NCBI RefSeq assembly: GCF_028307215.1
Contig: NZ_JAQMHV010000004.1
Coordinates: 62,001 to 126,000, forward strand
Source of the DNA: Falsirhodobacter sp. 20TX0035
GTDB lineage: Bacteria; Pseudomonadota; Alphaproteobacteria; Rhodobacterales; Rhodobacteraceae
Reading direction: 5' to 3'
Length of the DNA stretch: 64,000 nt
The notes beneath the pieces were generated by a model, which made no database searches, was not told the DNA's origin, and worked only from the letters and a program-made list of their open reading frames with translations. The position numbers were made by a program, and so were the translations under genes. Shown here piece by piece: positions 1-64,000 of this stretch (positions are counted from its first letter, which is position 1; each line of letters starts with the position of its first letter).

Positions 1-650
1 GGGCCGTCAGCTTCACGGTGCCGACGGGCAACTTCGGCGACGTGTTCGCCGGATACATCGCGCGGCGCATGGGCCTTCCGATCGAGAAGCTGGTGGTTGC
101 GACCAACCAGAACGACATCCTGCACCGCGCGCTGAGCACGGGCGAATACAAGCCCGACGGCGTCGTGCCCTCGATCAGCCCGTCGATGGACATCCAGGTG
201 TCGTCGAACTTCGAACGCGCGCTTTTCTACGCCTATGACGGCGACGGGGCGGCCGTGCGCCAGCTGATGGACGAGTTGAAGGCCGGCGGCTTCACGATCA
301 GCCAGGGCGCGCTTCAGGCGCTGTCGGGCACCTTCGCCTCGGGTCGCGTGTCGGAAGAGGAGACGACCGCCACGATCCGCGAGGTTCTGGCCGAAACCGG
401 AGAGCTTCTGTGCCCGCATTCGGCCGTGGCCGTCGCGGTGGCGAAGCAGCATCTGGGCGCCACGCCCATGATCACGCTGGCGACCGCGCACCCTGCGAAG
501 TTCCCCGACGCCGTCGAAGCCGCAGGCGCCGCGCGCCCCGAACTGCCGCCGCACATGGCCGACCTGTTCACCCGCGCCGAACAGGTGACGCGGGTGACGA
601 ACGATCTTGCGGCGCTGCAAGCCCTCATCCTTGAAAGGACCGGCCGTTGA
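1..650 (+). CDS. thrC: Threonine synthase, C-terminal part (5' end outside window)
   Basis: The frame is open from the window edge and ends at TGA 648-650, giving about 215 residues. The visible part starts just before PTGNFGDVFAGY, the conserved phosphate-binding loop of PLP-dependent threonine synthases (O-phosphohomoserine to threonine). The PLP lysine lies upstream of the window. The segment SISPSMDIQVSSNFER, typical of the long bacterial thrC type, follows. The next gene starts at TTG inside the stop (TTGA overlap), so the two are probably translationally coupled. The identification is firm; only the N-terminus is missing. Confidence 0.95.
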   Translation, partial: AVSFTVPTGNFGDVFAGYIARRMGLPIEKLVVATNQNDILHRALSTGEYKPDGVVPSISPSMDIQVSSNFERALFYAYDGDGAAVRQLMDELKAGGFTISQGALQALSGTFASGRVSEEETTATIREVLAETGELLCPHSAVAVAVAKQHLGATPMITLATAHPAKFPDAVEAAGAARPELPPHMADLFTRAEQVTRVTNDLAALQALILERTGR

Positions 651-1906
651 GCGTCCGCCTGACCACACTTCCCAACGGCTTCCGCATCGTCACCGAACAC
701 ATGCCGGGGCTGAAATCCGCCTCGGCGGGGATCTGGGTCACGGCCGGGGGGCGGCACGAACGGGCCGAACAGAACGGCATCGCCCATTTTCTTGAGCATA
801 TGGCCTTCAAGGGCACGAAGCGCCGCAGCGCCCTGCAGATCGCCGAGGAGATCGAGGATGTGGGCGGCTACATCAACGCCTATACCAGCCGCGAGATGAC
901 GGCCTATTACGCCCGCGTTCTGGAAAACGACGTGCCGCTGGCGCTGGACGTGATCGGCGACATCCTTCTGAACCCGGTCTTCGACACGCGCGAGATCGAG
1001 GTGGAGCGGGGCGTGATCCTGCAGGAGATCGGCCAGTCCCTCGACACGCCCGACGACATCATCTTCGACTGGCTGCACGAGGCGTCCTATCCCGACCAGC
1101 CCTTCGGCCGCACCATCCTGGGCCCCGAGGAGCGGGTGTCGTCCTTCACGAGCGAGGACCTGCGCCGCTTCGTATCCGAGCATTACGGCCCCGACCAGAT
1201 GATCCTGGCCGCCGCCGGCGCCGTGGACCATGACGCGATCGTGGCGCAGGCGACCGAACAGTTCGGGGGCATGACGCGCCTGAACCAATCCGCGCTGGCC
1301 CGCGCCGATTTCACCGGCGGGGAACGCCGCGAGGTGAAGACGCTGGAACAGGCCCATTTCGCCCTGTCCTTCGCCGCGCCCGCGTATCGTGACCCCGACG
1401 TCTATGCCGCGCAGGTCTATGCGATGGCGATGGGCGGGGGCATGTCCTCGCGCCTGTTCCAGAAGATCCGGGAGGAGCGGGGCCTCTGCTACACCATCTT
1501 CGCGCAGGCGGGGGCGTATGAGGATACGGGGCAGATGACCATCTACTCCGGCACCTCGGCCGCGGATCTGGGCGATCTGACGGGGCTGACCATCGACGAG
1601 CTGAAGCGCGCCGCCGAGGACATGACGGACGCCGAGGTGAACCGCGCCCGCGCCCAGATGAAGGCCGGAATGCTGATGGGGCTGGAAAACCCGTCCTCGC
1701 GTTGCGAACGGATCGCGCGGCTTCTGGCGATCTGGGGCCACGTGCCGGCGGTGGAGGACGCGGTGGAGCGCATCGACGCCGTGTCGACCGCGGACGTTCG
1801 CGAGTATGGGGCGAAGCTGCTGACCTCGCCCGCGGCGCTTGCGCTGTACGGGCAGGTGGGCAAGGCTCCGGATCTGGACGCGATCCGCCAAAGGCTGGCC
1901 GCCTGA
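647..1906 (+). CDS. M16 family zinc peptidase (mitochondrial processing peptidase-like)
   Basis: A 419-residue protein with the inverted zinc motif HFLEH (H47, E50, H51), the hallmark of M16 peptidases, followed by the usual M16 tail with GGGMSSRLFQKIREERGLCY near residue 270. The start is TTG at 647, overlapping the thrC stop; it gives the expected N-terminus of the family (LTTLPNGFRIVTEHMPG). It is a single-domain subunit of about 45 kDa, the size of the bacterial processing-peptidase homologue commonly found next to thrC in alphaproteobacteria. The substrate is unknown; cleavage of short peptides or presequence-like peptides is inferred from the family. Confidence 0.93.
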   Translation: MSVRLTTLPNGFRIVTEHMPGLKSASAGIWVTAGGRHERAEQNGIAHFLEHMAFKGTKRRSALQIAEEIEDVGGYINAYTSREMTAYYARVLENDVPLALDVIGDILLNPVFDTREIEVERGVILQEIGQSLDTPDDIIFDWLHEASYPDQPFGRTILGPEERVSSFTSEDLRRFVSEHYGPDQMILAAAGAVDHDAIVAQATEQFGGMTRLNQSALARADFTGGERREVKTLEQAHFALSFAAPAYRDPDVYAAQVYAMAMGGGMSSRLFQKIREERGLCYTIFAQAGAYEDTGQMTIYSGTSAADLGDLTGLTIDELKRAAEDMTDAEVNRARAQMKAGMLMGLENPSSRCERIARLLAIWGHVPAVEDAVERIDAVSTADVREYGAKLLTSPAALALYGQVGKAPDLDAIRQRLAA

Positions 1907-2496
1907 TGCTGGGGCTGCGGCGTTCCCCCCGGATCGAGACGGAGCGCCTGACGCTTCGCCTGCCGCAGCACAGCGATTACACCGCCTGGGCCAGCCTGCG
2001 CGCCCGCAGCGCCGAGTTCCTTCAGCCCTGGGATCCGATCTGGTCGCCCGATCACCTGACCCGCCGCGCCTTTTCCAACCGCGTGACGTGGTCAGCGCGG
2101 TCCATCGCGGACGGGTCCGCCATGCCCATGGTGCTGATCCGGCGCGAGGACGAGACGCTGGTGGGCGCTATCACGCTGGACAACATCCGGCGCGGGCCGG
2201 CGCAGTCCGGAACCTTGGGCTACTGGATGGGGCAGCCCTTCGCCCGGCAGGGCTACATGCGCGAAGGCCTTCTGGGGCTGACGCACTTCGCCTTCAACAA
2301 CCTGGACCTGAGCCGCCTTGAGGCCGCTTGCCTGCCAGAGAACGCCGCCTCGCGCGGGGTGCTGGAACGCTGCGGGTTCAAGTATGAGGGCGTGGCGCAA
2401 AGTTATCTGCAGATTGCCGGGCGCTGGCGGAACCACGTCCTCTATGCGGCGCTGCGCCATGACCGGCGCGGGCGGACAGGGGCAGGGGCGGGCTGA
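1906..2496 (+). CDS. GNAT family N-acetyltransferase (RimJ/RimL type)
   Basis: A 196-residue protein starting at ATG 1906, which overlaps the TGA of the peptidase gene by one base (TGATG). The sequence shows a RimJ-like layout: RIETERLTLRLP at the N-terminus, GYWMGQPFARQGYMREGL (acetyl-CoA pyrophosphate-binding region) in the middle, and LEAACLPENAASRGVLERCGF near the end. The family transfers acetyl groups to N-terminal or side-chain amines, often of ribosomal proteins. The specific target cannot be read from the sequence. A longer in-frame opening from 1702 exists but would overlap the peptidase gene and lacks the family N-terminus. Confidence 0.9.
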   Translation: MLGLRRSPRIETERLTLRLPQHSDYTAWASLRARSAEFLQPWDPIWSPDHLTRRAFSNRVTWSARSIADGSAMPMVLIRREDETLVGAITLDNIRRGPAQSGTLGYWMGQPFARQGYMREGLLGLTHFAFNNLDLSRLEAACLPENAASRGVLERCGFKYEGVAQSYLQIAGRWRNHVLYAALRHDRRGRTGAGAG

Positions 2497-3920
2497 TGCT
2501 GAACGCGGTCGATGCGCCTTTTCTGGCGGATCTGGAGGCGCGGCTTCCCCGCGACACGCTGCGCCCAGCCGAGCCGCGCCATCTGAGCGAACCGCGCGGC
2601 CGTTTTCCCGGCATCGGCACCGCCGTGGCGCTGCCGCGCACGGTGGACGACGTGTCGATGATCCTTGCCGCCTGCCATGCCGCCCGCGTGGGCGTGGTGC
2701 CGATCGGGGGCGGAACCGGGTTGGTCAGCGGTCAGGTGATGACCACGGGCCCCATGCCCTTGCTGCTGTCGATGGAACGCATGTCGGCGATCCGCGCGGT
2801 GCACGCGACGGAGAACGTGATCGTGGCCGAGGCGGGCGCCATCCTTGCCGATGTGCAGGCAGCGGCCGAAGGGGCAGGGCGACTGTTTCCGCTGGCCCTC
2901 GCCTCCGAAGGGACGGCGCGGATCGGGGGGCTTCTGGCCACCAATGCGGGCGGGCTGAACGTCCTGCGCTATGGCACCGCCCGCGACCTGTGCCTGGGGG
3001 TGGAGGCGGTGCGCGCCGACGGGGCCGTGCTGCACGGGCTGCGCCGGTTGCGCAAGAACAACACGGGCTATGACCTGCGCCACCTGCTGATCGGGTCGGA
3101 AGGCACGCTGGGCATCATCACCGCGGCCAGCCTGAAGCTGTTCCCGCGGCCGGCGCAGTATGCCACGGGACTGTTCACCGTCGCCGATCCGCAGGCGGCG
3201 GTGAATCTTCTGCAGATCGCCCAGGGCCGCGCGCCCGGAATGGTGGACGCGTTCGAGCTGATCTCGGGGCAGGGCCTGCGCTTTCTGGCCGCCACGATGC
3301 CGGAACTTCGCCTTCCCGTGGAGGATGCGGAGTGGATGGTGCTGATCGAACTGGGGCTGCCACCCGACATGGACCCCGACCGGACGCTGGAGGCGATCTT
3401 CACCGAAGGGGCCGACAACGCGCAGGTCTGGGACGGGCTGATCGCGCAGTCGGTCGCCCAGCGGCAGGCCTTCTGGACCTTGCGGGAAAGCATTCCGGAA
3501 GGGAACCGCCGGGTCGGGGCCATCGCCAGCCACGACGTGGCGCTTCCGATCTCGGCCATTCCGGCGTTCATCGAGGATGCGAAGATCCTTCTGCATTCCT
3601 TCGACATCCGCATCAATTGTTTCGGGCACTTGGGCGACGGGAACCTGCATTTCAACCTGTTCCCGGCGGAAGGCCGGACACGCGCGGAATACGCGGCCGA
3701 GGCGGCGGAGATGACGGTGCTGGTCCACGACCTCGTGGCGGAACATGACGGCAGCTTCAGCGCGGAACATGGCGTGGGGCGCCTGAAGGTGCAGGACCTG
3801 GAGCGCTATGCTGATCCGGTCGCGCTGGACACGATGCGCGGCATCAAGCGCGTCATGGACCCGGAAGGCATCCTGAACCCGGGTGCAGTGTTGCGGGATC
3901 GGGCCCAAACGGGAGGATGA
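2496..3920 (+). CDS. FAD-linked oxidase (GlcD / D-2-hydroxyacid dehydrogenase type)
   Basis: A 474-residue protein whose ATG overlaps the preceding TGA (TGATG). It has the N-terminal FAD-binding domain of the vanillyl-alcohol-oxidase fold: VVPIGGGTGLVSGQV around residue 70 and LLIGSEGTLGIITAASLKLF around residue 200. The C-terminal cap carries HLGDGNLHFNLF and SAEHGVGRLK, the metal/substrate motifs of D-lactate and D-2-hydroxyglutarate dehydrogenases. It therefore probably oxidises a D-2-hydroxyacid and passes electrons to a quinone or flavoprotein. There is no adjacent glcE or glcF, so glycolate oxidase itself is less likely; the exact substrate is open. Confidence 0.9.
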   Translation: MLNAVDAPFLADLEARLPRDTLRPAEPRHLSEPRGRFPGIGTAVALPRTVDDVSMILAACHAARVGVVPIGGGTGLVSGQVMTTGPMPLLLSMERMSAIRAVHATENVIVAEAGAILADVQAAAEGAGRLFPLALASEGTARIGGLLATNAGGLNVLRYGTARDLCLGVEAVRADGAVLHGLRRLRKNNTGYDLRHLLIGSEGTLGIITAASLKLFPRPAQYATGLFTVADPQAAVNLLQIAQGRAPGMVDAFELISGQGLRFLAATMPELRLPVEDAEWMVLIELGLPPDMDPDRTLEAIFTEGADNAQVWDGLIAQSVAQRQAFWTLRESIPEGNRRVGAIASHDVALPISAIPAFIEDAKILLHSFDIRINCFGHLGDGNLHFNLFPAEGRTRAEYAAEAAEMTVLVHDLVAEHDGSFSAEHGVGRLKVQDLERYADPVALDTMRGIKRVMDPEGILNPGAVLRDRAQTGG

Positions 3921-3972
3921 AATCGCCCCCGTACGAAATGAATATAATCGGTATTATGTAACCTTATCCTTG

Positions 3973-4713
3973 CTAGGCGTAACGGAACGCGTGCCACAGA
4001 AGCAGCCCACGCTTCCGGATCTCGCTCAGCTTCAGCCGACCTTGAGGCACGTATTCCGGATGCTCCTGGGCCAGTTGCAGCAAGGCCTTCGTCTGCCATG
4101 CAGGCAGAACGGCGGCTCCCTTCGCGGCGGAACGTCCGATCTTCAGCTTCTTCAGCCCTGTGCCGACGAGGGTTTTCAGGTCGTCCGTGGGCAAAGGTTG
4201 TCGGCCACGCGCCGCAAGCTGTGGATAGGCCTGCAGCATCGTCGCCAGACCTTGGGCCCAAGCCACGTTGCGTATGGCCCCCTCCGCCTTGGGATCCGTG
4301 CCAAACGCCAAGGCGGACAGCCACATCAGGTGACCGGCGGTCTGGTCGATATAGGCGGCAAATGTGGCGTCATCCGGACGGTCGTCGTAGATGTCGGCGC
4401 GCCGGGCCTCCACCATCTCGGCCAGAAGACCGGTCGGCAGGCCCTGTTCCCGCACCAGCGTGGCCAGAGGGGCCGCCACCTCATGCGCGGGTGCGACGCC
4501 GGCGGCGATCTCCTCCACCACATCCGCCCACCATTGAAGGCGCATCTCGGCGATCATCGGCTCGGCCGAGGCCCAAGGCGCGCGCGCCACTTCGAGGTTG
4601 AAGGCATACAGCGGCAGAAGCCGTGCGCGCGCCGCCACCGGTGCCGCCATCAGCGCGGCGAACCGGTCGGGATCGCCCTTGGCGACCAGAGCGGCGCAGG
4701 CGTCAAGGCTCAC
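3973..4713 (-). CDS. Squalene/phytoene synthase family protein, probably non-enzymatic (NDUFAF6-like)
   Basis: A 246-residue protein. The start is GTG 4713, overlapping the cysS stop (GTGA); a longer in-frame reading runs antisense through cysS and is rejected. The sequence has the helical fold signature [13 protein letters not shown] and [12 protein letters not shown]. The first aspartate-rich motif (DxxxD) reads DVVEE and the second region (usually NxxRDxxED) reads [11 protein letters not shown], so the prenyl-pyrophosphate/Mg sites look degraded. Similar short proteins occur across alphaproteobacteria and resemble the mitochondrial complex I assembly factor NDUFAF6. That role is an inference. 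Confidence 0.85.
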
Positions 4714-6068
4714 AGCAGTTCCCTCAGGCGGCTGGCATCGAAGCCCGGGGCCAATGTCCATTCCGCGCCGCCGGCAGTGTCCTTGACCACCACGCCCGCC
4801 GCTACGAAACCGTCGCGCAACGCATCGGCGCGCGCGAAGTCCCGGGCTTTGCGGGCCTCGGCCCGGATCTGCAGCAACCGTTCCACCAGATCCGCCACAT
4901 CGTCCCCGGGGCCGGCCACCTGCCGCCACTGCCCCATGCCGGGCAACAGCAACCCCAGCAGTTGCGCTGAACCGAGCAAGGCCGCCGCCTGCCCTGCATT
5001 CGCCAGACAGTGCAGTTCGGCAATGGCCCCCGCCGTGTTCAGGTCGTCCGACAGGGCCGCGACCACGGCATCTTCGGGCGCGGTCGGCGCCACTCCCTCC
5101 ACCAGATCGTGCCACTTGCGCAGGGTCGTCTCCGCCTGCCGGGCCTTTTCCTCGGTCCAGTCCATTGGGCGGGCGTAGTGCGTGGACAGCAAAACGAAGC
5201 GGATCACCTCGCCCGGGACGCCTTGATCCAGCAAGTCACGCACGGTGAAGAAGTTGCCCAGCGACTTGGACATCTTCCGCCCTTCGACCAGCAGCATCTC
5301 GTTGTGCAGCCAGAACCGGGCGAAGCCGCCTTCGGGATGGGCGCAGCAGCTTTGCGCGATCTCGTTCTCATGATGCGGGAACTGCAGGTCGATGCCGCCG
5401 GCGTGGATGTCGAACGTCGCGCCCAGCAGGTCGAACGCCATGGCGGAGCATTCAATGTGCCAGCCCGGCCGCCCCCTGCCCCACGGGCTGTCCCAGCCGG
5501 GTTGAGTGGCGTCGGAGGGCTTCCACAGCACGAAATCCATCGGATCGCGCTTGAAGGGCGCCACCTCCACCCGCGCGCCGGCGATCATGTCGTCCACCGA
5601 GCGGCCCGACAGCGTGCCGTAGTCGGGGTAGCTTCGCACGTCGAACAGGACATTCCCCTCGGCCGCATAGGCGTGGCCGCGGTCTACCAGCGTGCCGATC
5701 ATCGAGATCATCTGCGCGATGTAGTCCGTGGCCCGCGGCTCCTGCGTCGGGCGCAGGGCGCCTAGGGCGTCCGTGTCGGCGTGATACCAGCCGATCGTCT
5801 CGTCCGTGATGTCGCGGATGTCGCGGCCGGTGGCGGCGGCGCGATCGTTGATCTTGTCGTCCACGTCCGTGAAGTTGCGGACATAGGTGACCGTCGGGTA
5901 AAGGTGCCGCAGCAGCCGGAACAGCGTGTCGAACACCACCACGGGGCGCGCATTGCCCAGATGGGCACGATCATAGACGGTGGGGCCACACACATACATC
6001 CGCACGTTCGACGGGTCGATCGGCGTGAAATTCTCCTTCACGCGGGTGCGGGTGTTGTAAAGCTTCAT
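4710..6068 (-). CDS. cysS: Cysteinyl-tRNA synthetase
   Basis: A 452-residue class I aminoacyl-tRNA synthetase charging tRNA-Cys. The start ATG 6068 gives [14 protein letters not shown]; 11 extra upstream codons are ignored because the family begins here. Visible motifs: [19 protein letters not shown] (zinc-cysteine plus HIGH-type HLGN), [30 protein letters not shown] (zinc ligands), and [10 protein letters not shown] (KMSKS loop). The length matches bacterial CysS. It is followed, with a 4-base overlap, by the squalene synthase-like gene. Confidence 0.97.
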
Positions 6069-6115
6069 GGCATCCCTCCGGCTGTCCCGCGCAGATAGCA
6101 CGCGACGTCCGAATG

Positions 6116-6146
6116 AAAAAGGGCGCGGAGGTTTCCCTCCACGCCC
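6116..6146 (-). terminator. Intrinsic terminator of the outer-membrane protein gene
   Basis: On the minus strand, an 11-base stem (GGGCGTGGAGG with CCTCCGCGCCC, one mismatch, 4-base loop) is followed immediately by TTTTT. It lies 23 bases past the stop of the barrel protein gene, before cysS. It separates the highly expressed type of gene upstream from the synthetase. Confidence 0.8.
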
Positions 6147-6168
6147 CGCACTTCCGATCCGGAGGATC

Positions 6169-6771
6169 TTAGAAGTTGTAGGCCGCTTTCAGCTGAACAG
6201 CCGTCGGGTTGTAGCTGACACCGGTGTCGTCGAAATCGTCGAAGACATAGGTCGAGACTTCACCACCAACGGTCCAGTTCTGGTTCAGCTGGTAGTCGAC
6301 GCCCAGACCGGCGGTGTAGCCGTAGTCCGAAGCGCTGTCCTGGCCCAGGAAGTCGCCGTCGCCGTAAGCCACGCCGCCTTTGGCGTAGACCAGCGTGCGG
6401 CCCAAGTCGTAGCCGACTTGGCCCGTCAGCGTGGCCAGGTTGTCCAGCTTGATGGCGTCGTCATCGCTCGACACGTCGGCCGAGTTGTAGGCGCCTTCGA
6501 CGCCGAGGACCGTGCGGCCCAGATCCCAGCGGTAGCCGCCGTGGATGCCGCCGAGGGCGCCGTCGCCGTCAACGTCGCCACCATCGGCGTAGCCGAGTTG
6601 CGCACCCAGGTAGCCGCCGTTCCAGTCACCCGTGGCCGGGGCCACGACAGCAACAGGAGCGGGAGCGGCGACAACAGGCTCAGCAACCGGAACAACCGGG
6701 CCACCAGCGAAGGCGGTCGGGGCTGCAAGGACGGCTGCGGTGCCAAGGGCGAGTGCTGCGATACGTTTCAT
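6169..6771 (-). CDS. Outer-membrane beta-barrel protein (Omp25/opacity-type, small porin fold)
   Basis: A 200-residue protein with a clear signal peptide ([22 protein letters not shown], cleavage after AFA), then a proline/alanine/valine-rich linker and about eight alternating barrel strands. These include [35 protein letters not shown] and [17 protein letters not shown], ending in the C-terminal [10 protein letters not shown] terminal phenylalanine is the usual BamA recognition signature. The start at 6771 has a purine-rich site upstream (GGAG). The fold matches Omp25/RopB-like surface proteins of alphaproteobacteria; function beyond membrane integrity is unknown. It has its own terminator, so it is probably monocistronic. 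Confidence 0.85.
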
Positions 6772-6838
6772 TCTTATTCTCCGTTTCTTCCGTCCGACGG
6801 GCATGGCCGGTCGGGACAGGACGGAAATTGTGCTTTCT

Positions 6839-6872
6839 GACGCCAAACGCCAGAGCGTTCGGCGTCACGAAT
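6839..6872. other. Strong inverted repeat between the ABC-F and outer-membrane protein genes
   Basis: Twelve-base arms (6839-6850 and 6855-6866) with a 4-base loop. In minus-strand RNA all 12 positions pair, one as a G-U wobble; in plus-strand RNA that position is an A-C mismatch. A run of six T (6871-6876 region) follows only on the plus side. It may be a 3' stabilising or attenuating hairpin after the ABC-F gene, a leader element of the porin gene, or a plus-strand terminator. I cannot decide among these. Confidence 0.5.
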
Positions 6873-6888
6873 TTTTTACACAGCCGTG

Positions 6889-8700
6889 TCAGGCGGACGC
6901 CTTGTCTTCCAGCGCAAGCCATTCCTCCTCGGCGGCCGCCAAGGCCGTCTGACGCTCCTTCAGCATGTCGCTGGCCTTGCCGAATTTGACGGGTTCGCGG
7001 CTGAACATGTCGGGCGTGGCCAGCAGCTCTTCCAGTTTACCAATCTCGCCCTCCAGCTTTAAAATCAAGGCCGGCAAGGCCTCCAGACGCTTGCGTTCGG
7101 TGAAGGTCAGGCCGTTCGCGGCGGCCTTCGCCGCGGGCTTCGCAGAGGCGGAAGATCGAGTCGCGGAGGCCAGTTCGGCGGGGGTCTCGACCGCCTGCTT
7201 CTGGGCCTGATAATCGCTCCACCCGCCGGCATAGGCGGTGGCTTTCCCTTCACCTTCCAGCGCGATCGTGGTGTTTGCGACCCGGTCGATGAAGTCCCGA
7301 TCGTGGCTTACAAGCAACACTGTCCCATCATATTCGCCCAGAACGTCCTGCAGAAGGTCCAGCGTTTCGACGTCCAGATCGTTGGTCGGTTCGTCCAGAA
7401 CCAGCAGATTGGACTCGCGCGCCATGATCCGGGCCAGAAGAAGACGTGCCTTCTCCCCGCCCGACAGCGACCGGACGGGCGCGCGCATCTGCGCGTCGTC
7501 GAACAGGAAGTCCTTCAGATAGCCGACCACATGGCGCGGTGTGCCCCGCACCATGACCTGATCGGCCCGGCCCGACACGCCCAGAAGCGGATCGCCCGTC
7601 AGGTTTTCCCACAGGGTAGCGTTGCCGTCCAACTGGGCGCGGGTCTGGTCGAACACCGCCATCTGCAGGTTCGACCCCAGGGTGACGGTGCCGCTGTCGG
7701 GCGCGATCTCTCCGGTCAGCATCTTCAGCAGGGTCGTCTTTCCCGCCCCGTTGGGGCCGACAAAGGCCACGCGGTCGCCCCGCTGCACACGGATGTCAAA
7801 GGGCTGCAGGATCACGCGGTGACCGAAGGTCTTGGTGATCTCCTTCGCCTCGATCACCCGCTTGCCCGATGTGGGGCCACTCTCCAGTTCCAGCGCCGCC
7901 GTGCCCTGGCGGCGGATCTGGCTGGCGCGGTCGGCCTTCATGTCGGCCAGCGCTCGCAGACGGCCCTGGTTGCGCTTGCGGCGGGCGCTGATGCCCTCCA
8001 CGGCCCAGCGGGCTTCGGCCTTGATCTTGCGGTCCAGCTTGTGACGGGCCTCGTCCTCCTCGGCCCAGGTGGCCTCGCGCCACTCCTCGAAGCCGTCAAA
8101 GCCCTGCTCCCTCCGCCGCACGGCGCCCCGGTCGATCCACAGGGTCGCCTTTGTCAGCGCCTTCAGGAAGGCACGGTCGTGGCTGATCAGGATGTAGCCG
8201 GCGCGTGTGGACTTCAGATGGTCCTCCAGCCACTCGATCGCCTGGATGTCCAGGTGGTTGGTCGGTTCGTCCAGCAGCATCAGCTCCGGCTCGGCCGCCA
8301 GCAGCCGGGCCAGCGCCGCACGCCGCTTTTCCCCGCCCGAAGCGGCGTCGATGCGCGTCTCGGGGTTCAGCTTCAACCCCTCGGCCACCATGGCGACGCG
8401 GTATTCCTCGCCCTCCGGCAGGCCGGCGGCGGCGAAATCACCCAGCGTCTCGTAGCCCGACAGGTCGGGGTCCTGTTCCATGTAGCCGGTGGTCACGCCG
8501 GGGGCGAGCGTGCGCTCGCCCTTGTCGACCTCCACCAGCCCGGCCATGACCTTCATCAGCGTGGACTTGCCGGACCCGTTGCGGCCCACCAGCGCCACGC
8601 GGTCGCCCGGCTGCACGACCAGCGACAGCCCGTCGAAGATCGGATCGCCGCCCCAGGTCAGCGAAATTTCATTCAGTTGCAGAAGCGGTGTGCGCGCCAT
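6889..8700 (-). CDS. uup: ABC-F family ATPase (Uup-like)
   Basis: A 603-residue soluble protein with two ATPase cassettes and no membrane segment. Cassette 1: Walker A GRNGSGKST (39-47), signature SGGEKRRAALARLL (from 121), Walker B LLLDEPTNHLD. Cassette 2: GPNGAGKTT, LSGGEKARLLLARIM, LVLDEPTNDLD. The linker between them (about 220-290) is long and charged, as in translation-associated ABC-F proteins. The C-terminal 70 residues form a coiled coil, the Uup DNA/ribosome-binding domain. Uup helps resolve stalled or colliding ribosomes and affects transposon excision in E. coli. Other ABC-F members are alternatives, but the C-terminal coil favours Uup. Confidence 0.88.
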   Translation of the reverse strand: MARTPLLQLNEISLTWGGDPIFDGLSLVVQPGDRVALVGRNGSGKSTLMKVMAGLVEVDKGERTLAPGVTTGYMEQDPDLSGYETLGDFAAAGLPEGEEYRVAMVAEGLKLNPETRIDAASGGEKRRAALARLLAAEPELMLLDEPTNHLDIQAIEWLEDHLKSTRAGYILISHDRAFLKALTKATLWIDRGAVRRREQGFDGFEEWREATWAEEDEARHKLDRKIKAEARWAVEGISARRKRNQGRLRALADMKADRASQIRRQGTAALELESGPTSGKRVIEAKEITKTFGHRVILQPFDIRVQRGDRVAFVGPNGAGKTTLLKMLTGEIAPDSGTVTLGSNLQMAVFDQTRAQLDGNATLWENLTGDPLLGVSGRADQVMVRGTPRHVVGYLKDFLFDDAQMRAPVRSLSGGEKARLLLARIMARESNLLVLDEPTNDLDVETLDLLQDVLGEYDGTVLLVSHDRDFIDRVANTTIALEGEGKATAYAGGWSDYQAQKQAVETPAELASATRSSASAKPAAKAAANGLTFTERKRLEALPALILKLEGEIGKLEELLATPDMFSREPVKFGKASDMLKERQTALAAAEEEWLALEDKASA

Positions 8701-8701
8701 C

Positions 8702-9061
8702 TTATGCCTCCGGCTCCATGATCGTCACTTGGTTCCCGTCTCGGATCGCGGTGTAGAAGCAGGACCGGCGGTTGGTATGGCAGGCGGGACCCGTCTGTTC
8801 CACCAGCGCCAGAAGGCAGTCGCGGTCGCAATCCACCCGCATCTCCACCAGTCGCTGCACGTGGCCCGAGCTTTCGCCCTTGGCCCAGAAGCTTTGGCGC
8901 GACCGGGACCAGTAGGTCATCCGCCCGCTGTCCATCGTGCGCACCAGCGCGTCGTGGTTCATCCACGCCATCATCAGCACCTCGCCCGAGGCGTGGTCCT
9001 GCGCGATCACCGGAATCAGTCCGTTCGCGTCGTATGTCAGCGTGCTTGGATCGAAAGACAT
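8702..9061 (-). CDS. hisI: Phosphoribosyl-AMP cyclohydrolase
   Basis: A 119-residue stand-alone HisI, third step of histidine biosynthesis (opening the purine ring of PR-AMP). Metal ligands are visible: the aspartates D77, D79 and D81 interleaved with C78 and C82, and C94 in GPACHTNRRSCFY. The motif MAWMNHDAL and MTYWSRSRQSFWAKGESSGH complete the family signature. There is no fused HisE domain, as is usual in alphaproteobacteria. It ends one base before the ABC-F start, so it is probably the first gene of a short minus-strand unit. Confidence 0.96.
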   Translation of the reverse strand: MSFDPSTLTYDANGLIPVIAQDHASGEVLMMAWMNHDALVRTMDSGRMTYWSRSRQSFWAKGESSGHVQRLVEMRVDCDRDCLLALVEQTGPACHTNRRSCFYTAIRDGNQVTIMEPEA

Positions 9062-9118
9062 GGCTTTTCCTAATGGGGAGTGCCGCCTATCTATGGGATG
9101 GCACGCAGGAAGGAAACG

Positions 9119-9517
9119 ATGTCCGCGCTTTATTCCACCGAACTTCTGGCGCTGGCCGCCAACATCCCCCATGCGGGCCGGCTGGAGGAGGCGGACGGCA
9201 GCGCCACGCTCCGTTCCCCGGTCTGCGGGTCCACGGTGACGGTGGATGTGCGGATGACGGACGGGCGCGTGACGGCCTTTGCCCAGCAGGTGAACGCCTG
9301 CCTGATGGGTCAGGCCTCGGCCGCGTTGATGGGCGAGCGGCACCACGAGGATCTGGTTGCCCTGCGCGACGCCGTGGCCGCGATGCTGGCCGGCGGCGCG
9401 ATCGTTCCGGGATACGAGGCCCTTGCCCCGGCGCGGGAGGTTCCGGCCCGCCATGCGGCGATCCTCCTCCCCCTCGACACGGCCATCGCCGCAATGGAAA
9501 AAAGCCGCCAGCGCTGA
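9119..9517 (+). CDS. Iron-sulfur cluster scaffold-like protein (NifU N-terminal/IscU fold), lacking one ligand cysteine
   Basis: A 132-residue protein with start ATG 9119 after AGGAAGG. The IscU-like pattern is seen: LRSPVCGSTVTVDVRMTDGRV (C36) and VNACLMGQASAALM (C61). The third cysteine of the family, normally in a P-x-R-x-x-C motif near the C-terminus, is replaced: the segment reads VPARHAAILLP. It is therefore either a degenerate scaffold, a cluster carrier or a regulatory homologue. The neighbours (hisI, small peptide) give no isc or suf context. Confidence 0.78.
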   Translation: MSALYSTELLALAANIPHAGRLEEADGSATLRSPVCGSTVTVDVRMTDGRVTAFAQQVNACLMGQASAALMGERHHEDLVALRDAVAAMLAGGAIVPGYEALAPAREVPARHAAILLPLDTAIAAMEKSRQR

Positions 9518-9557
9518 GGGCCGGCGGCAGGTGGCGCGTCAGGCAGGACCGCGCTGT

Positions 9558-9674
9558 TCAGGAAACGATGTGCAGGCCGACGAAAAGGCCCGCGAACAAG
9601 GCGACGACGCCCACGGCGTCGGCGACCAAGGTGGCGTTGGGATGGTTCAGCATGTGGCGCGTCTGGTTCAGCAT
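9558..9674 (-). CDS. Small membrane peptide (38 residues), unannotated size class
   Basis: I translated this short frame by hand: MLNQTRHMLNHPNATLVADA followed by VGVVALFAGLFVGLHIVS and stop TGA. A near-perfect ribosome-binding site, AAAGGAGG, sits 7 bases before the ATG at 9674. The C-terminal half is a single hydrophobic helix of about 20 residues; the N-terminal half is polar. It lies between the Fe-S scaffold-like gene and the recG end in a 230-base gap. No function can be assigned; the strong site and single transmembrane helix suggest a real small protein. Confidence 0.65.
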   Translation of the reverse strand: MLNQTRHMLNHPNATLVADAVGVVALFAGLFVGLHIVS

Positions 9675-9747
9675 CTGGCAACCTCCTTTGGTGTTGCCCG
9701 ATTGTTCTCATATAATCCGGAACGCGTAAAGAACTTTTTAAGAACCT

Positions 9748-13991
<4,244 letters not shown>

Positions 13992-13993
<2 letters not shown>

Positions 13994-14693
13994 AGGCCGC
14001 GCCGACCTTCTGATTTTCCTGCGGATCGCGCAGGACGTAACCGCGGCCCCAGACCGTCTCGATATAGTTGTCGCCCTCTGTCGCCTGGGCAAGTTTTTTG
14101 CGCAGCTTGCAGATGAAGACGTCGATGATCTTCAGTTCCGGCTCGTCCATGCCGCCATACAGGTGGTTCAGGAACATCTCCTTCGTCAGCGTCGTGCCCT
14201 TGCGCAGGCTGAGGAGTTCGAAGATCTGGTATTCCTTGGCCGTCAGGTTGACGATGCGGCCCTCCGCCTCCACCGTCTTGGCGTCGAGGTTGACCGTCAC
14301 GGCCCCTGTCCGGATCAGGGACTGCGCGTGGCCCTTGGACCGCCGGATGATCGCGTGAATGCGCGCGATCAGTTCGTCCCGGTGGAAGGGCTTCGTCATG
14401 TAGTCGTCGGCACCGAAGCCGAAGCCCTTGATCTTGCTGTCCGTGTCGTCGGACCCCGACAGGATCAGGATGGGCGTGTTGATGCGCGCCAGCCGCAGCT
14501 GGCGAAGCACGTCATGCCCGCTCATGTCCGGAAGGTTCAGATCCAGAAGGATCAGGTCATAGTCGTAGACCTTGGCAAGATCGATGCCGTCTTCGCCCAT
14601 GTCGGTGCAGTACACGTTCAGGTTTGCATGCGTCAGCATCAGCTCGATGCTGCGCGACGTGGCGGGATCGTCTTCGACCAGTAAGATACGCAT
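13992..14693 (-). CDS. ctrA: Cell-cycle response regulator CtrA
   Basis: A 233-residue OmpR-class regulator. Receiver domain: E7, D8 and D9 acidic pocket, phosphoacceptor D51 in [14 protein letters not shown]101 in DDYMTKPF. The winged-helix domain carries [25 protein letters not shown] and the recognition segment [17 protein letters not shown], nearly invariant in CtrA. In Rhodobacterales CtrA is usually not essential and controls motility, gene-transfer-agent and related genes. No clear Shine-Dalgarno sequence precedes the ATG. The upstream region has a CtrA-type site and two GANTC sites. The C-terminus (VGAA) differs from the AA-ended degradation tag region only slightly. Confidence 0.96.
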
Positions 14694-14729
14694 GAGGAAA
14701 ATTCCGTGACCAGTTCTGGAGACACCATG

Positions 14730-14775
14730 GAATCAAATGGTTAATGACCAGTTACTTTCACGTGAATCTGGTTAA
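14730..14775 (-). promoter_or_regulatory. CtrA box and two CcrM (GANTC) sites upstream of ctrA
   Basis: TTAA-N7-TTAC on the plus strand at 14741-14755 (GTAA-N7-TTAA read from ctrA) matches seven of eight fixed positions of the CtrA site. A further TTAACC half site is at about 14770-14775 on the minus strand. GAATC occurs at 14730-14734 and 14764-14768; both are GANTC methylation sites. In Caulobacter, CtrA and CcrM methylation both act on the ctrA promoters. The same arrangement here is inferred, not shown. Confidence 0.55.
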
Positions 14776-14785
14776 AGACATACCC

Positions 14786-15058
14786 TCAGCGATATTTCTG
14801 CAGGGCTGTGACTTTCAGGGCATTCTCCCCGTGCCGTTCCACCGCCATCCGCCACAACGCGAACTCCTCCTCGGACAGGTCGTAGCGACTCAACGCCTCG
14901 CTTTCCGTGATCAGGTCGTGCATCACGGCGCGGACCACGATCGCCTTCCGGCTGGCCACCCACCGCCGCGTGTCGCTGGGCGGCAGATCGGCGCGCGTCA
15001 GGATCGTGCCATCCGGCAGTGTCACCTGGCGCGGCCCCGAAACTTTCTTCAAATACAT
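14786..15058 (-). CDS. sciP: SciP-like CtrA inhibitory protein (DUF1153)
   Basis: A 90-residue protein with the DUF1153 pattern: LPDGTILTRADLPPSDTRRW, VASRKAIVVRAVMHDLITESEALSRYDLSEEEF and a basic C-terminal KVTALQKYR. This is a helix-turn-helix domain; in Caulobacter SciP binds CtrA and blocks transcription activation from CtrA sites. The start ATG 15058 has GGAGGG upstream; the longer in-frame reading lacks this. It sits directly upstream of ctrA in the same orientation, 92 bases away, forming an activator/inhibitor pair. Confidence 0.9.
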   Translation of the reverse strand: MYLKKVSGPRQVTLPDGTILTRADLPPSDTRRWVASRKAIVVRAVMHDLITESEALSRYDLSEEEFALWRMAVERHGENALKVTALQKYR

Positions 15059-15174
15059 GATCTTGCCCTCCTGTCGGGGGACATTGCGCCGATGAGGCTT
15101 AAGCAAGTGTAAGCATGACCCTTGAGATTGCCTAGGATTTTCCTTATCTTGGCGGCCTTCCTGATGAGGCTGCC

Positions 15175-16311
15175 ATGCTGGACCATCCGCTCAACTCCCT
15201 TGGCTTCGCCAAGCCCCCCGCCGCCACGCGCGTGGTCGTCGCCATGTCCGGCGGCGTGGACAGTTCGGTGGTCGCGGCCCAGCTGAAGGAAGAAGGCTAC
15301 GACGTCGTCGGCGTCACCCTTCAGCTGTATGATCACGGGGCAGCGCTGGCCAAGAAGGGCGCCTGCTGCGCCGGCCGCGACATCCACGACGCCCGCCGCG
15401 TGGCCGAGGCGATGGGCTTTCCCCATTACGTCCTCGATTACGAGAACACGTTCCGCGAGGCGGTGATCGACGAATTCGCCGACGCCTATCTGGCGGGCGC
15501 CACGCCCGTGCCCTGCATCCGCTGCAACGAACGGGTGAAGTTCAAGGACCTGCTACAGACGGCGCGCGACTTGGACGCGGACTGCATGGCCACCGGCCAC
15601 TACATCCAGCGCAAGATGGGCGACGCGGGCGCGGAACTGCACAGCGCCACCGACGCCAACCGCGATCAAAGCTATTTCCTGTTCTCCACCACGGCCGAGC
15701 AACTGGACTACCTGCGCTTCCCCTTGGGGCATCTGGCTTCAAAGGCGGAAACACGTGCCCTTGCCGCGCGTTACGGCCTGTCGGTGGCCGACAAGCCCGA
15801 CAGCCAGGACATCTGCTTCGTGCCGAACGGCGATTACGCCTCGGTCATCGAGAAGCTTCGCCCGGGCGCCGCCGATCCCGGCGACATCGTGGACATGGAC
15901 GGGCGCGTGCTGGGCCAGCATCGCGGCGTCATCCACTACACCGTGGGCCAGCGCCGCGGCCTTGGCATCGGCGGTCTGGGCGAGCCCTTGTATGTCGTGC
16001 GCCTGGACCCCGACGCGCGCCACGTGATCGTCGGCCCGAAAGAGGCGCTGTCCACCCGCGTGATCCCGGTGCGCGAGATCAACTGGCTGGGCGACTCGCC
16101 CTTTGATTCGCAGCCGGAATGGCATGTGAACGTGAAGGTCCGGTCCACCCGCGCACCGCGTCCGGCAATCCTGCGCCCCCTGTCGGCCACCACGGCCGAG
16201 GTGGAGTTGCTGTCGCCCGAGGATGGCGTTTCTGTGGGACAGGCCTGCGTGTTCTACGCCGGCGAAGGCAGCCGCATCTTCGGCGGCGGCTGGATCTGGC
16301 GCGGCTACTAA
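15175..16311 (+). CDS. mnmA: tRNA-specific 2-thiouridylase MnmA
   Basis: A 378-residue enzyme that thiolates U34 of tRNA for Lys, Glu and Gln. The PP-loop SGGVDSS is at residues 25-31. The catalytic cysteine pair is in [13 protein letters not shown] and [20 protein letters not shown] and the C-terminal beta-barrel region ([22 protein letters not shown]) are also present. It is divergent from sciP (116-base gap) and its TAA stop overlaps the lpxB TAG stop by four bases. Confidence 0.97.
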
Positions 16312-17441
16312 AGGAAGTCGAGGACCGAACGCGCCGCCCGCAGACCGGGCGGCTCACCTCCCTCGCCCAACCGCTGCATCGTGATCTCCATCGCCTGACG
16401 CTGGTGGATGGCGTTGCCCTCGCCGGCCAGCAGAGACAGCACGGTGGGGGCGATCCGGTCGGCGCGGCAGTCCTTTCCCAGAAACTCCGGCACGTGCCGG
16501 GTGTCGGACACAAGGTTCACCAGCGTCACCGTGTCGATTAGCGCCATGCGGCGCATCATCCACATGCTGACCTTGGCCATGTCATAGGCGATGACCATCG
16601 GCACCCGGTTGGCCGCCAGTTCCAGCGACACGGTGCCCGAGGCCGCGATGGCCACGTCCGCTGCCTTGAACGCGACGCGTTTTTCTTCGGGGTCGAGGAT
16701 GATGCGAGGCGCCACTGGCCATCCAGCCGTCAGATCCCGCACCAACCCCTCGATCGCCGGAATGGTCGGCAGCAGCACGCCCGCGTCGGGATGCACCTGC
16801 CGGATGCGGGCCATGACTTCGCCGATGACGGGGGCCAGACGGGTCACTTCGCTGCGCCGGGATCCGGGCAGGGCGAGAAGAACCGGAGCCTTACCCAGCC
16901 CCTCGCGGTAGGTCCAGGCCTCGGCGTCCGAGGCCACCGGCTCCGTCACCACCGGATGGCCCACGAAATCGCAGGTCATGCCCACAGCCGTCATGTAAGG
17001 CGGTTCGAACGGCAGCAGCGCCAGAACATGGTCGATCCACTTCGCCATCTTCTCGGCCCGCTTCGGCCGCCAAGCCCAGACGGAGGGGGCCACGTAATGC
17101 ACCGTTTTCTGCCCCGGCCGCTGCATGCGAACCAGCTGCGCCACGCGCAGGTTGAAGTCCGGCGAATCAATGGTAATGACGGCCGCCGGCTCCTCCTCGA
17201 TCACGGCGGTGGCGCATTCGCGGATCCGGCGCTTCAGCGCGGCGTAGCGCGGAAGCACCTCCGCGATGCCCATGACGGACAGCTCCTCCATCGGGAACAG
17301 GCTTTGCAGGCCCTGCGCCTGCATCAGCGGGCCGCCCACGCCGGAAAACCGCACCTCCGGCGCAAGCGTCTTCAGGCCGGCCATCAAGGCCGCGCCCAGG
17401 CGATCGCCCGAAGGCTCTCCGGCGATCAGGAACAGCTTCAT
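16308..17441 (-). CDS. lpxB: Lipid-A-disaccharide synthase
   Basis: A 377-residue glycosyltransferase (GT-B fold) that joins UDP-2,3-diacylglucosamine and lipid X to make the tetraacyl disaccharide of lipid A at the inner membrane. Motifs: [18 protein letters not shown] at the N-terminus, [48 protein letters not shown], and [10 protein letters not shown] near the end. The start ATG 17441 overlaps the lpxI stop (ATGA). Last gene of the lipid A block. Confidence 0.96.
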
Positions 17442-18226
17442 GAGGCGCGGGCCCACAGGGTGATGCCCTTTTCAGCCGCCTCGGCCACCAACGCCTCGCG
17501 GTCCAGAAGGATCACGCCGTTCGCTTCCCACGCGACGCAGGACAGGCCCGCGGCTGCCGCGCGCCGGATGGTGGCCACGCCAAGCGTCGGCAGATCGATA
17601 CGACGGTCCTGTTCGGGCTTCGGCGCCTTGAAGAACACACCGCCCGTGCCCTGCCGCGTTGCCGCGACCCAGTCCAGCATCGCGTCCGTGCCGGGAAGCG
17701 TCTCCACGGCCAGGCACTGCCCTTCGGCCACGACCGTGCCCTGCCCCACATCCACACCGCCAAGCGCGCCGACGATCTGGACCGCACGTTCCGTGTCCCG
17801 CCGGTCCTGCTCCGTCACCGCGCCAGCGAGCACGCCTTCGGGCGGTACCAGATGCGGCGCGATGTCGGACACGCCGATGACCGTAAAGCCCGCCTCCTCG
17901 AACACCGCAACCACGGCGCGCAAAAGCCCGTCATCCCCGCTCTGCATGGCGGCGAGGATGCGCGGCACCATCGCGGCCGTGCGCGGATCGAACAGCGCGG
18001 GATCCAGTGACGGACGCCGCACGGCCCCCGCAAAGATCACGCGTTCGACGTCGCACGCCGCCAGTTCCGCCAGCAGCGGCGCCAGCCGTTCCAGCCGGAA
18101 CACGAGGTCGGGGGTCAGCCCGTCCGGCAAAAAGCCGTCCATGGCCGCCACCACCGGATCGGCCACGGCGGCCGCCAGCGCGGCCGGAAGCGCGCCACTG
18201 CCCGCGATGATGGCGATCCGGCTCAT
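17438..18226 (-). CDS. lpxI: UDP-2,3-diacylglucosamine pyrophosphatase LpxI
   Basis: A 262-residue LpxI (formerly DUF1009), the alphaproteobacterial replacement for LpxH in lipid A synthesis. Visible: N-terminal IAIIAGSGALPAALA, a middle hinge region, and the catalytic C-terminal domain with DVGQGTVVAEGQCLAVE, GTDAMLDWV and KAPKPEQDRRIDLPTLGVATI. The start is ATG 18226, overlapping the lpxA stop; a longer frame to 18586 is antisense noise within lpxA. Order lpxA-lpxI-lpxB is conserved. Confidence 0.95.
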   Translation of the reverse strand: MSRIAIIAGSGALPAALAAAVADPVVAAMDGFLPDGLTPDLVFRLERLAPLLAELAACDVERVIFAGAVRRPSLDPALFDPRTAAMVPRILAAMQSGDDGLLRAVVAVFEEAGFTVIGVSDIAPHLVPPEGVLAGAVTEQDRRDTERAVQIVGALGGVDVGQGTVVAEGQCLAVETLPGTDAMLDWVAATRQGTGGVFFKAPKPEQDRRIDLPTLGVATIRRAAAAGLSCVAWEANGVILLDREALVAEAAEKGITLWARAS

Positions 18227-18999
18227 TTCGGGGTCAGGAACGACCGGTCGGTCGCCGCCAGAATGAAGGCCGTCATCTCGCGCACATGGGCGCTGTCGGT
18301 TTCGTCGTGCAGCCGGCGCGCGCGGTCCAGGAACGTGCCCTCGCCCTGCGCCAGCATCTGGTATCCGGCGCGCAGGGCCGTGATCTCGGACCGTTCGACA
18401 CCGCGCCGCTTCAGCCCGACAAGGTTCAGTCCGTCCAGCTCTCCACGCGGGCCCTGAACCAGGCCATGCGGCAGAACGTCGTTCGTCACCATGGTCACAG
18501 CGCCGATGATCGCGCCCCGGCCCACGCGCACCCATTGGTGGATGCCCGACAACCCGCCCACGATGACGTCGTCGCCCAGCACGCAATGGCCCGCCACCGC
18601 CGCCTGGTTTGCGAGGATCACGCGGTCGCCGATGATCGCGTCATGCCCGACATGGCTTCCGGTCATGAAAAGACCATCGTCGCCCACCCGCGTCTCTCCG
18701 CCACCGCCTTCGGTGCCGACGTTCATCGTGGCCCCTTCGCGGATGCGGTTGCGCTTGCCGATGATCAGGCGTGTCCGCTCGCCGCGGAACTTCAGGTCCT
18801 GCGGGACCTCGCCCACCACGGCAAAGGGGAAGATGACCGTCTCGTCGCCCACTTCGGTCCAGCCGGTGATGACGGCGTGGCTTTTCACCACCACACGGTC
18901 GCCCAGCGTGACCTCGGGCCCGATGACGCAGAAGGGTCCGATCTCGCAATCCCGGCCGATGGTCGCGGCCGGATCGACGACGGCGCTGGGATGGATCAT
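18223..18999 (-). CDS. lpxA: UDP-N-acetylglucosamine acyltransferase LpxA
   Basis: A 258-residue trimeric left-handed beta-helix enzyme, first step of lipid A synthesis (3-O-acylation of UDP-GlcNAc). Hexapeptide repeats run from residue 3 ([26 protein letters not shown]) to about 190. The catalytic-histidine segment [14 protein letters not shown] and [18 protein letters not shown] are clear. The C-terminal helical domain has [13 protein letters not shown], as expected. It overlaps fabZ upstream and lpxI downstream by four bases each. Confidence 0.97.
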
Positions 19000-19469
19000 G
19001 ACGCGTCCTTCCGGAAGTCCATCATCGCGCTAAACTCGGCCTCGGCGGCCAGTTCACCGTCCACCTCGGCCCGTGCGGAAAACTTCCAGACCTTTCCGCC
19101 GCCCCGCTTCGTGGTGACGGTCATGACCAGCTGGTCGCCCGGCACCACCTTGCGGCGGAACTTGCAGCCCTCGATCCCCATGAAATAGACCAGCATGTTC
19201 TTGTCGGCGAGGCCCATGGACACGCCCACCATCACCGCTGCCGTCTGCGCCATCGCTTCCACGATCTGCACGCCGGGGAAGATCGGCGCGCCGGGGAAGT
19301 GGCCCATGAACTGCGGTTCGTTGAAGGTGACGTTCTTGATGCCGACGGCCGATTTCATCGGAACGATGTCGCGCACCTTGTCAACCAGAAGGAACGGATA
19401 CCGATGCGGGATAATCCGCTGGATCATCTGGATGTCGGCCTCTTGGGGGATGGTCGTGGCGTCGGTCAT
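18996..19469 (-). CDS. fabZ: (3R)-hydroxyacyl-ACP dehydratase FabZ
   Basis: A 157-residue hot-dog fold enzyme for fatty acid elongation. The catalytic pair H57 and E71 lies in [22 protein letters not shown]. The start ATG 19469 follows GGAGC; the extra 19 upstream codons in frame are not conserved in the family. It sits between skp and lpxA, coordinating acyl-chain supply with lipid A synthesis. lpxD, usually between skp and fabZ in other proteobacteria, is absent here. Confidence 0.96.
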
Positions 19470-19530
19470 TCCAGCTCCTGCATGTGCTTCGCCGAACCAG
19501 TTAACAAGGCCGGCCTGCCACGACAAGGCG

Positions 19531-20085
19531 TCACGGCGCCGGCTGTTCCTTGAAGAGGTCGGCCCCGTCGCCCAAAGCCGTGTCCAGCCTCTCGATGGCC
19601 TGGCTCGTCACGTCGATCAGGTCGAAGGACACGAAGACGCTGCCGCGATCCAGAATGGCCAGCGCGCCTTCGTCTTGCATCAGCTGCGCCAGCACCGGAA
19701 GCGCCGCCTTGAAGAAGGCCTGTCGGTCCTCCTCGCGCTGACGGACAAGGCGGCGTGACTTCGCGTCCTGTTCGGTCCGGGTGCGTTCAGCCTTGGCGTC
19801 GAAGGCGTCGGCCAGCTTGCGGAAGTCGGCCGGGGGCATTGTGTCGCGCTTGGCCGTGAGGTCGCGCTCCTCGGCCTCCAGCTCCGCCTCCATCCGGCGG
19901 TTTTCCACCATCAGGGCGCGGGTGGCGTCGTCCAGACGGGTCTGCGCCGCCTTGCCGGCCTTCGACTCGTCGAACAGGCGGTCCGGCACAACGGTCAGGA
20001 TGGGGCTTTCGGCCGCCGCTTCGGGCGTCTGTGCCGGCGCCGCCACGGGCAGCAGCGCCAGAACCAGAAGCAGCGCCCGCAGCAT
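19531..20085 (-). CDS. skp: Periplasmic chaperone Skp/OmpH family
   Basis: A 184-residue protein with a signal peptide ([19 protein letters not shown]) and a long alanine/charged coiled-coil (about 60-140), the tentacle part of Skp. The initial strand [16 protein letters not shown] replaces the usual VVDxxRIF motif. Skp trimers hold unfolded outer-membrane proteins on the way to BamA. The ATG overlaps the bamA stop (TGATG), supporting the assignment despite weak sequence conservation in this family. Confidence 0.85.
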
Positions 20086-22433
20086 CAGAAGCGCGTGTTG
20101 ATGGTCAGGTCGAAGTTGCGCTCCTCATCATAATCTTCCTTGGTCAGCGCCTTGGTAAAGTTCAGGCGCAGCGGCCCGATCGGCGTGGTCCAGAAGATCG
20201 AGAAGCCGACCGACGATCGCAGGTTGAAATCATCGTCCACGGCCACGTCGTTGGTCCCGATGTTGTCGTCCAGCCCCCAAACCGAACCCGCATCGGCGAA
20301 CAGACCGCCCGTGATGCCGTATTCGGCCGGCAGGCCCAGCGGGAACTCGCTTTCCAGACGCGCCACGGCAAAGTAGTTGCCGCCAAGCGCATCCTCGTTC
20401 GAGGCCTGCAGGTCGCGCGGGCCGATCCCGTTCGGATCGAAACCGCGGATAGAGTTACCGAAGTAACGGTTCGGCACGGTCGACACCTGGTCGTCCAGCA
20501 TCGTCAGGGCGCCGCCTTCGAACACGGTCCGCAGCGTCAGTTCCTCGTTCCAGACCCGACGTTCGGCCAGCGCGGTGACGCTGGTCTTGATGTAGTTCAC
20601 ATCGCCGCCCACGCCCGCGAAGTCCTGCCCGAAGCGCAGCAGCACGCCGCCCAGCGGGTTGATGCCGCTGGTGCGGGTGTCATAGCTGTAGGTGTATCCG
20701 ACGGAACTGGTGATCAGCGCGCCCAGATCCTCTTCCCGCTGCAGGATGACGGAGGAGCCGTTGTCGTCCGCCGTGCCCTCACCCTGCTCCACGCCCGAAA
20801 TCTCGTCCTGCGAGACGCGGTAGCGCAGTTCCAGCCGGCCGTTCTCGCTGACCGGGAAGGTCAGCGACGGGCCAAGGCCGATGCGCTTGGTGTTGTAATC
20901 CGCGTTCTCGTTGTCCGTCTCGGTGTAGTTTGCGCTGAACGCGAACCGCAAGTCGCGGCCCAGGAAGCCCGGCTCGGCGAAGGTCAGCGTGGAGTTCACG
21001 CTGTCGCTGCCCGTTCCGATGTCGATGCCCAGATACTGGCCGCGGCCCAGGAAGTTCGATTCCGAGAAGCCGACGTTGAAGCCCACGCCCGACACGGCGC
21101 CATAGGCCACGCCGAAGGACAGCGAGCCCGTCGGCTGTTCGTCCACGTCCACGTTCACGACGACCTGGTCGGGGCTGGATCCCTGCTGGCTTTCCACCTG
21201 CGCGTCCGAGAAGAAGCCCAGGGCGCGGATGCGCTCGGCGGCCTGACGGATCTCGCGCGGGTTGAAGGGGTCGCCTTCGACCGTGCGGAACTGGCGACGG
21301 ATCACCTTGTCCTGCGTGGTCGTGTTGCCCTCGATGTCGATGCGTTCGACGAAGATGCGCGGGCCGCGCACCAGCGTGAAGGCCACGTTCAGCGTGCCCG
21401 CCGCCTCGTTCCGGGTAATGCGCGGCTCCACCCGGACGAAGTTCAGGCCTTCCTGAACGCCCACATTCTCCATCCGCGTGGTCACGTTGTCGATCGAGGC
21501 CGGCGAGTAGTAGCTGCCCGACTTGATCCACAGCTGGTCCTGGAACGGCGCAAGGTCGATCCCCGGCACCTCGGACGCGAGGGTCACGTTCCCCATGCGA
21601 TAGCGCTGGCCTTCACGGATGTTGAAGGTCAGGAAATACGACTTGCGGTCCCGCGTCAGTTCGGCCGAAGGCTCCGCGATCTGGACGTCGGCGAAGCCGC
21701 GCGAACGGTAGAAGTCCAGCAGCAGCTGGCGGTCCACCTGCACGCGTTCCGGAATGAACGTGTCGGCCGAGATCAGGCGGCGCAGAAGGCCCGCCTGACG
21801 GGTTTCCAGAACCTGCCGCAGACGGCGGTCCGAGAAGGTGCGGTTGCCGGCAAAGGCGATGCGTTCCACTTCCGTGATCCGGCCTTCGGTGATGGCGAAC
21901 ACCAGGTCGACGCGGTTTTCGGAACGGCGGATGATCTGCGGCGTCACGGTCACGGCCGTGCGGCCGCTTTGCGAATAGGCCAGCGTGATCGCGGCGGCGT
22001 CCGCCTCGGCCTGCGAGGGCGAATAGGCGCGCAGCACCTGCGACTTCACGATCGTGGCCAGGTTCTCGTCCTTGAGGATGGAGTTCCCCTCGAACGCGAT
22101 CTGGGCGATCACGGGATATTCCTGCACCTCGATCACAAGCGTGCTGCCCTGCGGCTGCAGCGACACGGTCTGGAACAGCCCGGTGTCCGAGATGCGCTGA
22201 TAGGCTGAGTTCAGTTCACCCGCCGACAGCGACTGCCCGGGGGAGATGCCGGCAAAGGACAGGACGGTCGGGACGTCCACGCGTTCGTTCCCGCGGACCA
22301 CCACGTTGGAGAAGCTGTAGCTTTGCGCCAGCGCCGGGATCACCGCGCCGCCGATCACCGCCGAGCCGAGGAAAACCGATACGACAGCGGGTCGCAGCCC
22401 GACCTTCGCTGAGCGACCCTTCATGCGTGCCAT
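20085..22433 (-). CDS. bamA: Outer-membrane protein assembly factor BamA
   Basis: A 782-residue Omp85 protein. The N-terminal signal region ends near PALAQ; five POTRA domains follow (YSFSNVVVRGNERVDVPTVL begins the first; IFVERIDIEGNTTTQDKVIRRQF is POTRA 5). The 16-strand barrel carries IRGF (FGNSIRGFDPNGIGPRDL, loop 6) and VGFSIFWTTPIGPLRLNFTKAL, ending in a C-terminal F. I chose ATG 22433; ATG 22424 is possible and 22481 lacks a ribosome site. It inserts beta-barrel proteins into the outer membrane. Confidence 0.97.
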   Translation of the reverse strand: MARMKGRSAKVGLRPAVVSVFLGSAVIGGAVIPALAQSYSFSNVVVRGNERVDVPTVLSFAGISPGQSLSAGELNSAYQRISDTGLFQTVSLQPQGSTLVIEVQEYPVIAQIAFEGNSILKDENLATIVKSQVLRAYSPSQAEADAAAITLAYSQSGRTAVTVTPQIIRRSENRVDLVFAITEGRITEVERIAFAGNRTFSDRRLRQVLETRQAGLLRRLISADTFIPERVQVDRQLLLDFYRSRGFADVQIAEPSAELTRDRKSYFLTFNIREGQRYRMGNVTLASEVPGIDLAPFQDQLWIKSGSYYSPASIDNVTTRMENVGVQEGLNFVRVEPRITRNEAAGTLNVAFTLVRGPRIFVERIDIEGNTTTQDKVIRRQFRTVEGDPFNPREIRQAAERIRALGFFSDAQVESQQGSSPDQVVVNVDVDEQPTGSLSFGVAYGAVSGVGFNVGFSESNFLGRGQYLGIDIGTGSDSVNSTLTFAEPGFLGRDLRFAFSANYTETDNENADYNTKRIGLGPSLTFPVSENGRLELRYRVSQDEISGVEQGEGTADDNGSSVILQREEDLGALITSSVGYTYSYDTRTSGINPLGGVLLRFGQDFAGVGGDVNYIKTSVTALAERRVWNEELTLRTVFEGGALTMLDDQVSTVPNRYFGNSIRGFDPNGIGPRDLQASNEDALGGNYFAVARLESEFPLGLPAEYGITGGLFADAGSVWGLDDNIGTNDVAVDDDFNLRSSVGFSIFWTTPIGPLRLNFTKALTKEDYDEERNFDLTINTRF

Positions 22434-22468
22434 TTTCACTGCCCCGTTCTTTGAACTTTGTTGCGACC

Positions 22469-22497
22469 TGACTAGCCGCAATGCCGGGGCTTGTCAA
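22469..22497 (-). promoter_or_regulatory. Possible promoter upstream of bamA
   Basis: On the minus strand a perfect -35 hexamer TTGACA (22497-22492) is followed, after 17 bases, by a weak -10 (TAGTCA, 22474-22469). It lies in the 76-base rseP-bamA gap. A TTGACA is unlikely by chance at this GC content, but the weak -10 leaves this uncertain. Confidence 0.4.
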
Positions 22498-22509
22498 AAG
22501 CCTGAAACC

Positions 22510-23844
22510 TCACGGGCACAGAATATCGTTGCTCAGCGCGAAGACCATGAGGCCGAGGATCAGCGCCAGCCCCACCGTCATGAAAGCCTGCACGACACGC
22601 GGGTTCGGCGGGCGGCGCAGCACGGCCTCGGCGGCATAGAAGACAAGGTGGCCGCCATCCAGCACGGGAATGGGAAAGAGGTTCATCAGCCCCACCGCCA
22701 CCGACAGCACCGCAAGGAACCACACGAAGCTTTGCGCCCCGCCCGATGCCGCGGCGCCCGAGGTTTCGGCGATGCCGATCGGCCCCTGCAGGTTGCAGGT
22801 GGAGATGGCCCCCGTCACCATGTGCCACATGCCCGACAGGCTGGTCGTGACGATGGTCCAGCTTTGGCGCGCCCCCAGTTCCAGCGCCTCCAGCGGTCCG
22901 GCGCGGCGGGTTTCGGGATCAAAGATCAGCCCGCCGGTGACGCCGATCAGCCACCGCGTCTCGAACCCGCCATCGGCCGTGGGAATGTCCTGACGCTTGG
23001 GCGTCAGCGACACCTCGCGCGACGTGCCGTTCCAGACGGACAGGGTCACGGGCTGGCCGTCCGTGGCGCCGATCCGCTCCCGCAGCTCGGTGAAGCTGCG
23101 GACGGGCTGGCCGTTCACCGCGGTGATGACGTCGCCGATCTGCAGCCCCGCCTCCTGCGCGGCCGAGGTGGGCGCGACCGAAGAGGCGATGGGCGGGAAC
23201 GGGAACGGCCCCTGCAGCGTCAGCCGCTGGCCGTCGCGTTCGACCTCGTAGCGCGTCGTATCCGACGGCGGCAGGTCCGCGGCGATGGTGAAGGCGTCGC
23301 CCAGCGTGTTCACGGGGCGGCCGTCCATCGACAGGATCCGGTCGCCCGGCCGCAGGGGGTCCACCTGCCCCGGCGTCGCCCGCACCTGCCCCACTACGGC
23401 GTCCTCCACCGCGATGCCGGTCGTGAAGGTCACGCCCGCGAAGACGAGGATGGCGAACAGGAAGTTGAAGGCCGGCCCCGCCGCCACGGTCGCCGCCCGC
23501 GCCCACAGCGGGGCGCCGGGCAGCGTGCGGCGACGCTCTTCGGGCGGCAGATGGGCGATGGAGGCGTCGGCCTGGGCCGACGCCGCGTCGGCGTCGCCCT
23601 TGAACCGCACATAGCCGCCCAGCGGCAGCAGCGCCAACTGCCAGCGCGTGCCCCGCCGGTCGGTGCGCGCGAAAATCACGGGGCCGAAGCCCAGCGAGAA
23701 CACTTCGGCATGAATACCGGACCAGCGTCCGACGATGTAATGGCCGTATTCGTGGATCGTGACGATGACGGACAGCGCGACCACGAAGGCCAGCAACGTC
23801 CAGATCAGGCCGCCGAATTGCGGGATCAGCTGCGCGATGTCCAT
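22510..23844 (-). CDS. rseP: Site-2 protease RseP (RIP zinc metalloprotease)
   Basis: A 444-residue inner-membrane protease. Zinc motif HEYGH (H31, E32, H35) in the first transmembrane helix and the third ligand motif NLFPIPVLDGGHLVF near the C-terminus. Two PDZ-type segments lie between (VDPLRPGDRILSMDGRPV and AGLQIGDVITAVNGQPV). The start ATG 23844 is two bases after the dxr stop. RseP cleaves anti-sigma factors and remnant signal peptides; which sigma factor it serves here is not visible. Confidence 0.95.
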   Translation of the reverse strand: MDIAQLIPQFGGLIWTLLAFVVALSVIVTIHEYGHYIVGRWSGIHAEVFSLGFGPVIFARTDRRGTRWQLALLPLGGYVRFKGDADAASAQADASIAHLPPEERRRTLPGAPLWARAATVAAGPAFNFLFAILVFAGVTFTTGIAVEDAVVGQVRATPGQVDPLRPGDRILSMDGRPVNTLGDAFTIAADLPPSDTTRYEVERDGQRLTLQGPFPFPPIASSVAPTSAAQEAGLQIGDVITAVNGQPVRSFTELRERIGATDGQPVTLSVWNGTSREVSLTPKRQDIPTADGGFETRWLIGVTGGLIFDPETRRAGPLEALELGARQSWTIVTTSLSGMWHMVTGAISTCNLQGPIGIAETSGAAASGGAQSFVWFLAVLSVAVGLMNLFPIPVLDGGHLVFYAAEAVLRRPPNPRVVQAFMTVGLALILGLMVFALSNDILCP

Positions 23845-23845
23845 G

Positions 23846-25015
23846 TCAGGCCCCTTCGGCAATGGCGGCGGCCAGACGGCGCGCCTCGGCGTCCACCTCC
23901 AGCACATGGTCGAGGGAGGACGGCGCGCGCGCCATGTCCGGGCGCGCGGACATCCGGGTCAACGTCTCCTCCACCAGCGCGGCCATGCGGGGGAACGGGA
24001 TGCGCCCGTCGATGAAATGGTCCAGCGCGATCTCCTTCGCGGCGTTGAAGGCTGCGCCGTGCATCCCGCGGGCCTCCATCACCTCCCGCGCGAGACGCAG
24101 GGCGGGAAAGCGCTCCTCGTCCGGGGCCTGGAAGGACAAGGTCGAGATCTTGGCTAGGTCCAGACGTTCCACCGGCACGGCGCCGCGATCCGGCCAGTGC
24201 AAGGCATAGCCGATGGCGTGGCGCATGTCGGCCGGGCCAAGATGCGCCATGATGCCGCCGTCGCAGAAGCCGACCAGTGCGTGCACGATGGATTGCGGAT
24301 GGACCAGCACCTCGATCCGCGAAGGGTCGATGTCAAAGAACTCGCGCGTTTCGATGATTTCCAGCGCCTTGTTGAACATGGACGCGCTGTCGATGGAGAT
24401 GCGCTGCCCCATGGCCCAGTTCGGATGCGCCACCGCCTCGGCCAGCGTGGCCCCGGCCATGCGCTCCACGCTCCAGTCGCGGAAGGGCCCGCCCGAGGCC
24501 GTGATGATGATCCGCTCCACGCAGGACGGATCCTCGCCGGTCAGGGCCTGGAAGATGGCGGAATGTTCGCTGTCCACGGGCAATACCGTGGCACTGTTCG
24601 CGCGCGCCGTGCCCATCAGAAGCGGGCCGGCGGTGACAAGGCTTTCCTTGTTGGCCAACGCCAGCGTCGCGCCGTTCTGCAACGCCCGCAGTCCGGGCAC
24701 GAGGCCGGCCGCGCCGACGATGGCCGACATGGTCCAGTCCGCCGGACGGTCCGCCGCCTCGGCGATGGCCTGCGCCCCGGCGGCCACCTCGACCCCGCTT
24801 CCGGCCAAGGCCTCACGCAGCGCAGGCAGGCAGTCTTCGTAGGCGGTGACGGCCAATTCGGCCCGCAGCGCGCGCGCCATCTCGGCCAGCCGGTCGATGT
24901 TGCGGCCGCCAGTCAGGGCCACCGTGCGGTAGGCGCCTTCCTCGGCCCGGCGAACAAGGTCGTAAGTGCTTTCACCGATGGAACCGGTGGCACCGAAAAT
25001 GGAAAGGCTGCGCAT
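23846..25015 (-). CDS. dxr: 1-deoxy-D-xylulose 5-phosphate reductoisomerase
   Basis: A 389-residue NADPH enzyme of the MEP isoprenoid pathway. Visible: SIFGATGSIGESTYDLV (nucleotide-binding), ALANKESLVTAG, LPVDSEHSAIFQAL (metal site), ITASGGPFR and HPNWAMGQRISIDSASMFNKALEIIE. The start ATG 25015 overlaps the cdsA stop (TGATG). It supplies isoprenoid units for the product of uppS, two genes upstream. Confidence 0.97.
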   Translation of the reverse strand: MRSLSIFGATGSIGESTYDLVRRAEEGAYRTVALTGGRNIDRLAEMARALRAELAVTAYEDCLPALREALAGSGVEVAAGAQAIAEAADRPADWTMSAIVGAAGLVPGLRALQNGATLALANKESLVTAGPLLMGTARANSATVLPVDSEHSAIFQALTGEDPSCVERIIITASGGPFRDWSVERMAGATLAEAVAHPNWAMGQRISIDSASMFNKALEIIETREFFDIDPSRIEVLVHPQSIVHALVGFCDGGIMAHLGPADMRHAIGYALHWPDRGAVPVERLDLAKISTLSFQAPDEERFPALRLAREVMEARGMHGAAFNAAKEIALDHFIDGRIPFPRMAALVEETLTRMSARPDMARAPSSLDHVLEVDAEARRLAAAIAEGA

Positions 25016-25815
25016 CAGATGCTGTCCGGTACGGGAAGGGGAAACAGAAGGCTCAGCAGCATGATCGCGACCACGGCCCCGATGACGGCGTCGAACCGGT
25101 CCAGCAGGCCGCCATGCCCGGGGATCAGGCTGGAACTGTCCTTGATCCCGGCCCGTCGCTTGATCCAGCTTTCGGCGATGTCGCCCAGCTGGCCCGCGAA
25201 GGCAACGACCGGCGACAGCAGGATGACCTGCCAAGGCTCATCCGCAAGGATCACGGTGGCCAGGCCGACCATGGCGGCGCCCACCCAGCCCGCGATGGTG
25301 CCCGACCACGTCTTGTTCGGGCTGACGCGCGGCCAGAACTTCGGCCCGCCCAGGCTGCGCCCGACGAAATAGCCCATCACGTCCGACGCCACCACGATGG
25401 TGATCAGCCAGACGATGACAAGCGTTCCCTCCATGTTGCGAAGGTCGATCAGGGTGTAGCCCGTCAGCATGATCGCCAGCGCGTAGACCGCCGCCACCTT
25501 ACGGTGATGCAGGCTGGCAAGGCAGGCCAGCGGCGGAAGGGCCATCAGCACGGGACGCCACAGCGCCGGCGCATACAGGATCGCCAGAAGGCAGGCGGAG
25601 GCCATGACCCCCAACCCGATCGGCACCCACAGGGCGCGCGGGTTCTGCATCCGCGCCAGTTCCCACGTCATCAGCCCCGTCAGAAGCACCACCAGCAACG
25701 AGAATGTGGTCCCGCCCAGCCAGATCTCCACCACTCCGACACCCAGCATGATCGCGGCCGAGGCCATGCGCTTGGGCAGATCCCCCCAGCGGCCCTGCTT
25801 GCGCCCCGCCCTCAT
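25015..25815 (-). CDS. cdsA: Phosphatidate cytidylyltransferase
   Basis: A 266-residue inner-membrane enzyme making CDP-diacylglycerol from phosphatidate and CTP. Six to eight hydrophobic segments are visible. The family signature near the C-terminus is seen in VVASDVMGYFVGRSLGG and SPNKTWSGTIAG, with the loop GHGGLLDRFDAVIGA at the end. The start ATG 25815 overlaps the uppS stop (ATGA); the 29 upstream in-frame codons lie in uppS and are not used. Confidence 0.95.
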   Translation of the reverse strand: MRAGRKQGRWGDLPKRMASAAIMLGVGVVEIWLGGTTFSLLVVLLTGLMTWELARMQNPRALWVPIGLGVMASACLLAILYAPALWRPVLMALPPLACLASLHHRKVAAVYALAIMLTGYTLIDLRNMEGTLVIVWLITIVVASDVMGYFVGRSLGGPKFWPRVSPNKTWSGTIAGWVGAAMVGLATVILADEPWQVILLSPVVAFAGQLGDIAESWIKRRAGIKDSSSLIPGHGGLLDRFDAVIGAVVAIMLLSLLFPLPVPDSI

Positions 25816-26534
25816 GCCTGGCGGACGCCGCCGAAACGCCGGTCGCGGTTGCCAAAGCGCGCCACGATCCGCGCCAGTTCGTCGGGCGAAAAGTCGGGCC
25901 ACAGCGTCGGCGTGAATTCATATTCCGCGTAAGACGCCTGCCACGGCAGGAAGTTGGAGGTCCGCGTCTCGCCCGAGGTGCGGATCACAAGGTCCGGATC
26001 CGGCAGGTCGCCCGTGTCCAGCGCCTGCGAGATGGTGTCCGAGGTGATCGCCTCCGGCGCCAGCCGGCCAGCCGCCACTTCGACCGCCATCTTGCGCAGT
26101 GTCCGCGTCAGCTCGTCACGGCCGCCGTAGTTGATGGCCACCGTCAGGTTCAGGCGCGTCAGATGCGCGGTCCGCGCCTCGATCCCCGCCATCAGAGCCT
26201 GAAGCTTGGCGTCCAGCCGCGTCCGGTCGCCGATGAAGCGCATCCGGACGCCTTCGATCGCCAGCCGGTCGGCCTCCCGCTCGATATAGCGGGCGAAGAT
26301 GCCCATCAGGCCCAGAACCTCCTCGGTGGAGCGTTTCCAGTTCTCGGTGGAAAAGGCGTAGATCGTCAGCCACTCAATCCCCAGATCGGGGGCGCAGCGT
26401 ACGATCTGCTTCACCCTTTCGGCCCCCTTGCGGTGGCCGACCAGCCGTGGCCAGCTTCGATTCGTGGCCCAGCGGCCGTTGCCATCCATGATGATGGCCA
26501 CGTGACGCGCGCCGTCCTGTTTGATGCCGGACAC
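25812..26534 (-). CDS. uppS: Undecaprenyl pyrophosphate synthase
   Basis: A 240-residue cis-prenyltransferase making the C55 lipid carrier for peptidoglycan and LPS. Catalytic D17 lies in AIIMDGNGRWA. LVGHRKGAERV, LTIYAFSTENWKRS, LNLTVAINYGGRDEL, and the C-terminal DPDLVIRTSGETRTSNFLPWQASYAEYEF are all present. It is separated from frr by 25 bases and overlaps cdsA. Confidence 0.97.
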   Translation of the reverse strand: MSGIKQDGARHVAIIMDGNGRWATNRSWPRLVGHRKGAERVKQIVRCAPDLGIEWLTIYAFSTENWKRSTEEVLGLMGIFARYIEREADRLAIEGVRMRFIGDRTRLDAKLQALMAGIEARTAHLTRLNLTVAINYGGRDELTRTLRKMAVEVAAGRLAPEAITSDTISQALDTGDLPDPDLVIRTSGETRTSNFLPWQASYAEYEFTPTLWPDFSPDELARIVARFGNRDRRFGGVRQA

Positions 26535-26559
26535 GGGGGGTTCCTCCGATCATGCAGGC

Positions 26560-27123
26560 TCAGACCTGCATGATCTCCTGCTGTTTCGTCTCCAGCGTCT
26601 TGTCCACGTTGGCGATGGCCTTGTCCGTCAGGGCCTGAACCTCGTCCGACCACATCTTCTGGTCGTCCTCGGCCATGCCAGCGGCCTTGGCTTTCTTGAT
26701 CTGGTCCATGCCGTCGCGGCGCACGTTGCGGATCGCCACGCGGGTGTTCTCGGCATAGCCGGCGGCGACCTTGGTCAGCTCGCGGCGGCGTTCCTCGTTC
26801 AGTTCGGGGATCGGCAGGCGGATCAGCGGGCCGTCGACGACAGGGTTGATGCCGATGCCGCTCTCGCGGATCGCCTTCTCCACCTTGGAGATCATGCCCT
26901 TGTCCCAGACGTTGATCACGACCATCCGCGGCTCCGGCACGTTGACGGTACCCAGCTGGTTGATCGGGGTCATGGAACCATAGGCCTCCACCTGAATCGG
27001 ATCCAGGATTGCGCCCGAGGCGCGCCCCGTCCGCAGAGAGCCGAATTCCACCCGCAAGGCCGCGATCGCGCCGTCCATGCGACGCTCGATCGCGTCGAGA
27101 TCGATCTCCAGATCGTCAGACAT
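26560..27123 (-). CDS. frr: Ribosome recycling factor
   Basis: A 187-residue protein that splits post-termination ribosomes with EF-G. It shows the two-domain layout: [23 protein letters not shown] (long helix), the beta domain with [23 protein letters not shown], and the C-terminal three-helix bundle ending KQQEIMQV. The length (185-187) is standard. It lies 59 bases downstream of pyrH. Confidence 0.97.
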
Positions 27124-27182
27124 CGGTTTTCCTTCCTGATAGTTCCGCGCTTCATAACAGCCTGTCGCGCGGGGGTATAGCC

Positions 27183-27914
27183 TTAGCCGCGCACCCGCGT
27201 ATAGGTGCCTTCGCCGCGCAGGATGCCGCGGAAACCGCCGGGCTCGTCCAGCGAGAAGACGATGATCGGCAGGTCGTTGTCCCGCGCCAGCGCGATGGCC
27301 GAGGCGTCCATGACGCCCAGATGCTTGGCCAGCACCTCGTCATAGCTCACGTCTTCGTAGCGCTTGGCGTCGGCGTGCTTGGCGGGGTCCTTGTCATAGA
27401 CGCCGTCCACCTTGGTGCCCTTGAAGATCGCCTGGCACGCCATCTCGTTCGCGCGCAGGGTCGCGGCGGTGTCGGTGGTGAAATACGGGTTGCCCGTGCC
27501 GGCGGCGAAGATGCAGACGCGCTTCTTTTCCAGATGGCGCACCGCGCGGCGGCGGATGTAGGGCTCGCACACCTGATCCATCGGAATGGCGGAGATCACG
27601 CGGGTGTGGATCTGCAGCGCCTCCAGCGCGGCCTGCATGGCCAGCGCGTTCATGACGGTGGCCAGCATCCCCATGTAGTCGGCTGTCGTGCGTTCCATCC
27701 CCTGCGCGGAACCTTGCAGCCCGCGGAAGATGTTGCCGCCGCCGATGACCATGCAAATCTCCACCCCCAGATCGTGCACGGATTTGACCTCGCGCGCGAT
27801 GCGGTCGACGGTCGGGGGATGCAGGCCGTAGCCTTGGTCACCCATCAACGCCTCCCCCGAAATCTTCAGCATGACGCGCTTGTAGGCAACGGGTGTGGGG
27901 GCGATCGTGTTCAT
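27183..27914 (-). CDS. pyrH: UMP kinase
   Basis: A 243-residue hexameric amino-acid-kinase-fold enzyme, UMP to UDP. Motifs: [14 protein letters not shown] at the N-terminus, [32 protein letters not shown], and [14 protein letters not shown] near the C-terminus. The start is ATG 27914. It is divergent from miaA with a 73-base gap that must hold both promoters. In many bacteria pyrH follows rpsB-tsf; here that pair is 10 kb away. Confidence 0.96.
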
Positions 27915-27987
27915 GGGGCGCTTTCGTCGGTTTTCCTTCGCGCGAAAATGTCCGAAAACGGCACCGATTTCAACCGGAGCCATGCGC

Positions 27988-28851
27988 ATGATCGACATTC
28001 CGCCCGACCGGCCCGTCCTGATCGCTGGCCCGACCGCAAGCGGCAAGTCGGCGCTGGCGGCGCGCATCGTCCGCGACGGCGGGGGCATCGTGGTGAACGC
28101 CGATGCCTTACAGGTCTATGCCAACTGGCGGATCCTGACGGCGCGCCCTTCCGTGCCCGAGGAACAGGCGCTTCCCCACGCGCTTTACGGCCATGTGGCC
28201 CGTGATGCCGAATATTCGGTCGGTCACTGGCTGCGCGGGGTAACGGGAATTCTGAACGGCCCCCTGCGACCTGTCATCGTCGGCGGCACCGGCCTTTACT
28301 TCACCGCGCTGACGGAAGGTCTGGCCCCGATCCCCGCCACCCCGCCGCAGATCCGGGCCGAAGGGGATGGTCTGGCCCTGCCCGACCTGATCCACGAACT
28401 GGATGTGGACACGGCGCGGGGAATCGACCTGAACAACCGCGCCCGCGTTCAGCGCGCATGGGAGGTGCTGCGCGCCACTGGGCAAGGGCTGGCCTCCTGG
28501 CAGGCGGACACGCCGCCCCCGCTGCTGCCGCTTGGGGATGTGGAGGCGCTGGTCCTGCGGCCCAGCACTGCCTGGCTCGACGCCCGCATCGACCGCCGCT
28601 TCGACCTGATGATGGCCGAAGGCGCACTGGAGGAGGCGCGAACCGAACTGCCCCACTGGCAACCAACGCGCCCCTCCTCCCGCGCGATCGGGGCGCCGGA
28701 ACTGATCGCCCACCTGCGCGGCGAAATGACGCTGAAGGACGCGGTGGCCGCTGGCAAGCTCGCGACCCGCCAATACGCAAAGCGGCAACGGACATGGTTC
28801 CGCAACCGCATGCGCGACTGGACGGAATTGACGCCGGAAAACACGGGCTAG
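27988..28851 (+). CDS. miaA: tRNA dimethylallyltransferase
   Basis: A 287-residue enzyme adding dimethylallyl to A37 of tRNAs reading U-starting codons. The P-loop GPTASGKS is at 14-21; [19 protein letters not shown] and the C-terminal [15 protein letters not shown] are seen. I chose ATG 27988 because CGGAGC lies about 8 bases before it; ATG 27982 would have too short a spacing. Divergent from pyrH and 9 bases before the next gene. Confidence 0.95.
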
Positions 28852-28860
28852 ATCCCCGTC

Positions 28861-30444
28861 ATGCACAGCATCGCGCGCCGCCATCTTCGGGACCACCAGA
28901 ACGGCCGCCTGTCCCGGCGGGAGTTCCTGACGCGCGTCACGGCGCTGGGCGTGGCGGCGCCGTTAGCCTATGGCATGCTGGGCACCGGCACGGTGGCTGC
29001 GCAGGCCCAGCCGGTGGCGGGCGGCATCCTGCGGATGCAGATGCCGACCCTCGCGCTGTGCGATCCGCGGCTGGCCGACTGGCCCGAGATCGGGAACATG
29101 CTGCGCGGCTGGCTTGAACCCCTTGTGACCTATCACGCCGACGGCACCTTCACCGGCCACCTGCTGGAGCGGTGGGAGACGTCCGAGGACGGCCTGAACC
29201 TGCGCCTTCACCTGCGCCCCGGCATCCGGTGGCAGAACGGCGAGGCGATGGTGGCCGAACACGTCGCCCACAACCTGCGCCGCTGGTGCGAACCCACGCC
29301 GCGCAACGGCCTTGCCGCCGTCATGGACGCCGTCGCCCGAGGCGAGGTAAAGGTGGTGGACGACCTGACCTTGGACGTAACACTGGGTTTTGCCGACGCG
29401 ACCCTGATCGCCTCCATGTCCGACTACAACGCCCTGATCGTGCATCCGTCCTATGATGGCGCCGATCCGTCCGTTTCTCCTTTAGGTTCAGGTCCTTACC
29501 TACCTATCCTCAACGAAGTCGGCAAGATGCAGTCCTTGGAAAAGGTGTCTTGGTGGGGTACGCCAGTCTTCGGCGGGCCATGGCTGGACCGGATCGACTA
29601 CGTCGATCTTGGCACCGCCCCCATGCGCGCGCTGGAGGCGGCGCGGGCCGGTCAGATCGACGCCGTGGACCAGACGATCGCCGACAACATCCGCGGATTC
29701 CAAGACCTTGGCTGGATCTCTTCACAAACCGACTCGGCGGCGACGCTGGCCGTGCGCTTCCAGCAAAAGGACCGGACCTTTGTTGACCCGCGCGTCCGCC
29801 GGGCGCTGCAACTGGCCGTGGAAAACGCCGTGGTGCTGGACATCGGGGTGAACGGGCTGGGCATGCGCGGGGAAAACCACCACGTCTGCCCGCTGCATCC
29901 CGACTATGCGCGGGTGGATCCCCCCATCACCGACATCCCCGCCGCGCAGGCGCTTCTGGCCGAGGCAGGGCTCACGGGCCACACCTTCACCCTCACCTCG
30001 CTGGACGACGCGTGGCAAGCGCTCAGCTGCGATGCTGTGGCGGCGCAATTGAACGATGCAGGCATTCCCACGCAGCGTCAGATCCTGCCGGGCGCGGAGT
30101 ATTGGGCGAATTGGCGGACCTATCCGTTTTCCGGCACCTACTGGAACATGCGCCCCCTTGGGGTGCAGGTGCTGCGGCTGGCCTATCGCAGCGGGTCGGA
30201 GTGGAACGAGACGGGATTTTTCAACCCCGCCTTCGACACGACGCTGGATCGGGCCTTGGGCATCGCCGACGCGACCGAACGTCAGGCCGCGATGCAGGAG
30301 CTGGAAACGATCTTGCGCGAGGAGGCCGTCCTGATCCAGCCCTTCTGGCGGACGCTGACGCGCCACGCCACGCCCCGGCTGCGGGGCGCGGCGATCCTGC
30401 CCACGCTGGCGCACCGCCACCACGAATGGTGGCTGGCGCCTTAG
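28861..30444 (+). CDS. Extracellular solute-binding protein family 5 (peptide-binding), Tat signal, orphan
   Basis: A 527-residue periplasmic protein. The N-terminus has a twin-arginine signal ([18 protein letters not shown]). The family 5 fold is seen: [46 protein letters not shown] (hinge motif), and [13 protein letters not shown]. No permease or ATPase genes adjoin it, so it must serve a transporter encoded elsewhere. A run of rare codons including TTA and CTA lies at 29473-29508. The TAG stop overlaps the der stop (TTAG). Confidence 0.88.
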
Positions 30445-31907
30445 GGCTTCTTCTTGTCCATGTGCTTGCGAAGACGCGACGGCGTGCCGAAGTTCTTCTT
30501 GTCCTTGTAGGGGTTCTTGTCGCCCTGCCCGCGCAACGTCAGTCGGATCGGCGTGCCCGGCATGTCAAAGTGATCGCGCAAGCCGTTGACAAGATAGCGT
30601 TTGTAGCTGTCAGGCACCATGTCCTGATGGCTGCACATCACGATGAATCCCGGCGGACGGGTCTTCACCTGCGTCATGTAGCGCATCTTGATCCGGCGGC
30701 CGCCGGGTGCCGGCGGCGGGTGCGCCTCGGTCATGGCGCCCAGCCACGAGTTCAGGCGCGCGGTGGGGATGCGCTGGTTCCAGGTGTCATGGGCGCGCAG
30801 GATGGCGTCGCGCAGACGCTCCAGCCCACGGCCGGTCTTGGCCGACACGGTGATCAGGGGCGCGCCGCGCAGCTGCGGCAGAAGACGGTCGAACATCTCC
30901 TTCACCTCGGCTAGCTTGTCCTGCTTGTCGTCTTCCAGATCCCACTTGTTGACGGCGATGACGACGGCGCGCCCCTCCGTCTCGGCATAGTCGGCGATGC
31001 GAAGGTCCTGCTGCTCGAACGGGATCTCCACGTCCAGAAGCACCACCACCACCTCGGCGAAGCGGACGGCGCGCAGGCCGTCGGACACCGACAGCTTTTC
31101 GACCTTGTCCGTGATCTTGGCCTTCTTGCGCATTCCTGCGGTGTCGAAGATCCGGATCGGCGTGCCGTTCCAGTCCGTCCGGATGGAGATGGCGTCGCGC
31201 GTGATCCCCGCCTCCGGCCCCGTCAGAAGACGGTCGTGGCCCAGGATCTTGTTGATCAGCGTGGATTTGCCGGCGTTTGGGCGCCCGATGACCGCGATCT
31301 GCAGGGGATGCTTGTCGGTGGGCTTGTGGGCCTCGGGATCGGCCTCGTCCTCCGAATCCTCGGGAACGTCCACGTCCACGATGGGGGCGTCCTGCTCGGC
31401 CCGTTCGGCAAAGCCGTCGGCGATGGGCACGAGGATGCGGTAAAGGTCGTCCATCCCCTCGCCATGTTCGGCCGACAGGCGGATCGGCTCGCCCAGACCA
31501 AGGCTCCACGCCTCGATCGCGCCGCTGTCGCCCGCCTTGCCCTCAGCCTTGTTCACGCCTAGGATGACGTTGGCGTTCTTGCGGCGCAGGATGTCGGCGA
31601 AGACCTCGTCCGACGGGGTCACGCCCACGCGACCGTCAATCAGGAACAGGCAGACATCGGCCATGTCCACCGCGCGTTCGGTCAGGCGGCGCATGCGGCC
31701 CTGAAGGCTGTCATCGGTCACCTCCTCCAGCCCTGCCGTGTCGATCACGGTGAAGCGGAGGTCGATCAGCTTGGCATCGCCCTCGCGCAGGTCGCGCGTG
31801 ACGCCAGGCTGGTCGTCGACCAGCGCCAGCCGCTTGCCGACCAGCCGGTTGAACAGGGTCGATTTGCCCACGTTGGGCCGCCCGACGATGGCGAGGGTGA
31901 AACTCAT
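30441..31907 (-). CDS. der: Ribosome-assembly GTPase Der (EngA)
   Basis: A 488-residue protein with two GTPase domains and a C-terminal KH-like domain, needed for 50S maturation. G domain 1: GRPNVGKST from residue 9, [14 protein letters not shown] domain 2: [24 protein letters not shown]. The linker between them is acidic (about 175-195, [16 protein letters not shown]). The KH-like end carries [17 protein letters not shown]. The order yfgM-bamB-der matches that of E. coli. Confidence 0.97.
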
Positions 31908-31950
31908 GCCGCTCTCCTTACGAAGGTCGGACGCTTACACTGTCCTTGCG

Positions 31951-33273
31951 TCAGCGGAAAGCGTGAATCCGACCGTCCGTCGATACCACATAGACCGCAC
32001 CGCCCGCGACCGCCGGCTGCGCCGCCGCCCCGCCGTCCAGTTCGACCGTGCCGACAAGGTTGCCGTTGGTGGGATCGAACATCCGCAACAGCCCGTCGGC
32101 CGACGCGACGATGACGCGCCCGCCCGCGATGACCGGGCCGTAATGCGCCACGATCGCGGCGCGCTTGCGGATCTTCTTCGCCTGGTAGTAGGGCATGGGC
32201 ACGGACCAGATGGTCTGACCGGTGGCGGCGTCCAGACGAACCAGATGCGCCTCGTCCGAGACGAGGAAGACCGAGTTCCCGCCCACGGCGACGGGGCCGT
32301 AGGCCCCTTCCTTCGCCGCCCAGATACGCTCCCCCGTGCCGCGTTCCACGGCCACGGTCTGCCCGCCCTGGTTCCCGACATAGACGCGCTGACCGTCCAC
32401 GACCGGATCCCCCGTGATGTCCGAGATCAGGGCATAGGTGCGCCCACGGCGCTGCCCGGCCACAGCGGTCGTCCAGCTGCGCGATCCGGACTGGCGCAGG
32501 ACGGCCACCACCTCGCCCGTGGCGAAGGGAAGGATCACCTCGCCCCCCGCGACCGCCGGGGATCCGGTGCCCAGCATCCCGCCGATTTCCGAGGTGCCTA
32601 GAACCGTCCAGTCCACCCGGCCCGTGCCCGCGTCCACGGCCCAAGCGGTGCCGTCGCGGGCCACGGCATAGACCGTGCCGCCTTCCACCGTCGGCGCGCC
32701 GATGGCGGCCGCACCCAGATCCTGACGCCAAAGCACCGCCCCGGTCGACGGATCAAGCGCCACCAGTTCGCCATAGCCCGTGGTCGCGAACAAGCGCCCG
32801 TCCCCGAAAGCCAGCCCGCCGCCCGAGATCTGGGAGCGTTCGCCGGACGGACGCAGCTGAGTCGTCCATTGCAGCTGGCCGGACGTGGAAACCGAGGCCA
32901 CGCGCGTGTCCGCGTCCATGGCGAAGACCTGATTGCCCGCCACGACGGGCGCGGCCGCGATGCGCTGACGCTTCGAGTTGCCGTCGCCGAAGCGCACGGA
33001 CCACACCTCGGTCGGCGTGGGCGACAGGGCGCCGTTGCCGGCCAGATGCTGGGCGTTGCCGCCGCGATGCGTCCAGCTTCCCGCGCGCTGCGGCGGCAGC
33101 GCGATGGGCGCCGCGCGGTTCGCCGTCAGGCCCGTGGTGTCGGGCGCGCCGGACAGGCTCGCCTCCAGCGGCGCGCGCACGTCATAGCGTTGGCCGGGCA
33201 AGGTGGCTTCCCGCTGGCAACCCGCCACGGCCAGTGCGGCCAGGGTGACAAGGGCCGTGGTTGTCTTCATCAT
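31951..33273 (-). CDS. bamB: Outer-membrane assembly lipoprotein BamB
   Basis: A 440-residue lipoprotein with lipobox LAVAGC at residues 14-19 and an eight-bladed PQQ-like propeller. Repeats of the type AxxxGxVYAxxxDG appear throughout, such as LFATTGYGELVALDPSTGAVLW and GTVYAVARDGTAWAVDAGTG. Residues up to about 70 form an N-terminal extension before WTHRGGNAQH. The start ATG 33273 has AGGAGG seven bases upstream. BamB helps feed substrates to BamA, encoded 10 kb away. Confidence 0.92.
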   Translation of the reverse strand: MMKTTTALVTLAALAVAGCQREATLPGQRYDVRAPLEASLSGAPDTTGLTANRAAPIALPPQRAGSWTHRGGNAQHLAGNGALSPTPTEVWSVRFGDGNSKRQRIAAAPVVAGNQVFAMDADTRVASVSTSGQLQWTTQLRPSGERSQISGGGLAFGDGRLFATTGYGELVALDPSTGAVLWRQDLGAAAIGAPTVEGGTVYAVARDGTAWAVDAGTGRVDWTVLGTSEIGGMLGTGSPAVAGGEVILPFATGEVVAVLRQSGSRSWTTAVAGQRRGRTYALISDITGDPVVDGQRVYVGNQGGQTVAVERGTGERIWAAKEGAYGPVAVGGNSVFLVSDEAHLVRLDAATGQTIWSVPMPYYQAKKIRKRAAIVAHYGPVIAGGRVIVASADGLLRMFDPTNGNLVGTVELDGGAAAQPAVAGGAVYVVSTDGRIHAFR

Positions 33274-33285
33274 GGGGAAACCCTC

Positions 33286-33933
33286 CTAGCCGGCGGCGAT
33301 GGAACCGCCCAGGGCGGTGATGACCTGCGACGCGCGCTGGCGAAGACCGGCCGGGCTCTGCTGATCGGTCAGCAGCGCCTGCAGCTTGTCGATGGCGGCC
33401 TGTTTGTCGCCCGCCTCGATGTCCAGATAGGCCAGCTGTTCGCGCGCCAGCGGGCGATAGGGCTGGCCCGGCCCGGTCAGCGGTTGCAGCAGGGCGCGGC
33501 GGTCGTCCACCGCCAGGCTTTCGCCCGCCACCACGGCCTTGCGCAGGACGGCCAGATCGTGGAACGCGGCCGGAAGCGTCATGTCCGCGATCACGGTATC
33601 CAGTGCGGCCACGGTGGCGGCCCGATCCTGATCGGGGTCCGAGGCCTTGATCAGCCCGACCAGCGCCTCGCGCGGGCCTTCGGCGGTCACGCCGTCCAGC
33701 GCCATGCGACGCGCTTCGGGCGTGTCGGCCTGCAGCGCCGCCAGCAACGCATCGCCAAGCGCGCGCGAGGAGGTCTGGTCGGCCTGGCGCTGCCATCCGG
33801 TCCACGCCACGCCCCCCGCGATCGCCAGCACGACAACGCCGGCCACCCAGCCATAGCGCTTCAGCGCGCCGAACAGCCGGTCGCGACGCAACTCGTCGGC
33901 GACCTCGCTCATGAAGTTGTCGGAGTTGCTCAC
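33286..33933 (-). CDS. YfgM-like TPR membrane protein
   Basis: A 215-residue protein: cytoplasmic N-terminus (SDNFMSEVADELRRDRLFGAL), one transmembrane helix at about 30-46 (WVAGVVVLAIAGGVAW), and a periplasmic helical-repeat domain rich in alanine and leucine. This is the YfgM layout, an accessory subunit of SecYEG linked to periplasmic chaperones. The position directly upstream of bamB and der, as in E. coli, supports the call. Sequence identity to YfgM is not obvious by eye. Confidence 0.8.
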   Translation of the reverse strand: MSNSDNFMSEVADELRRDRLFGALKRYGWVAGVVVLAIAGGVAWTGWQRQADQTSSRALGDALLAALQADTPEARRMALDGVTAEGPREALVGLIKASDPDQDRAATVAALDTVIADMTLPAAFHDLAVLRKAVVAGESLAVDDRRALLQPLTGPGQPYRPLAREQLAYLDIEAGDKQAAIDKLQALLTDQQSPAGLRQRASQVITALGGSIAAG

Positions 33934-33973
33934 GAAAACCGCTCCCTTGCCTTTGTCATCGTCTTACACAGTT

Positions 33974-35773
33974 TCAACGCGGATTGCCAAGAGCGTCCGC
34001 CTCTTCCGCGGACTGGTGCGCCCAAAGGCGCGCGTAGCGGCCGCCAAGGGCCAGAAGCTCTTCGTGCCGACCCTGTTCGGCCACGCGCCCCGCGTCCATC
34101 ACGAGGATACGGTCGGCGTCGGCGATGGTCGACAGCCGGTGCGCGATCGTGACCACGGTGCGGCCCTGCGACATCTCGCGCAGGCTGTCCTGGATGTCGC
34201 GTTCCGTCTGGGTGTCCAGGGCCGAGGTCGCCTCGTCCAGAAGCAGGATCGGCGGGTTCTTCAGGATCGTGCGGGCGATGCCCACGCGCTGCTTTTCCCC
34301 ACCCGACAGCTTCAACCCGCGTTCGCCCACCGTCGTCTCGTAGCCGTCCGGCAGGGACAGGATGAAGTCGTGGATCTTGGCGGCGCGGGCGGCGGCGAAG
34401 ATCGCCTCCTCTCCGGCGTCCGGACGGCCATAGGCGATGTTGTAGCGGATGGTGTCGTTGAAGAGGACGGTGTCCTGCGGCACCACGCCGATCTGGTCGT
34501 GCAGGCTGTCCTGCGTCACGTCACGCAGGTCCTGCCCGTCGATCCGCACGGCCCCGCCCGTCACGTCATAGAAGCGAAACAGAAGGCGCCCCACCGTCGA
34601 CTTGCCCGCGCCCGAGGGCCCGACCAGCGCGATCGTCTGCCCCGGTTCGGCCCGGAAGGACAGGCCCTGCAGGATGGGACGCGCGGGGTCGTAGCCGAAC
34701 TCGACCCCGTCGAACTCCACCGCGCCGCCGGTCACCTTCAGCAGGTGGGCGTTGGGGCGATCCTCGATCTCGGCCGGTTGGCCCAGAAGGCCGAACATCT
34801 GGCCCATGTCCACCAGCGCCTGCCGGATCTCGCGGTACACGGTGCCAAGGAAGCCAAGCGGCATGGTGATCTGGATCATGTAGGCGTTGACCATGACGAA
34901 ATCGCCCACGGTGAGCGTCCCCGCCGTCACCCCCCTCGCGGCCATGACCATGACGGCCACAAGACCCGCCGTGATGATCGCGCCCTGCCCCATGTTCAGC
35001 AGCGACAGGCTTTGCCCCGTGCGGATCGCGGCCCGTTCATAGCCCGACATGGCGGTGTCGTAGCGGCCGGCCTCGCGGCTTTCGGCGCCGAAATACTTCA
35101 CCGTCTCGAAGTTCAGGAGGCTGTCCACCGCCTTCTGGTTCGCGTCGTTGTCGGAATCGTTCATCTCCTGCCGGATGCGGACGCGGATTTCCGTCACCTT
35201 CAGCGTGAAGGCGATGTAGAGGCCGACCGTCAGGATCACGACCGCCATGTAGGCGAATCCGAACACGACCCAGAAGATGATCGCCACCAGCGCCAGTTCC
35301 AGAATCAGCGGCCCGATGGAGAAGAGGAGGAAGCGCAGCAGGAAGTCGACGCCCTTCACCCCCCGCTCCATCACCCGCGACAGGGTGCCGGTGCGGCGCA
35401 TGATGTGATAGCGCAGGCTGAGGCGGTGGAGATGGGTGAACGTCTCCAGCGCCAGGGCCCGCAGGGCGCGCTGCCCGACCCGCACGAAGACAAGATCGCG
35501 CAACTCGCCAAAGGCCTGCGCCCCGAAGCGCGCCAGACCATAGGCCAGCGTCAGGCCGACCGCGCCAAGGACCATGGGTGACGCCTCGCCCCCTAGGGCG
35601 TCCACGGCCGCCTTGTAAACGGCGGGGGTGGAGACGGAGATGACCTTGGCCAGAACCAGCAGCAGCAAGGCGCCCACCACGCGGCGGCGCACCCAGGGCT
35701 GATCCTTGGGCCACAGATAGGGAAGAACGCGGGCGATGGTCTGCCAGCCGGTGCTTGGGGTCTCGGTGCTCAT
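33974..35773 (-). CDS. Atm1-type ABC exporter (half transporter)
   Basis: A 599-residue half transporter, N-terminal membrane domain with six helices followed by an ATPase domain. Walker A GPSGAGKST, signature LSGGEKQRVGIART, Walker B LLLDEATSALDTQTE. The membrane domain carries YHIMRRTGTLSRVMERGVKGVDFLLRF, typical of the Atm1/HMT1 family with the glutathione-contacting DxxxAN-like segment DSDNDANQKAVDSLLNFE. Family members export glutathione-linked compounds or metal complexes. The C-terminal 25 residues are polar. Confidence 0.93.
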   Translation of the reverse strand: MSTETPSTGWQTIARVLPYLWPKDQPWVRRRVVGALLLLVLAKVISVSTPAVYKAAVDALGGEASPMVLGAVGLTLAYGLARFGAQAFGELRDLVFVRVGQRALRALALETFTHLHRLSLRYHIMRRTGTLSRVMERGVKGVDFLLRFLLFSIGPLILELALVAIIFWVVFGFAYMAVVILTVGLYIAFTLKVTEIRVRIRQEMNDSDNDANQKAVDSLLNFETVKYFGAESREAGRYDTAMSGYERAAIRTGQSLSLLNMGQGAIITAGLVAVMVMAARGVTAGTLTVGDFVMVNAYMIQITMPLGFLGTVYREIRQALVDMGQMFGLLGQPAEIEDRPNAHLLKVTGGAVEFDGVEFGYDPARPILQGLSFRAEPGQTIALVGPSGAGKSTVGRLLFRFYDVTGGAVRIDGQDLRDVTQDSLHDQIGVVPQDTVLFNDTIRYNIAYGRPDAGEEAIFAAARAAKIHDFILSLPDGYETTVGERGLKLSGGEKQRVGIARTILKNPPILLLDEATSALDTQTERDIQDSLREMSQGRTVVTIAHRLSTIADADRILVMDAGRVAEQGRHEELLALGGRYARLWAHQSAEEADALGNPR

Positions 35774-35871
35774 GCCCCTCTCATAAGACTGGCGCGGGGA
35801 AATGGCCAGATGGTCACCTTGCCGTCACTGGCCCGTCGGATGTAGGTTGTCATCCAAAAAGAAGGTGAAGC

Positions 35872-36411
35872 ATGAGCTATTCGATGTCTGTCTGCGTGTT
35901 CTGCGGATCGCGCCCCGGCAACCGCCCCGCCTACATGACCGCCGCGTCCGAAACCGGCCAGATGATCGCCCGCAACGGCTGGCGGCTGGTCTACGGCGCG
36001 GGCGACGTGGGCCTGATGGGAGAGGTCGCGCGCGGTGCCGCCTCGGGCGAAACGCTGGGCGTCATCCCCGAGCATCTGATGGCGCGCGAACAGGGCCGCC
36101 GGGATGTGACGCATTTCGTGGTCACGGACAACATGCACGTCCGCAAGACGGTGATGTACATGAACTCTGACAAGATCGTGGTGCTGCCGGGGGGCGCGGG
36201 ATCGCTGGACGAGTTCTTCGAGGTGCTGACCTGGCGGCAGATCGGCCTGCACAGCAAGCCGATTTTCCTTCTGAACACCGAAGGTTACTGGGATCCGCTC
36301 ATGCAGGTTCTGAACCACACGGTTCGTGAAGGGTTTGCGGAACCCGGCTTGCTTGACTTCGTTCGTCTGGCTGGCTCGGTTCCGGAGCTGGAGGAGGCCC
36401 TGAAGGGCTAG
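35872..36411 (+). CDS. LOG family protein (TIGR00730; nucleotide 5'-monophosphate phosphoribohydrolase)
   Basis: A 179-residue Rossmann-fold protein with GAGDVGLMG at 42-50 and the LOG motif PGGAGSLDE from 106. The usual form is PGGxGTxxE; here serine replaces threonine, a mild change that keeps E114. The R at RKTVMYM is also present. Family members cleave cytokinin riboside or other purine nucleoside monophosphates. The TAG stop overlaps the next gene's TAG on the other strand (CTAG). Confidence 0.92.
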   Translation: MSYSMSVCVFCGSRPGNRPAYMTAASETGQMIARNGWRLVYGAGDVGLMGEVARGAASGETLGVIPEHLMAREQGRRDVTHFVVTDNMHVRKTVMYMNSDKIVVLPGGAGSLDEFFEVLTWRQIGLHSKPIFLLNTEGYWDPLMQVLNHTVREGFAEPGLLDFVRLAGSVPELEEALKG

Positions 36412-36860
36412 GCCTGCATCTCGGCCAGGACCGCCTGCTCGATCTTGTCGATCGGCATGGAGGTCAGAGATTTCGGGATCTCCTGCACGATCTTGGCCTG
36501 AACGTCCTTGTGAAGTTCGGGCCGAAGCGCGCCCAGTGTCTGGGGTGCGGCCACGATCACGAGGCGGTCGAAGCGGCCCTGCTGCGACATCTTCAGAAGA
36601 CGCCCGGCCAGATCCTGTGCGAAGCGGTCACGCTCCAGACGGTGGAAGTCCGTCTCCTCGATCGCGGACCCGGTGCCGCTGGCGCGGTTGCCCAACTGGC
36701 CGGGCTTGTCGGTGCCCTGTTCGCGGTCGGGCGGGTTGTCATGGGTTTCCACCACGCGCACACGCAGGATCGGGTACTGGGCGTCACCCTCATTTTCCAG
36801 GAACAGGGCCTTTTCGCCATCTGCCACCACAACCCAGGTGCCGTTGGTCAGCCGTTGCAT
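36408..36860 (-). CDS. Host-attachment family protein (baeRF-like, PF10116)
   Basis: A 150-residue protein with MQRLTNGTWVVVADGEKALFLEN, the N-terminal strand pattern of the family, then EQGTDKPGQLGN, HRLERDRFAQDLAGRLLKM and RLVIVAAPQTLGALRPEL near the end. The family is named for an Agrobacterium attachment gene, yet its fold is related to archaeal-eukaryotic release factors and Pelota, suggesting a ribosome role. The start ATG 36860 has AGGAGAG upstream. Function here is unproven. Confidence 0.85.
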   Translation of the reverse strand: MQRLTNGTWVVVADGEKALFLENEGDAQYPILRVRVVETHDNPPDREQGTDKPGQLGNRASGTGSAIEETDFHRLERDRFAQDLAGRLLKMSQQGRFDRLVIVAAPQTLGALRPELHKDVQAKIVQEIPKSLTSMPIDKIEQAVLAEMQA

Positions 36861-36921
36861 CTCACTCTCCTTGTTGCCGTTCAGGAATGCAACGAAGGCG
36901 CGGAACGCATGTTCCAAATGG

Positions 36922-36950
36922 AAATGGCCCGCGGGATCCGCGGGCCATTT
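36922..36950 (-). terminator. Hairpin terminator downstream of sodB
   Basis: Perfect 13-base arms (36922-36934 and 36938-36950) around a GAT loop, beginning 5 bases after the sodB stop. The following U-run is weak (TTT then CCATTT), so it may act as a stabilising 3' end as much as a strict terminator. Confidence 0.7.
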
Positions 36951-36955
36951 GACGC

Positions 36956-37555
36956 TTAGAGGCGGGCCGCCACGGCGTCCCAATTTACCAGCTTCTCCAG
37001 GAAGTTGGTGATGTAGGCCGGACGCTTGTTACGGAAGTCGATGTAGTAGCTGTGCTCCCACACGTCGCAGCCCAGAAGCGCCGTCTGGTTGAAGCAGAGC
37101 GGGTTCACACCATTCTCGGTCTTCGTGACCTTCAGCGCGCCCGAAGCGTCCTTCACGAGCCAGGCCCAGCCCGAGCCGAACTGGCCGGCGCCGGCGGCGG
37201 CGAACTCTTCCTTGAACTTCTCGACCGAACCGAAGCTTTCGGTCAGGGCCTTTTCCAGCTCGGACGGGATCGCCTTCTGGCCCGGGCCCATGATCTCCCA
37301 GAACAGGTTGTGGTTCCAGTGCTGCGAGGCGTTGTTGAAGATGCCCGACTGCGCCACGGCGTCCGGCTTGTAGGTGCCGCGTACGACATCCTCCAGCGAC
37401 GCGTTCTCCCACTCGGTGCCGGCGATCAGCTTGTTGCCGTTGTCGACATAGGCCTTGTGGTGGATGTCGTGGTGGAATTCGAGCGTTTCCTTTGACATGC
37501 CCAGATCGGCAAGCGCGTCGTGGGCATAGGGAAGATCGGGGAGCGTGAATGCCAT
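36956..37555 (-). CDS. sodB: Superoxide dismutase, Fe type
   Basis: A 199-residue enzyme. Metal ligands are in TLEFHHDIHHKAYV (H28), NNASQHWNHNLFW, and DVWEHSYYIDF. The glutamine just before HWNH is the position that separates iron-type from manganese-type enzymes, and it favours iron. FGSGWAWLV is also present. The gene is probably monocistronic: a hairpin follows it and the tsf terminator precedes it. Confidence 0.95.
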   Translation of the reverse strand: MAFTLPDLPYAHDALADLGMSKETLEFHHDIHHKAYVDNGNKLIAGTEWENASLEDVVRGTYKPDAVAQSGIFNNASQHWNHNLFWEIMGPGQKAIPSELEKALTESFGSVEKFKEEFAAAGAGQFGSGWAWLVKDASGALKVTKTENGVNPLCFNQTALLGCDVWEHSYYIDFRNKRPAYITNFLEKLVNWDAVAARL

Positions 37556-37620
37556 CTTGGCCTCCTTCAGTCGGTTCGCGTCAATAAGAGACCACGGGCC
37601 GGGAAGGTCAAGGGGCGCGC

Positions 37621-37652
37621 CAAAGCAAAACGCCGCCCGGGGGGCGGCGTTT
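37621..37652 (-). terminator. Intrinsic terminator of the rpsB-tsf operon
   Basis: An 11-base perfect stem (37628-37638 with 37642-37652) on the minus strand, followed by TTTTGCTTTG. It lies 20 bases after the tsf stop. Confidence 0.85.
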
Positions 37653-37672
37653 CACGAGGTTTACGGAAGAAA

Positions 37673-38548
37673 TCAGCCGGCCAGCGTCTTGGCGACTTCG
37701 GCGGCGAAATCTTCTTTTTCCTTTTCGATGCCTTCACCGACGGCCATGCGCACAAAGGCCACGACCTCGACGCCCGCATCCTTTGCGGCCTGGGCCACGG
37801 TGATGTCGGGGTTCAGCACGAACTTCTGGCCCAGCAGCGTGACTTCCTCGAAGTATTTCGCCATGCGGCCGACGATCATCTTCTCGATCACGGCTTCGGG
37901 CTTGCCCGACTCGCGCGCCTGCTCGGTCAGGACGTTCTTCTCACGCTCCACCAGCGCGGGGTCCAGGTCCGCTTCGGACAGCGAGGCCGGGTTGGTCGCG
38001 GCGATGTGCATCGCGATCTGCTTGGCGATCCCGTTGTCAGCGCCCTTCACGGCCACCAGCACGCCGATGCGGCCCATGCCGTCGGCGGCGGCGGTGTGGA
38101 CGTAGGAAGCGACGGTGTCACCTTCCACGACGGCCATCCGGCGCAGGGTCATGTTCTCGCCGATCACGGCGATGGCTTCGTTCAGCACCGTTTCAACCGG
38201 CTTGCCGTTCAGGTCGGCCGATTTCAGCGCGTCCACGTCGGACACGGACAGCGCGGTGGCGGTGATGCCCGACACCAGCTTCTGGAAGTCGGCGTTCTTG
38301 GCCACGAAGTCGGTTTCGGAGTTCACCTCGACCGCGACGCCCTTGCCGCCGGACACGGCGACGCCCACCAGACCTTCGGCCGCCACGCGACCGGATTTCT
38401 TGGCAGCCTTGGCCAGACCCTTGGTGCGCAGCCAGTCAACGGAGGCTTCCATGTCGCCGTTGTTTTCCGTCAGCGCCTTCTTGGCGTCCATCATGCCTGC
38501 GCCGGTGGACTCGCGCAGTTCCTTCACCATCTGTGCGGTGATTGCCAT
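37673..38548 (-). CDS. tsf: Elongation factor Ts
   Basis: A 291-residue nucleotide exchange factor for EF-Tu. N-terminal UBA-like domain [21 protein letters not shown], core with [10 protein letters not shown] and [12 protein letters not shown] (EF-Tu contact, TDFVAKN), and C-terminal [14 protein letters not shown]. The length matches alphaproteobacterial EF-Ts. It follows rpsB by 73 bases. Confidence 0.97.
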
Positions 38549-38621
38549 CGTGGCTCTCCTCGATATTCGATTGGAAATCCCGACGGGTGTAATCCCGCCG
38601 GGTAACGGTCAGACGACAGGC

Positions 38622-39380
38622 TTACGCCTCTTCGACGGCCTCTTCCTCGGGAGCGGTTTCCAGCTCGCCCAGGTCGATGCCGGCTGCGCCCATCTGGGCG
38701 GTCATGCCGTCCAGCGCCGCACGGGCGACCAGATCGCAATAGAGGCCGATCGCGCGGGCCGCGTCATCGTTGCCCGGGATGACGTAGTCCACGCCCTTGG
38801 GGGACGCGTTGGTGTCGACGATCGCGACAACCGGGATGCCCAGTTTCTTGGCTTCCAGGATGGCGAGGTCTTCCTTGTTCACGTCGATCACGAACAGCAG
38901 GTCCGGAACGCCGCCCATGTCGCGGATGCCGCCCAGCGAGGCTTGCAGCTTGGACTGCTCGCGCTCCATGTTCAGGCGCTCTTTCTTGGTGAGGCCCTCG
39001 GCGCCGTTCGCCATCAGCTCGTCCAGCTGCTTCAGGCGCTGGATGGAGTTCGACACGGTTTTCCAGTTGGTGAGCGTGCCGCCCAGCCAGCGGTGGTTCA
39101 TGTAGTGCTGCGCGCAACGCTCGGCCGCGTCGGCGACGGGCTTCTGCGCCTGGCGCTTCGTGCCCACGAACAGCACGCGGCCGCCCTTGGCAACGGTGTC
39201 GCGGACGACTTGCAGCGCCTTGTCCAGCATCGGGACGGTCTGCGTCAGGTCGATGATGTGGATGCCGTTGCGGTCGCCGTAGATGAACTCGCCCATCTTG
39301 GGGTTCCAACGGGCAGTCTGGTGACCATAGTGAACGCCAGCTTCAAGCAGCTGACGCATCGAGAAATCGGGGAGCGCCAT
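38622..39380 (-). CDS. rpsB: Ribosomal protein S2
   Basis: A 252-residue protein of the 30S subunit. [22 protein letters not shown] (N-terminal signature), [36 protein letters not shown] and [14 protein letters not shown] are clear. The C-terminus is acidic ([12 protein letters not shown]). I chose ATG 39380 because AAGGA is seven bases upstream; ATG 39386 lies too close. First gene of the rpsB-tsf operon. Confidence 0.97.
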
Positions 39381-39489
39381 GTCCATGTCCTTTTCCGGTT
39401 TGCGCCTCGACGAAGCCTTGAGGGATCTCTCCCAACCGGCGGACCTTTCGGGATGTCTTTCCGATCGGCCCAAGCTTCGTCTGTGAAGT
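39381..39489 (-). promoter_or_regulatory. Structured 5' leader of rpsB
   Basis: A leader of about 109 bases closed by GACGAAGC and GCTTCGTC (39481-39474 and 39416-39409), extended by three pairs past a one-base bulge. Inside are a GGGA/TCCC hairpin and the palindrome CCGATCGG. Such a closed multi-branch element just before the start codon is the layout expected for feedback control by S2, but no known motif was matched. Confidence 0.5.
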
Positions 39490-39495
39490 GCCGCG

Positions 39496-39524
39496 CGTAT
39501 AACCCGGCCCCGGGCGGTCCGCAA
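39496..39524 (-). promoter_or_regulatory. Probable sigma-70 promoter of rpsB
   Basis: Minus strand -35 TTGCGG (39524-39519), 17-base spacer, -10 TATACG (39501-39496). The implied start near 39489 opens the structured leader just upstream of GACGAAGC. Confidence 0.55.
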
Positions 39525-39563
39525 CCCCTTGCGCGGCGCGTGCCGCTGGACGAAAAGCAGGAC

Positions 39564-40433
39564 ATGACAGACATTCTTTGCATCGGCTCCGTCCTGTGGG
39601 ACATCATCGGGCGTTCGCCTTCGGCCATGCGGCTCGGCTCCGACGTGCCGGGCCGGATCACGCGCATCCCCGGCGGGGTCGCGATGAACATCGCCATCAC
39701 CCTGCGCCGCTTCGGCCTGACGCCCGCTCTCCTGACCGCCGTGGGCCGCGACGCCGAGGGGGACGAGCTGGTCGCCGACTGCGCGCGGCTGGGGATGGTG
39801 ACGGACCACATCTACCGCTCGGACGATCTGCCGACGGACCGCTACATGGCAGTGGAGGGGGCGAACGGCCTGATTGCGGCCATCGCCGACGCCCATTCGC
39901 TGGAAGCGGCGGGCGACAAGATCCTGCGGCCCCTGACGGGCGCGCTGTCGGGCTGGGACGGACCCATTGCGCTGGACGGCAACCTGACGGAACAGCTGCT
40001 GGCCGAGATCGCATCCTCGCCCTTGTTTGCCAAGGCCGACCTGCGCGTGGCCCCCGCCAGCCCCGGCAAGGCCGAGCGGCTGCTGCCGCTGCTGCGCTGC
40101 CCCAACGCCACGATCTATGTGAACCTGGAGGAGGCGAACATCCTGTCCAAGGCCGCGTCCGCCACCGCCGCCGACGCGGCCGCGGCGCTGCTGGCCCGGG
40201 GTGCGGCCCGCGTGCTGGTGACCGATGGCGGACGGGCCTGCGCCGAAGGGCGCGCCGGGGCCGGCGTCATCACCGATCTTCCGCCGCCCGTTCTTGTCAC
40301 GCGGGTGACAGGTGCGGGCGATACCTTCATGGCCGCGCATCTTGTGGCCGAACGCGGCGGCGCCAGCCGTCCGAACGCCCTGCGCGCGGCCCTTCGCGCC
40401 GCCGCCGATCATGTTTCCGGAGACATCGCATGA
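39564..40433 (+). CDS. psuK: PfkB-family sugar kinase, probable pseudouridine kinase
   Basis: A 289-residue ribokinase-fold protein. N-terminal [42 protein letters not shown] (PfkB signature 2, catalytic aspartate). It overlaps psuG by four bases (ATGA), so the substrate is very likely pseudouridine, phosphorylated before cleavage by PsuG. Start ATG 39564; longer readings belong to the antisense of rpsB. Confidence 0.9.
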
Positions 40434-41344
40434 CCCTGCCCCTCATCCTCCAAGCCTCGGTCGAGGAAGCGCTGGCCAACGGCACGCCCGTGGTCGCGCT
40501 GGAAAGCACCATCATCACCCATGGCATGCCCTATCCCCAAAACGTGGAGATGGCGCGCGCCGTGGAGGACACGATCCGCGCCGGCGGCGCCGTGCCCGCC
40601 ACCATCGCCATCATGAACGGTGCCATCCACATCGGCTTGGATGACGAGGATCTGGAGATCCTGGGCCAGACCCCCGATGCCATGAAGCTGTCGCGCGCCG
40701 ATCTGGCCGTGGGCATCACCAGCGGCCGCGTGGGCGCCACCACCGTGGCCGCCACCATGATCTGCGCCCAGCTGGCGGGCATCGACGTCTTCGCCACGGG
40801 CGGCATCGGCGGCGTGCACCGCGGGGCGGAAACCAGCTTCGACATCTCGGCCGACCTCCCCGAACTGGGGCAGACGGCGGTGACCGTGGTCGCGGCGGGT
40901 GCCAAGGCCATCCTCGATCTGCCCAAGACGTTCGAGGTGCTGGAAACCATGGGCGTCCCCGTCATCGCCTATGGCCAGGACGAGCTTCCGGCCTTCTGGT
41001 CGCGCCAGTCCGGCCTGAAGGCGCCGCTGCGGATGGACACGGCGGCCCAGATCGCCAACGCCCACGTGATGCGCGGCCTGCTGGGCCTGCCCGGCGGCCA
41101 GCTGGTCGCGAACCCGATCCCCGAGGAGCACGAGATTGCGCAGACCGAGATCGGTCCCGCCATCGAGGCCGCCCTGCGCGACGCCGAGGACCAGGGCATC
41201 GCGGCCAAAGAGGTCACGCCGTTCCTTCTGGACCGCATCTTCACCCTGACCGAAGGCCGCTCCCTCCGGTCGAATATCGAGCTTGTTCTGAACAATGCGC
41301 GGCTTGCTGCGGAAATCGCGGGGGAAATCGCCCGCCTGCGCTGA
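40430..41344 (+). CDS. psuG: Pseudouridine-5'-phosphate glycosidase
   Basis: A 304-residue enzyme that splits pseudouridine 5'-phosphate to uracil and ribose 5-phosphate. Near-complete family pattern: [55 protein letters not shown], and [20 protein letters not shown]. Encoded with its kinase, giving a two-gene salvage route for tRNA/rRNA breakdown products. Confidence 0.97.
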
Positions 41345-41351
41345 AGGGCCA

Positions 41352-41372
41352 GAAGCGGGGTTGCCCCGCTTC
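41352..41372 (+). terminator. Hairpin downstream of psuG
   Basis: Nine-base perfect stem (41352-41360 with 41364-41372), loop TTG, 7 bases after the psuG stop. There is no proper U-run, so it may stop transcription weakly or stabilise the 3' end. Confidence 0.45.
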
Positions 41373-41402
41373 GCCCAATTCTCTACTGCCCGGCGCAACG
41401 GC

Positions 41403-41478
41403 AAAAAAAGACGCCGGCACAAGGGCCGGCGTTCAGGTGAGGCAGGTTTCATACAGGCAAGAAACCTATCGAGCAGTG
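41403..41478 (-). ncRNA. Predicted trans-acting small RNA (about 75 nt)
   Basis: On the minus strand: promoter TTGGCC (41512-41507), 17-base spacer, TATAAA (41489-41484), predicted start about 41478. The RNA would hold a 7-base hairpin (41467-41461 with 41450-41444, 10-base loop), an unpaired GCCTCACCTGA linker, and an 8-base GC stem (41432-41425 with 41418-41411) followed by seven U. No reading frame of note lies inside. The CCUCACCU linker could pair with purine-rich ribosome-binding sites. No Rfam family was recognised. Confidence 0.75.
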
Positions 41479-41483
41479 AGGTC

Positions 41484-41512
41484 TTTATACCCCCCTGCAC
41501 TCACTTGGCCAA
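41484..41512 (-). promoter_or_regulatory. Sigma-70 type promoter of the predicted small RNA
   Basis: TTGGCC, 17 bases, TATAAA on the minus strand, facing the hairpin/terminator unit. The -10 matches five of six and the -35 four of six consensus positions, better than most sites in this window. The TTGGCCAA palindrome at the -35 is also readable toward the YejA-like gene. Confidence 0.6.
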
Positions 41513-41586
41513 GTTAAAAGTTTGAAATGGCACAACCAGCACCTAAGGTGGCGGCCATCCGCAAACGCTGATCGGGCAGACGGGGC

Positions 41587-43389
41587 ATGAAACAACAGTT
41601 TGTTAAGGTTTTGCTGCTAGCGGCCCTCGCTTTTCTGCCGACACAGGTTGTGGCCGAAAAGTCACATGGCATTGCGATGTATGGTAAACCCGCACTGCCC
41701 GCCGACTTTTCTCATCTGCCCTACGCTGACCCCGAGGCCCCCAAGGGCGGCACGATGGTCATGGGGGAATCGGGCGGGTTCGATTCGCTCAACCCCTATA
41801 TCCTGAAGGGCCGTGCGCCATTTTCCTTGGGGGCGTGGACGGTGGAGACGTTGATGGCCCGTTCCATCGACGAGCCGTTCACGCTCTACGGCCTCTTGGC
41901 CGAGAGCGTCGAGACCGACCCGGAGCGCACATGGGTGGAGTTCACCTTGCGGCCCGAAGCGCGGTTTTCGGATGGCAATCCGGTCACAGTGGATGACGTG
42001 ATCTGGTCCTTCCAGACGCTCGCCGAAAAGGGTCAGCCGCGGTACATCGGAGCGTGGCACAAGGTGCAGTCGGCGGTGCAGACGGGCCCCCGATCGGTGC
42101 GTTTCACCTTCACCGAACCGGACCGCGAGATGCCGCTGATCCTGGGTCTGCGCCCGGTTCTGGAAAAGGCGCAGTATGTCGGCAAGGACTTTGCCGAATC
42201 GTCCGACGCGCCAATCGGTTCGGGGCCGTATGTCGTGGAAAGCTTCAGCCCCAACCGCTTTGTCGCCTACAGCCGGAACCCCGACTGGTGGGGCAAGGAC
42301 CTGCCCTTCAACCGCGGTCTTTACAACTTCGACCGGCTGCGGACGGAATTTTATGCCGACACTGGCGTCGTGTTCGAGACGTTCAAGGCGGGCGGCCTGT
42401 CGATCTGGCGCGAGCCGAACCCCGCGCGCTGGCTGACGAACTTCAACTTCCCCGCGGTCCTCTCCGGCGACGTGGTGCTGGAGGAGATCCCCCATCGCCG
42501 CCCTTCGGGGATGAACGGGCTGGTGATGAACACGCGCGGGCCGATCTTCGACAACCTGCATGTGCGCGAGGCGATGATCCTCGCCTTCGACTTCGACAAG
42601 ATCAACCGCATCGTCACCGGCGGGGTGGAGCCGCGGATTGGCAGCTATTTCGACAACTCCGAACTGGGGATGGAACATGGCCCCGCCCCCGGCCCCGTCG
42701 CGAACCTGCTGGCCCCTTATGCCGACAGCATTCCGCCCGATGCGCTGGACGCCTATGCCCTGCCCGCTTCCGGAACGCCCCGCCGCGACCGGCTGCGCCG
42801 CGCGATGGACCTGCTGAACCAAGCGGGCTGGCAGGTGGAGAACGGCACCCTGATGCGCGGCGGCCAGCCCTTCCGGTTCGAGATCCTTTTGCCACAGGGC
42901 GCCGGGGAAACCGCGACCGTGGCCGACATCTACGTCCAGTCGCTGCGCAGCCTTGGCATTCAGGCCCGCGTCACCACGGCCGATCCGGCGCAATACAACG
43001 AACGCGTGACGAATTTCGACTTCGACATGACCAGCCTCCTGCGCAGCTTCTCGCTCTCGCCAGGGAACGAGCAGATGCTGTATTGGGGGTCGGCTGGGGC
43101 AATGCAGCCCGGATCGCGCAACCTGATGGGGGCGGATTCGCCCGCCATCGACGCAATGGTGACGGCGCTGGTTCGGTCGGAAACACCGGGGGATTTCCGC
43201 AACGCCACCCGCGCGCTGGACCGCCTGCTGATGACCGGGCGCTACGTCATCCCGTTCTGGTACGCCAAGGTGTCGCGCGTCGCCTATCGCCGCGGCTTCC
43301 ATCATCCGGCTCGCCTGCCTCTTTACGGCGACTGGCCCGGCTTCCAGCCGGACGCGTGGTGGTGGGATGACGGAACCGCGTCGCACTGA
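41587..43389 (+). CDS. Extracellular solute-binding protein family 5 (YejA-like), orphan
   Basis: A 600-residue periplasmic protein with a Sec signal (KVLLLAALAFLPTQVVAE). Near the N-terminus it reads HGIAMYGKPALPADFSHLPY and APKGGTMVMGESGGFDSLNPY, the pattern of the YejA/microcin C-type oligopeptide subgroup. GSGPYVVESFSPNRFVAYSRNPDWWG is the family 5 hinge. As for the earlier binding protein, no permease gene adjoins it. The gene lies downstream of a 242-base gap holding the small RNA. Confidence 0.9.
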   Translation: MKQQFVKVLLLAALAFLPTQVVAEKSHGIAMYGKPALPADFSHLPYADPEAPKGGTMVMGESGGFDSLNPYILKGRAPFSLGAWTVETLMARSIDEPFTLYGLLAESVETDPERTWVEFTLRPEARFSDGNPVTVDDVIWSFQTLAEKGQPRYIGAWHKVQSAVQTGPRSVRFTFTEPDREMPLILGLRPVLEKAQYVGKDFAESSDAPIGSGPYVVESFSPNRFVAYSRNPDWWGKDLPFNRGLYNFDRLRTEFYADTGVVFETFKAGGLSIWREPNPARWLTNFNFPAVLSGDVVLEEIPHRRPSGMNGLVMNTRGPIFDNLHVREAMILAFDFDKINRIVTGGVEPRIGSYFDNSELGMEHGPAPGPVANLLAPYADSIPPDALDAYALPASGTPRRDRLRRAMDLLNQAGWQVENGTLMRGGQPFRFEILLPQGAGETATVADIYVQSLRSLGIQARVTTADPAQYNERVTNFDFDMTSLLRSFSLSPGNEQMLYWGSAGAMQPGSRNLMGADSPAIDAMVTALVRSETPGDFRNATRALDRLLMTGRYVIPFWYAKVSRVAYRRGFHHPARLPLYGDWPGFQPDAWWWDDGTASH

Positions 43390-43429
43390 CGGCGTTTTCC
43401 ACCGGATCGCAGAACGGAAGGAATGTCGG

Positions 43430-43774
43430 ATGCGCTGGCGCACTGTGGAACAGAACTGGGAAGCCTTTCATGAATCGCTTCTGGACACTTGGCCGGCGCT
43501 GACCGAGGACGACCTGATCGACGTCGAGGGCGACCGCCAGACCTTTCAGGACCGCCTTGTCGAACTGACGGGCGAGGAGCCGGACGACGTGGCCCAGCAG
43601 ATCGAGGAATGGCTGGAAGGCGCTGTCCCATCGGACGTGCACATGGACGAACAGCACGACAACGAATCCATCCGCGACAGCGAGCTCTACGTATCTCCGG
43701 GCGAGGACGCGTCGGACGACGACCGCAAGTTCGGCGATGACAACGTGACGGACGATCCGGTCCGCGGCGGCTGA
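43430..43774 (+). CDS. Small acidic CsbD-like protein
   Basis: A 114-residue protein: the first 65 residues (RWRTVEQNWEAFHESLLDTWPALTEDDL then VEGDRQTFQDRLVELTGEE) resemble the CsbD/YjbJ stress-protein repeat, where W-N-W and LTxDDL-EGDRxxL are typical. The tail is strongly acidic and lacks hydrophobic parts. The start ATG 43430 has GGAAGGA 7 bases upstream; the longer reading overlaps the YejA-like end. Function unknown; CsbD family members rise under general stress. Confidence 0.7.
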   Translation: MRWRTVEQNWEAFHESLLDTWPALTEDDLIDVEGDRQTFQDRLVELTGEEPDDVAQQIEEWLEGAVPSDVHMDEQHDNESIRDSELYVSPGEDASDDDRKFGDDNVTDDPVRGG

Positions 43775-43884
43775 CGTCGTCAAAAATTCATGGCGGGCCT
43801 CTGGCCAATCGGCGGGACGCGGCGCATAAAGGTGTCGCGTCCGTGTCATTTTCGACGGGACGTGCTTCCACATCAGGAACCCCC

Positions 43885-44538
43885 ATGACTCCGGCAACCA
43901 TCCCGCTGGACGTGTTTTCCGATCCGGTCTGCCCGTGGTGCTTCATCGGCAAGACTTTTCTGGATCGCGCCTTGGAAAGCCGTCCGCTTCACCCCTTCCG
44001 CGTGGATTGGCATCCCTTCCGCTTGAACACCGACCTGCCGCCCGAAGGAGTGGAACGCGCCCCTTATCTTGAGGCGAAGTTCGGCGACCGCCGCAGCGTC
44101 GCCGAGGCGATGGCCCGCATCCAGGAGGTGGCCGACAAGGCCGGCGTCCGGATGGATCTCGGCCGCGCCAACCGCATCCCCGACACGCTGGACGCCCATC
44201 GGCTGATCCACTGGGCGGGGATCGAAGGCGCGCAGAACCGTGTCGTCGACGCCCTGTTCCGCGCCTATTTCCAGGACGGCGCCGATATAGGTCAGGCGAG
44301 CGTTCTATCCGACATCGCCGCCGCCTGCGGGATGGACGGCGCGCTGGTGGGGCGGCTTCTGTCCACCGACGCCGACCGGGACGACCTGATGGCCCGCGAT
44401 CTGGACGCCCGGGAAAAGGGCGTCACGGCCGTGCCGACCTTCCTGGTCGACCGCCAGTTCGTTCTGGCGGGCGCGCAGTCCACGGACACGTGGCAGCAGA
44501 TCATCGACGACATCCTCAGACAATTGGAAACGACATGA
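43885..44538 (+). CDS. DsbA-family oxidoreductase (FrnE-like)
   Basis: A 217-residue thioredoxin-fold protein with CPWC at residues 16-19 and a helical insert, ending in GVTAVPTFLVDRQFVLAGAQS (cis-proline loop VPTF). No signal peptide is seen, so it is cytoplasmic, as for FrnE disulfide isomerases. The start ATG 43885 follows AGGAA. Its stop overlaps the ATG of the transporter (ATGA), suggesting co-expression. Confidence 0.93.
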   Translation: MTPATIPLDVFSDPVCPWCFIGKTFLDRALESRPLHPFRVDWHPFRLNTDLPPEGVERAPYLEAKFGDRRSVAEAMARIQEVADKAGVRMDLGRANRIPDTLDAHRLIHWAGIEGAQNRVVDALFRAYFQDGADIGQASVLSDIAAACGMDGALVGRLLSTDADRDDLMARDLDAREKGVTAVPTFLVDRQFVLAGAQSTDTWQQIIDDILRQLETT

Positions 44539-45737
44539 GCCGCGTTCGCTCCACCGGGCCCCTTGAATTCATCGCGCTGATCGCGGCGATGATGGCCACG
44601 ATCGCCTTCTCCATCGACTCCATGCTGCCCGCCTTCCCCATCATGACCGAGGCGCTGACGCCGGACGCCCCGAACCACGTCCAGCTGATCGTGACGATGT
44701 TCGTGCTGGGCATGGGCTTTGGCACGCTGATCGTGGGGCCGCTGTCGGACGCCTTCGGCCGCATTCCCGTGATGGCGGCCTGCGGGGGCGTCTACTGCCT
44801 TGGCGCGCTGATCTGCTGGCAGGCCCAGTCGCTGGAATGGATGCTGGTGGGCCGGGTCATCCAAGGCCTGGGCGCCGCCGGGCCGCGGGTGGTGTCCATC
44901 GCGATGGTGCGCGACCTGCATGTCGGGCGCGAGATGGCGCGCGTCGTCAGCTTCATCATGATGGTCTTCACCCTGGTGCCAGCGGTGGCCCCCATGGTCG
45001 GCAGCGGCATCATCGCGCTGTTCGACTGGCGCGCCCTGTTCATCGCCTTCGTGATCTTCGCCATCCTGTCGGGCGGCTGGATGTATCTGCGCCAGCCCGA
45101 AACGCTTCCTGTCGAACGCCGCCGCCCCCTGCGCGTCGGGACCCTGACAAAGGGGATGAGAGAGATCCTGAGCAACCGCCTCGTCCTCACCTCGGTGATC
45201 GTGCAGGGATTTATCGTGGGCTGCATGTTCGCCACGATCTCCTCGATCCAGCCGATCTTCGAAACGCGGTTCGACGCGGCCGACACCTTCCCGATGTGGT
45301 TCGCCGCGATCGCGCTGGTGGCGGGCGTATCCAGCTTCGTGAACGCGCGGCTGGTGATGACGGTGGGGATGCGGACGCTGATCACCACGGTGATCGGCGC
45401 GCAGGTCGTGTTTTCCACCCTGATGGCGGTGCTGAACGGCACCGGCCTCATGCCCGAGGCGCTGGCCTTCCCGGCCCAGATCCTGTGGACGATGACGATG
45501 TTCGGGATGCTCGGCCTCAGCATGGGGAACCTGAACGCGCTGGCGCTGGAACCGCTGGGCCATCTGGCGGGGCTTGGTGCGTCGGTGATCGGCTGTTTGT
45601 CCACCGTCATGGGCGTCGCGTTGGCCACGCCGGTCGGTCAGGCGTTCGACGGCACCAACGTGCCGCTGGCCACCGGCATTGCGATCTACTCCTCCGCGTC
45701 GCTTCTTCTGATGCTGAGCTTGCCGAAGCGTCACTGA
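44535..45737 (+). CDS. Bcr/CflA-family drug efflux transporter (MFS)
   Basis: A 400-residue protein with about 12 hydrophobic segments. The second-loop MFS motif reads GPLSDAFGRIPVM, and LVGRVIQGLGAAGPRVVSIAMVRD is the Bcr/CflA signature. These pumps use the proton gradient to expel drugs or small metabolites. Its TGA lies seven bases inside the mfd stop region on the other strand. Confidence 0.93.
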   Translation: MSRVRSTGPLEFIALIAAMMATIAFSIDSMLPAFPIMTEALTPDAPNHVQLIVTMFVLGMGFGTLIVGPLSDAFGRIPVMAACGGVYCLGALICWQAQSLEWMLVGRVIQGLGAAGPRVVSIAMVRDLHVGREMARVVSFIMMVFTLVPAVAPMVGSGIIALFDWRALFIAFVIFAILSGGWMYLRQPETLPVERRRPLRVGTLTKGMREILSNRLVLTSVIVQGFIVGCMFATISSIQPIFETRFDAADTFPMWFAAIALVAGVSSFVNARLVMTVGMRTLITTVIGAQVVFSTLMAVLNGTGLMPEALAFPAQILWTMTMFGMLGLSMGNLNALALEPLGHLAGLGASVIGCLSTVMGVALATPVGQAFDGTNVPLATGIAIYSSASLLLMLSLPKRH

Positions 45738-48700
45738 CGCTTCGGTTTCACCACCTTCTCGGCCAGATCCCGGGCAAGGCCAAAGGCGCCCCGGATCCGG
45801 TCGCCCTCGGTCTTCCACTCGGCGGCCACGGCGATCTTGTTGCCCACGACCTTCGCTTCCGGCTGCGCCTTCACGAAGTCTACAAGGCCCGCCGGGTTGG
45901 CGAACTTGTCGTTGTGGAACTGGATCGTCGCCCCGCGCGGCCCGGCATCCAGACGGGAAATCCCGGCCCGCTTGCACATCGCCTTGATCCGCACGACGAG
46001 CATCAGCGTGTTCACCTCACGCGGCAGTTCCCCGAACCGGTCGATCAGCTCGGCCGCGAAGCCCTCCATCTCCACCTTCGTCGTCAGGCCGGACAGGCGA
46101 CGATAAAGGCCAAGGCGGATGTCAAGGTCGGGGATGTAGTCCTCGGGGATCAGCACCGGAACGCCGATGTTGATCTGCGGCGCCCACTGGTCGTCCATCT
46201 CGGTCAATCCGCCGATCTCGCCCGAACGGATCTTCTGGATCGTCTCCTCCAGCATGTTCTGGTACAGCTCGTAGCCGACCTCCTTGATGTGGCCCGACTG
46301 CTCGTCGCCCAGAAGGTTGCCCGCCCCGCGCAGGTCCAGATCGTGCGAAGCGAGGTTGAAGCCCGCGCCGAGGTTGTCGAGGCTGCCGAGAAGCCGCAGC
46401 CGTTTCTGCGCCTGCGGCGTCAGCGGGCTGCGCGGCTTTGTCATCAGGTAGCAATAGGCCCGCGTCTTTGACCGGCCCACCCGCCCGCGGATCTGATACA
46501 ACTGCGACAGGCCGAACATGTCCGCGCGGTGCACGATCATCGTGTTGGCCGTGGGGATGTCCAGACCGGACTCCACAATCGTGGTGGCCAGCAGCACATC
46601 GTACTTGCCGTCGTAGAAGTTGTTCATCCGCTCGTCCAGGTCGCCGGCGGCCAGCTGGCCGTTCGCGACGATAAAGGTGACCTCGGGCACATGCTCGCGC
46701 AGGAACTCCTCGATCTCCGGCAGGTCGGAGATGCGGGGCACGACGAAGAAGCTCTGCCCCCCGCGATAGCGTTCGCGCAGCAGCGCCTCGCGCACCGTCA
46801 CGGTATCGAATTCGGACACGTAGGTGCGGATGGCCAGACGGTCCACCGGCGGGGTCGCGATGATCGACAGGTCGCGCACCCCTGTCAGCGACAGTTGCAG
46901 CGTGCGCGGGATCGGGGTCGCGGTCAGCGTCAGGACGTGCACCTCGGACCGCATCTCCTTCAGCCGCTCCTTGTGGGACACGCCGAAATGCTGCTCCTCG
47001 TCAATGACCAGAAGGCCGAGGTTCTTGATCCGCACCCCCTTGGCCAGAAGCGCGTGGGTGCCGATGCAGATGTCCACCGTGCCGTCGGCCAGCCCCACAC
47101 GCGTTTCCGACGCCTCCTTCGCAGGGACAAAACGGGACAGCTGGCGCACCTTGAACGGGAAACCGCGGAAGCGTTCGGCAAAGCTGCGGAAGTGCTGGCG
47201 GGCCAGCAGCGTCGTCGGGCAGATCACCGCGACCTGCATCCCGGCCATGGCGGCGACAAAGGCCGCGCGCATCGCGACCTCGGTCTTGCCGAAGCCCACG
47301 TCGCCCACCACCAGCCGGTCCATCGGGCGGCCCGCCTCAAGATCCGACACCACGTCGGCAATGGCCGCCAGCTGGTCGTCGGTTTCCTGATACGGGAAGC
47401 GGGCCGAAAAGGCTTCCCACATCTGATGCGGGGCTTCCAGGATCGGGGCGTGGCGGAGGTGGCGTTCGGCCGCGATCCGCATCAGGCGGTCCGCGATCTC
47501 GCGGATGCGTTCCTTCAGGCGAGCTTTCTTCGCCTGCCACGCGCCGCCGCCCAGCTTGTCCAGAAGGCCTTCCTCATGCCCGTAGCGGGACAGAAGCTCG
47601 ATGTTCTCCACCGGCAGGTAAAGCTTCGCATCCTCGGCATAGACGAGGTGGAGGTAGTCGTGCGGCGGGCCCGGCTGATTGCGCGGCGGCTGGGGCACGC
47701 GCAGCGTCTCCAGCCCCATGTAGCGGCCGACGCCGTGTTCCACATGCACCACCAGATCGCCCGGCGACAGGGTGTCCACCTCGCGCAGGAAGTTGTCGGC
47801 TTTCCGCTTCTTGCGCGGCTTGCCAACCAGCCGGTCGCCCAACACGTCCTGTTCCGAGAGGACGGCAAGACCCGGGGCCACGAAGCCCGCCTCCAGCGGC
47901 CAGACCATCAGGAAAAGGCCACCCTTTCCCTCCTTCACCTGCCGGAAATCCGTTATGTTGGCGGCGGTTGCGTCCTGATCTTCTAGCAACCCCTTCAGTC
48001 GTTCGCGCGCGCCTTCCGACCAGCTGGCGACCACCACCTGATGGTCCTTGCGCAGGGTCTCGATGTGATCGGCTAGGGCCGCGAACAGGCTGATGTTTTC
48101 CTGTTGCCGTTCCGGCGCGAAGGTGCGGCCAATACGCCCGCCTGCGTCCAGAACGCCCGGCCCCGGGGCCTGCGCCAGCGGCGACAGCTGCACCACGCGG
48201 TGGGTGGACAGCGCCCCCTCCCACGCCGCGTCGTCCAGATAGAGGGCGTCCGGCGCGACGGGCTTGTAGACGGTGTCGACGCGGTTCTTCTGGTTCAGCG
48301 CCTCGCGACGCGCATCATACTGGTCGGCGATGCCTTCCCAGCGGGACAGGCGCGCGGCGGTGATCTGGTCGTCCAGCATCACGGCCGCCGTGGGGATGTA
48401 GTCGAACAGCGTTTCCAGCCGGTCGTGGAAGAAGGGCAGCCAATGCTCCATCCCCTGATGCTTGCGGCCTGCGCTGACCGCCTCGTACAGAGGGTCGTTG
48501 GCACCGCCCGCCCCGAACTCCACCCGGTAGTTCTGGCGGAAGCGGGTGATCGCGCTTTCGTCCAGCATCACCTCGGACACGGGGGCCAGATCCAGCACCG
48601 ACAGCTTTTCCGTCGACCGCTGGGTTTCGGGGTCGAAATGCCGCAAACCGTCCAGCGTGTCGCCGAACAGGTCCAGCCGCACCGGTTCGCTTTCCGGCGG

Positions 48701-49186
48701 ATAGATGTCGATGATGCCGCCGCGAATTGCGAAGTCGCCCGGTTCCGCCACCGTGGTCACGGGGGAATAGCCCATGCGGCCGAGATATTCGCGCAAACGC
48801 GCCTCGTTGATCCGGTCCCCCACACGGGCCGAGAAGCTGGCCCCGACCAGCGTCGCGCGCGTCGGCACCTTCTGGGTGGCGGCGTTCAGCGTGGTCAGCA
48901 GCACGAACGTCCCCGGCAGCCCCTGCGCCAGCGCCGCCAGCGTGGCCATCCGCCGCGCGGCGATCAGCGGGTTCGGCGACACGCGGTCATAGGGCAGGCA
49001 ATCCCAGGCCGGAAACTCCAGCACCGGCAGATCCGGGGCCAGGACGGACAGCGCGGTCCGCATCGCCTCCAGCCGCTTGTCGTCGCGCGCCACGTGGATG
49101 ACGGGCACCCCGCGCGTCGCCTCCTTTGCCAGAAGGCGGGCGTCGAAACCTTCGGGCGCTCCGCCCAGGATGATACGGTCCGCCAT
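45731..49186 (-). CDS. mfd: Transcription-repair coupling factor Mfd
   Basis: An 1151-residue translocase that removes stalled RNA polymerase and recruits UvrA. Order: UvrB-homology N-terminal part (VLEFPAWDCLPYDRVSPNP), RNA polymerase-interaction domain (LSPGDLVVHVEHGVGRYMGLE), helicase lobes with VVGDVGFGKTEVAMRAAF, VIDEEQHFGVSHKERL, LTATPIPRTLQLSL, and QIRGRVGRSKTRAYCYL. The C-terminal D7 domain (PDLDIRLGLYRRLSGL) is present. Full length for the family. Confidence 0.97.
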   Translation of the reverse strand: MADRIILGGAPEGFDARLLAKEATRGVPVIHVARDDKRLEAMRTALSVLAPDLPVLEFPAWDCLPYDRVSPNPLIAARRMATLAALAQGLPGTFVLLTTLNAATQKVPTRATLVGASFSARVGDRINEARLREYLGRMGYSPVTTVAEPGDFAIRGGIIDIYPPESEPVRLDLFGDTLDGLRHFDPETQRSTEKLSVLDLAPVSEVMLDESAITRFRQNYRVEFGAGGANDPLYEAVSAGRKHQGMEHWLPFFHDRLETLFDYIPTAAVMLDDQITAARLSRWEGIADQYDARREALNQKNRVDTVYKPVAPDALYLDDAAWEGALSTHRVVQLSPLAQAPGPGVLDAGGRIGRTFAPERQQENISLFAALADHIETLRKDHQVVVASWSEGARERLKGLLEDQDATAANITDFRQVKEGKGGLFLMVWPLEAGFVAPGLAVLSEQDVLGDRLVGKPRKKRKADNFLREVDTLSPGDLVVHVEHGVGRYMGLETLRVPQPPRNQPGPPHDYLHLVYAEDAKLYLPVENIELLSRYGHEEGLLDKLGGGAWQAKKARLKERIREIADRLMRIAAERHLRHAPILEAPHQMWEAFSARFPYQETDDQLAAIADVVSDLEAGRPMDRLVVGDVGFGKTEVAMRAAFVAAMAGMQVAVICPTTLLARQHFRSFAERFRGFPFKVRQLSRFVPAKEASETRVGLADGTVDICIGTHALLAKGVRIKNLGLLVIDEEQHFGVSHKERLKEMRSEVHVLTLTATPIPRTLQLSLTGVRDLSIIATPPVDRLAIRTYVSEFDTVTVREALLRERYRGGQSFFVVPRISDLPEIEEFLREHVPEVTFIVANGQLAAGDLDERMNNFYDGKYDVLLATTIVESGLDIPTANTMIVHRADMFGLSQLYQIRGRVGRSKTRAYCYLMTKPRSPLTPQAQKRLRLLGSLDNLGAGFNLASHDLDLRGAGNLLGDEQSGHIKEVGYELYQNMLEETIQKIRSGEIGGLTEMDDQWAPQINIGVPVLIPEDYIPDLDIRLGLYRRLSGLTTKVEMEGFAAELIDRFGELPREVNTLMLVVRIKAMCKRAGISRLDAGPRGATIQFHNDKFANPAGLVDFVKAQPEAKVVGNKIAVAAEWKTEGDRIRGAFGLARDLAEKVVKPKRQ

Positions 49187-49195
49187 GGTCTTCCC

Positions 49196-50837
<1,642 letters not shown>

Positions 50838-50912
50838 CCGGCGGTGACAGGACCGGTCCGATGGGCTAGGCTCCGGCCAATTCCCGCAAAGGGTTACGAG
50901 AGAGGACAGGAT

Positions 50913-51458
50913 ATGGATCGTCGTGCGATGCTGGTCGGACTGGGCGCCACCATGGGTCTGGCGGCCTGTGCCAACGGTGTGAACAGCACCGGAGGTTCCA
51001 CCATCGACGCGCGGGTCGACGTGGCGCGGGACTACCTTTACCAGCAGTATCCCGGCACCCGTGATCTGGCGGACCGTTCGGCGGGCGTCCTGTTCATGCC
51101 GCTGATCACCGAAGCGGGCTTCGGCGTCGGTGGCGCCTACGGGCGCGGGGCGCTGCGGATCAACGGGGCGACGGTGGATTATTATTCGGCGGCCAAGGCC
51201 TCGGTGGGGTTCCAGATCGGGGCGCAGCAATACGCCCATGCGCTGTTCTTCATGACGCCGGACGCGCTGGCGCAGTTCCGCACCTCCTCGGGCTGGGTGG
51301 CGGGCGCGGATGTGCGCTATGCCGTGCCGGATCAGGGCGCGAGCCTTGGCAAGGACACGACCGAGATCACGCCCGTGGTGGCGCTGGTCTATGGCCAGTC
51401 CGGCCTGATCGCCGGGGCCACCGTGGCCGGCACCAAGTACACCCGCATCATCCCCTAA
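50913..51458 (+). CDS. YSC84-type lipid-binding lipoprotein
   Basis: A 181-residue lipoprotein with an RRAM-containing signal and lipobox LAAC near residues 15-18. The SYLF/YSC84-like fold is seen in AGVLFMPLITEAGFGVGGAYGRGALRI and YYSAAKASVGFQIGAQQYAHALFFM. Family members bind phospholipid; the bacterial role is not settled. Start ATG 50913 behind AGGACAGG. Probably a separate unit. Confidence 0.85.
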   Translation: MDRRAMLVGLGATMGLAACANGVNSTGGSTIDARVDVARDYLYQQYPGTRDLADRSAGVLFMPLITEAGFGVGGAYGRGALRINGATVDYYSAAKASVGFQIGAQQYAHALFFMTPDALAQFRTSSGWVAGADVRYAVPDQGASLGKDTTEITPVVALVYGQSGLIAGATVAGTKYTRIIP

Positions 51459-51563
51459 GACCGCGCGCACGGCCGATCACCTTCTCTCGCCCGTGCGGAC
51501 GCGTCGGTTGCGACGCGACGGCGGATGGACTACCAAGCAGCCTCCTCCATTCGCGAGAGTTCG

Positions 51564-54026
51564 ATGATCCGCACGTTCCGCTGGCTTTTCCGTATCTTCA
51601 CGGGCCTTGTCATTCTGGGATTGGCGGCACTGGCCGTGGGATACTGGTTCCTGTCCCGCTCCCTACCCGACTATTCCGAGGATTTCACGCTGGAGGGGCT
51701 GAGCGCCCCTGTGGAGATCGTCCGCAACTCCAACGACGTGCCGCACATCTTCGGCCAGACGGACGAGGACGTGTTCCGCGCCCTGGGCTTTGCCCATGCG
51801 CAGGACCGGCTGTGGCAGATGACGCTGATGCGGCGCACCGCCCAAGGCCGCCTGTCCGAGATCTTCGGGAGCCGCACCGTGGCCACCGACGCGATGATGC
51901 GGCGGCTGGATCTCTACGGCCTTGCCCAACAGTCGGTGTCGGCGCAGGACGACGTGACGCAGCGCGCGCTGCGGGCGTATGCCCAAGGGGTCAACGACTG
52001 GATCCGGCAGGTCAACGAAAAGGCGCGCGGGCGCGGGGCGCCGCAGTTCTTCCTCTTCTCGAACGAGATCGCGGCCTGGCAGCCGGCGGACAGCATCGCG
52101 ATCCTGAAGCTGCTGGCGTTGCAGATGACCTCCAAGGCGTCCGAGGAGGTGCTGCGCGCGCGCATGTCGCTGATCCTGCCGGACGACCGCCTGCACGACA
52201 TCCTGCCCGACGATCCGGGACAGGCGGTCATGGCACTGCCGCGGTATTCCGACCTCGTCCCCGACGTGGGCCCCGACTACGACCCGATCCGGGTGGCCGA
52301 CGATCCGCTGTCGCCTTTCAAGGCGCGGGCCTTCGCGGGCGCGTCGAACGCATGGGCGGCGTCCCCGGCCCGTTCGACCGCGGGCGGGTCGCTGCTGGCC
52401 AACGACCCGCACCTGCCCTTCAGCGCGCCCACCATCTGGTATCTGGCGAGGTTGCAGCTGCGGTCAGGCGGCGTGATCGGGGGCACCATCCCCGGCCTGC
52501 CGCTGATCCTGTCGGGCCGGTCGGACGGCTTGGGCTGGGGTCTGACCACCGCTTACGTGGACGATCAGGACCTGCATCTGGAACAGGTGAACCCCGACCA
52601 GACAGACGAGTACCGCACGCCCGATGGGTGGAAGCCGTTCCGCACGGAACGCTCCATCATCCAGATCAAGGATGCGGCGCCCGAAACGGTGACCCTGCGC
52701 TGGACGGACAACGGCCCAGTCCTCCCCGCCTCGCAATGGGATGTGGGGACGATCACCCCGCCGGGGCACGTGATGTCGCTGTCCTGGACCGGGCTGTCGG
52801 GGGCCGACACCTCCATGACGGCGGCGTTGCACCTGATGATGTCCGCCACCGTGGCCGACGCGATCGAGGCGGGCCGCCGGTTCGTGGCCCCGGCGCAGAA
52901 CCTGATGCTGGCCGACCGCGATGGCATCGCGATGCAGACCGTGGGCGCCGTGCCCTTGCGCAACGCGGCGATGCAGGCGCAGGCGCGCATGCCCACCCCG
53001 GGCTGGGACCCGCTGAACCGCTGGGCCGGCACCGCCCCCTACGAGGACAATCCACGCGACGTGGCGCCCCCTTCGGGCATCCTTGGTAACACGAACAACA
53101 AGACGGTGGACCGCCCCTTCCCGAATCATGTCAGCTTCGACTGGGGCGACACGCAGCGCATCCGACGCTGGCTGACCCTGATGGACGCGCGCGAGGTGCA
53201 CACCCGCGAAAGCTTCATCGAGGCCCAGCAGGACACCGTCAGCCCCACCATGCGCGAGATCCTGCCCCTCATGGGCGCCGACCTCTGGTTCACCGGAGAG
53301 CCGGCCCCCGACGGCACGCCCGAACGCCTGCGCCAGCGCGCGCTGGAGATGCTCGCCAACTGGAACGGCGAGATGAACGAGCACATGCCCGAGCCGCTGA
53401 TCGCCGAGGCGTGGCTGGTGGCCGTGCAGGACCGCCTGATCCGCGACGAGCTTGGGCCGATGGCGGATGAATTCGCGCGGGCCGACCCGGTGTTCCTGGA
53501 CCGCGTGTTCCGCAACACCGATGGCGCGGGCGTCTGGTGCGACGTGGTGCAATCCGCCCCCGTCGAGACCTGCTCCGAGATCGTGAAGGAGTCGCTGGAC
53601 GCCGCCCTGATCTGGCTGTCGGAAAAATACGGCAAGAACCTGGAAAGCTGGCGCTGGGGCGACGCGCATCAGGCCACGCATGACGATCCGGTGCTGGGGT
53701 CGCTGCCGATGCTGCGCTATCTGGTGAACATCCGCCAGTCCACCTCGGGCGGGGACGACACGCTGAACCGGGGCGTGACGAAGGGGTACGGGCGGGATCC
53801 GTTCCAGAACGTGCATGGCGCGGGGTATCGCGGCGTCTACGACTTCGCCGATCCTGACAGTTCGGTCTTCATCACCTCCACCGGGCAGTCGGGGCATCCC
53901 CTGTCGCGCTTCTATGACGATCAGGGCGGGCTGTGGCGGCGGGGGGAGTATATCCCGATGTCGCTGGATCCGGCGCTGGCCCGGGCGGCGGCAGTGGGCA
54001 TCACCCACCTGACCCCTGCGCCTTAA
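51564..54026 (+). CDS. Penicillin acylase family protein (membrane-anchored Ntn hydrolase)
   Basis: An 820-residue proenzyme. The catalytic serine that becomes residue 1 of the beta chain after self-cleavage is S261 in GASNAWA. LLANDPHLPFSAPTIWYLA and GTIPGLPLILSGRSDGLGWGLT are typical of the family. The N-terminus is one hydrophobic helix (about 12-32) without a clear cleavage site, so it is probably anchored facing the periplasm. Substrates in the family include beta-lactams, acyl-homoserine lactones and other amides; none can be chosen here. Its TAA overlaps the folA TAA. Confidence 0.92.
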   Translation: MIRTFRWLFRIFTGLVILGLAALAVGYWFLSRSLPDYSEDFTLEGLSAPVEIVRNSNDVPHIFGQTDEDVFRALGFAHAQDRLWQMTLMRRTAQGRLSEIFGSRTVATDAMMRRLDLYGLAQQSVSAQDDVTQRALRAYAQGVNDWIRQVNEKARGRGAPQFFLFSNEIAAWQPADSIAILKLLALQMTSKASEEVLRARMSLILPDDRLHDILPDDPGQAVMALPRYSDLVPDVGPDYDPIRVADDPLSPFKARAFAGASNAWAASPARSTAGGSLLANDPHLPFSAPTIWYLARLQLRSGGVIGGTIPGLPLILSGRSDGLGWGLTTAYVDDQDLHLEQVNPDQTDEYRTPDGWKPFRTERSIIQIKDAAPETVTLRWTDNGPVLPASQWDVGTITPPGHVMSLSWTGLSGADTSMTAALHLMMSATVADAIEAGRRFVAPAQNLMLADRDGIAMQTVGAVPLRNAAMQAQARMPTPGWDPLNRWAGTAPYEDNPRDVAPPSGILGNTNNKTVDRPFPNHVSFDWGDTQRIRRWLTLMDAREVHTRESFIEAQQDTVSPTMREILPLMGADLWFTGEPAPDGTPERLRQRALEMLANWNGEMNEHMPEPLIAEAWLVAVQDRLIRDELGPMADEFARADPVFLDRVFRNTDGAGVWCDVVQSAPVETCSEIVKESLDAALIWLSEKYGKNLESWRWGDAHQATHDDPVLGSLPMLRYLVNIRQSTSGGDDTLNRGVTKGYGRDPFQNVHGAGYRGVYDFADPDSSVFITSTGQSGHPLSRFYDDQGGLWRRGEYIPMSLDPALARAAAVGITHLTPAP

Positions 54027-54499
54027 CGGCGCAGGTATTCGTTCAGGGTGCAGGCGGGCCCTTCGGTCCGCAGGGTAAGAGTGGAGACGCGGCGCCACTC
54101 GGCCAAGTCGAAAGCCGGAAAGAACGCGTCCGCGTCCGGAACGTCCACGTCCACCTGGGTCAGCAGCAGGCGGTCGGCCTGGGGCAGCAGATCCGCGTAG
54201 ATGCGCTGGCCGCCGACGCCGTAAATCCGCGCGTGGCCCGCCGCCCGCGCCAGATCGGGTGCCTCCTTCAGCGTTGCCGTCACCACGTCGCCTTCCAAGG
54301 CGCGCGAGGTGACGACGATGTTCATCCGGCGCGGCAACGGCGCGCTGGGCAGGCTTTCCCATGTCCGGCGGCCCATGATGATGGCCCCGCCCAAGGTTTC
54401 GCGCATGAAGAACTTCATGTCCTCGGGCGCGTCCCACGGGATTGAATTGTTCTTTCCGATGGCGCCGTTGCGGGCGCGGGCGGCGATCAGGGTCAGCAT
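54023..54499 (-). CDS. folA: Dihydrofolate reductase
   Basis: A 158-residue enzyme: LIAARARNGAIGKNNSIPW, MKFFMRETLGGAIIMGRRTWESL, PRRMNIVVTS and IYGVGGQRIYADLLPQADRLLLTQV. D in WDAPEDMKFF is the proton-transfer acid. Start ATG 54499 overlaps the thyA stop. It regenerates the tetrahydrofolate that thyA oxidises. Confidence 0.97.
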   Translation of the reverse strand: MLTLIAARARNGAIGKNNSIPWDAPEDMKFFMRETLGGAIIMGRRTWESLPSAPLPRRMNIVVTSRALEGDVVTATLKEAPDLARAAGHARIYGVGGQRIYADLLPQADRLLLTQVDVDVPDADAFFPAFDLAEWRRVSTLTLRTEGPACTLNEYLRR

Positions 54500-55383
54500 C
54501 AGACGGCCACCTCGGCGGTTATGGGGGGATGGGGGTCGTAGTCCGACAGCTCGAAATCCTCGATCCGGTAGGCGTCGAGGCTTCCGGCATTCCGCAGGGT
54601 CATGACGGGCAGCGGGCGCGGGTCGCGGGCCATCTGCGTCCGCGCCTGGTTGAGGTGGTTCGAATAAAGGTGCACGTCGCCGCCCGTCCAGACCAGTTCG
54701 CCCGGCCGCAGGCCCGCCTGTTGGGCCAGCATCAACTGCAACGCGGCGGCACCTGTCAGGTTGAAGGGCAGCCCCAGCAGCAGGTCGCAGGAGCGTTGAT
54801 ACAGCAGCCCGTTCAACCGCCCGTCCGAAGTGACATGGTACTGATAGACCATGTGGCAGGGCGGCAGGGCCATCTGCCCCACCTCGGCCACGTTCCAGGC
54901 GTGGAACAGCATTCGGCGGCTGGCGGGGTTGGTCTTCAGGGTGTCCAGAAGGGTCGCGATCTGGTCGTGCACCTGCCCGTCGGGGCCGGTCCAGCGCCGC
55001 CACTGCTTGCCATAGACGGGGCCAAGCTCACCCCAGTGCGCGGCGAAATCGGCGTCGGCGACGATCCGATCCTCAAACGCGCGCTGGTCGATGGTGTCGC
55101 CCGTGGCGCGGCGATAGGCGGCCAGCGGCCAGTCGGTCCAGATGCGGACGTTCTGTTCCAGAAGCGGGCGGATGTTGGTGCCGCCGGTCAGGAACCACAG
55201 CATCTCCTTCACGGCCAGCTTCCAGTAGACGCGCTTTGTCGTCAGAATCGGCACCTGCCCGCCCGACAGGTCGAAGCGCAGCATGGCCCCGAACAGCGAC
55301 CGCGTGCCCACGCCCGTCCGGTCGATGCGTTCGTCCCCGTGGTCCAGAACCTGCCGCATGAGGTCGAGATACTGTTGTTCCAT
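54499..55383 (-). CDS. thyA: Thymidylate synthase
   Basis: A 294-residue enzyme making dTMP from dUMP. Catalytic cysteine in MALPPCHMVYQYHV; RTGVGTRSLFGAMLRFDLS, LTGGTNIRPLLEQNVRIW and LYSNHLNQARTQM are clear. It is longer than the E. coli enzyme, with a small insert before the catalytic region. The start ATG 55383 gives MEQQYLDLMRQVLDHG. Paired with folA. Confidence 0.96.
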   Translation of the reverse strand: MEQQYLDLMRQVLDHGDERIDRTGVGTRSLFGAMLRFDLSGGQVPILTTKRVYWKLAVKEMLWFLTGGTNIRPLLEQNVRIWTDWPLAAYRRATGDTIDQRAFEDRIVADADFAAHWGELGPVYGKQWRRWTGPDGQVHDQIATLLDTLKTNPASRRMLFHAWNVAEVGQMALPPCHMVYQYHVTSDGRLNGLLYQRSCDLLLGLPFNLTGAAALQLMLAQQAGLRPGELVWTGGDVHLYSNHLNQARTQMARDPRPLPVMTLRNAGSLDAYRIEDFELSDYDPHPPITAEVAV

Positions 55384-55435
55384 GCGTTTGCCCTGCCCGC
55401 CTGTCGTGTTAGCTTCCCCGCGAAAGGAGAACGCG

Positions 55436-55858
55436 ATGAAATACCTGCATACGATGGTCCGCGTAAAGGACCTAGAGGCTTCGATGGCCTTCTTCCGCCT
55501 GCTGGGGCTGGAAGAGACGCGCCGCATCGAGAACGACAAGGGCCGTTTCAGCCTCGTCTTCATGGCGGCCCCCGGCCAGCCGGAATGCCCCGTCGAACTG
55601 ACCTACAACTGGGACGGCGACGACGGCCTGCCTTCGGACAGCCGCCACTTCGGCCATCTGGCGTATGAGTGCGACAACATCTACGACCTGTGCGCCCACC
55701 TTCAGGCAAATGGCGTGACGATCAACCGTCCGCCGCGCGACGGGCACATGGCCTTTGTCCGCAGCCCCGACAATATTTCCATCGAACTGCTCCAGAAGGG
55801 GGACCGCTTGGAGCCGGCCGAGCCCTGGGCATCGATGGAGAACACCGGCCACTGGTGA
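55436..55858 (+). CDS. Lactoylglutathione lyase-like protein (glyoxalase I fold)
   Basis: A 140-residue VOC-fold protein. The four metal ligands of glyoxalase I are all in place: H5, E54, H74 and E117. KYLHTMVRVKDLEASMAFF and HFGHLAYECDNIYDLCAHL match the family. It probably detoxifies methylglyoxal; other VOC chemistry cannot be excluded. Start ATG 55436 behind AAAGGAG. It ends directly against the ribD stop with no gap. Confidence 0.9.
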   Translation: MKYLHTMVRVKDLEASMAFFRLLGLEETRRIENDKGRFSLVFMAAPGQPECPVELTYNWDGDDGLPSDSRHFGHLAYECDNIYDLCAHLQANGVTINRPPRDGHMAFVRSPDNISIELLQKGDRLEPAEPWASMENTGHW

Positions 55859-56923
55859 TCAGGCGCGCCACCGCGAAAGGGTGTCGCCGCCGATGCGGCG
55901 ATGCTCCTCCAGCCAGAAGCGGGGGGCGTCGGCAAGGGCCGACAGGTGCAGCGGGCCAAGCGCCGGCACCCCGTCACCGCCGATCGCGGAACCGGCCGTG
56001 AAGGTCACGACCTCCCCCACCAGCCCCGCGGTCAGAAGGCTGGCGGCCACCGTGGCCCCACCCTCGCTGAAGATCCGCGTCAGGCCCTGCCGGGCGAGTT
56101 CGCGCAGCGCGCCTTCCAGCGTGTCGGCCTGCAGCACGATCGCGCCCACGTCACGCCACGCCTGCTGCGCCGCATCGCTTGCATTGCGGTGGATCATGCA
56201 GACCGGCACCTGCCGCGCAGAGCGGCCCAGACGGCTGTCAGGGGAAAGGCGCAGGCTGCCGTCCAGCACGATCCGCAGCGGCTGACGCACCGCGCCCAGA
56301 TCTCGCACCGTCAGGTCTGGATCATCGGCCAGCGCCGTGCCCACCCCGACCATGACAGCATCGTGCTGCGCGCGCATCGCATGAACCGCGCGGCGCGCCC
56401 CGGCCCCCGTGATCCAGCGGCTTTCGCCCGAGGATGTGGCAATGCGACCGTCCAGCGTGGTCGCCAGTTTCAGCGTGAGATGCGGCAGACCCTGTTCGAC
56501 GCGGCGCAGGAAGCCTTCGTTAAGACGGCGCGCCTCTGCCTCCATCACGCCTTCGGTCACCGTGATGCCAGCGGCGCGCAGCATGGCGTGGCCGCCCCCG
56601 GCCACCCGCGGATCGGGATCGGTCAGGGCTGTGACTACGTGGTTGACGCCGGCACGGATCAGCGCCTCGGCACAAGGCGGCGTCTTGCCGTGATGGGCGC
56701 AGGGTTCCAGCGTGACATAGGCCGTGGCGCCGCGCGCACCCTCGCCCGCCTGCGCCAGCGCGCGCGCCTCGGCATGGGGGCGGCCGCCGGGCTGGGTCCA
56801 GCCACGGCCAAGGATGCGCCCGTCCTTCACGATTACGCAGCCCACGGCGGGGTTCGGCCAGACATTCCCCAGGCCCCGCTGCGCAAGGTTCAGGGCATGG
56901 GCCATGTGGACGCTGTGGATCAT
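55859..56923 (-). CDS. ribD: Bifunctional riboflavin deaminase/reductase RibD
   Basis: A 354-residue protein of riboflavin synthesis. The deaminase domain has zinc ligands H50, C75 and C84 and catalytic E52 ([24 protein letters not shown]). The reductase domain follows from about 145 ([27 protein letters not shown]). ATG 56923 overlaps the nrdR stop (ATGA). Confidence 0.96.
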
Positions 56924-57387
56924 TCCTCCCGCACAGCCATGGGGCGCAGTTCGGCCACGAACTTGTCAAAATCATCGGCCGAGTGGAAGTTCTTGTAGAC
57001 GCTGGCGAAACGCACATAGCCGACCGTGTCAATCCGGGCGAGGCTTTCCATCACGATCTCTCCAATCACCTTCGAAGGGATGTCGGTGTCGCCCAGGCTT
57101 TCCAGCCGCCTCACGATGCCCGAGATCATCTGGTCCAGACGTTCCGGATCGGCCGGCCGTTTCTGCATGGCGATGCGGATCGAACGCTCCAGCTTGCTGC
57201 GGTCGAAATCCTCGCGCTTGCCAGAGCTTTTGATGACCACCAGATCGCGCAGCTGTACGCGTTCATAGGTCGTGAAGCGGCCCCCGCAGCCCGGGCAGAA
57301 CCGGCGACGGCGGATGGAGACGTGATCTTCGGCCGGACGGCTGTCCTTCACTTGCGTGTCGATATTGCCGCAGAACGGACAACGCAT
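56920..57387 (-). CDS. nrdR: Transcriptional repressor NrdR
   Basis: A 155-residue regulator of ribonucleotide reductase genes. Zinc ribbon C3, C6, C31 and C34, then the ATP-cone from about 48 ([24 protein letters not shown]). The RRRR-FC block inside the ribbon is typical. It senses ATP/dATP balance. Position before ribD is conserved in proteobacteria. Confidence 0.97.
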
Positions 57388-57430
57388 TCCAAACCCCCGC
57401 CTCTACCGCATGTTGCGTGGGAGTGTCGCA

Positions 57431-57838
57431 TTAACCCAACAGATGCGCAACCACCTCGCGCCGGTGGGGCGCGTCGCGATGTTCGAAGAGGTAGATCCCC
57501 TGCCACCGCCCAAGCGCCAATCGCCCGGCCGACACCGGGATTGACACGCTGACCGGAAGAAGCGCCGCCTTGATATGAGCGGGCATGTCGTCCGGACCTT
57601 CATAGGTGTGGGTCAGATACTGCATGGAGGGATGGTCGGACGGCGGCACCAACCGCGCGAAGAAGGCGCGTAGGTCCGTCTGCACCTCCGGATCCGCATT
57701 CTCTAGAATCAGGAGGGAGGCGGAGGTGTGGCGGAGGAATAGCGTCAGAAGACCGTCGCCCGTCACCCAATCCGCCACCCGGGGTGTGATCTCATAAAGA
57801 CCTTGGCCATGGGTGGGGATTGTGAAGGTCGTCTGCAT
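57431..57838 (-). CDS. YjbQ/UPF0047 family protein
   Basis: A 135-residue protein with the UPF0047 signature LALGRWQGIYLFEHRD at the C-terminal part and LLTLFLRHTSASLLILENADPEV. Some members show thiamine-phosphate synthase activity, but the main role is unclear. The ATG 57838 overlaps the stop of the upstream periplasmic gene (TGATG); the 10 extra upstream codons belong to the neighbour. Confidence 0.9.
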   Translation of the reverse strand: MQTTFTIPTHGQGLYEITPRVADWVTGDGLLTLFLRHTSASLLILENADPEVQTDLRAFFARLVPPSDHPSMQYLTHTYEGPDDMPAHIKAALLPVSVSIPVSAGRLALGRWQGIYLFEHRDAPHRREVVAHLLG

Positions 57839-58206
57839 CAGCGGTGACGCGGGATCCGCGGTTCGCACAGCGCGGCCGCCGAACCGGCCGAAAAGTGATT
57901 CGTGGCCGGGAAGACCGCGACACCCGTTTCCGCCACGGCCCCTTCAGGCGAGGTCGAGAAGGTCATCCCCTCGCCGCGCTTCAGCGGCGGGGGCGACAGG
58001 CGGTAGATCGGCGTCGTGGGCAGCATGCCCAGATAATCGTCGATGAACTGCCCCGCAGCACACCAGTAGTTGCGTGCCGCCGAACCCGGCTCGTAGCGGA
58101 CGTGGAACTGCTGCGCGTCACCGGACACATAGTAGCTTTCATCGGTGATGTAGGCGTGGGCGGGGGCCGCCGCCACGATGGCGGCCAATGCGATGTATTT
58201 CATCAT
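57838..58206 (-). CDS. Periplasmic hypothetical protein downstream of rpoD
   Basis: A 122-residue protein with a signal peptide ([16 protein letters not shown]) and a small secreted domain with two cysteines (NYWCAAGQF and ALCEPRIP). I do not recognise a named family. ATG 58206 overlaps the rpoD stop (ATGA); ATG 58203 is also possible. The tight coupling to rpoD and yjbQ suggests one transcript, which is surprising for a secreted protein after a sigma factor. Confidence 0.75.
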
Positions 58207-60182
58207 TGGTCCAGGAAACTCCGCAATTTGCGCGAGCGGCTGGGATGTTTCAGCTTGCGCAGGGCCTTGGCTTCGATCTGACGGATGCGTTCACGGGTGA
58301 CGCTGAACTGCTGGCCCACCTCTTCCAGCGTGTGGTCGGTGTTCATGCCGATGCCGAAACGCATCCGCAGAACCCGCTCCTCACGCGGTGTCAGGCTGGC
58401 CAGAACTCGGGTCGTGGTTTCCTTCAGGTTCTCCTGAATGGCGGAGTCCAGCGGCAGGATCGCGTTCTTGTCCTCGATGAAGTCGCCAAGCTGACTGTCC
58501 TCCTCGTCCCCGATCGGGGTTTCGAGGGAGATCGGTTCCTTCGCGATCTTCATGACCTTGCGAACCTTGTCGAGCGGCATCTGCAGCTTCTCGGCCAGTT
58601 CCTCGGGCGTGGGTTCGCGGCCGATCTCGTGCAGCATCTGGCGGCCGGTGCGGACCAGCTTGTTGATCGTTTCGATCATGTGGACCGGGATGCGGATGGT
58701 CCGCGCCTGGTCCGCGATGGACCGGGTGATCGCCTGACGGATCCACCACGTGGCATAGGTGGAGAACTTGTAGCCGCGACGATACTCGAACTTGTCCACA
58801 GCCTTCATCAGGCCGATGTTGCCTTCTTGGATCAGGTCCAGGAACTGCAAACCGCGGTTCGTGTATTTCTTCGCGATGGAGATCACGAGCCGGAGGTTGG
58901 CCTCCACCATCTCCTTCTTGGCCTGCCGGGCCTCTTTCTCGCCCTTCTGGACCTGCTGCACGATGCGGCGGAATTCGGAGATGTCGACGCCCACATACTG
59001 GCCGACCTGCGCCATCTCGGCGCGCAGTTCCTCGACCTTGTCGCGGCTCTTCTCCATCAGGGTCTGCCAGCCGCGCCCGTCCTTGGCGGCCATGCGGTCC
59101 ATCCAGGTCGGGTCCAGCTCGTAGCCCTGATATTCGTCGATGAACTCGCGCCGGTTGATGCGCGAGGCGTCGGCCAGCTTCACCATGCCCGAGTTGATGG
59201 ACATGACGCGGCGGTTGATGCCGTAAAGCTGGTCGATCAGCGCCTCGATCCGGTTGTTGTTCAGGTGCAGGCTGTTGACCAGCACCACCATCTCAGTCCG
59301 CAGCTTCTGATAGGCGGATTCCTTGGCGAACATCTCCCCCACCATAGTGGAGCGCATGCGGTCGTCCTGCATCCCCGACAGGGTGTCGTAGTTCTGGGCG
59401 ATGGCCTCGAAGATGCTCAGCGCCTCTTCGCGAACCGACGCCTCCATGGCCGCGATCGACATGGCGGAGGCGTCGTCATCCTCGTCCTCGTCGTCGCTGC
59501 GGATCGGGTTGCCGTCGGCGTCCAGTTCCGGCTCGTTGCTGGCAGGCTGGCGGCGCGCCTCGCCCGACACCTCGACGCCGTCCAGACCGATATCCTCCAT
59601 CTCGCCATCGGCGTCCATGGCCGACCCGAAGGTGGCCTCAAGGTCGATGACGTCGCGCAGAAGGATGTCTTCGGACAGAAGTTCGTCGCGCCAGATGGTG
59701 ATGGCCTGGAAGGTCAGCGGGCTTTCGCACAGGCCCGCGATCATCGTGTTCCGGCCGGCCTCGATCCGCTTGGCGATGGCGATCTCGCCCTCGCGGCTCA
59801 GCAGTTCGACCGACCCCATCTCGCGCAGGTACATCCGCACCGGGTCATCGGTGCGTTCCAGCGTTTCGGACTGGGTTCCCGCCACGGCCACATCGCGCGA
59901 GGTGGAGGCGGCCGCGACCACGGCGCCACCCTCCTCCTCGGCCTCGGCCTCACCCTCCTCGCGGACCTCGATCCCCATCTCGGACAGCATCGCCATCATG
60001 TCCTCGATCTGGTCAGAGGAGACCTGATCCTGGGGAATGACGGTGTTCAGCTGTTCGTAGGTGATGTAGCCCCGTTCGCGCGCCTCGGCGATCATCCGTT
60101 TGACGGCGGCCTGGCTCATGTCCAGCGAGGAATCCTGTTCCTGATCCTCGTGCTTGCCGTCGTCGGTGTCTTTGATTGCCAT
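58203..60182 (-). CDS. rpoD: RNA polymerase housekeeping sigma factor (sigma-70)
   Basis: A 659-residue primary sigma factor. Order: region 1.1 ([17 protein letters not shown]), long acidic non-conserved region (about 150-270), region 2 ([37 protein letters not shown] and [16 protein letters not shown]), region 3 ([16 protein letters not shown]), and region 4 ([24 protein letters not shown]). The start ATG 60182 has GGAGC upstream. It follows dnaG; the usual rpsU of this operon is not here. Confidence 0.97.
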
Positions 60183-60214
60183 GATAGCTCCTAGCGGATG
60201 TGCCGCAGCGGCGC

Positions 60215-60252
60215 GAATCGCCACGGCCGTTCTCGAATCAATAGCGCGAATC
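60215..60252 (-). promoter_or_regulatory. Three GANTC (CcrM) sites in the rpoD leader
   Basis: GAATC on the plus strand at 60215-60219, 60235-60239 and 60248-60252, all within 38 bases of the 88-base dnaG-rpoD gap. Two belong to a repeat of GATTCGCGC (33 bases apart). CcrM methylation of such sites regulates cell-cycle genes in alphaproteobacteria. Control of rpoD by methylation is inferred. Confidence 0.5.
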
Positions 60253-60270
60253 ACAAGGGATGTAAGCGCC

Positions 60271-62163
60271 TCAGCCCTTTTTCTTGACCCAGATCTGCCC
60301 GTCGATCAAATCCTGAAGATGACGCGACAGGGCCGAGCGGTCTTCGCCCAGGTCACCCGCGTCGTCAAGCCGCGTTCGTCCGGCGTTGTTTCGGGCCTCC
60401 GCGGCCTGTTGCAAGCGCCAGGTCAGCCCTTCGTCGGCCAACCCTTCCATATCCTCCATGGCCTCGCGGATCTCGATCTCCACCCCATGGGCGGCGTCCA
60501 GTTTCGCGAATTCCTCGGCAAGGCACATCCGGGCAAGATCGATGTCCTCCGGGTTGCGCACCGGCGGAGAGATGCGAACATGGGGCAGCGCCAGCAGGGT
60601 TTCAAGGTCCGCCTCCACCGACCCCAAGTCGTGGGCCAGCAGCGCTTCCTGCAACCGCCGGTGTTCCGGCTGGCGGACGACCATGCGCTCGATCGCCGTC
60701 TCGAAGGCCGGGATCAGGGAGGGATGCGTGGCGAACCCGGCCAGCAGGACGGCCGTGCGCAGGTCCAAGGCCATGGCCTCATCCTCCACCATCGCCAGAA
60801 GCGACTGGCGGGTGGAACTGGTTGGCACGGCGGGCGCCTGCGGGCGCTTGCCCGGCACGAAGGGCGTCTGGCGGCTGCGCGCGCCGAACAGCTGCCACTT
60901 CAGGCGCTTCATCTCCTCGGTGTAATGGTGGCGGATCGACGGGTCTGCGATGCGGGCGATGGCCGCGCCCAGAACCTTGTCCAGCCCGGCGCGGCGTTCG
61001 GGGCTGTCGAAGACCTTCCCTTCCGTCTCGCGCCGCCACAGAAGGCCGGCCATGGGTTCGGCCCCGTCCAGCACCTTCTGGAAACCGGGCGCCCCCTGGG
61101 TGCGGATCAGGTCGTCCGGATCAAGGCCGGAAGGCAGGACGGCGAAGCGCAGGCCCTTCCCCGCCTCCAGCAGCGGTAGCGCCAGATCGACCACGCGTAA
61201 CGCGGCCCGGATGCCCGCCGCGTCGCCGTCCAGCGCGATCACGGGTTCGTCCGCGATACGCCACATCAGGCGCAGCTGGTCTTCAGTGATCGCGGTGCCC
61301 AAGGGGGCCACGGTGGCGGTGAAACCCGCTTCAGACAGCGCGATCGTGTCCATGTAGCCTTCGGCCACGATCAGCAGACGGCCCTTGCCCGCCGCCTCGC
61401 GCGCGGGGCCGTGGTTGTAAAGGTTGCGGCCCTTGTCGAACAGGTCGGTTTCCGGGCCGTTCAGGTATTTGGCGCGCGCGTTCGGGTCCATGGCGCGGCC
61501 ACCAAGGCTGATCGCCCGGCCCCGCGCATCTCGGATTGGAAAGATGATGCGCCCGCGGAACCGGTCGTAGGGCGCGCCGCCGTCGTCAGGCCGGGCACAG
61601 ACGCCGGAGGCCACCAGCAGATCGGCCGAAATGCCCTTGGCCGTCAGCGCTTGGAACAGCCCCTGCCGGTGATCGGGCGCAAAGCCGATCTCCCACCGCT
61701 CCTGCGCCTCGACGCTCAGCCTGCGGCCGGAAAGGTAGTCGCGGGCGGCGACGCCCTGCCCCGATTTCAGCATCAGGCGGTAATGCTTGACCGCCTCCTC
61801 CACGACCTGCGCCAGTTGCGCGCGGTGGTCGGTCTTTTCGGCCGCACGCGGGTCCCGGGCGGGCATCGGCAGACCGGCCTCGCGGGCGAGGATCTCCACC
61901 GCCTCCATGAAGGACACGTTCTCCGTCTCCTTCACGAAGGTCAGCGCGTCGCCCTTCGCGTGGCAGCCGAAGCAGTAATAGAAGCCCTTGCGGTCATCCA
62001 CGTGGAACGAGGCCGACTTTTCCTGGTGGAACGGGCATGGCGCCCACCAGTCGCCCTTGCCCTGGTTCGACTTGCGCACGTCCCAGGTGACCTTGCGCCC
62101 CACGACCTGGGACAGCGAGATCCGGGTGCGCAATTCGTCAAGGAAACCGTTCGGAAGGGACAT
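60271..62163 (-). CDS. dnaG: DNA primase
   Basis: A 630-residue primase. Zinc ribbon C43, H46, C64, C67 ([23 protein letters not shown]). RNA-polymerase core with TOPRIM motif [13 protein letters not shown] and the acidic site [15 protein letters not shown]. The C-terminal 150 residues form the helicase-binding part. Start at ATG 62163. First gene of the dnaG-rpoD unit. Confidence 0.96.
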
Positions 62164-62206
62164 GCCGTCTATATCGGGTCAACGCCGCCCCGTGTCCATA
62201 GGGTGC

Positions 62207-62230
62207 GCGCGCCGGAAGGCCCCGGCGCCC
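62207..62230 (-). terminator. Possible hairpin after gdh
   Basis: A 7-base GC stem (62209-62215 with 62222-62228), 6-base loop, 7 bases past the gdh stop, but with no U-run. Weak as an intrinsic terminator. Confidence 0.3.
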
Positions 62231-62236
62231 ACACCA

Positions 62237-63664
62237 TCAGAGGCCCTTGGACTGGTAGGTCGCGGCCACGCGGCTGATGGACACGATATAGGCCGCCACG
62301 CGCAGATCCTCGACATCGTCACGCCCGTGCCACACCTCGCGCATGGCCTGATAGGCCGTCCGCATCGTGTCATCGAGGCCCGAACGCACCAGCTCCAGCT
62401 CTCCGGCGCCGTGCAGGTAGCGCTTCTTGAAGTCGGGCGACAGCGTCCAGCCAAGGCCCTTGTCGGCCGACAGGCGTTCCAGCTCGTTCACCAGAAGCTC
62501 GTGGCGCGCCTCCTCGGCCCGGCGCTGCATCCGGCCGAAGCGGATGTGCGACAGGTTCTTCACCCATTCGAAATAGGACACCGTCACGCCACCGGCGTTG
62601 GCGTACATGTCGGGGATGATCAGCGTGCCTTTCTTGCGCAGGATCTCGTCTGCGCCAAATGTCACGGGGCCGTTCGCGGCCTCGATGATCAGGGGGGCCT
62701 GGATGCGTTCGGCGTTGCCCCGGTGGATGGCGCCTTCCATGGCCGCCGGGATCAGGATGTCGCATTCCGATTCCAGCAGCTTCGCGCCATCCTCCACGAA
62801 CTGCGCGCCCGGATAGTCGCGGACCGATCCGGTCTTGACGATCCACTGGCGCACATCCTCCACGTCCAGCGCGTCGCCGACAAGGGCGCCGTCACGTTCG
62901 ATGATGGCGGTGATCTTGGCGCCGTCCTCCTCGGACAGGAACTTCGCGGCGTGATAGCCCACGTTGCCCAGGCCCTGCACGACCACGCGCTTGCCGTCCA
63001 GCTTGCCCGACAGGCCGGCCCTTGCCGCATCTTCGGGGTGACGGAAGAACTCGCGCAGCGCGAACTGGATGCCGCGGCCCGTCGCCTCTACCCGGCCCTG
63101 GATGCCGCCGGCGTTCAGGGGCTTGCCGGTCACGCAGGCTTTGGCGTTGATGTCGGTCGTGTTCATCCGGGCGTACTGGTCGGCGATCCAGGCCATCTCG
63201 CGCTCGCTCGTGCCCATGTCGGGGGCGGGCACGTTCTGGGCGGGGTTGATCAGGTCGCGCTTGATCAGCTCATAGGCGAAACGGCGGGTGATCAGCTCCA
63301 GCTCCCGCTCGTCATACTGGCGGGGGTCGATGCACAGGCCGCCCTTGGACCCGCCGAAGGGCGTTTCCACCAGCGCGCACTTGTAGGTCATCAGCGCGGC
63401 CAGCGCCTCGACCTCGTCCTGGTTGACGTTCAGCGCAAAACGGATGCCGCCCTTCACGGGCTCCATATGTTCCGAGTGGACGGAGCGGTAGCCCGTGAAC
63501 GTTTCGATCTTGCCGCGCAGCCGCACGCCGAACCGCACCGTGTAGGTGGAATTGCAGACACGGATCTTCTGCTCCAGCCCCGGCGACAGGTCCATGTGCC
63601 GGACGGCACGGTTGAACATCAGATCGACGGACTCGCGGAAACTCGGCTCACCGGCAACGACCAT
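62237..63664 (-). CDS. Glu/Leu/Phe/Val dehydrogenase (glutamate dehydrogenase)
   Basis: A 475-residue hexameric dehydrogenase. PFGGSKGGLCIDP (catalytic lysine), PAPDMGTSEREMAWIAD, and the Rossmann motif VVVQGLGNVGYHAAKFL. The sequence pattern fits glutamate dehydrogenase of the GluDH-I type, interconverting glutamate and 2-oxoglutarate. NAD or NADP use cannot be fixed by eye. Start ATG 63664 has GGAGGAG upstream. Confidence 0.93.
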   Translation of the reverse strand: MVVAGEPSFRESVDLMFNRAVRHMDLSPGLEQKIRVCNSTYTVRFGVRLRGKIETFTGYRSVHSEHMEPVKGGIRFALNVNQDEVEALAALMTYKCALVETPFGGSKGGLCIDPRQYDERELELITRRFAYELIKRDLINPAQNVPAPDMGTSEREMAWIADQYARMNTTDINAKACVTGKPLNAGGIQGRVEATGRGIQFALREFFRHPEDAARAGLSGKLDGKRVVVQGLGNVGYHAAKFLSEEDGAKITAIIERDGALVGDALDVEDVRQWIVKTGSVRDYPGAQFVEDGAKLLESECDILIPAAMEGAIHRGNAERIQAPLIIEAANGPVTFGADEILRKKGTLIIPDMYANAGGVTVSYFEWVKNLSHIRFGRMQRRAEEARHELLVNELERLSADKGLGWTLSPDFKKRYLHGAGELELVRSGLDDTMRTAYQAMREVWHGRDDVEDLRVAAYIVSISRVAATYQSKGL

Positions 63665-63803
63665 GACAGGCTCCTCCCATTGCTTCGTAGGGCGGACGCT
63701 AGCGCTTGGGCCCGGCTGCGCCAACCCTGAAACGCCTGCCGCGCCGGGAAACCGAATCCGCCGCCGCGGGGTTCAGGAACGCAAGCCCATCGGAGATGTC
63801 CCA

Positions 63804-64000
63804 TGCCCCGCCCGTCCCTTCGCGACACGAACCGCGCCGCCCTTCACCTGCGCACCCGTCACCTGCGCGCCGACCTGGAGCTGGAGGTGACCCCGGCCGG
63901 GCTGGCCTCGATCGGCCTTCTGGTGTCGGGGATCCTGCTTTCGGTGGTGCCGATCGTGTGGGTGTCGACCCGCAAGCTGCCGGATCGCGACACGTCGAAG
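63804..64000 (+). CDS. Small membrane protein, start only (runs off window)
   Basis: ATG 63804, preceded by CGGAGA, opens a frame that continues to the window edge: PRPSLRDTNRAALHLRTRHL, then a hydrophobic stretch GLASIGLLVSGILLSVVPIV. About 65 residues are visible, with one transmembrane helix after a basic amphipathic start. No family recognised. Confidence 0.55.

Follow-up and report, generated by a model that had tools for sequence, protein, structure and literature searches.

The minus strand of the DNA analysed here carries a small RNA (sRNA) gene of about 72–75 nt at positions 41403..41477 that is very probably the gene for StsR, an sRNA described in Rhodobacter (Cereibacter) sphaeroides, and that is conserved across the family Rhodobacteraceae. 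Positions refer to the window, i.e. the whole stretch of 64,000 nt from Falsirhodobacter sp. 20TX0035. The identification goes by shared features rather than by a sequence alignment to the stsR gene of strain 2.4.1. What we add to the published picture is the near-universal presence of the sRNA in the family, its usual place by yejA, the pairing site common to the dcw leaders, and the near-invariance of its first 40 bases, parts of which may already be in print.

Promoter, two hairpins and U-run together occupy positions 41403–41512 of the minus strand, within the 242-base gap between psuG (40430..41344, plus strand; Pfam PF04227, Indigoidine_A) and a gene for a YejA-like ABC-transporter binding protein, here called yejA (41587..43389, plus strand; PF00496, SBP_bac_5). 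The −35 element TTGGCC (41507..41512) and the −10/−12 element TATAAA (41484..41489) are separated by a 17-base spacer. The transcript, with its 5′ end placed provisionally at A41477 and its 3′ end in the T tract, is predicted to form hairpin 1 (41444..41467), in which seven base pairs (AGGUUUC/GAAACCU) close a 10-nt loop, UUGCCUGUAU. A linker containing CCUCACCU separates this hairpin from a terminator stem-loop (41411..41432) with an 8-bp GC-rich stem, after which come a C and seven Ts (41410–41403, the T run being 41409–41403). All of these elements, the gap included, lie where the preliminary description had placed them, and its reading of the locus as a self-contained sRNA gene with a promoter and a terminator of its own is borne out both by this anatomy and by the family-wide conservation. 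The covariance model introduced below matches the genome of origin at G000:C44:103404-103477, which corresponds to window positions 41404–41477. A coding RNA was considered and rejected: the ATG inside the sRNA opens a frame of 5–7 codons in most sequences, or one that runs off the end.

The distribution of the gene follows the limits of the family closely. A DNA search of 61 genomes recovered the sRNA in the genome of origin and in 36/36 other family genomes, and in 0/24 genomes from other families. A covariance model, for which 87 distinct sequences served as input, matched 146 of 149 family genomes, each from a different genus, and 131 of the 132 family genomes of good quality; the three genomes without a match are 73, 74 and 90% complete. 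All 81 genomes of an order-level sample were positive, and all belong to the same family (45 genera). In a class-level sample of 240 genomes, strong scores came from the genome of origin and two other family members, and the remaining 237 gave no strong match; five weak ones (27–32 bits) are treated as chance, as are four second, weak matches (30–34 bits) within family genomes. The scans of the family, order and class samples used strict filters, at which some weak matches are lost.

When contigs were anchored on the YejA protein instead (the best 80 of 453 candidates), 79 of them had a DNA match to the sRNA. In one of these, L038, the match consists of 44 bases of the promoter part at a contig end, and the single contig without a match, L094, likewise lies at a contig end; in the other 78 loci the sRNA is divergent from yejA, 135–231 nt upstream of the point where the alignment to YejA begins. 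Among loci found by the sRNA alone, yejA is the divergent neighbour in 35 of 36, the exception, L027, having no yejA inside the 1.5-kb flank. By comparison, psuG, which adjoins the sRNA here, lies within 400 nt of it in 2 of 78 loci and is not a conserved neighbour; in C. azotoformans the two are separated by a further frame that looks like a short-chain dehydrogenase gene. The relatives of R. sphaeroides Cereibacter changlensis and C. azotoformans have the sRNA at the same place beside yejA, with an 83% and 80% match, respectively, over the aligned query and with sRNA bases 1–40 present in both.

Conservation of the sequence is concentrated in its 5′ part, as bases 1–40 are identical in 86 of the 87 distinct sequences, the exception being L020, which differs at A9. 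The alignment was built with a pattern tolerating few changes that caught 109 of 112 loci, leaving out L038 and L094 (contig ends) and L077 (a one-base deletion). L077 (2780–3000) is the only copy that we saw with a deletion in the nearly invariant core, with one T fewer in the loop. The 112 loci, and the 108 used for the promoter, were drawn from two collections, and one species may occur twice.

In the terminator stem, eight of nine pairs show compensatory changes on both sides, and none of 500 shuffles reached any of five covariation measures, with the proviso that kinship alone can exceed such shuffles. Controls in which the structure was slid along the alignment agree with the shuffles, being 34–50% paired compared with 99.7% for the true terminator stem. 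The seven pairs of hairpin 1, on the other hand, are invariant throughout the 87 sequences, so that covariation speaks neither for nor against this hairpin. The compensatory changes that the preliminary description had proposed to look for in both stems were thus found in the terminator, hairpin 1 offering no variation in which they could appear. Promoter, core and terminator proved to be conserved in relatives; the preliminary description had made its proposal depend on conservation of the promoter, the stems and the U-run. The linker is conserved only in CCUCA and varies beyond it in sequence and length, and CCUCACCU is therefore particular to the Falsirhodobacter sequence among the 87.

The promoter is conserved: of 108 loci, 93 have CTTGG at −36 and 106 have TATA at −12. 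Immediately upstream of the −35 element, a block with the sequence CAAACTTTT (41516..41524, minus strand) roughly equals the promoter in its degree of conservation, with 1.3–1.9 bits per column from −47 to −39 over the 108 loci. This is the position where a proximal UP element would sit; the block could be such an element, an activator site or part of the yejA control region, all three being guesses. A sigma-70 promoter scan does not list the sRNA promoter. The motif of RpoHI and RpoHII of R. sphaeroides is given as TTG and TAT in the part of the literature available to us (PMC10673084), and both triplets fit the elements found here, so that by its motif the sRNA promoter is predicted to be of the RpoHI/RpoHII-dependent type. 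The genome of origin has two RpoH-like genes, which score 369 bits (over the curated cut-off) and 271 bits (below 323). A third, weak match to the RpoH family (window positions 58245–58988, minus strand) is part of a 700-aa frame that, judging by its size, would encode the principal sigma factor. The link to stress that had been proposed earlier thus gains indirect support, through this RpoHI/HII-type motif together with the match to StsR.

StsR of the photosynthetic bacterium R. sphaeroides, formerly RSs0827, is described as an orphan, stress-induced sRNA of 72 nt controlled by RpoHI/HII. According to the accounts available to us, its partners are the 5′ leader of the dcw (cell division) genes and UpsM, which is this leader in terminated form, and its binding results in RNase E cleavage, a lower level of dcw mRNA and slower growth (PMC8625941, PMC11354728). 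UpsM is an sRNA described in PMC5089854. In R. sphaeroides, the pairing is also reported to refold the leader and to expose an RNase E site.

If our sRNA is StsR, it should pair with the leader of mraZ, and this prediction was tested in 12 genomes, using about 420 nt before mraZ; they were chosen by genome and not by leader similarity, and some mraZ starts were set by eye. In all 12, the longest Watson–Crick run measures 12–18 nt, these being raw lengths without a shuffled control, and always starts at sRNA base 18–20, roughly 110–212 nt before the mraZ frame; in G032, a longer run, of 16 with G–U pairs, lies elsewhere in the leader region. In the genome of origin, sRNA bases 18–35 (segment UUGCCUGUAUGAAACCUG; 41443..41460, minus strand) form an 18-nt perfect complement of CAGGTTTCATACAGGCAA in the mraZ leader (G000 contig C11). 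In 37 members of a wider set of 38 loci, each about 3 kb long, no part of the locus shows a longer complementary run than the leader site (10–18 nt, without a shuffled control), and in the exception, L170, the site is present with one base that would pair as G–U. These 38 leaders combine the 30 best leader-similarity matches with eight of the 12 test genomes and are thus biased towards similar leaders; the genome G009 is represented twice, and L139 and L153 look identical. A leader resembling that of the Falsirhodobacter genome was found in 125 of the 149 family genomes at E 0.001, the other 24 giving no match.

Several controls bear on the specificity of this pairing. The 14-mer TTTCATACAGGCAA has no exact occurrence in the genome of origin other than those in the leader and at the sRNA gene, and with two mismatches it has five matches compared with five in the reversed control. 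The predicted joint fold of sRNA and leader from this genome contains an 18-bp helix and a gain of −18.8 kcal/mol, which was equalled by one of 150 shuffled leaders but by 13 of 150 shuffled sRNAs. A potential of the sRNA to base-pair with UpsM and the dcw leader is thus present in silico. It shifts attention away from the CCUCACCU linker, which the preliminary description had taken for the pairing element: the likely element is the loop of hairpin 1 with its 3′ arm, and the likely partner the dcw leader (UpsM).

A second contact may also be considered. Counted from where the first site starts, the motif CGAGCAG follows 45–60 nt downstream; a script located it in 37 of the 38 leaders, and inspection by eye in L170. 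The order of the two sites fits one antiparallel pair of molecules. As a suggestion only, the sRNA 5′ end ACUGCUCG (41470..41477, minus strand) and CGAGCAG might constitute a second pairing site. The predicted joint structure, however, does not use CGAGCAG, the leader may owe its conservation to a role of its own, and a 7-nt match is not rare.

The other published target of StsR is rpoE, which is reported to be bound just after the start codon. When duplexes with rpoE were folded without restriction in the two Cereibacter genomes, many shuffles equalled the pairing in three of four comparisons, and in the fourth, which paired the C. changlensis sRNA lacking its terminator with a target from −16 to +34, 6 and 4 of 200 shuffles did as well. 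Duplexes computed window by window, without a control, placed the best rpoE site at +66 to +85 in C. azotoformans (−21.4 kcal/mol) and at −28 to −7 in C. changlensis (−23.2 kcal/mol), so that the published place is not the best window in either genome; the stretch +17 to +34 of C. changlensis, which is nearer to it, reached −18.4 kcal/mol. Leader sites evaluated by windowed duplex gave −29.8 kcal/mol in C. azotoformans and −31.1 kcal/mol in the Falsirhodobacter genome. The ChrR cupin family (PF12973) had no match in the latter genome, nor in two of the three same-genus genomes tried, so that this organism may lack the RpoE–ChrR branch that belongs to the StsR network in R. sphaeroides.

Searches for further targets gave extra sites, of which those inspected are mostly coding. 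Across the 149 family genomes, TTCATACAGGC looks commoner, by eye, than its reversed control (four compared with one in the genome of origin), and 32 of 40 extra sites in 11 genomes, among the matches listed, lie antisense to Leu-Tyr-Glu codons read in frame. In each of 23 family genomes, the complement of sRNA bases 2–17 occurs exactly once, at the sRNA's own locus, and with one or two mismatches these genomes together have 59 additional sites compared with 37 in the reversed control; a recurrent near-match is the conserved coding motif NPIEQ in all six loci fetched. This leaves room for targets whose pairing is shorter or interrupted. Near the middle of one locus (L226, genome G124), on its minus strand, a 15-nt StsR-complementary site, GGTTTCATACAGGCA, lies shortly before a Usg-family gene (PF06233), a single case that may be chance or an extra target.

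Whether the conserved stretch is an RNA gene at all can be judged from the same material. For its composition, the 78-nt stretch around the predicted transcript has a stable fold (z = −3.94, with one of 200 shuffles as good), and the Rfam scan that had been recommended for this locus gave no Rfam 15 match at gathering score in the whole window. Terminator-like sites in 36000–47000 are not above chance (4 compared with 7.0 in shuffles, sd 2.5), a result on which one might build the view that the stretch is a conserved control region, or the terminator of a neighbour. This view is hardly credible, however, given that a promoter, a block of 40 bases with hardly any variation and a terminator with compensatory changes recur at one spacing family-wide, and that the terminator lies on the wrong strand for such a role: it runs antisense towards the 3′ end of psuG, opposite to the strand of both psuG and yejA, and therefore ends the mRNA of neither. 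We accept the gene because conservation settles the matter, through its presence in the family and the compensatory changes in its terminator; on this sequence evidence, the sRNA gene is real.

Accepting the gene leaves the question of what it encodes. The usual company of yejA and a linker that is mostly unpaired in the prediction would suit the idea, put forward in the preliminary description, that the RNA controls peptide uptake by binding ribosome-binding sites through its CCUCACCU linker, be it of the neighbouring yejA or of other mRNAs. Yet this linker is unconserved beyond CCUCA, and the best complementarity between the sRNA and the yejA start amounts to 4–7 nt without a fixed position over 78 loci (no shuffled control; 6 nt for the yejA of the window); runs this short and this mobile do not support control of peptide uptake, and we regard the idea as very improbable. 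Somewhat less remote, if still improbable, is a conserved stress sRNA other than StsR that shares the dcw leader as a target by coincidence. It can appeal to the fact that the identification as StsR goes by features and not by sequence comparison, and that the rpoE target was not clearly reproduced. Against it, the length, promoter type, orphan status and UpsM partner all fit StsR as described, and with every one of these features matched, a second sRNA possessing them all is unlikely.

Taking the sRNA as StsR, its working may be pictured as follows. Stress and stationary phase would activate RpoH-type sigma factors, which would start transcription at the CTTGG/TATAA promoter, and the resulting RNA of 72–75 nt would present the loop of hairpin 1. 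This loop would pair with the dcw operon 5′ leader and with its terminated form UpsM, the pairing opening hairpin 1 into a helix of 12–18 bp; RNase E cleavage and an effect on division might then follow as reported in R. sphaeroides. For Falsirhodobacter sp. 20TX0035 itself, we infer by analogy that the gene is transcribed, that its RNA pairs with the leader in the cell, that RNase E cleaves and that division is affected.

It seems an even bet that StsR and UpsM form a core circuit of the whole family, consisting of a stress sigma factor, the sRNA, the dcw leader and a brake on division, with the invariance of the 40 bases implying a further constraint. If this reading is true, such a constraint follows from the invariant 40 bases exceeding the 12–18 that pair with the leader. 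It might lie, with the same balanced chances as the circuit and jointly with it, in a second leader site (5′ end/CGAGCAG), in other widely shared targets or in a protein that reads the hairpin. A stress brake on cell division that is experimentally known in one model species would thereby extend to nearly every sampled genus, since the sRNA gene is kept, and the pairing site is kept wherever the leader was examined. In practical terms, an RNA that goes undetected here by Rfam 15 now has a covariance model, and the usual address for its annotation is divergent to yejA. The question that this raises is why 40 bases hardly change when 12–18 suffice for the known partner.

Comparison with known sRNAs places the gene further. 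CcsR1–4 of R. sphaeroides are likewise linked to stress and have a C-rich unpaired motif that superficially resembles CCUCACCU. The loop motif of CcsR1–4 is CCUCCUCCC, which our RNA lacks; moreover, our RNA has its own promoter, whereas CcsR1–4 are described as co-transcribed with ccaF1. UpsM (RSs0682) has its counterpart in the mraZ leader of the Falsirhodobacter genome, which bears the complementary site and, in the folded region, a strong hairpin downstream, but it is the pairing target or partner, outside the window, and not the same RNA. Its old name, RSs0682, is presumably not the gene number of its neighbour. An equation of RSs0827 with the locus tag RSP_0827 was dropped, as no paper giving this link was found in the open-licence literature. 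Intergenic 134 of Paracoccus denitrificans, an 84-nt sRNA reported from many Rhodobacteraceae that is said to share its context with a putative R. sphaeroides sRNA, may be the same RNA as ours; however, in the part of that report available to us, similarity is also noted in Actinobacteria and Chloroflexus (PMC5107571), which misfits the narrow range found here. Six short stretches of our sRNA had no match in paper texts of the open-licence literature. StsR itself differs from our RNA in belonging to another genus and in its rpoE target, which is not evident here. In the remaining features the two are alike, namely in their size (a predicted 72–75 nt with two hairpins and a U-run, compared with the published 72 nt), their orphan status, their RpoHI/HII-type promoter and their complementarity to UpsM and the dcw leader.
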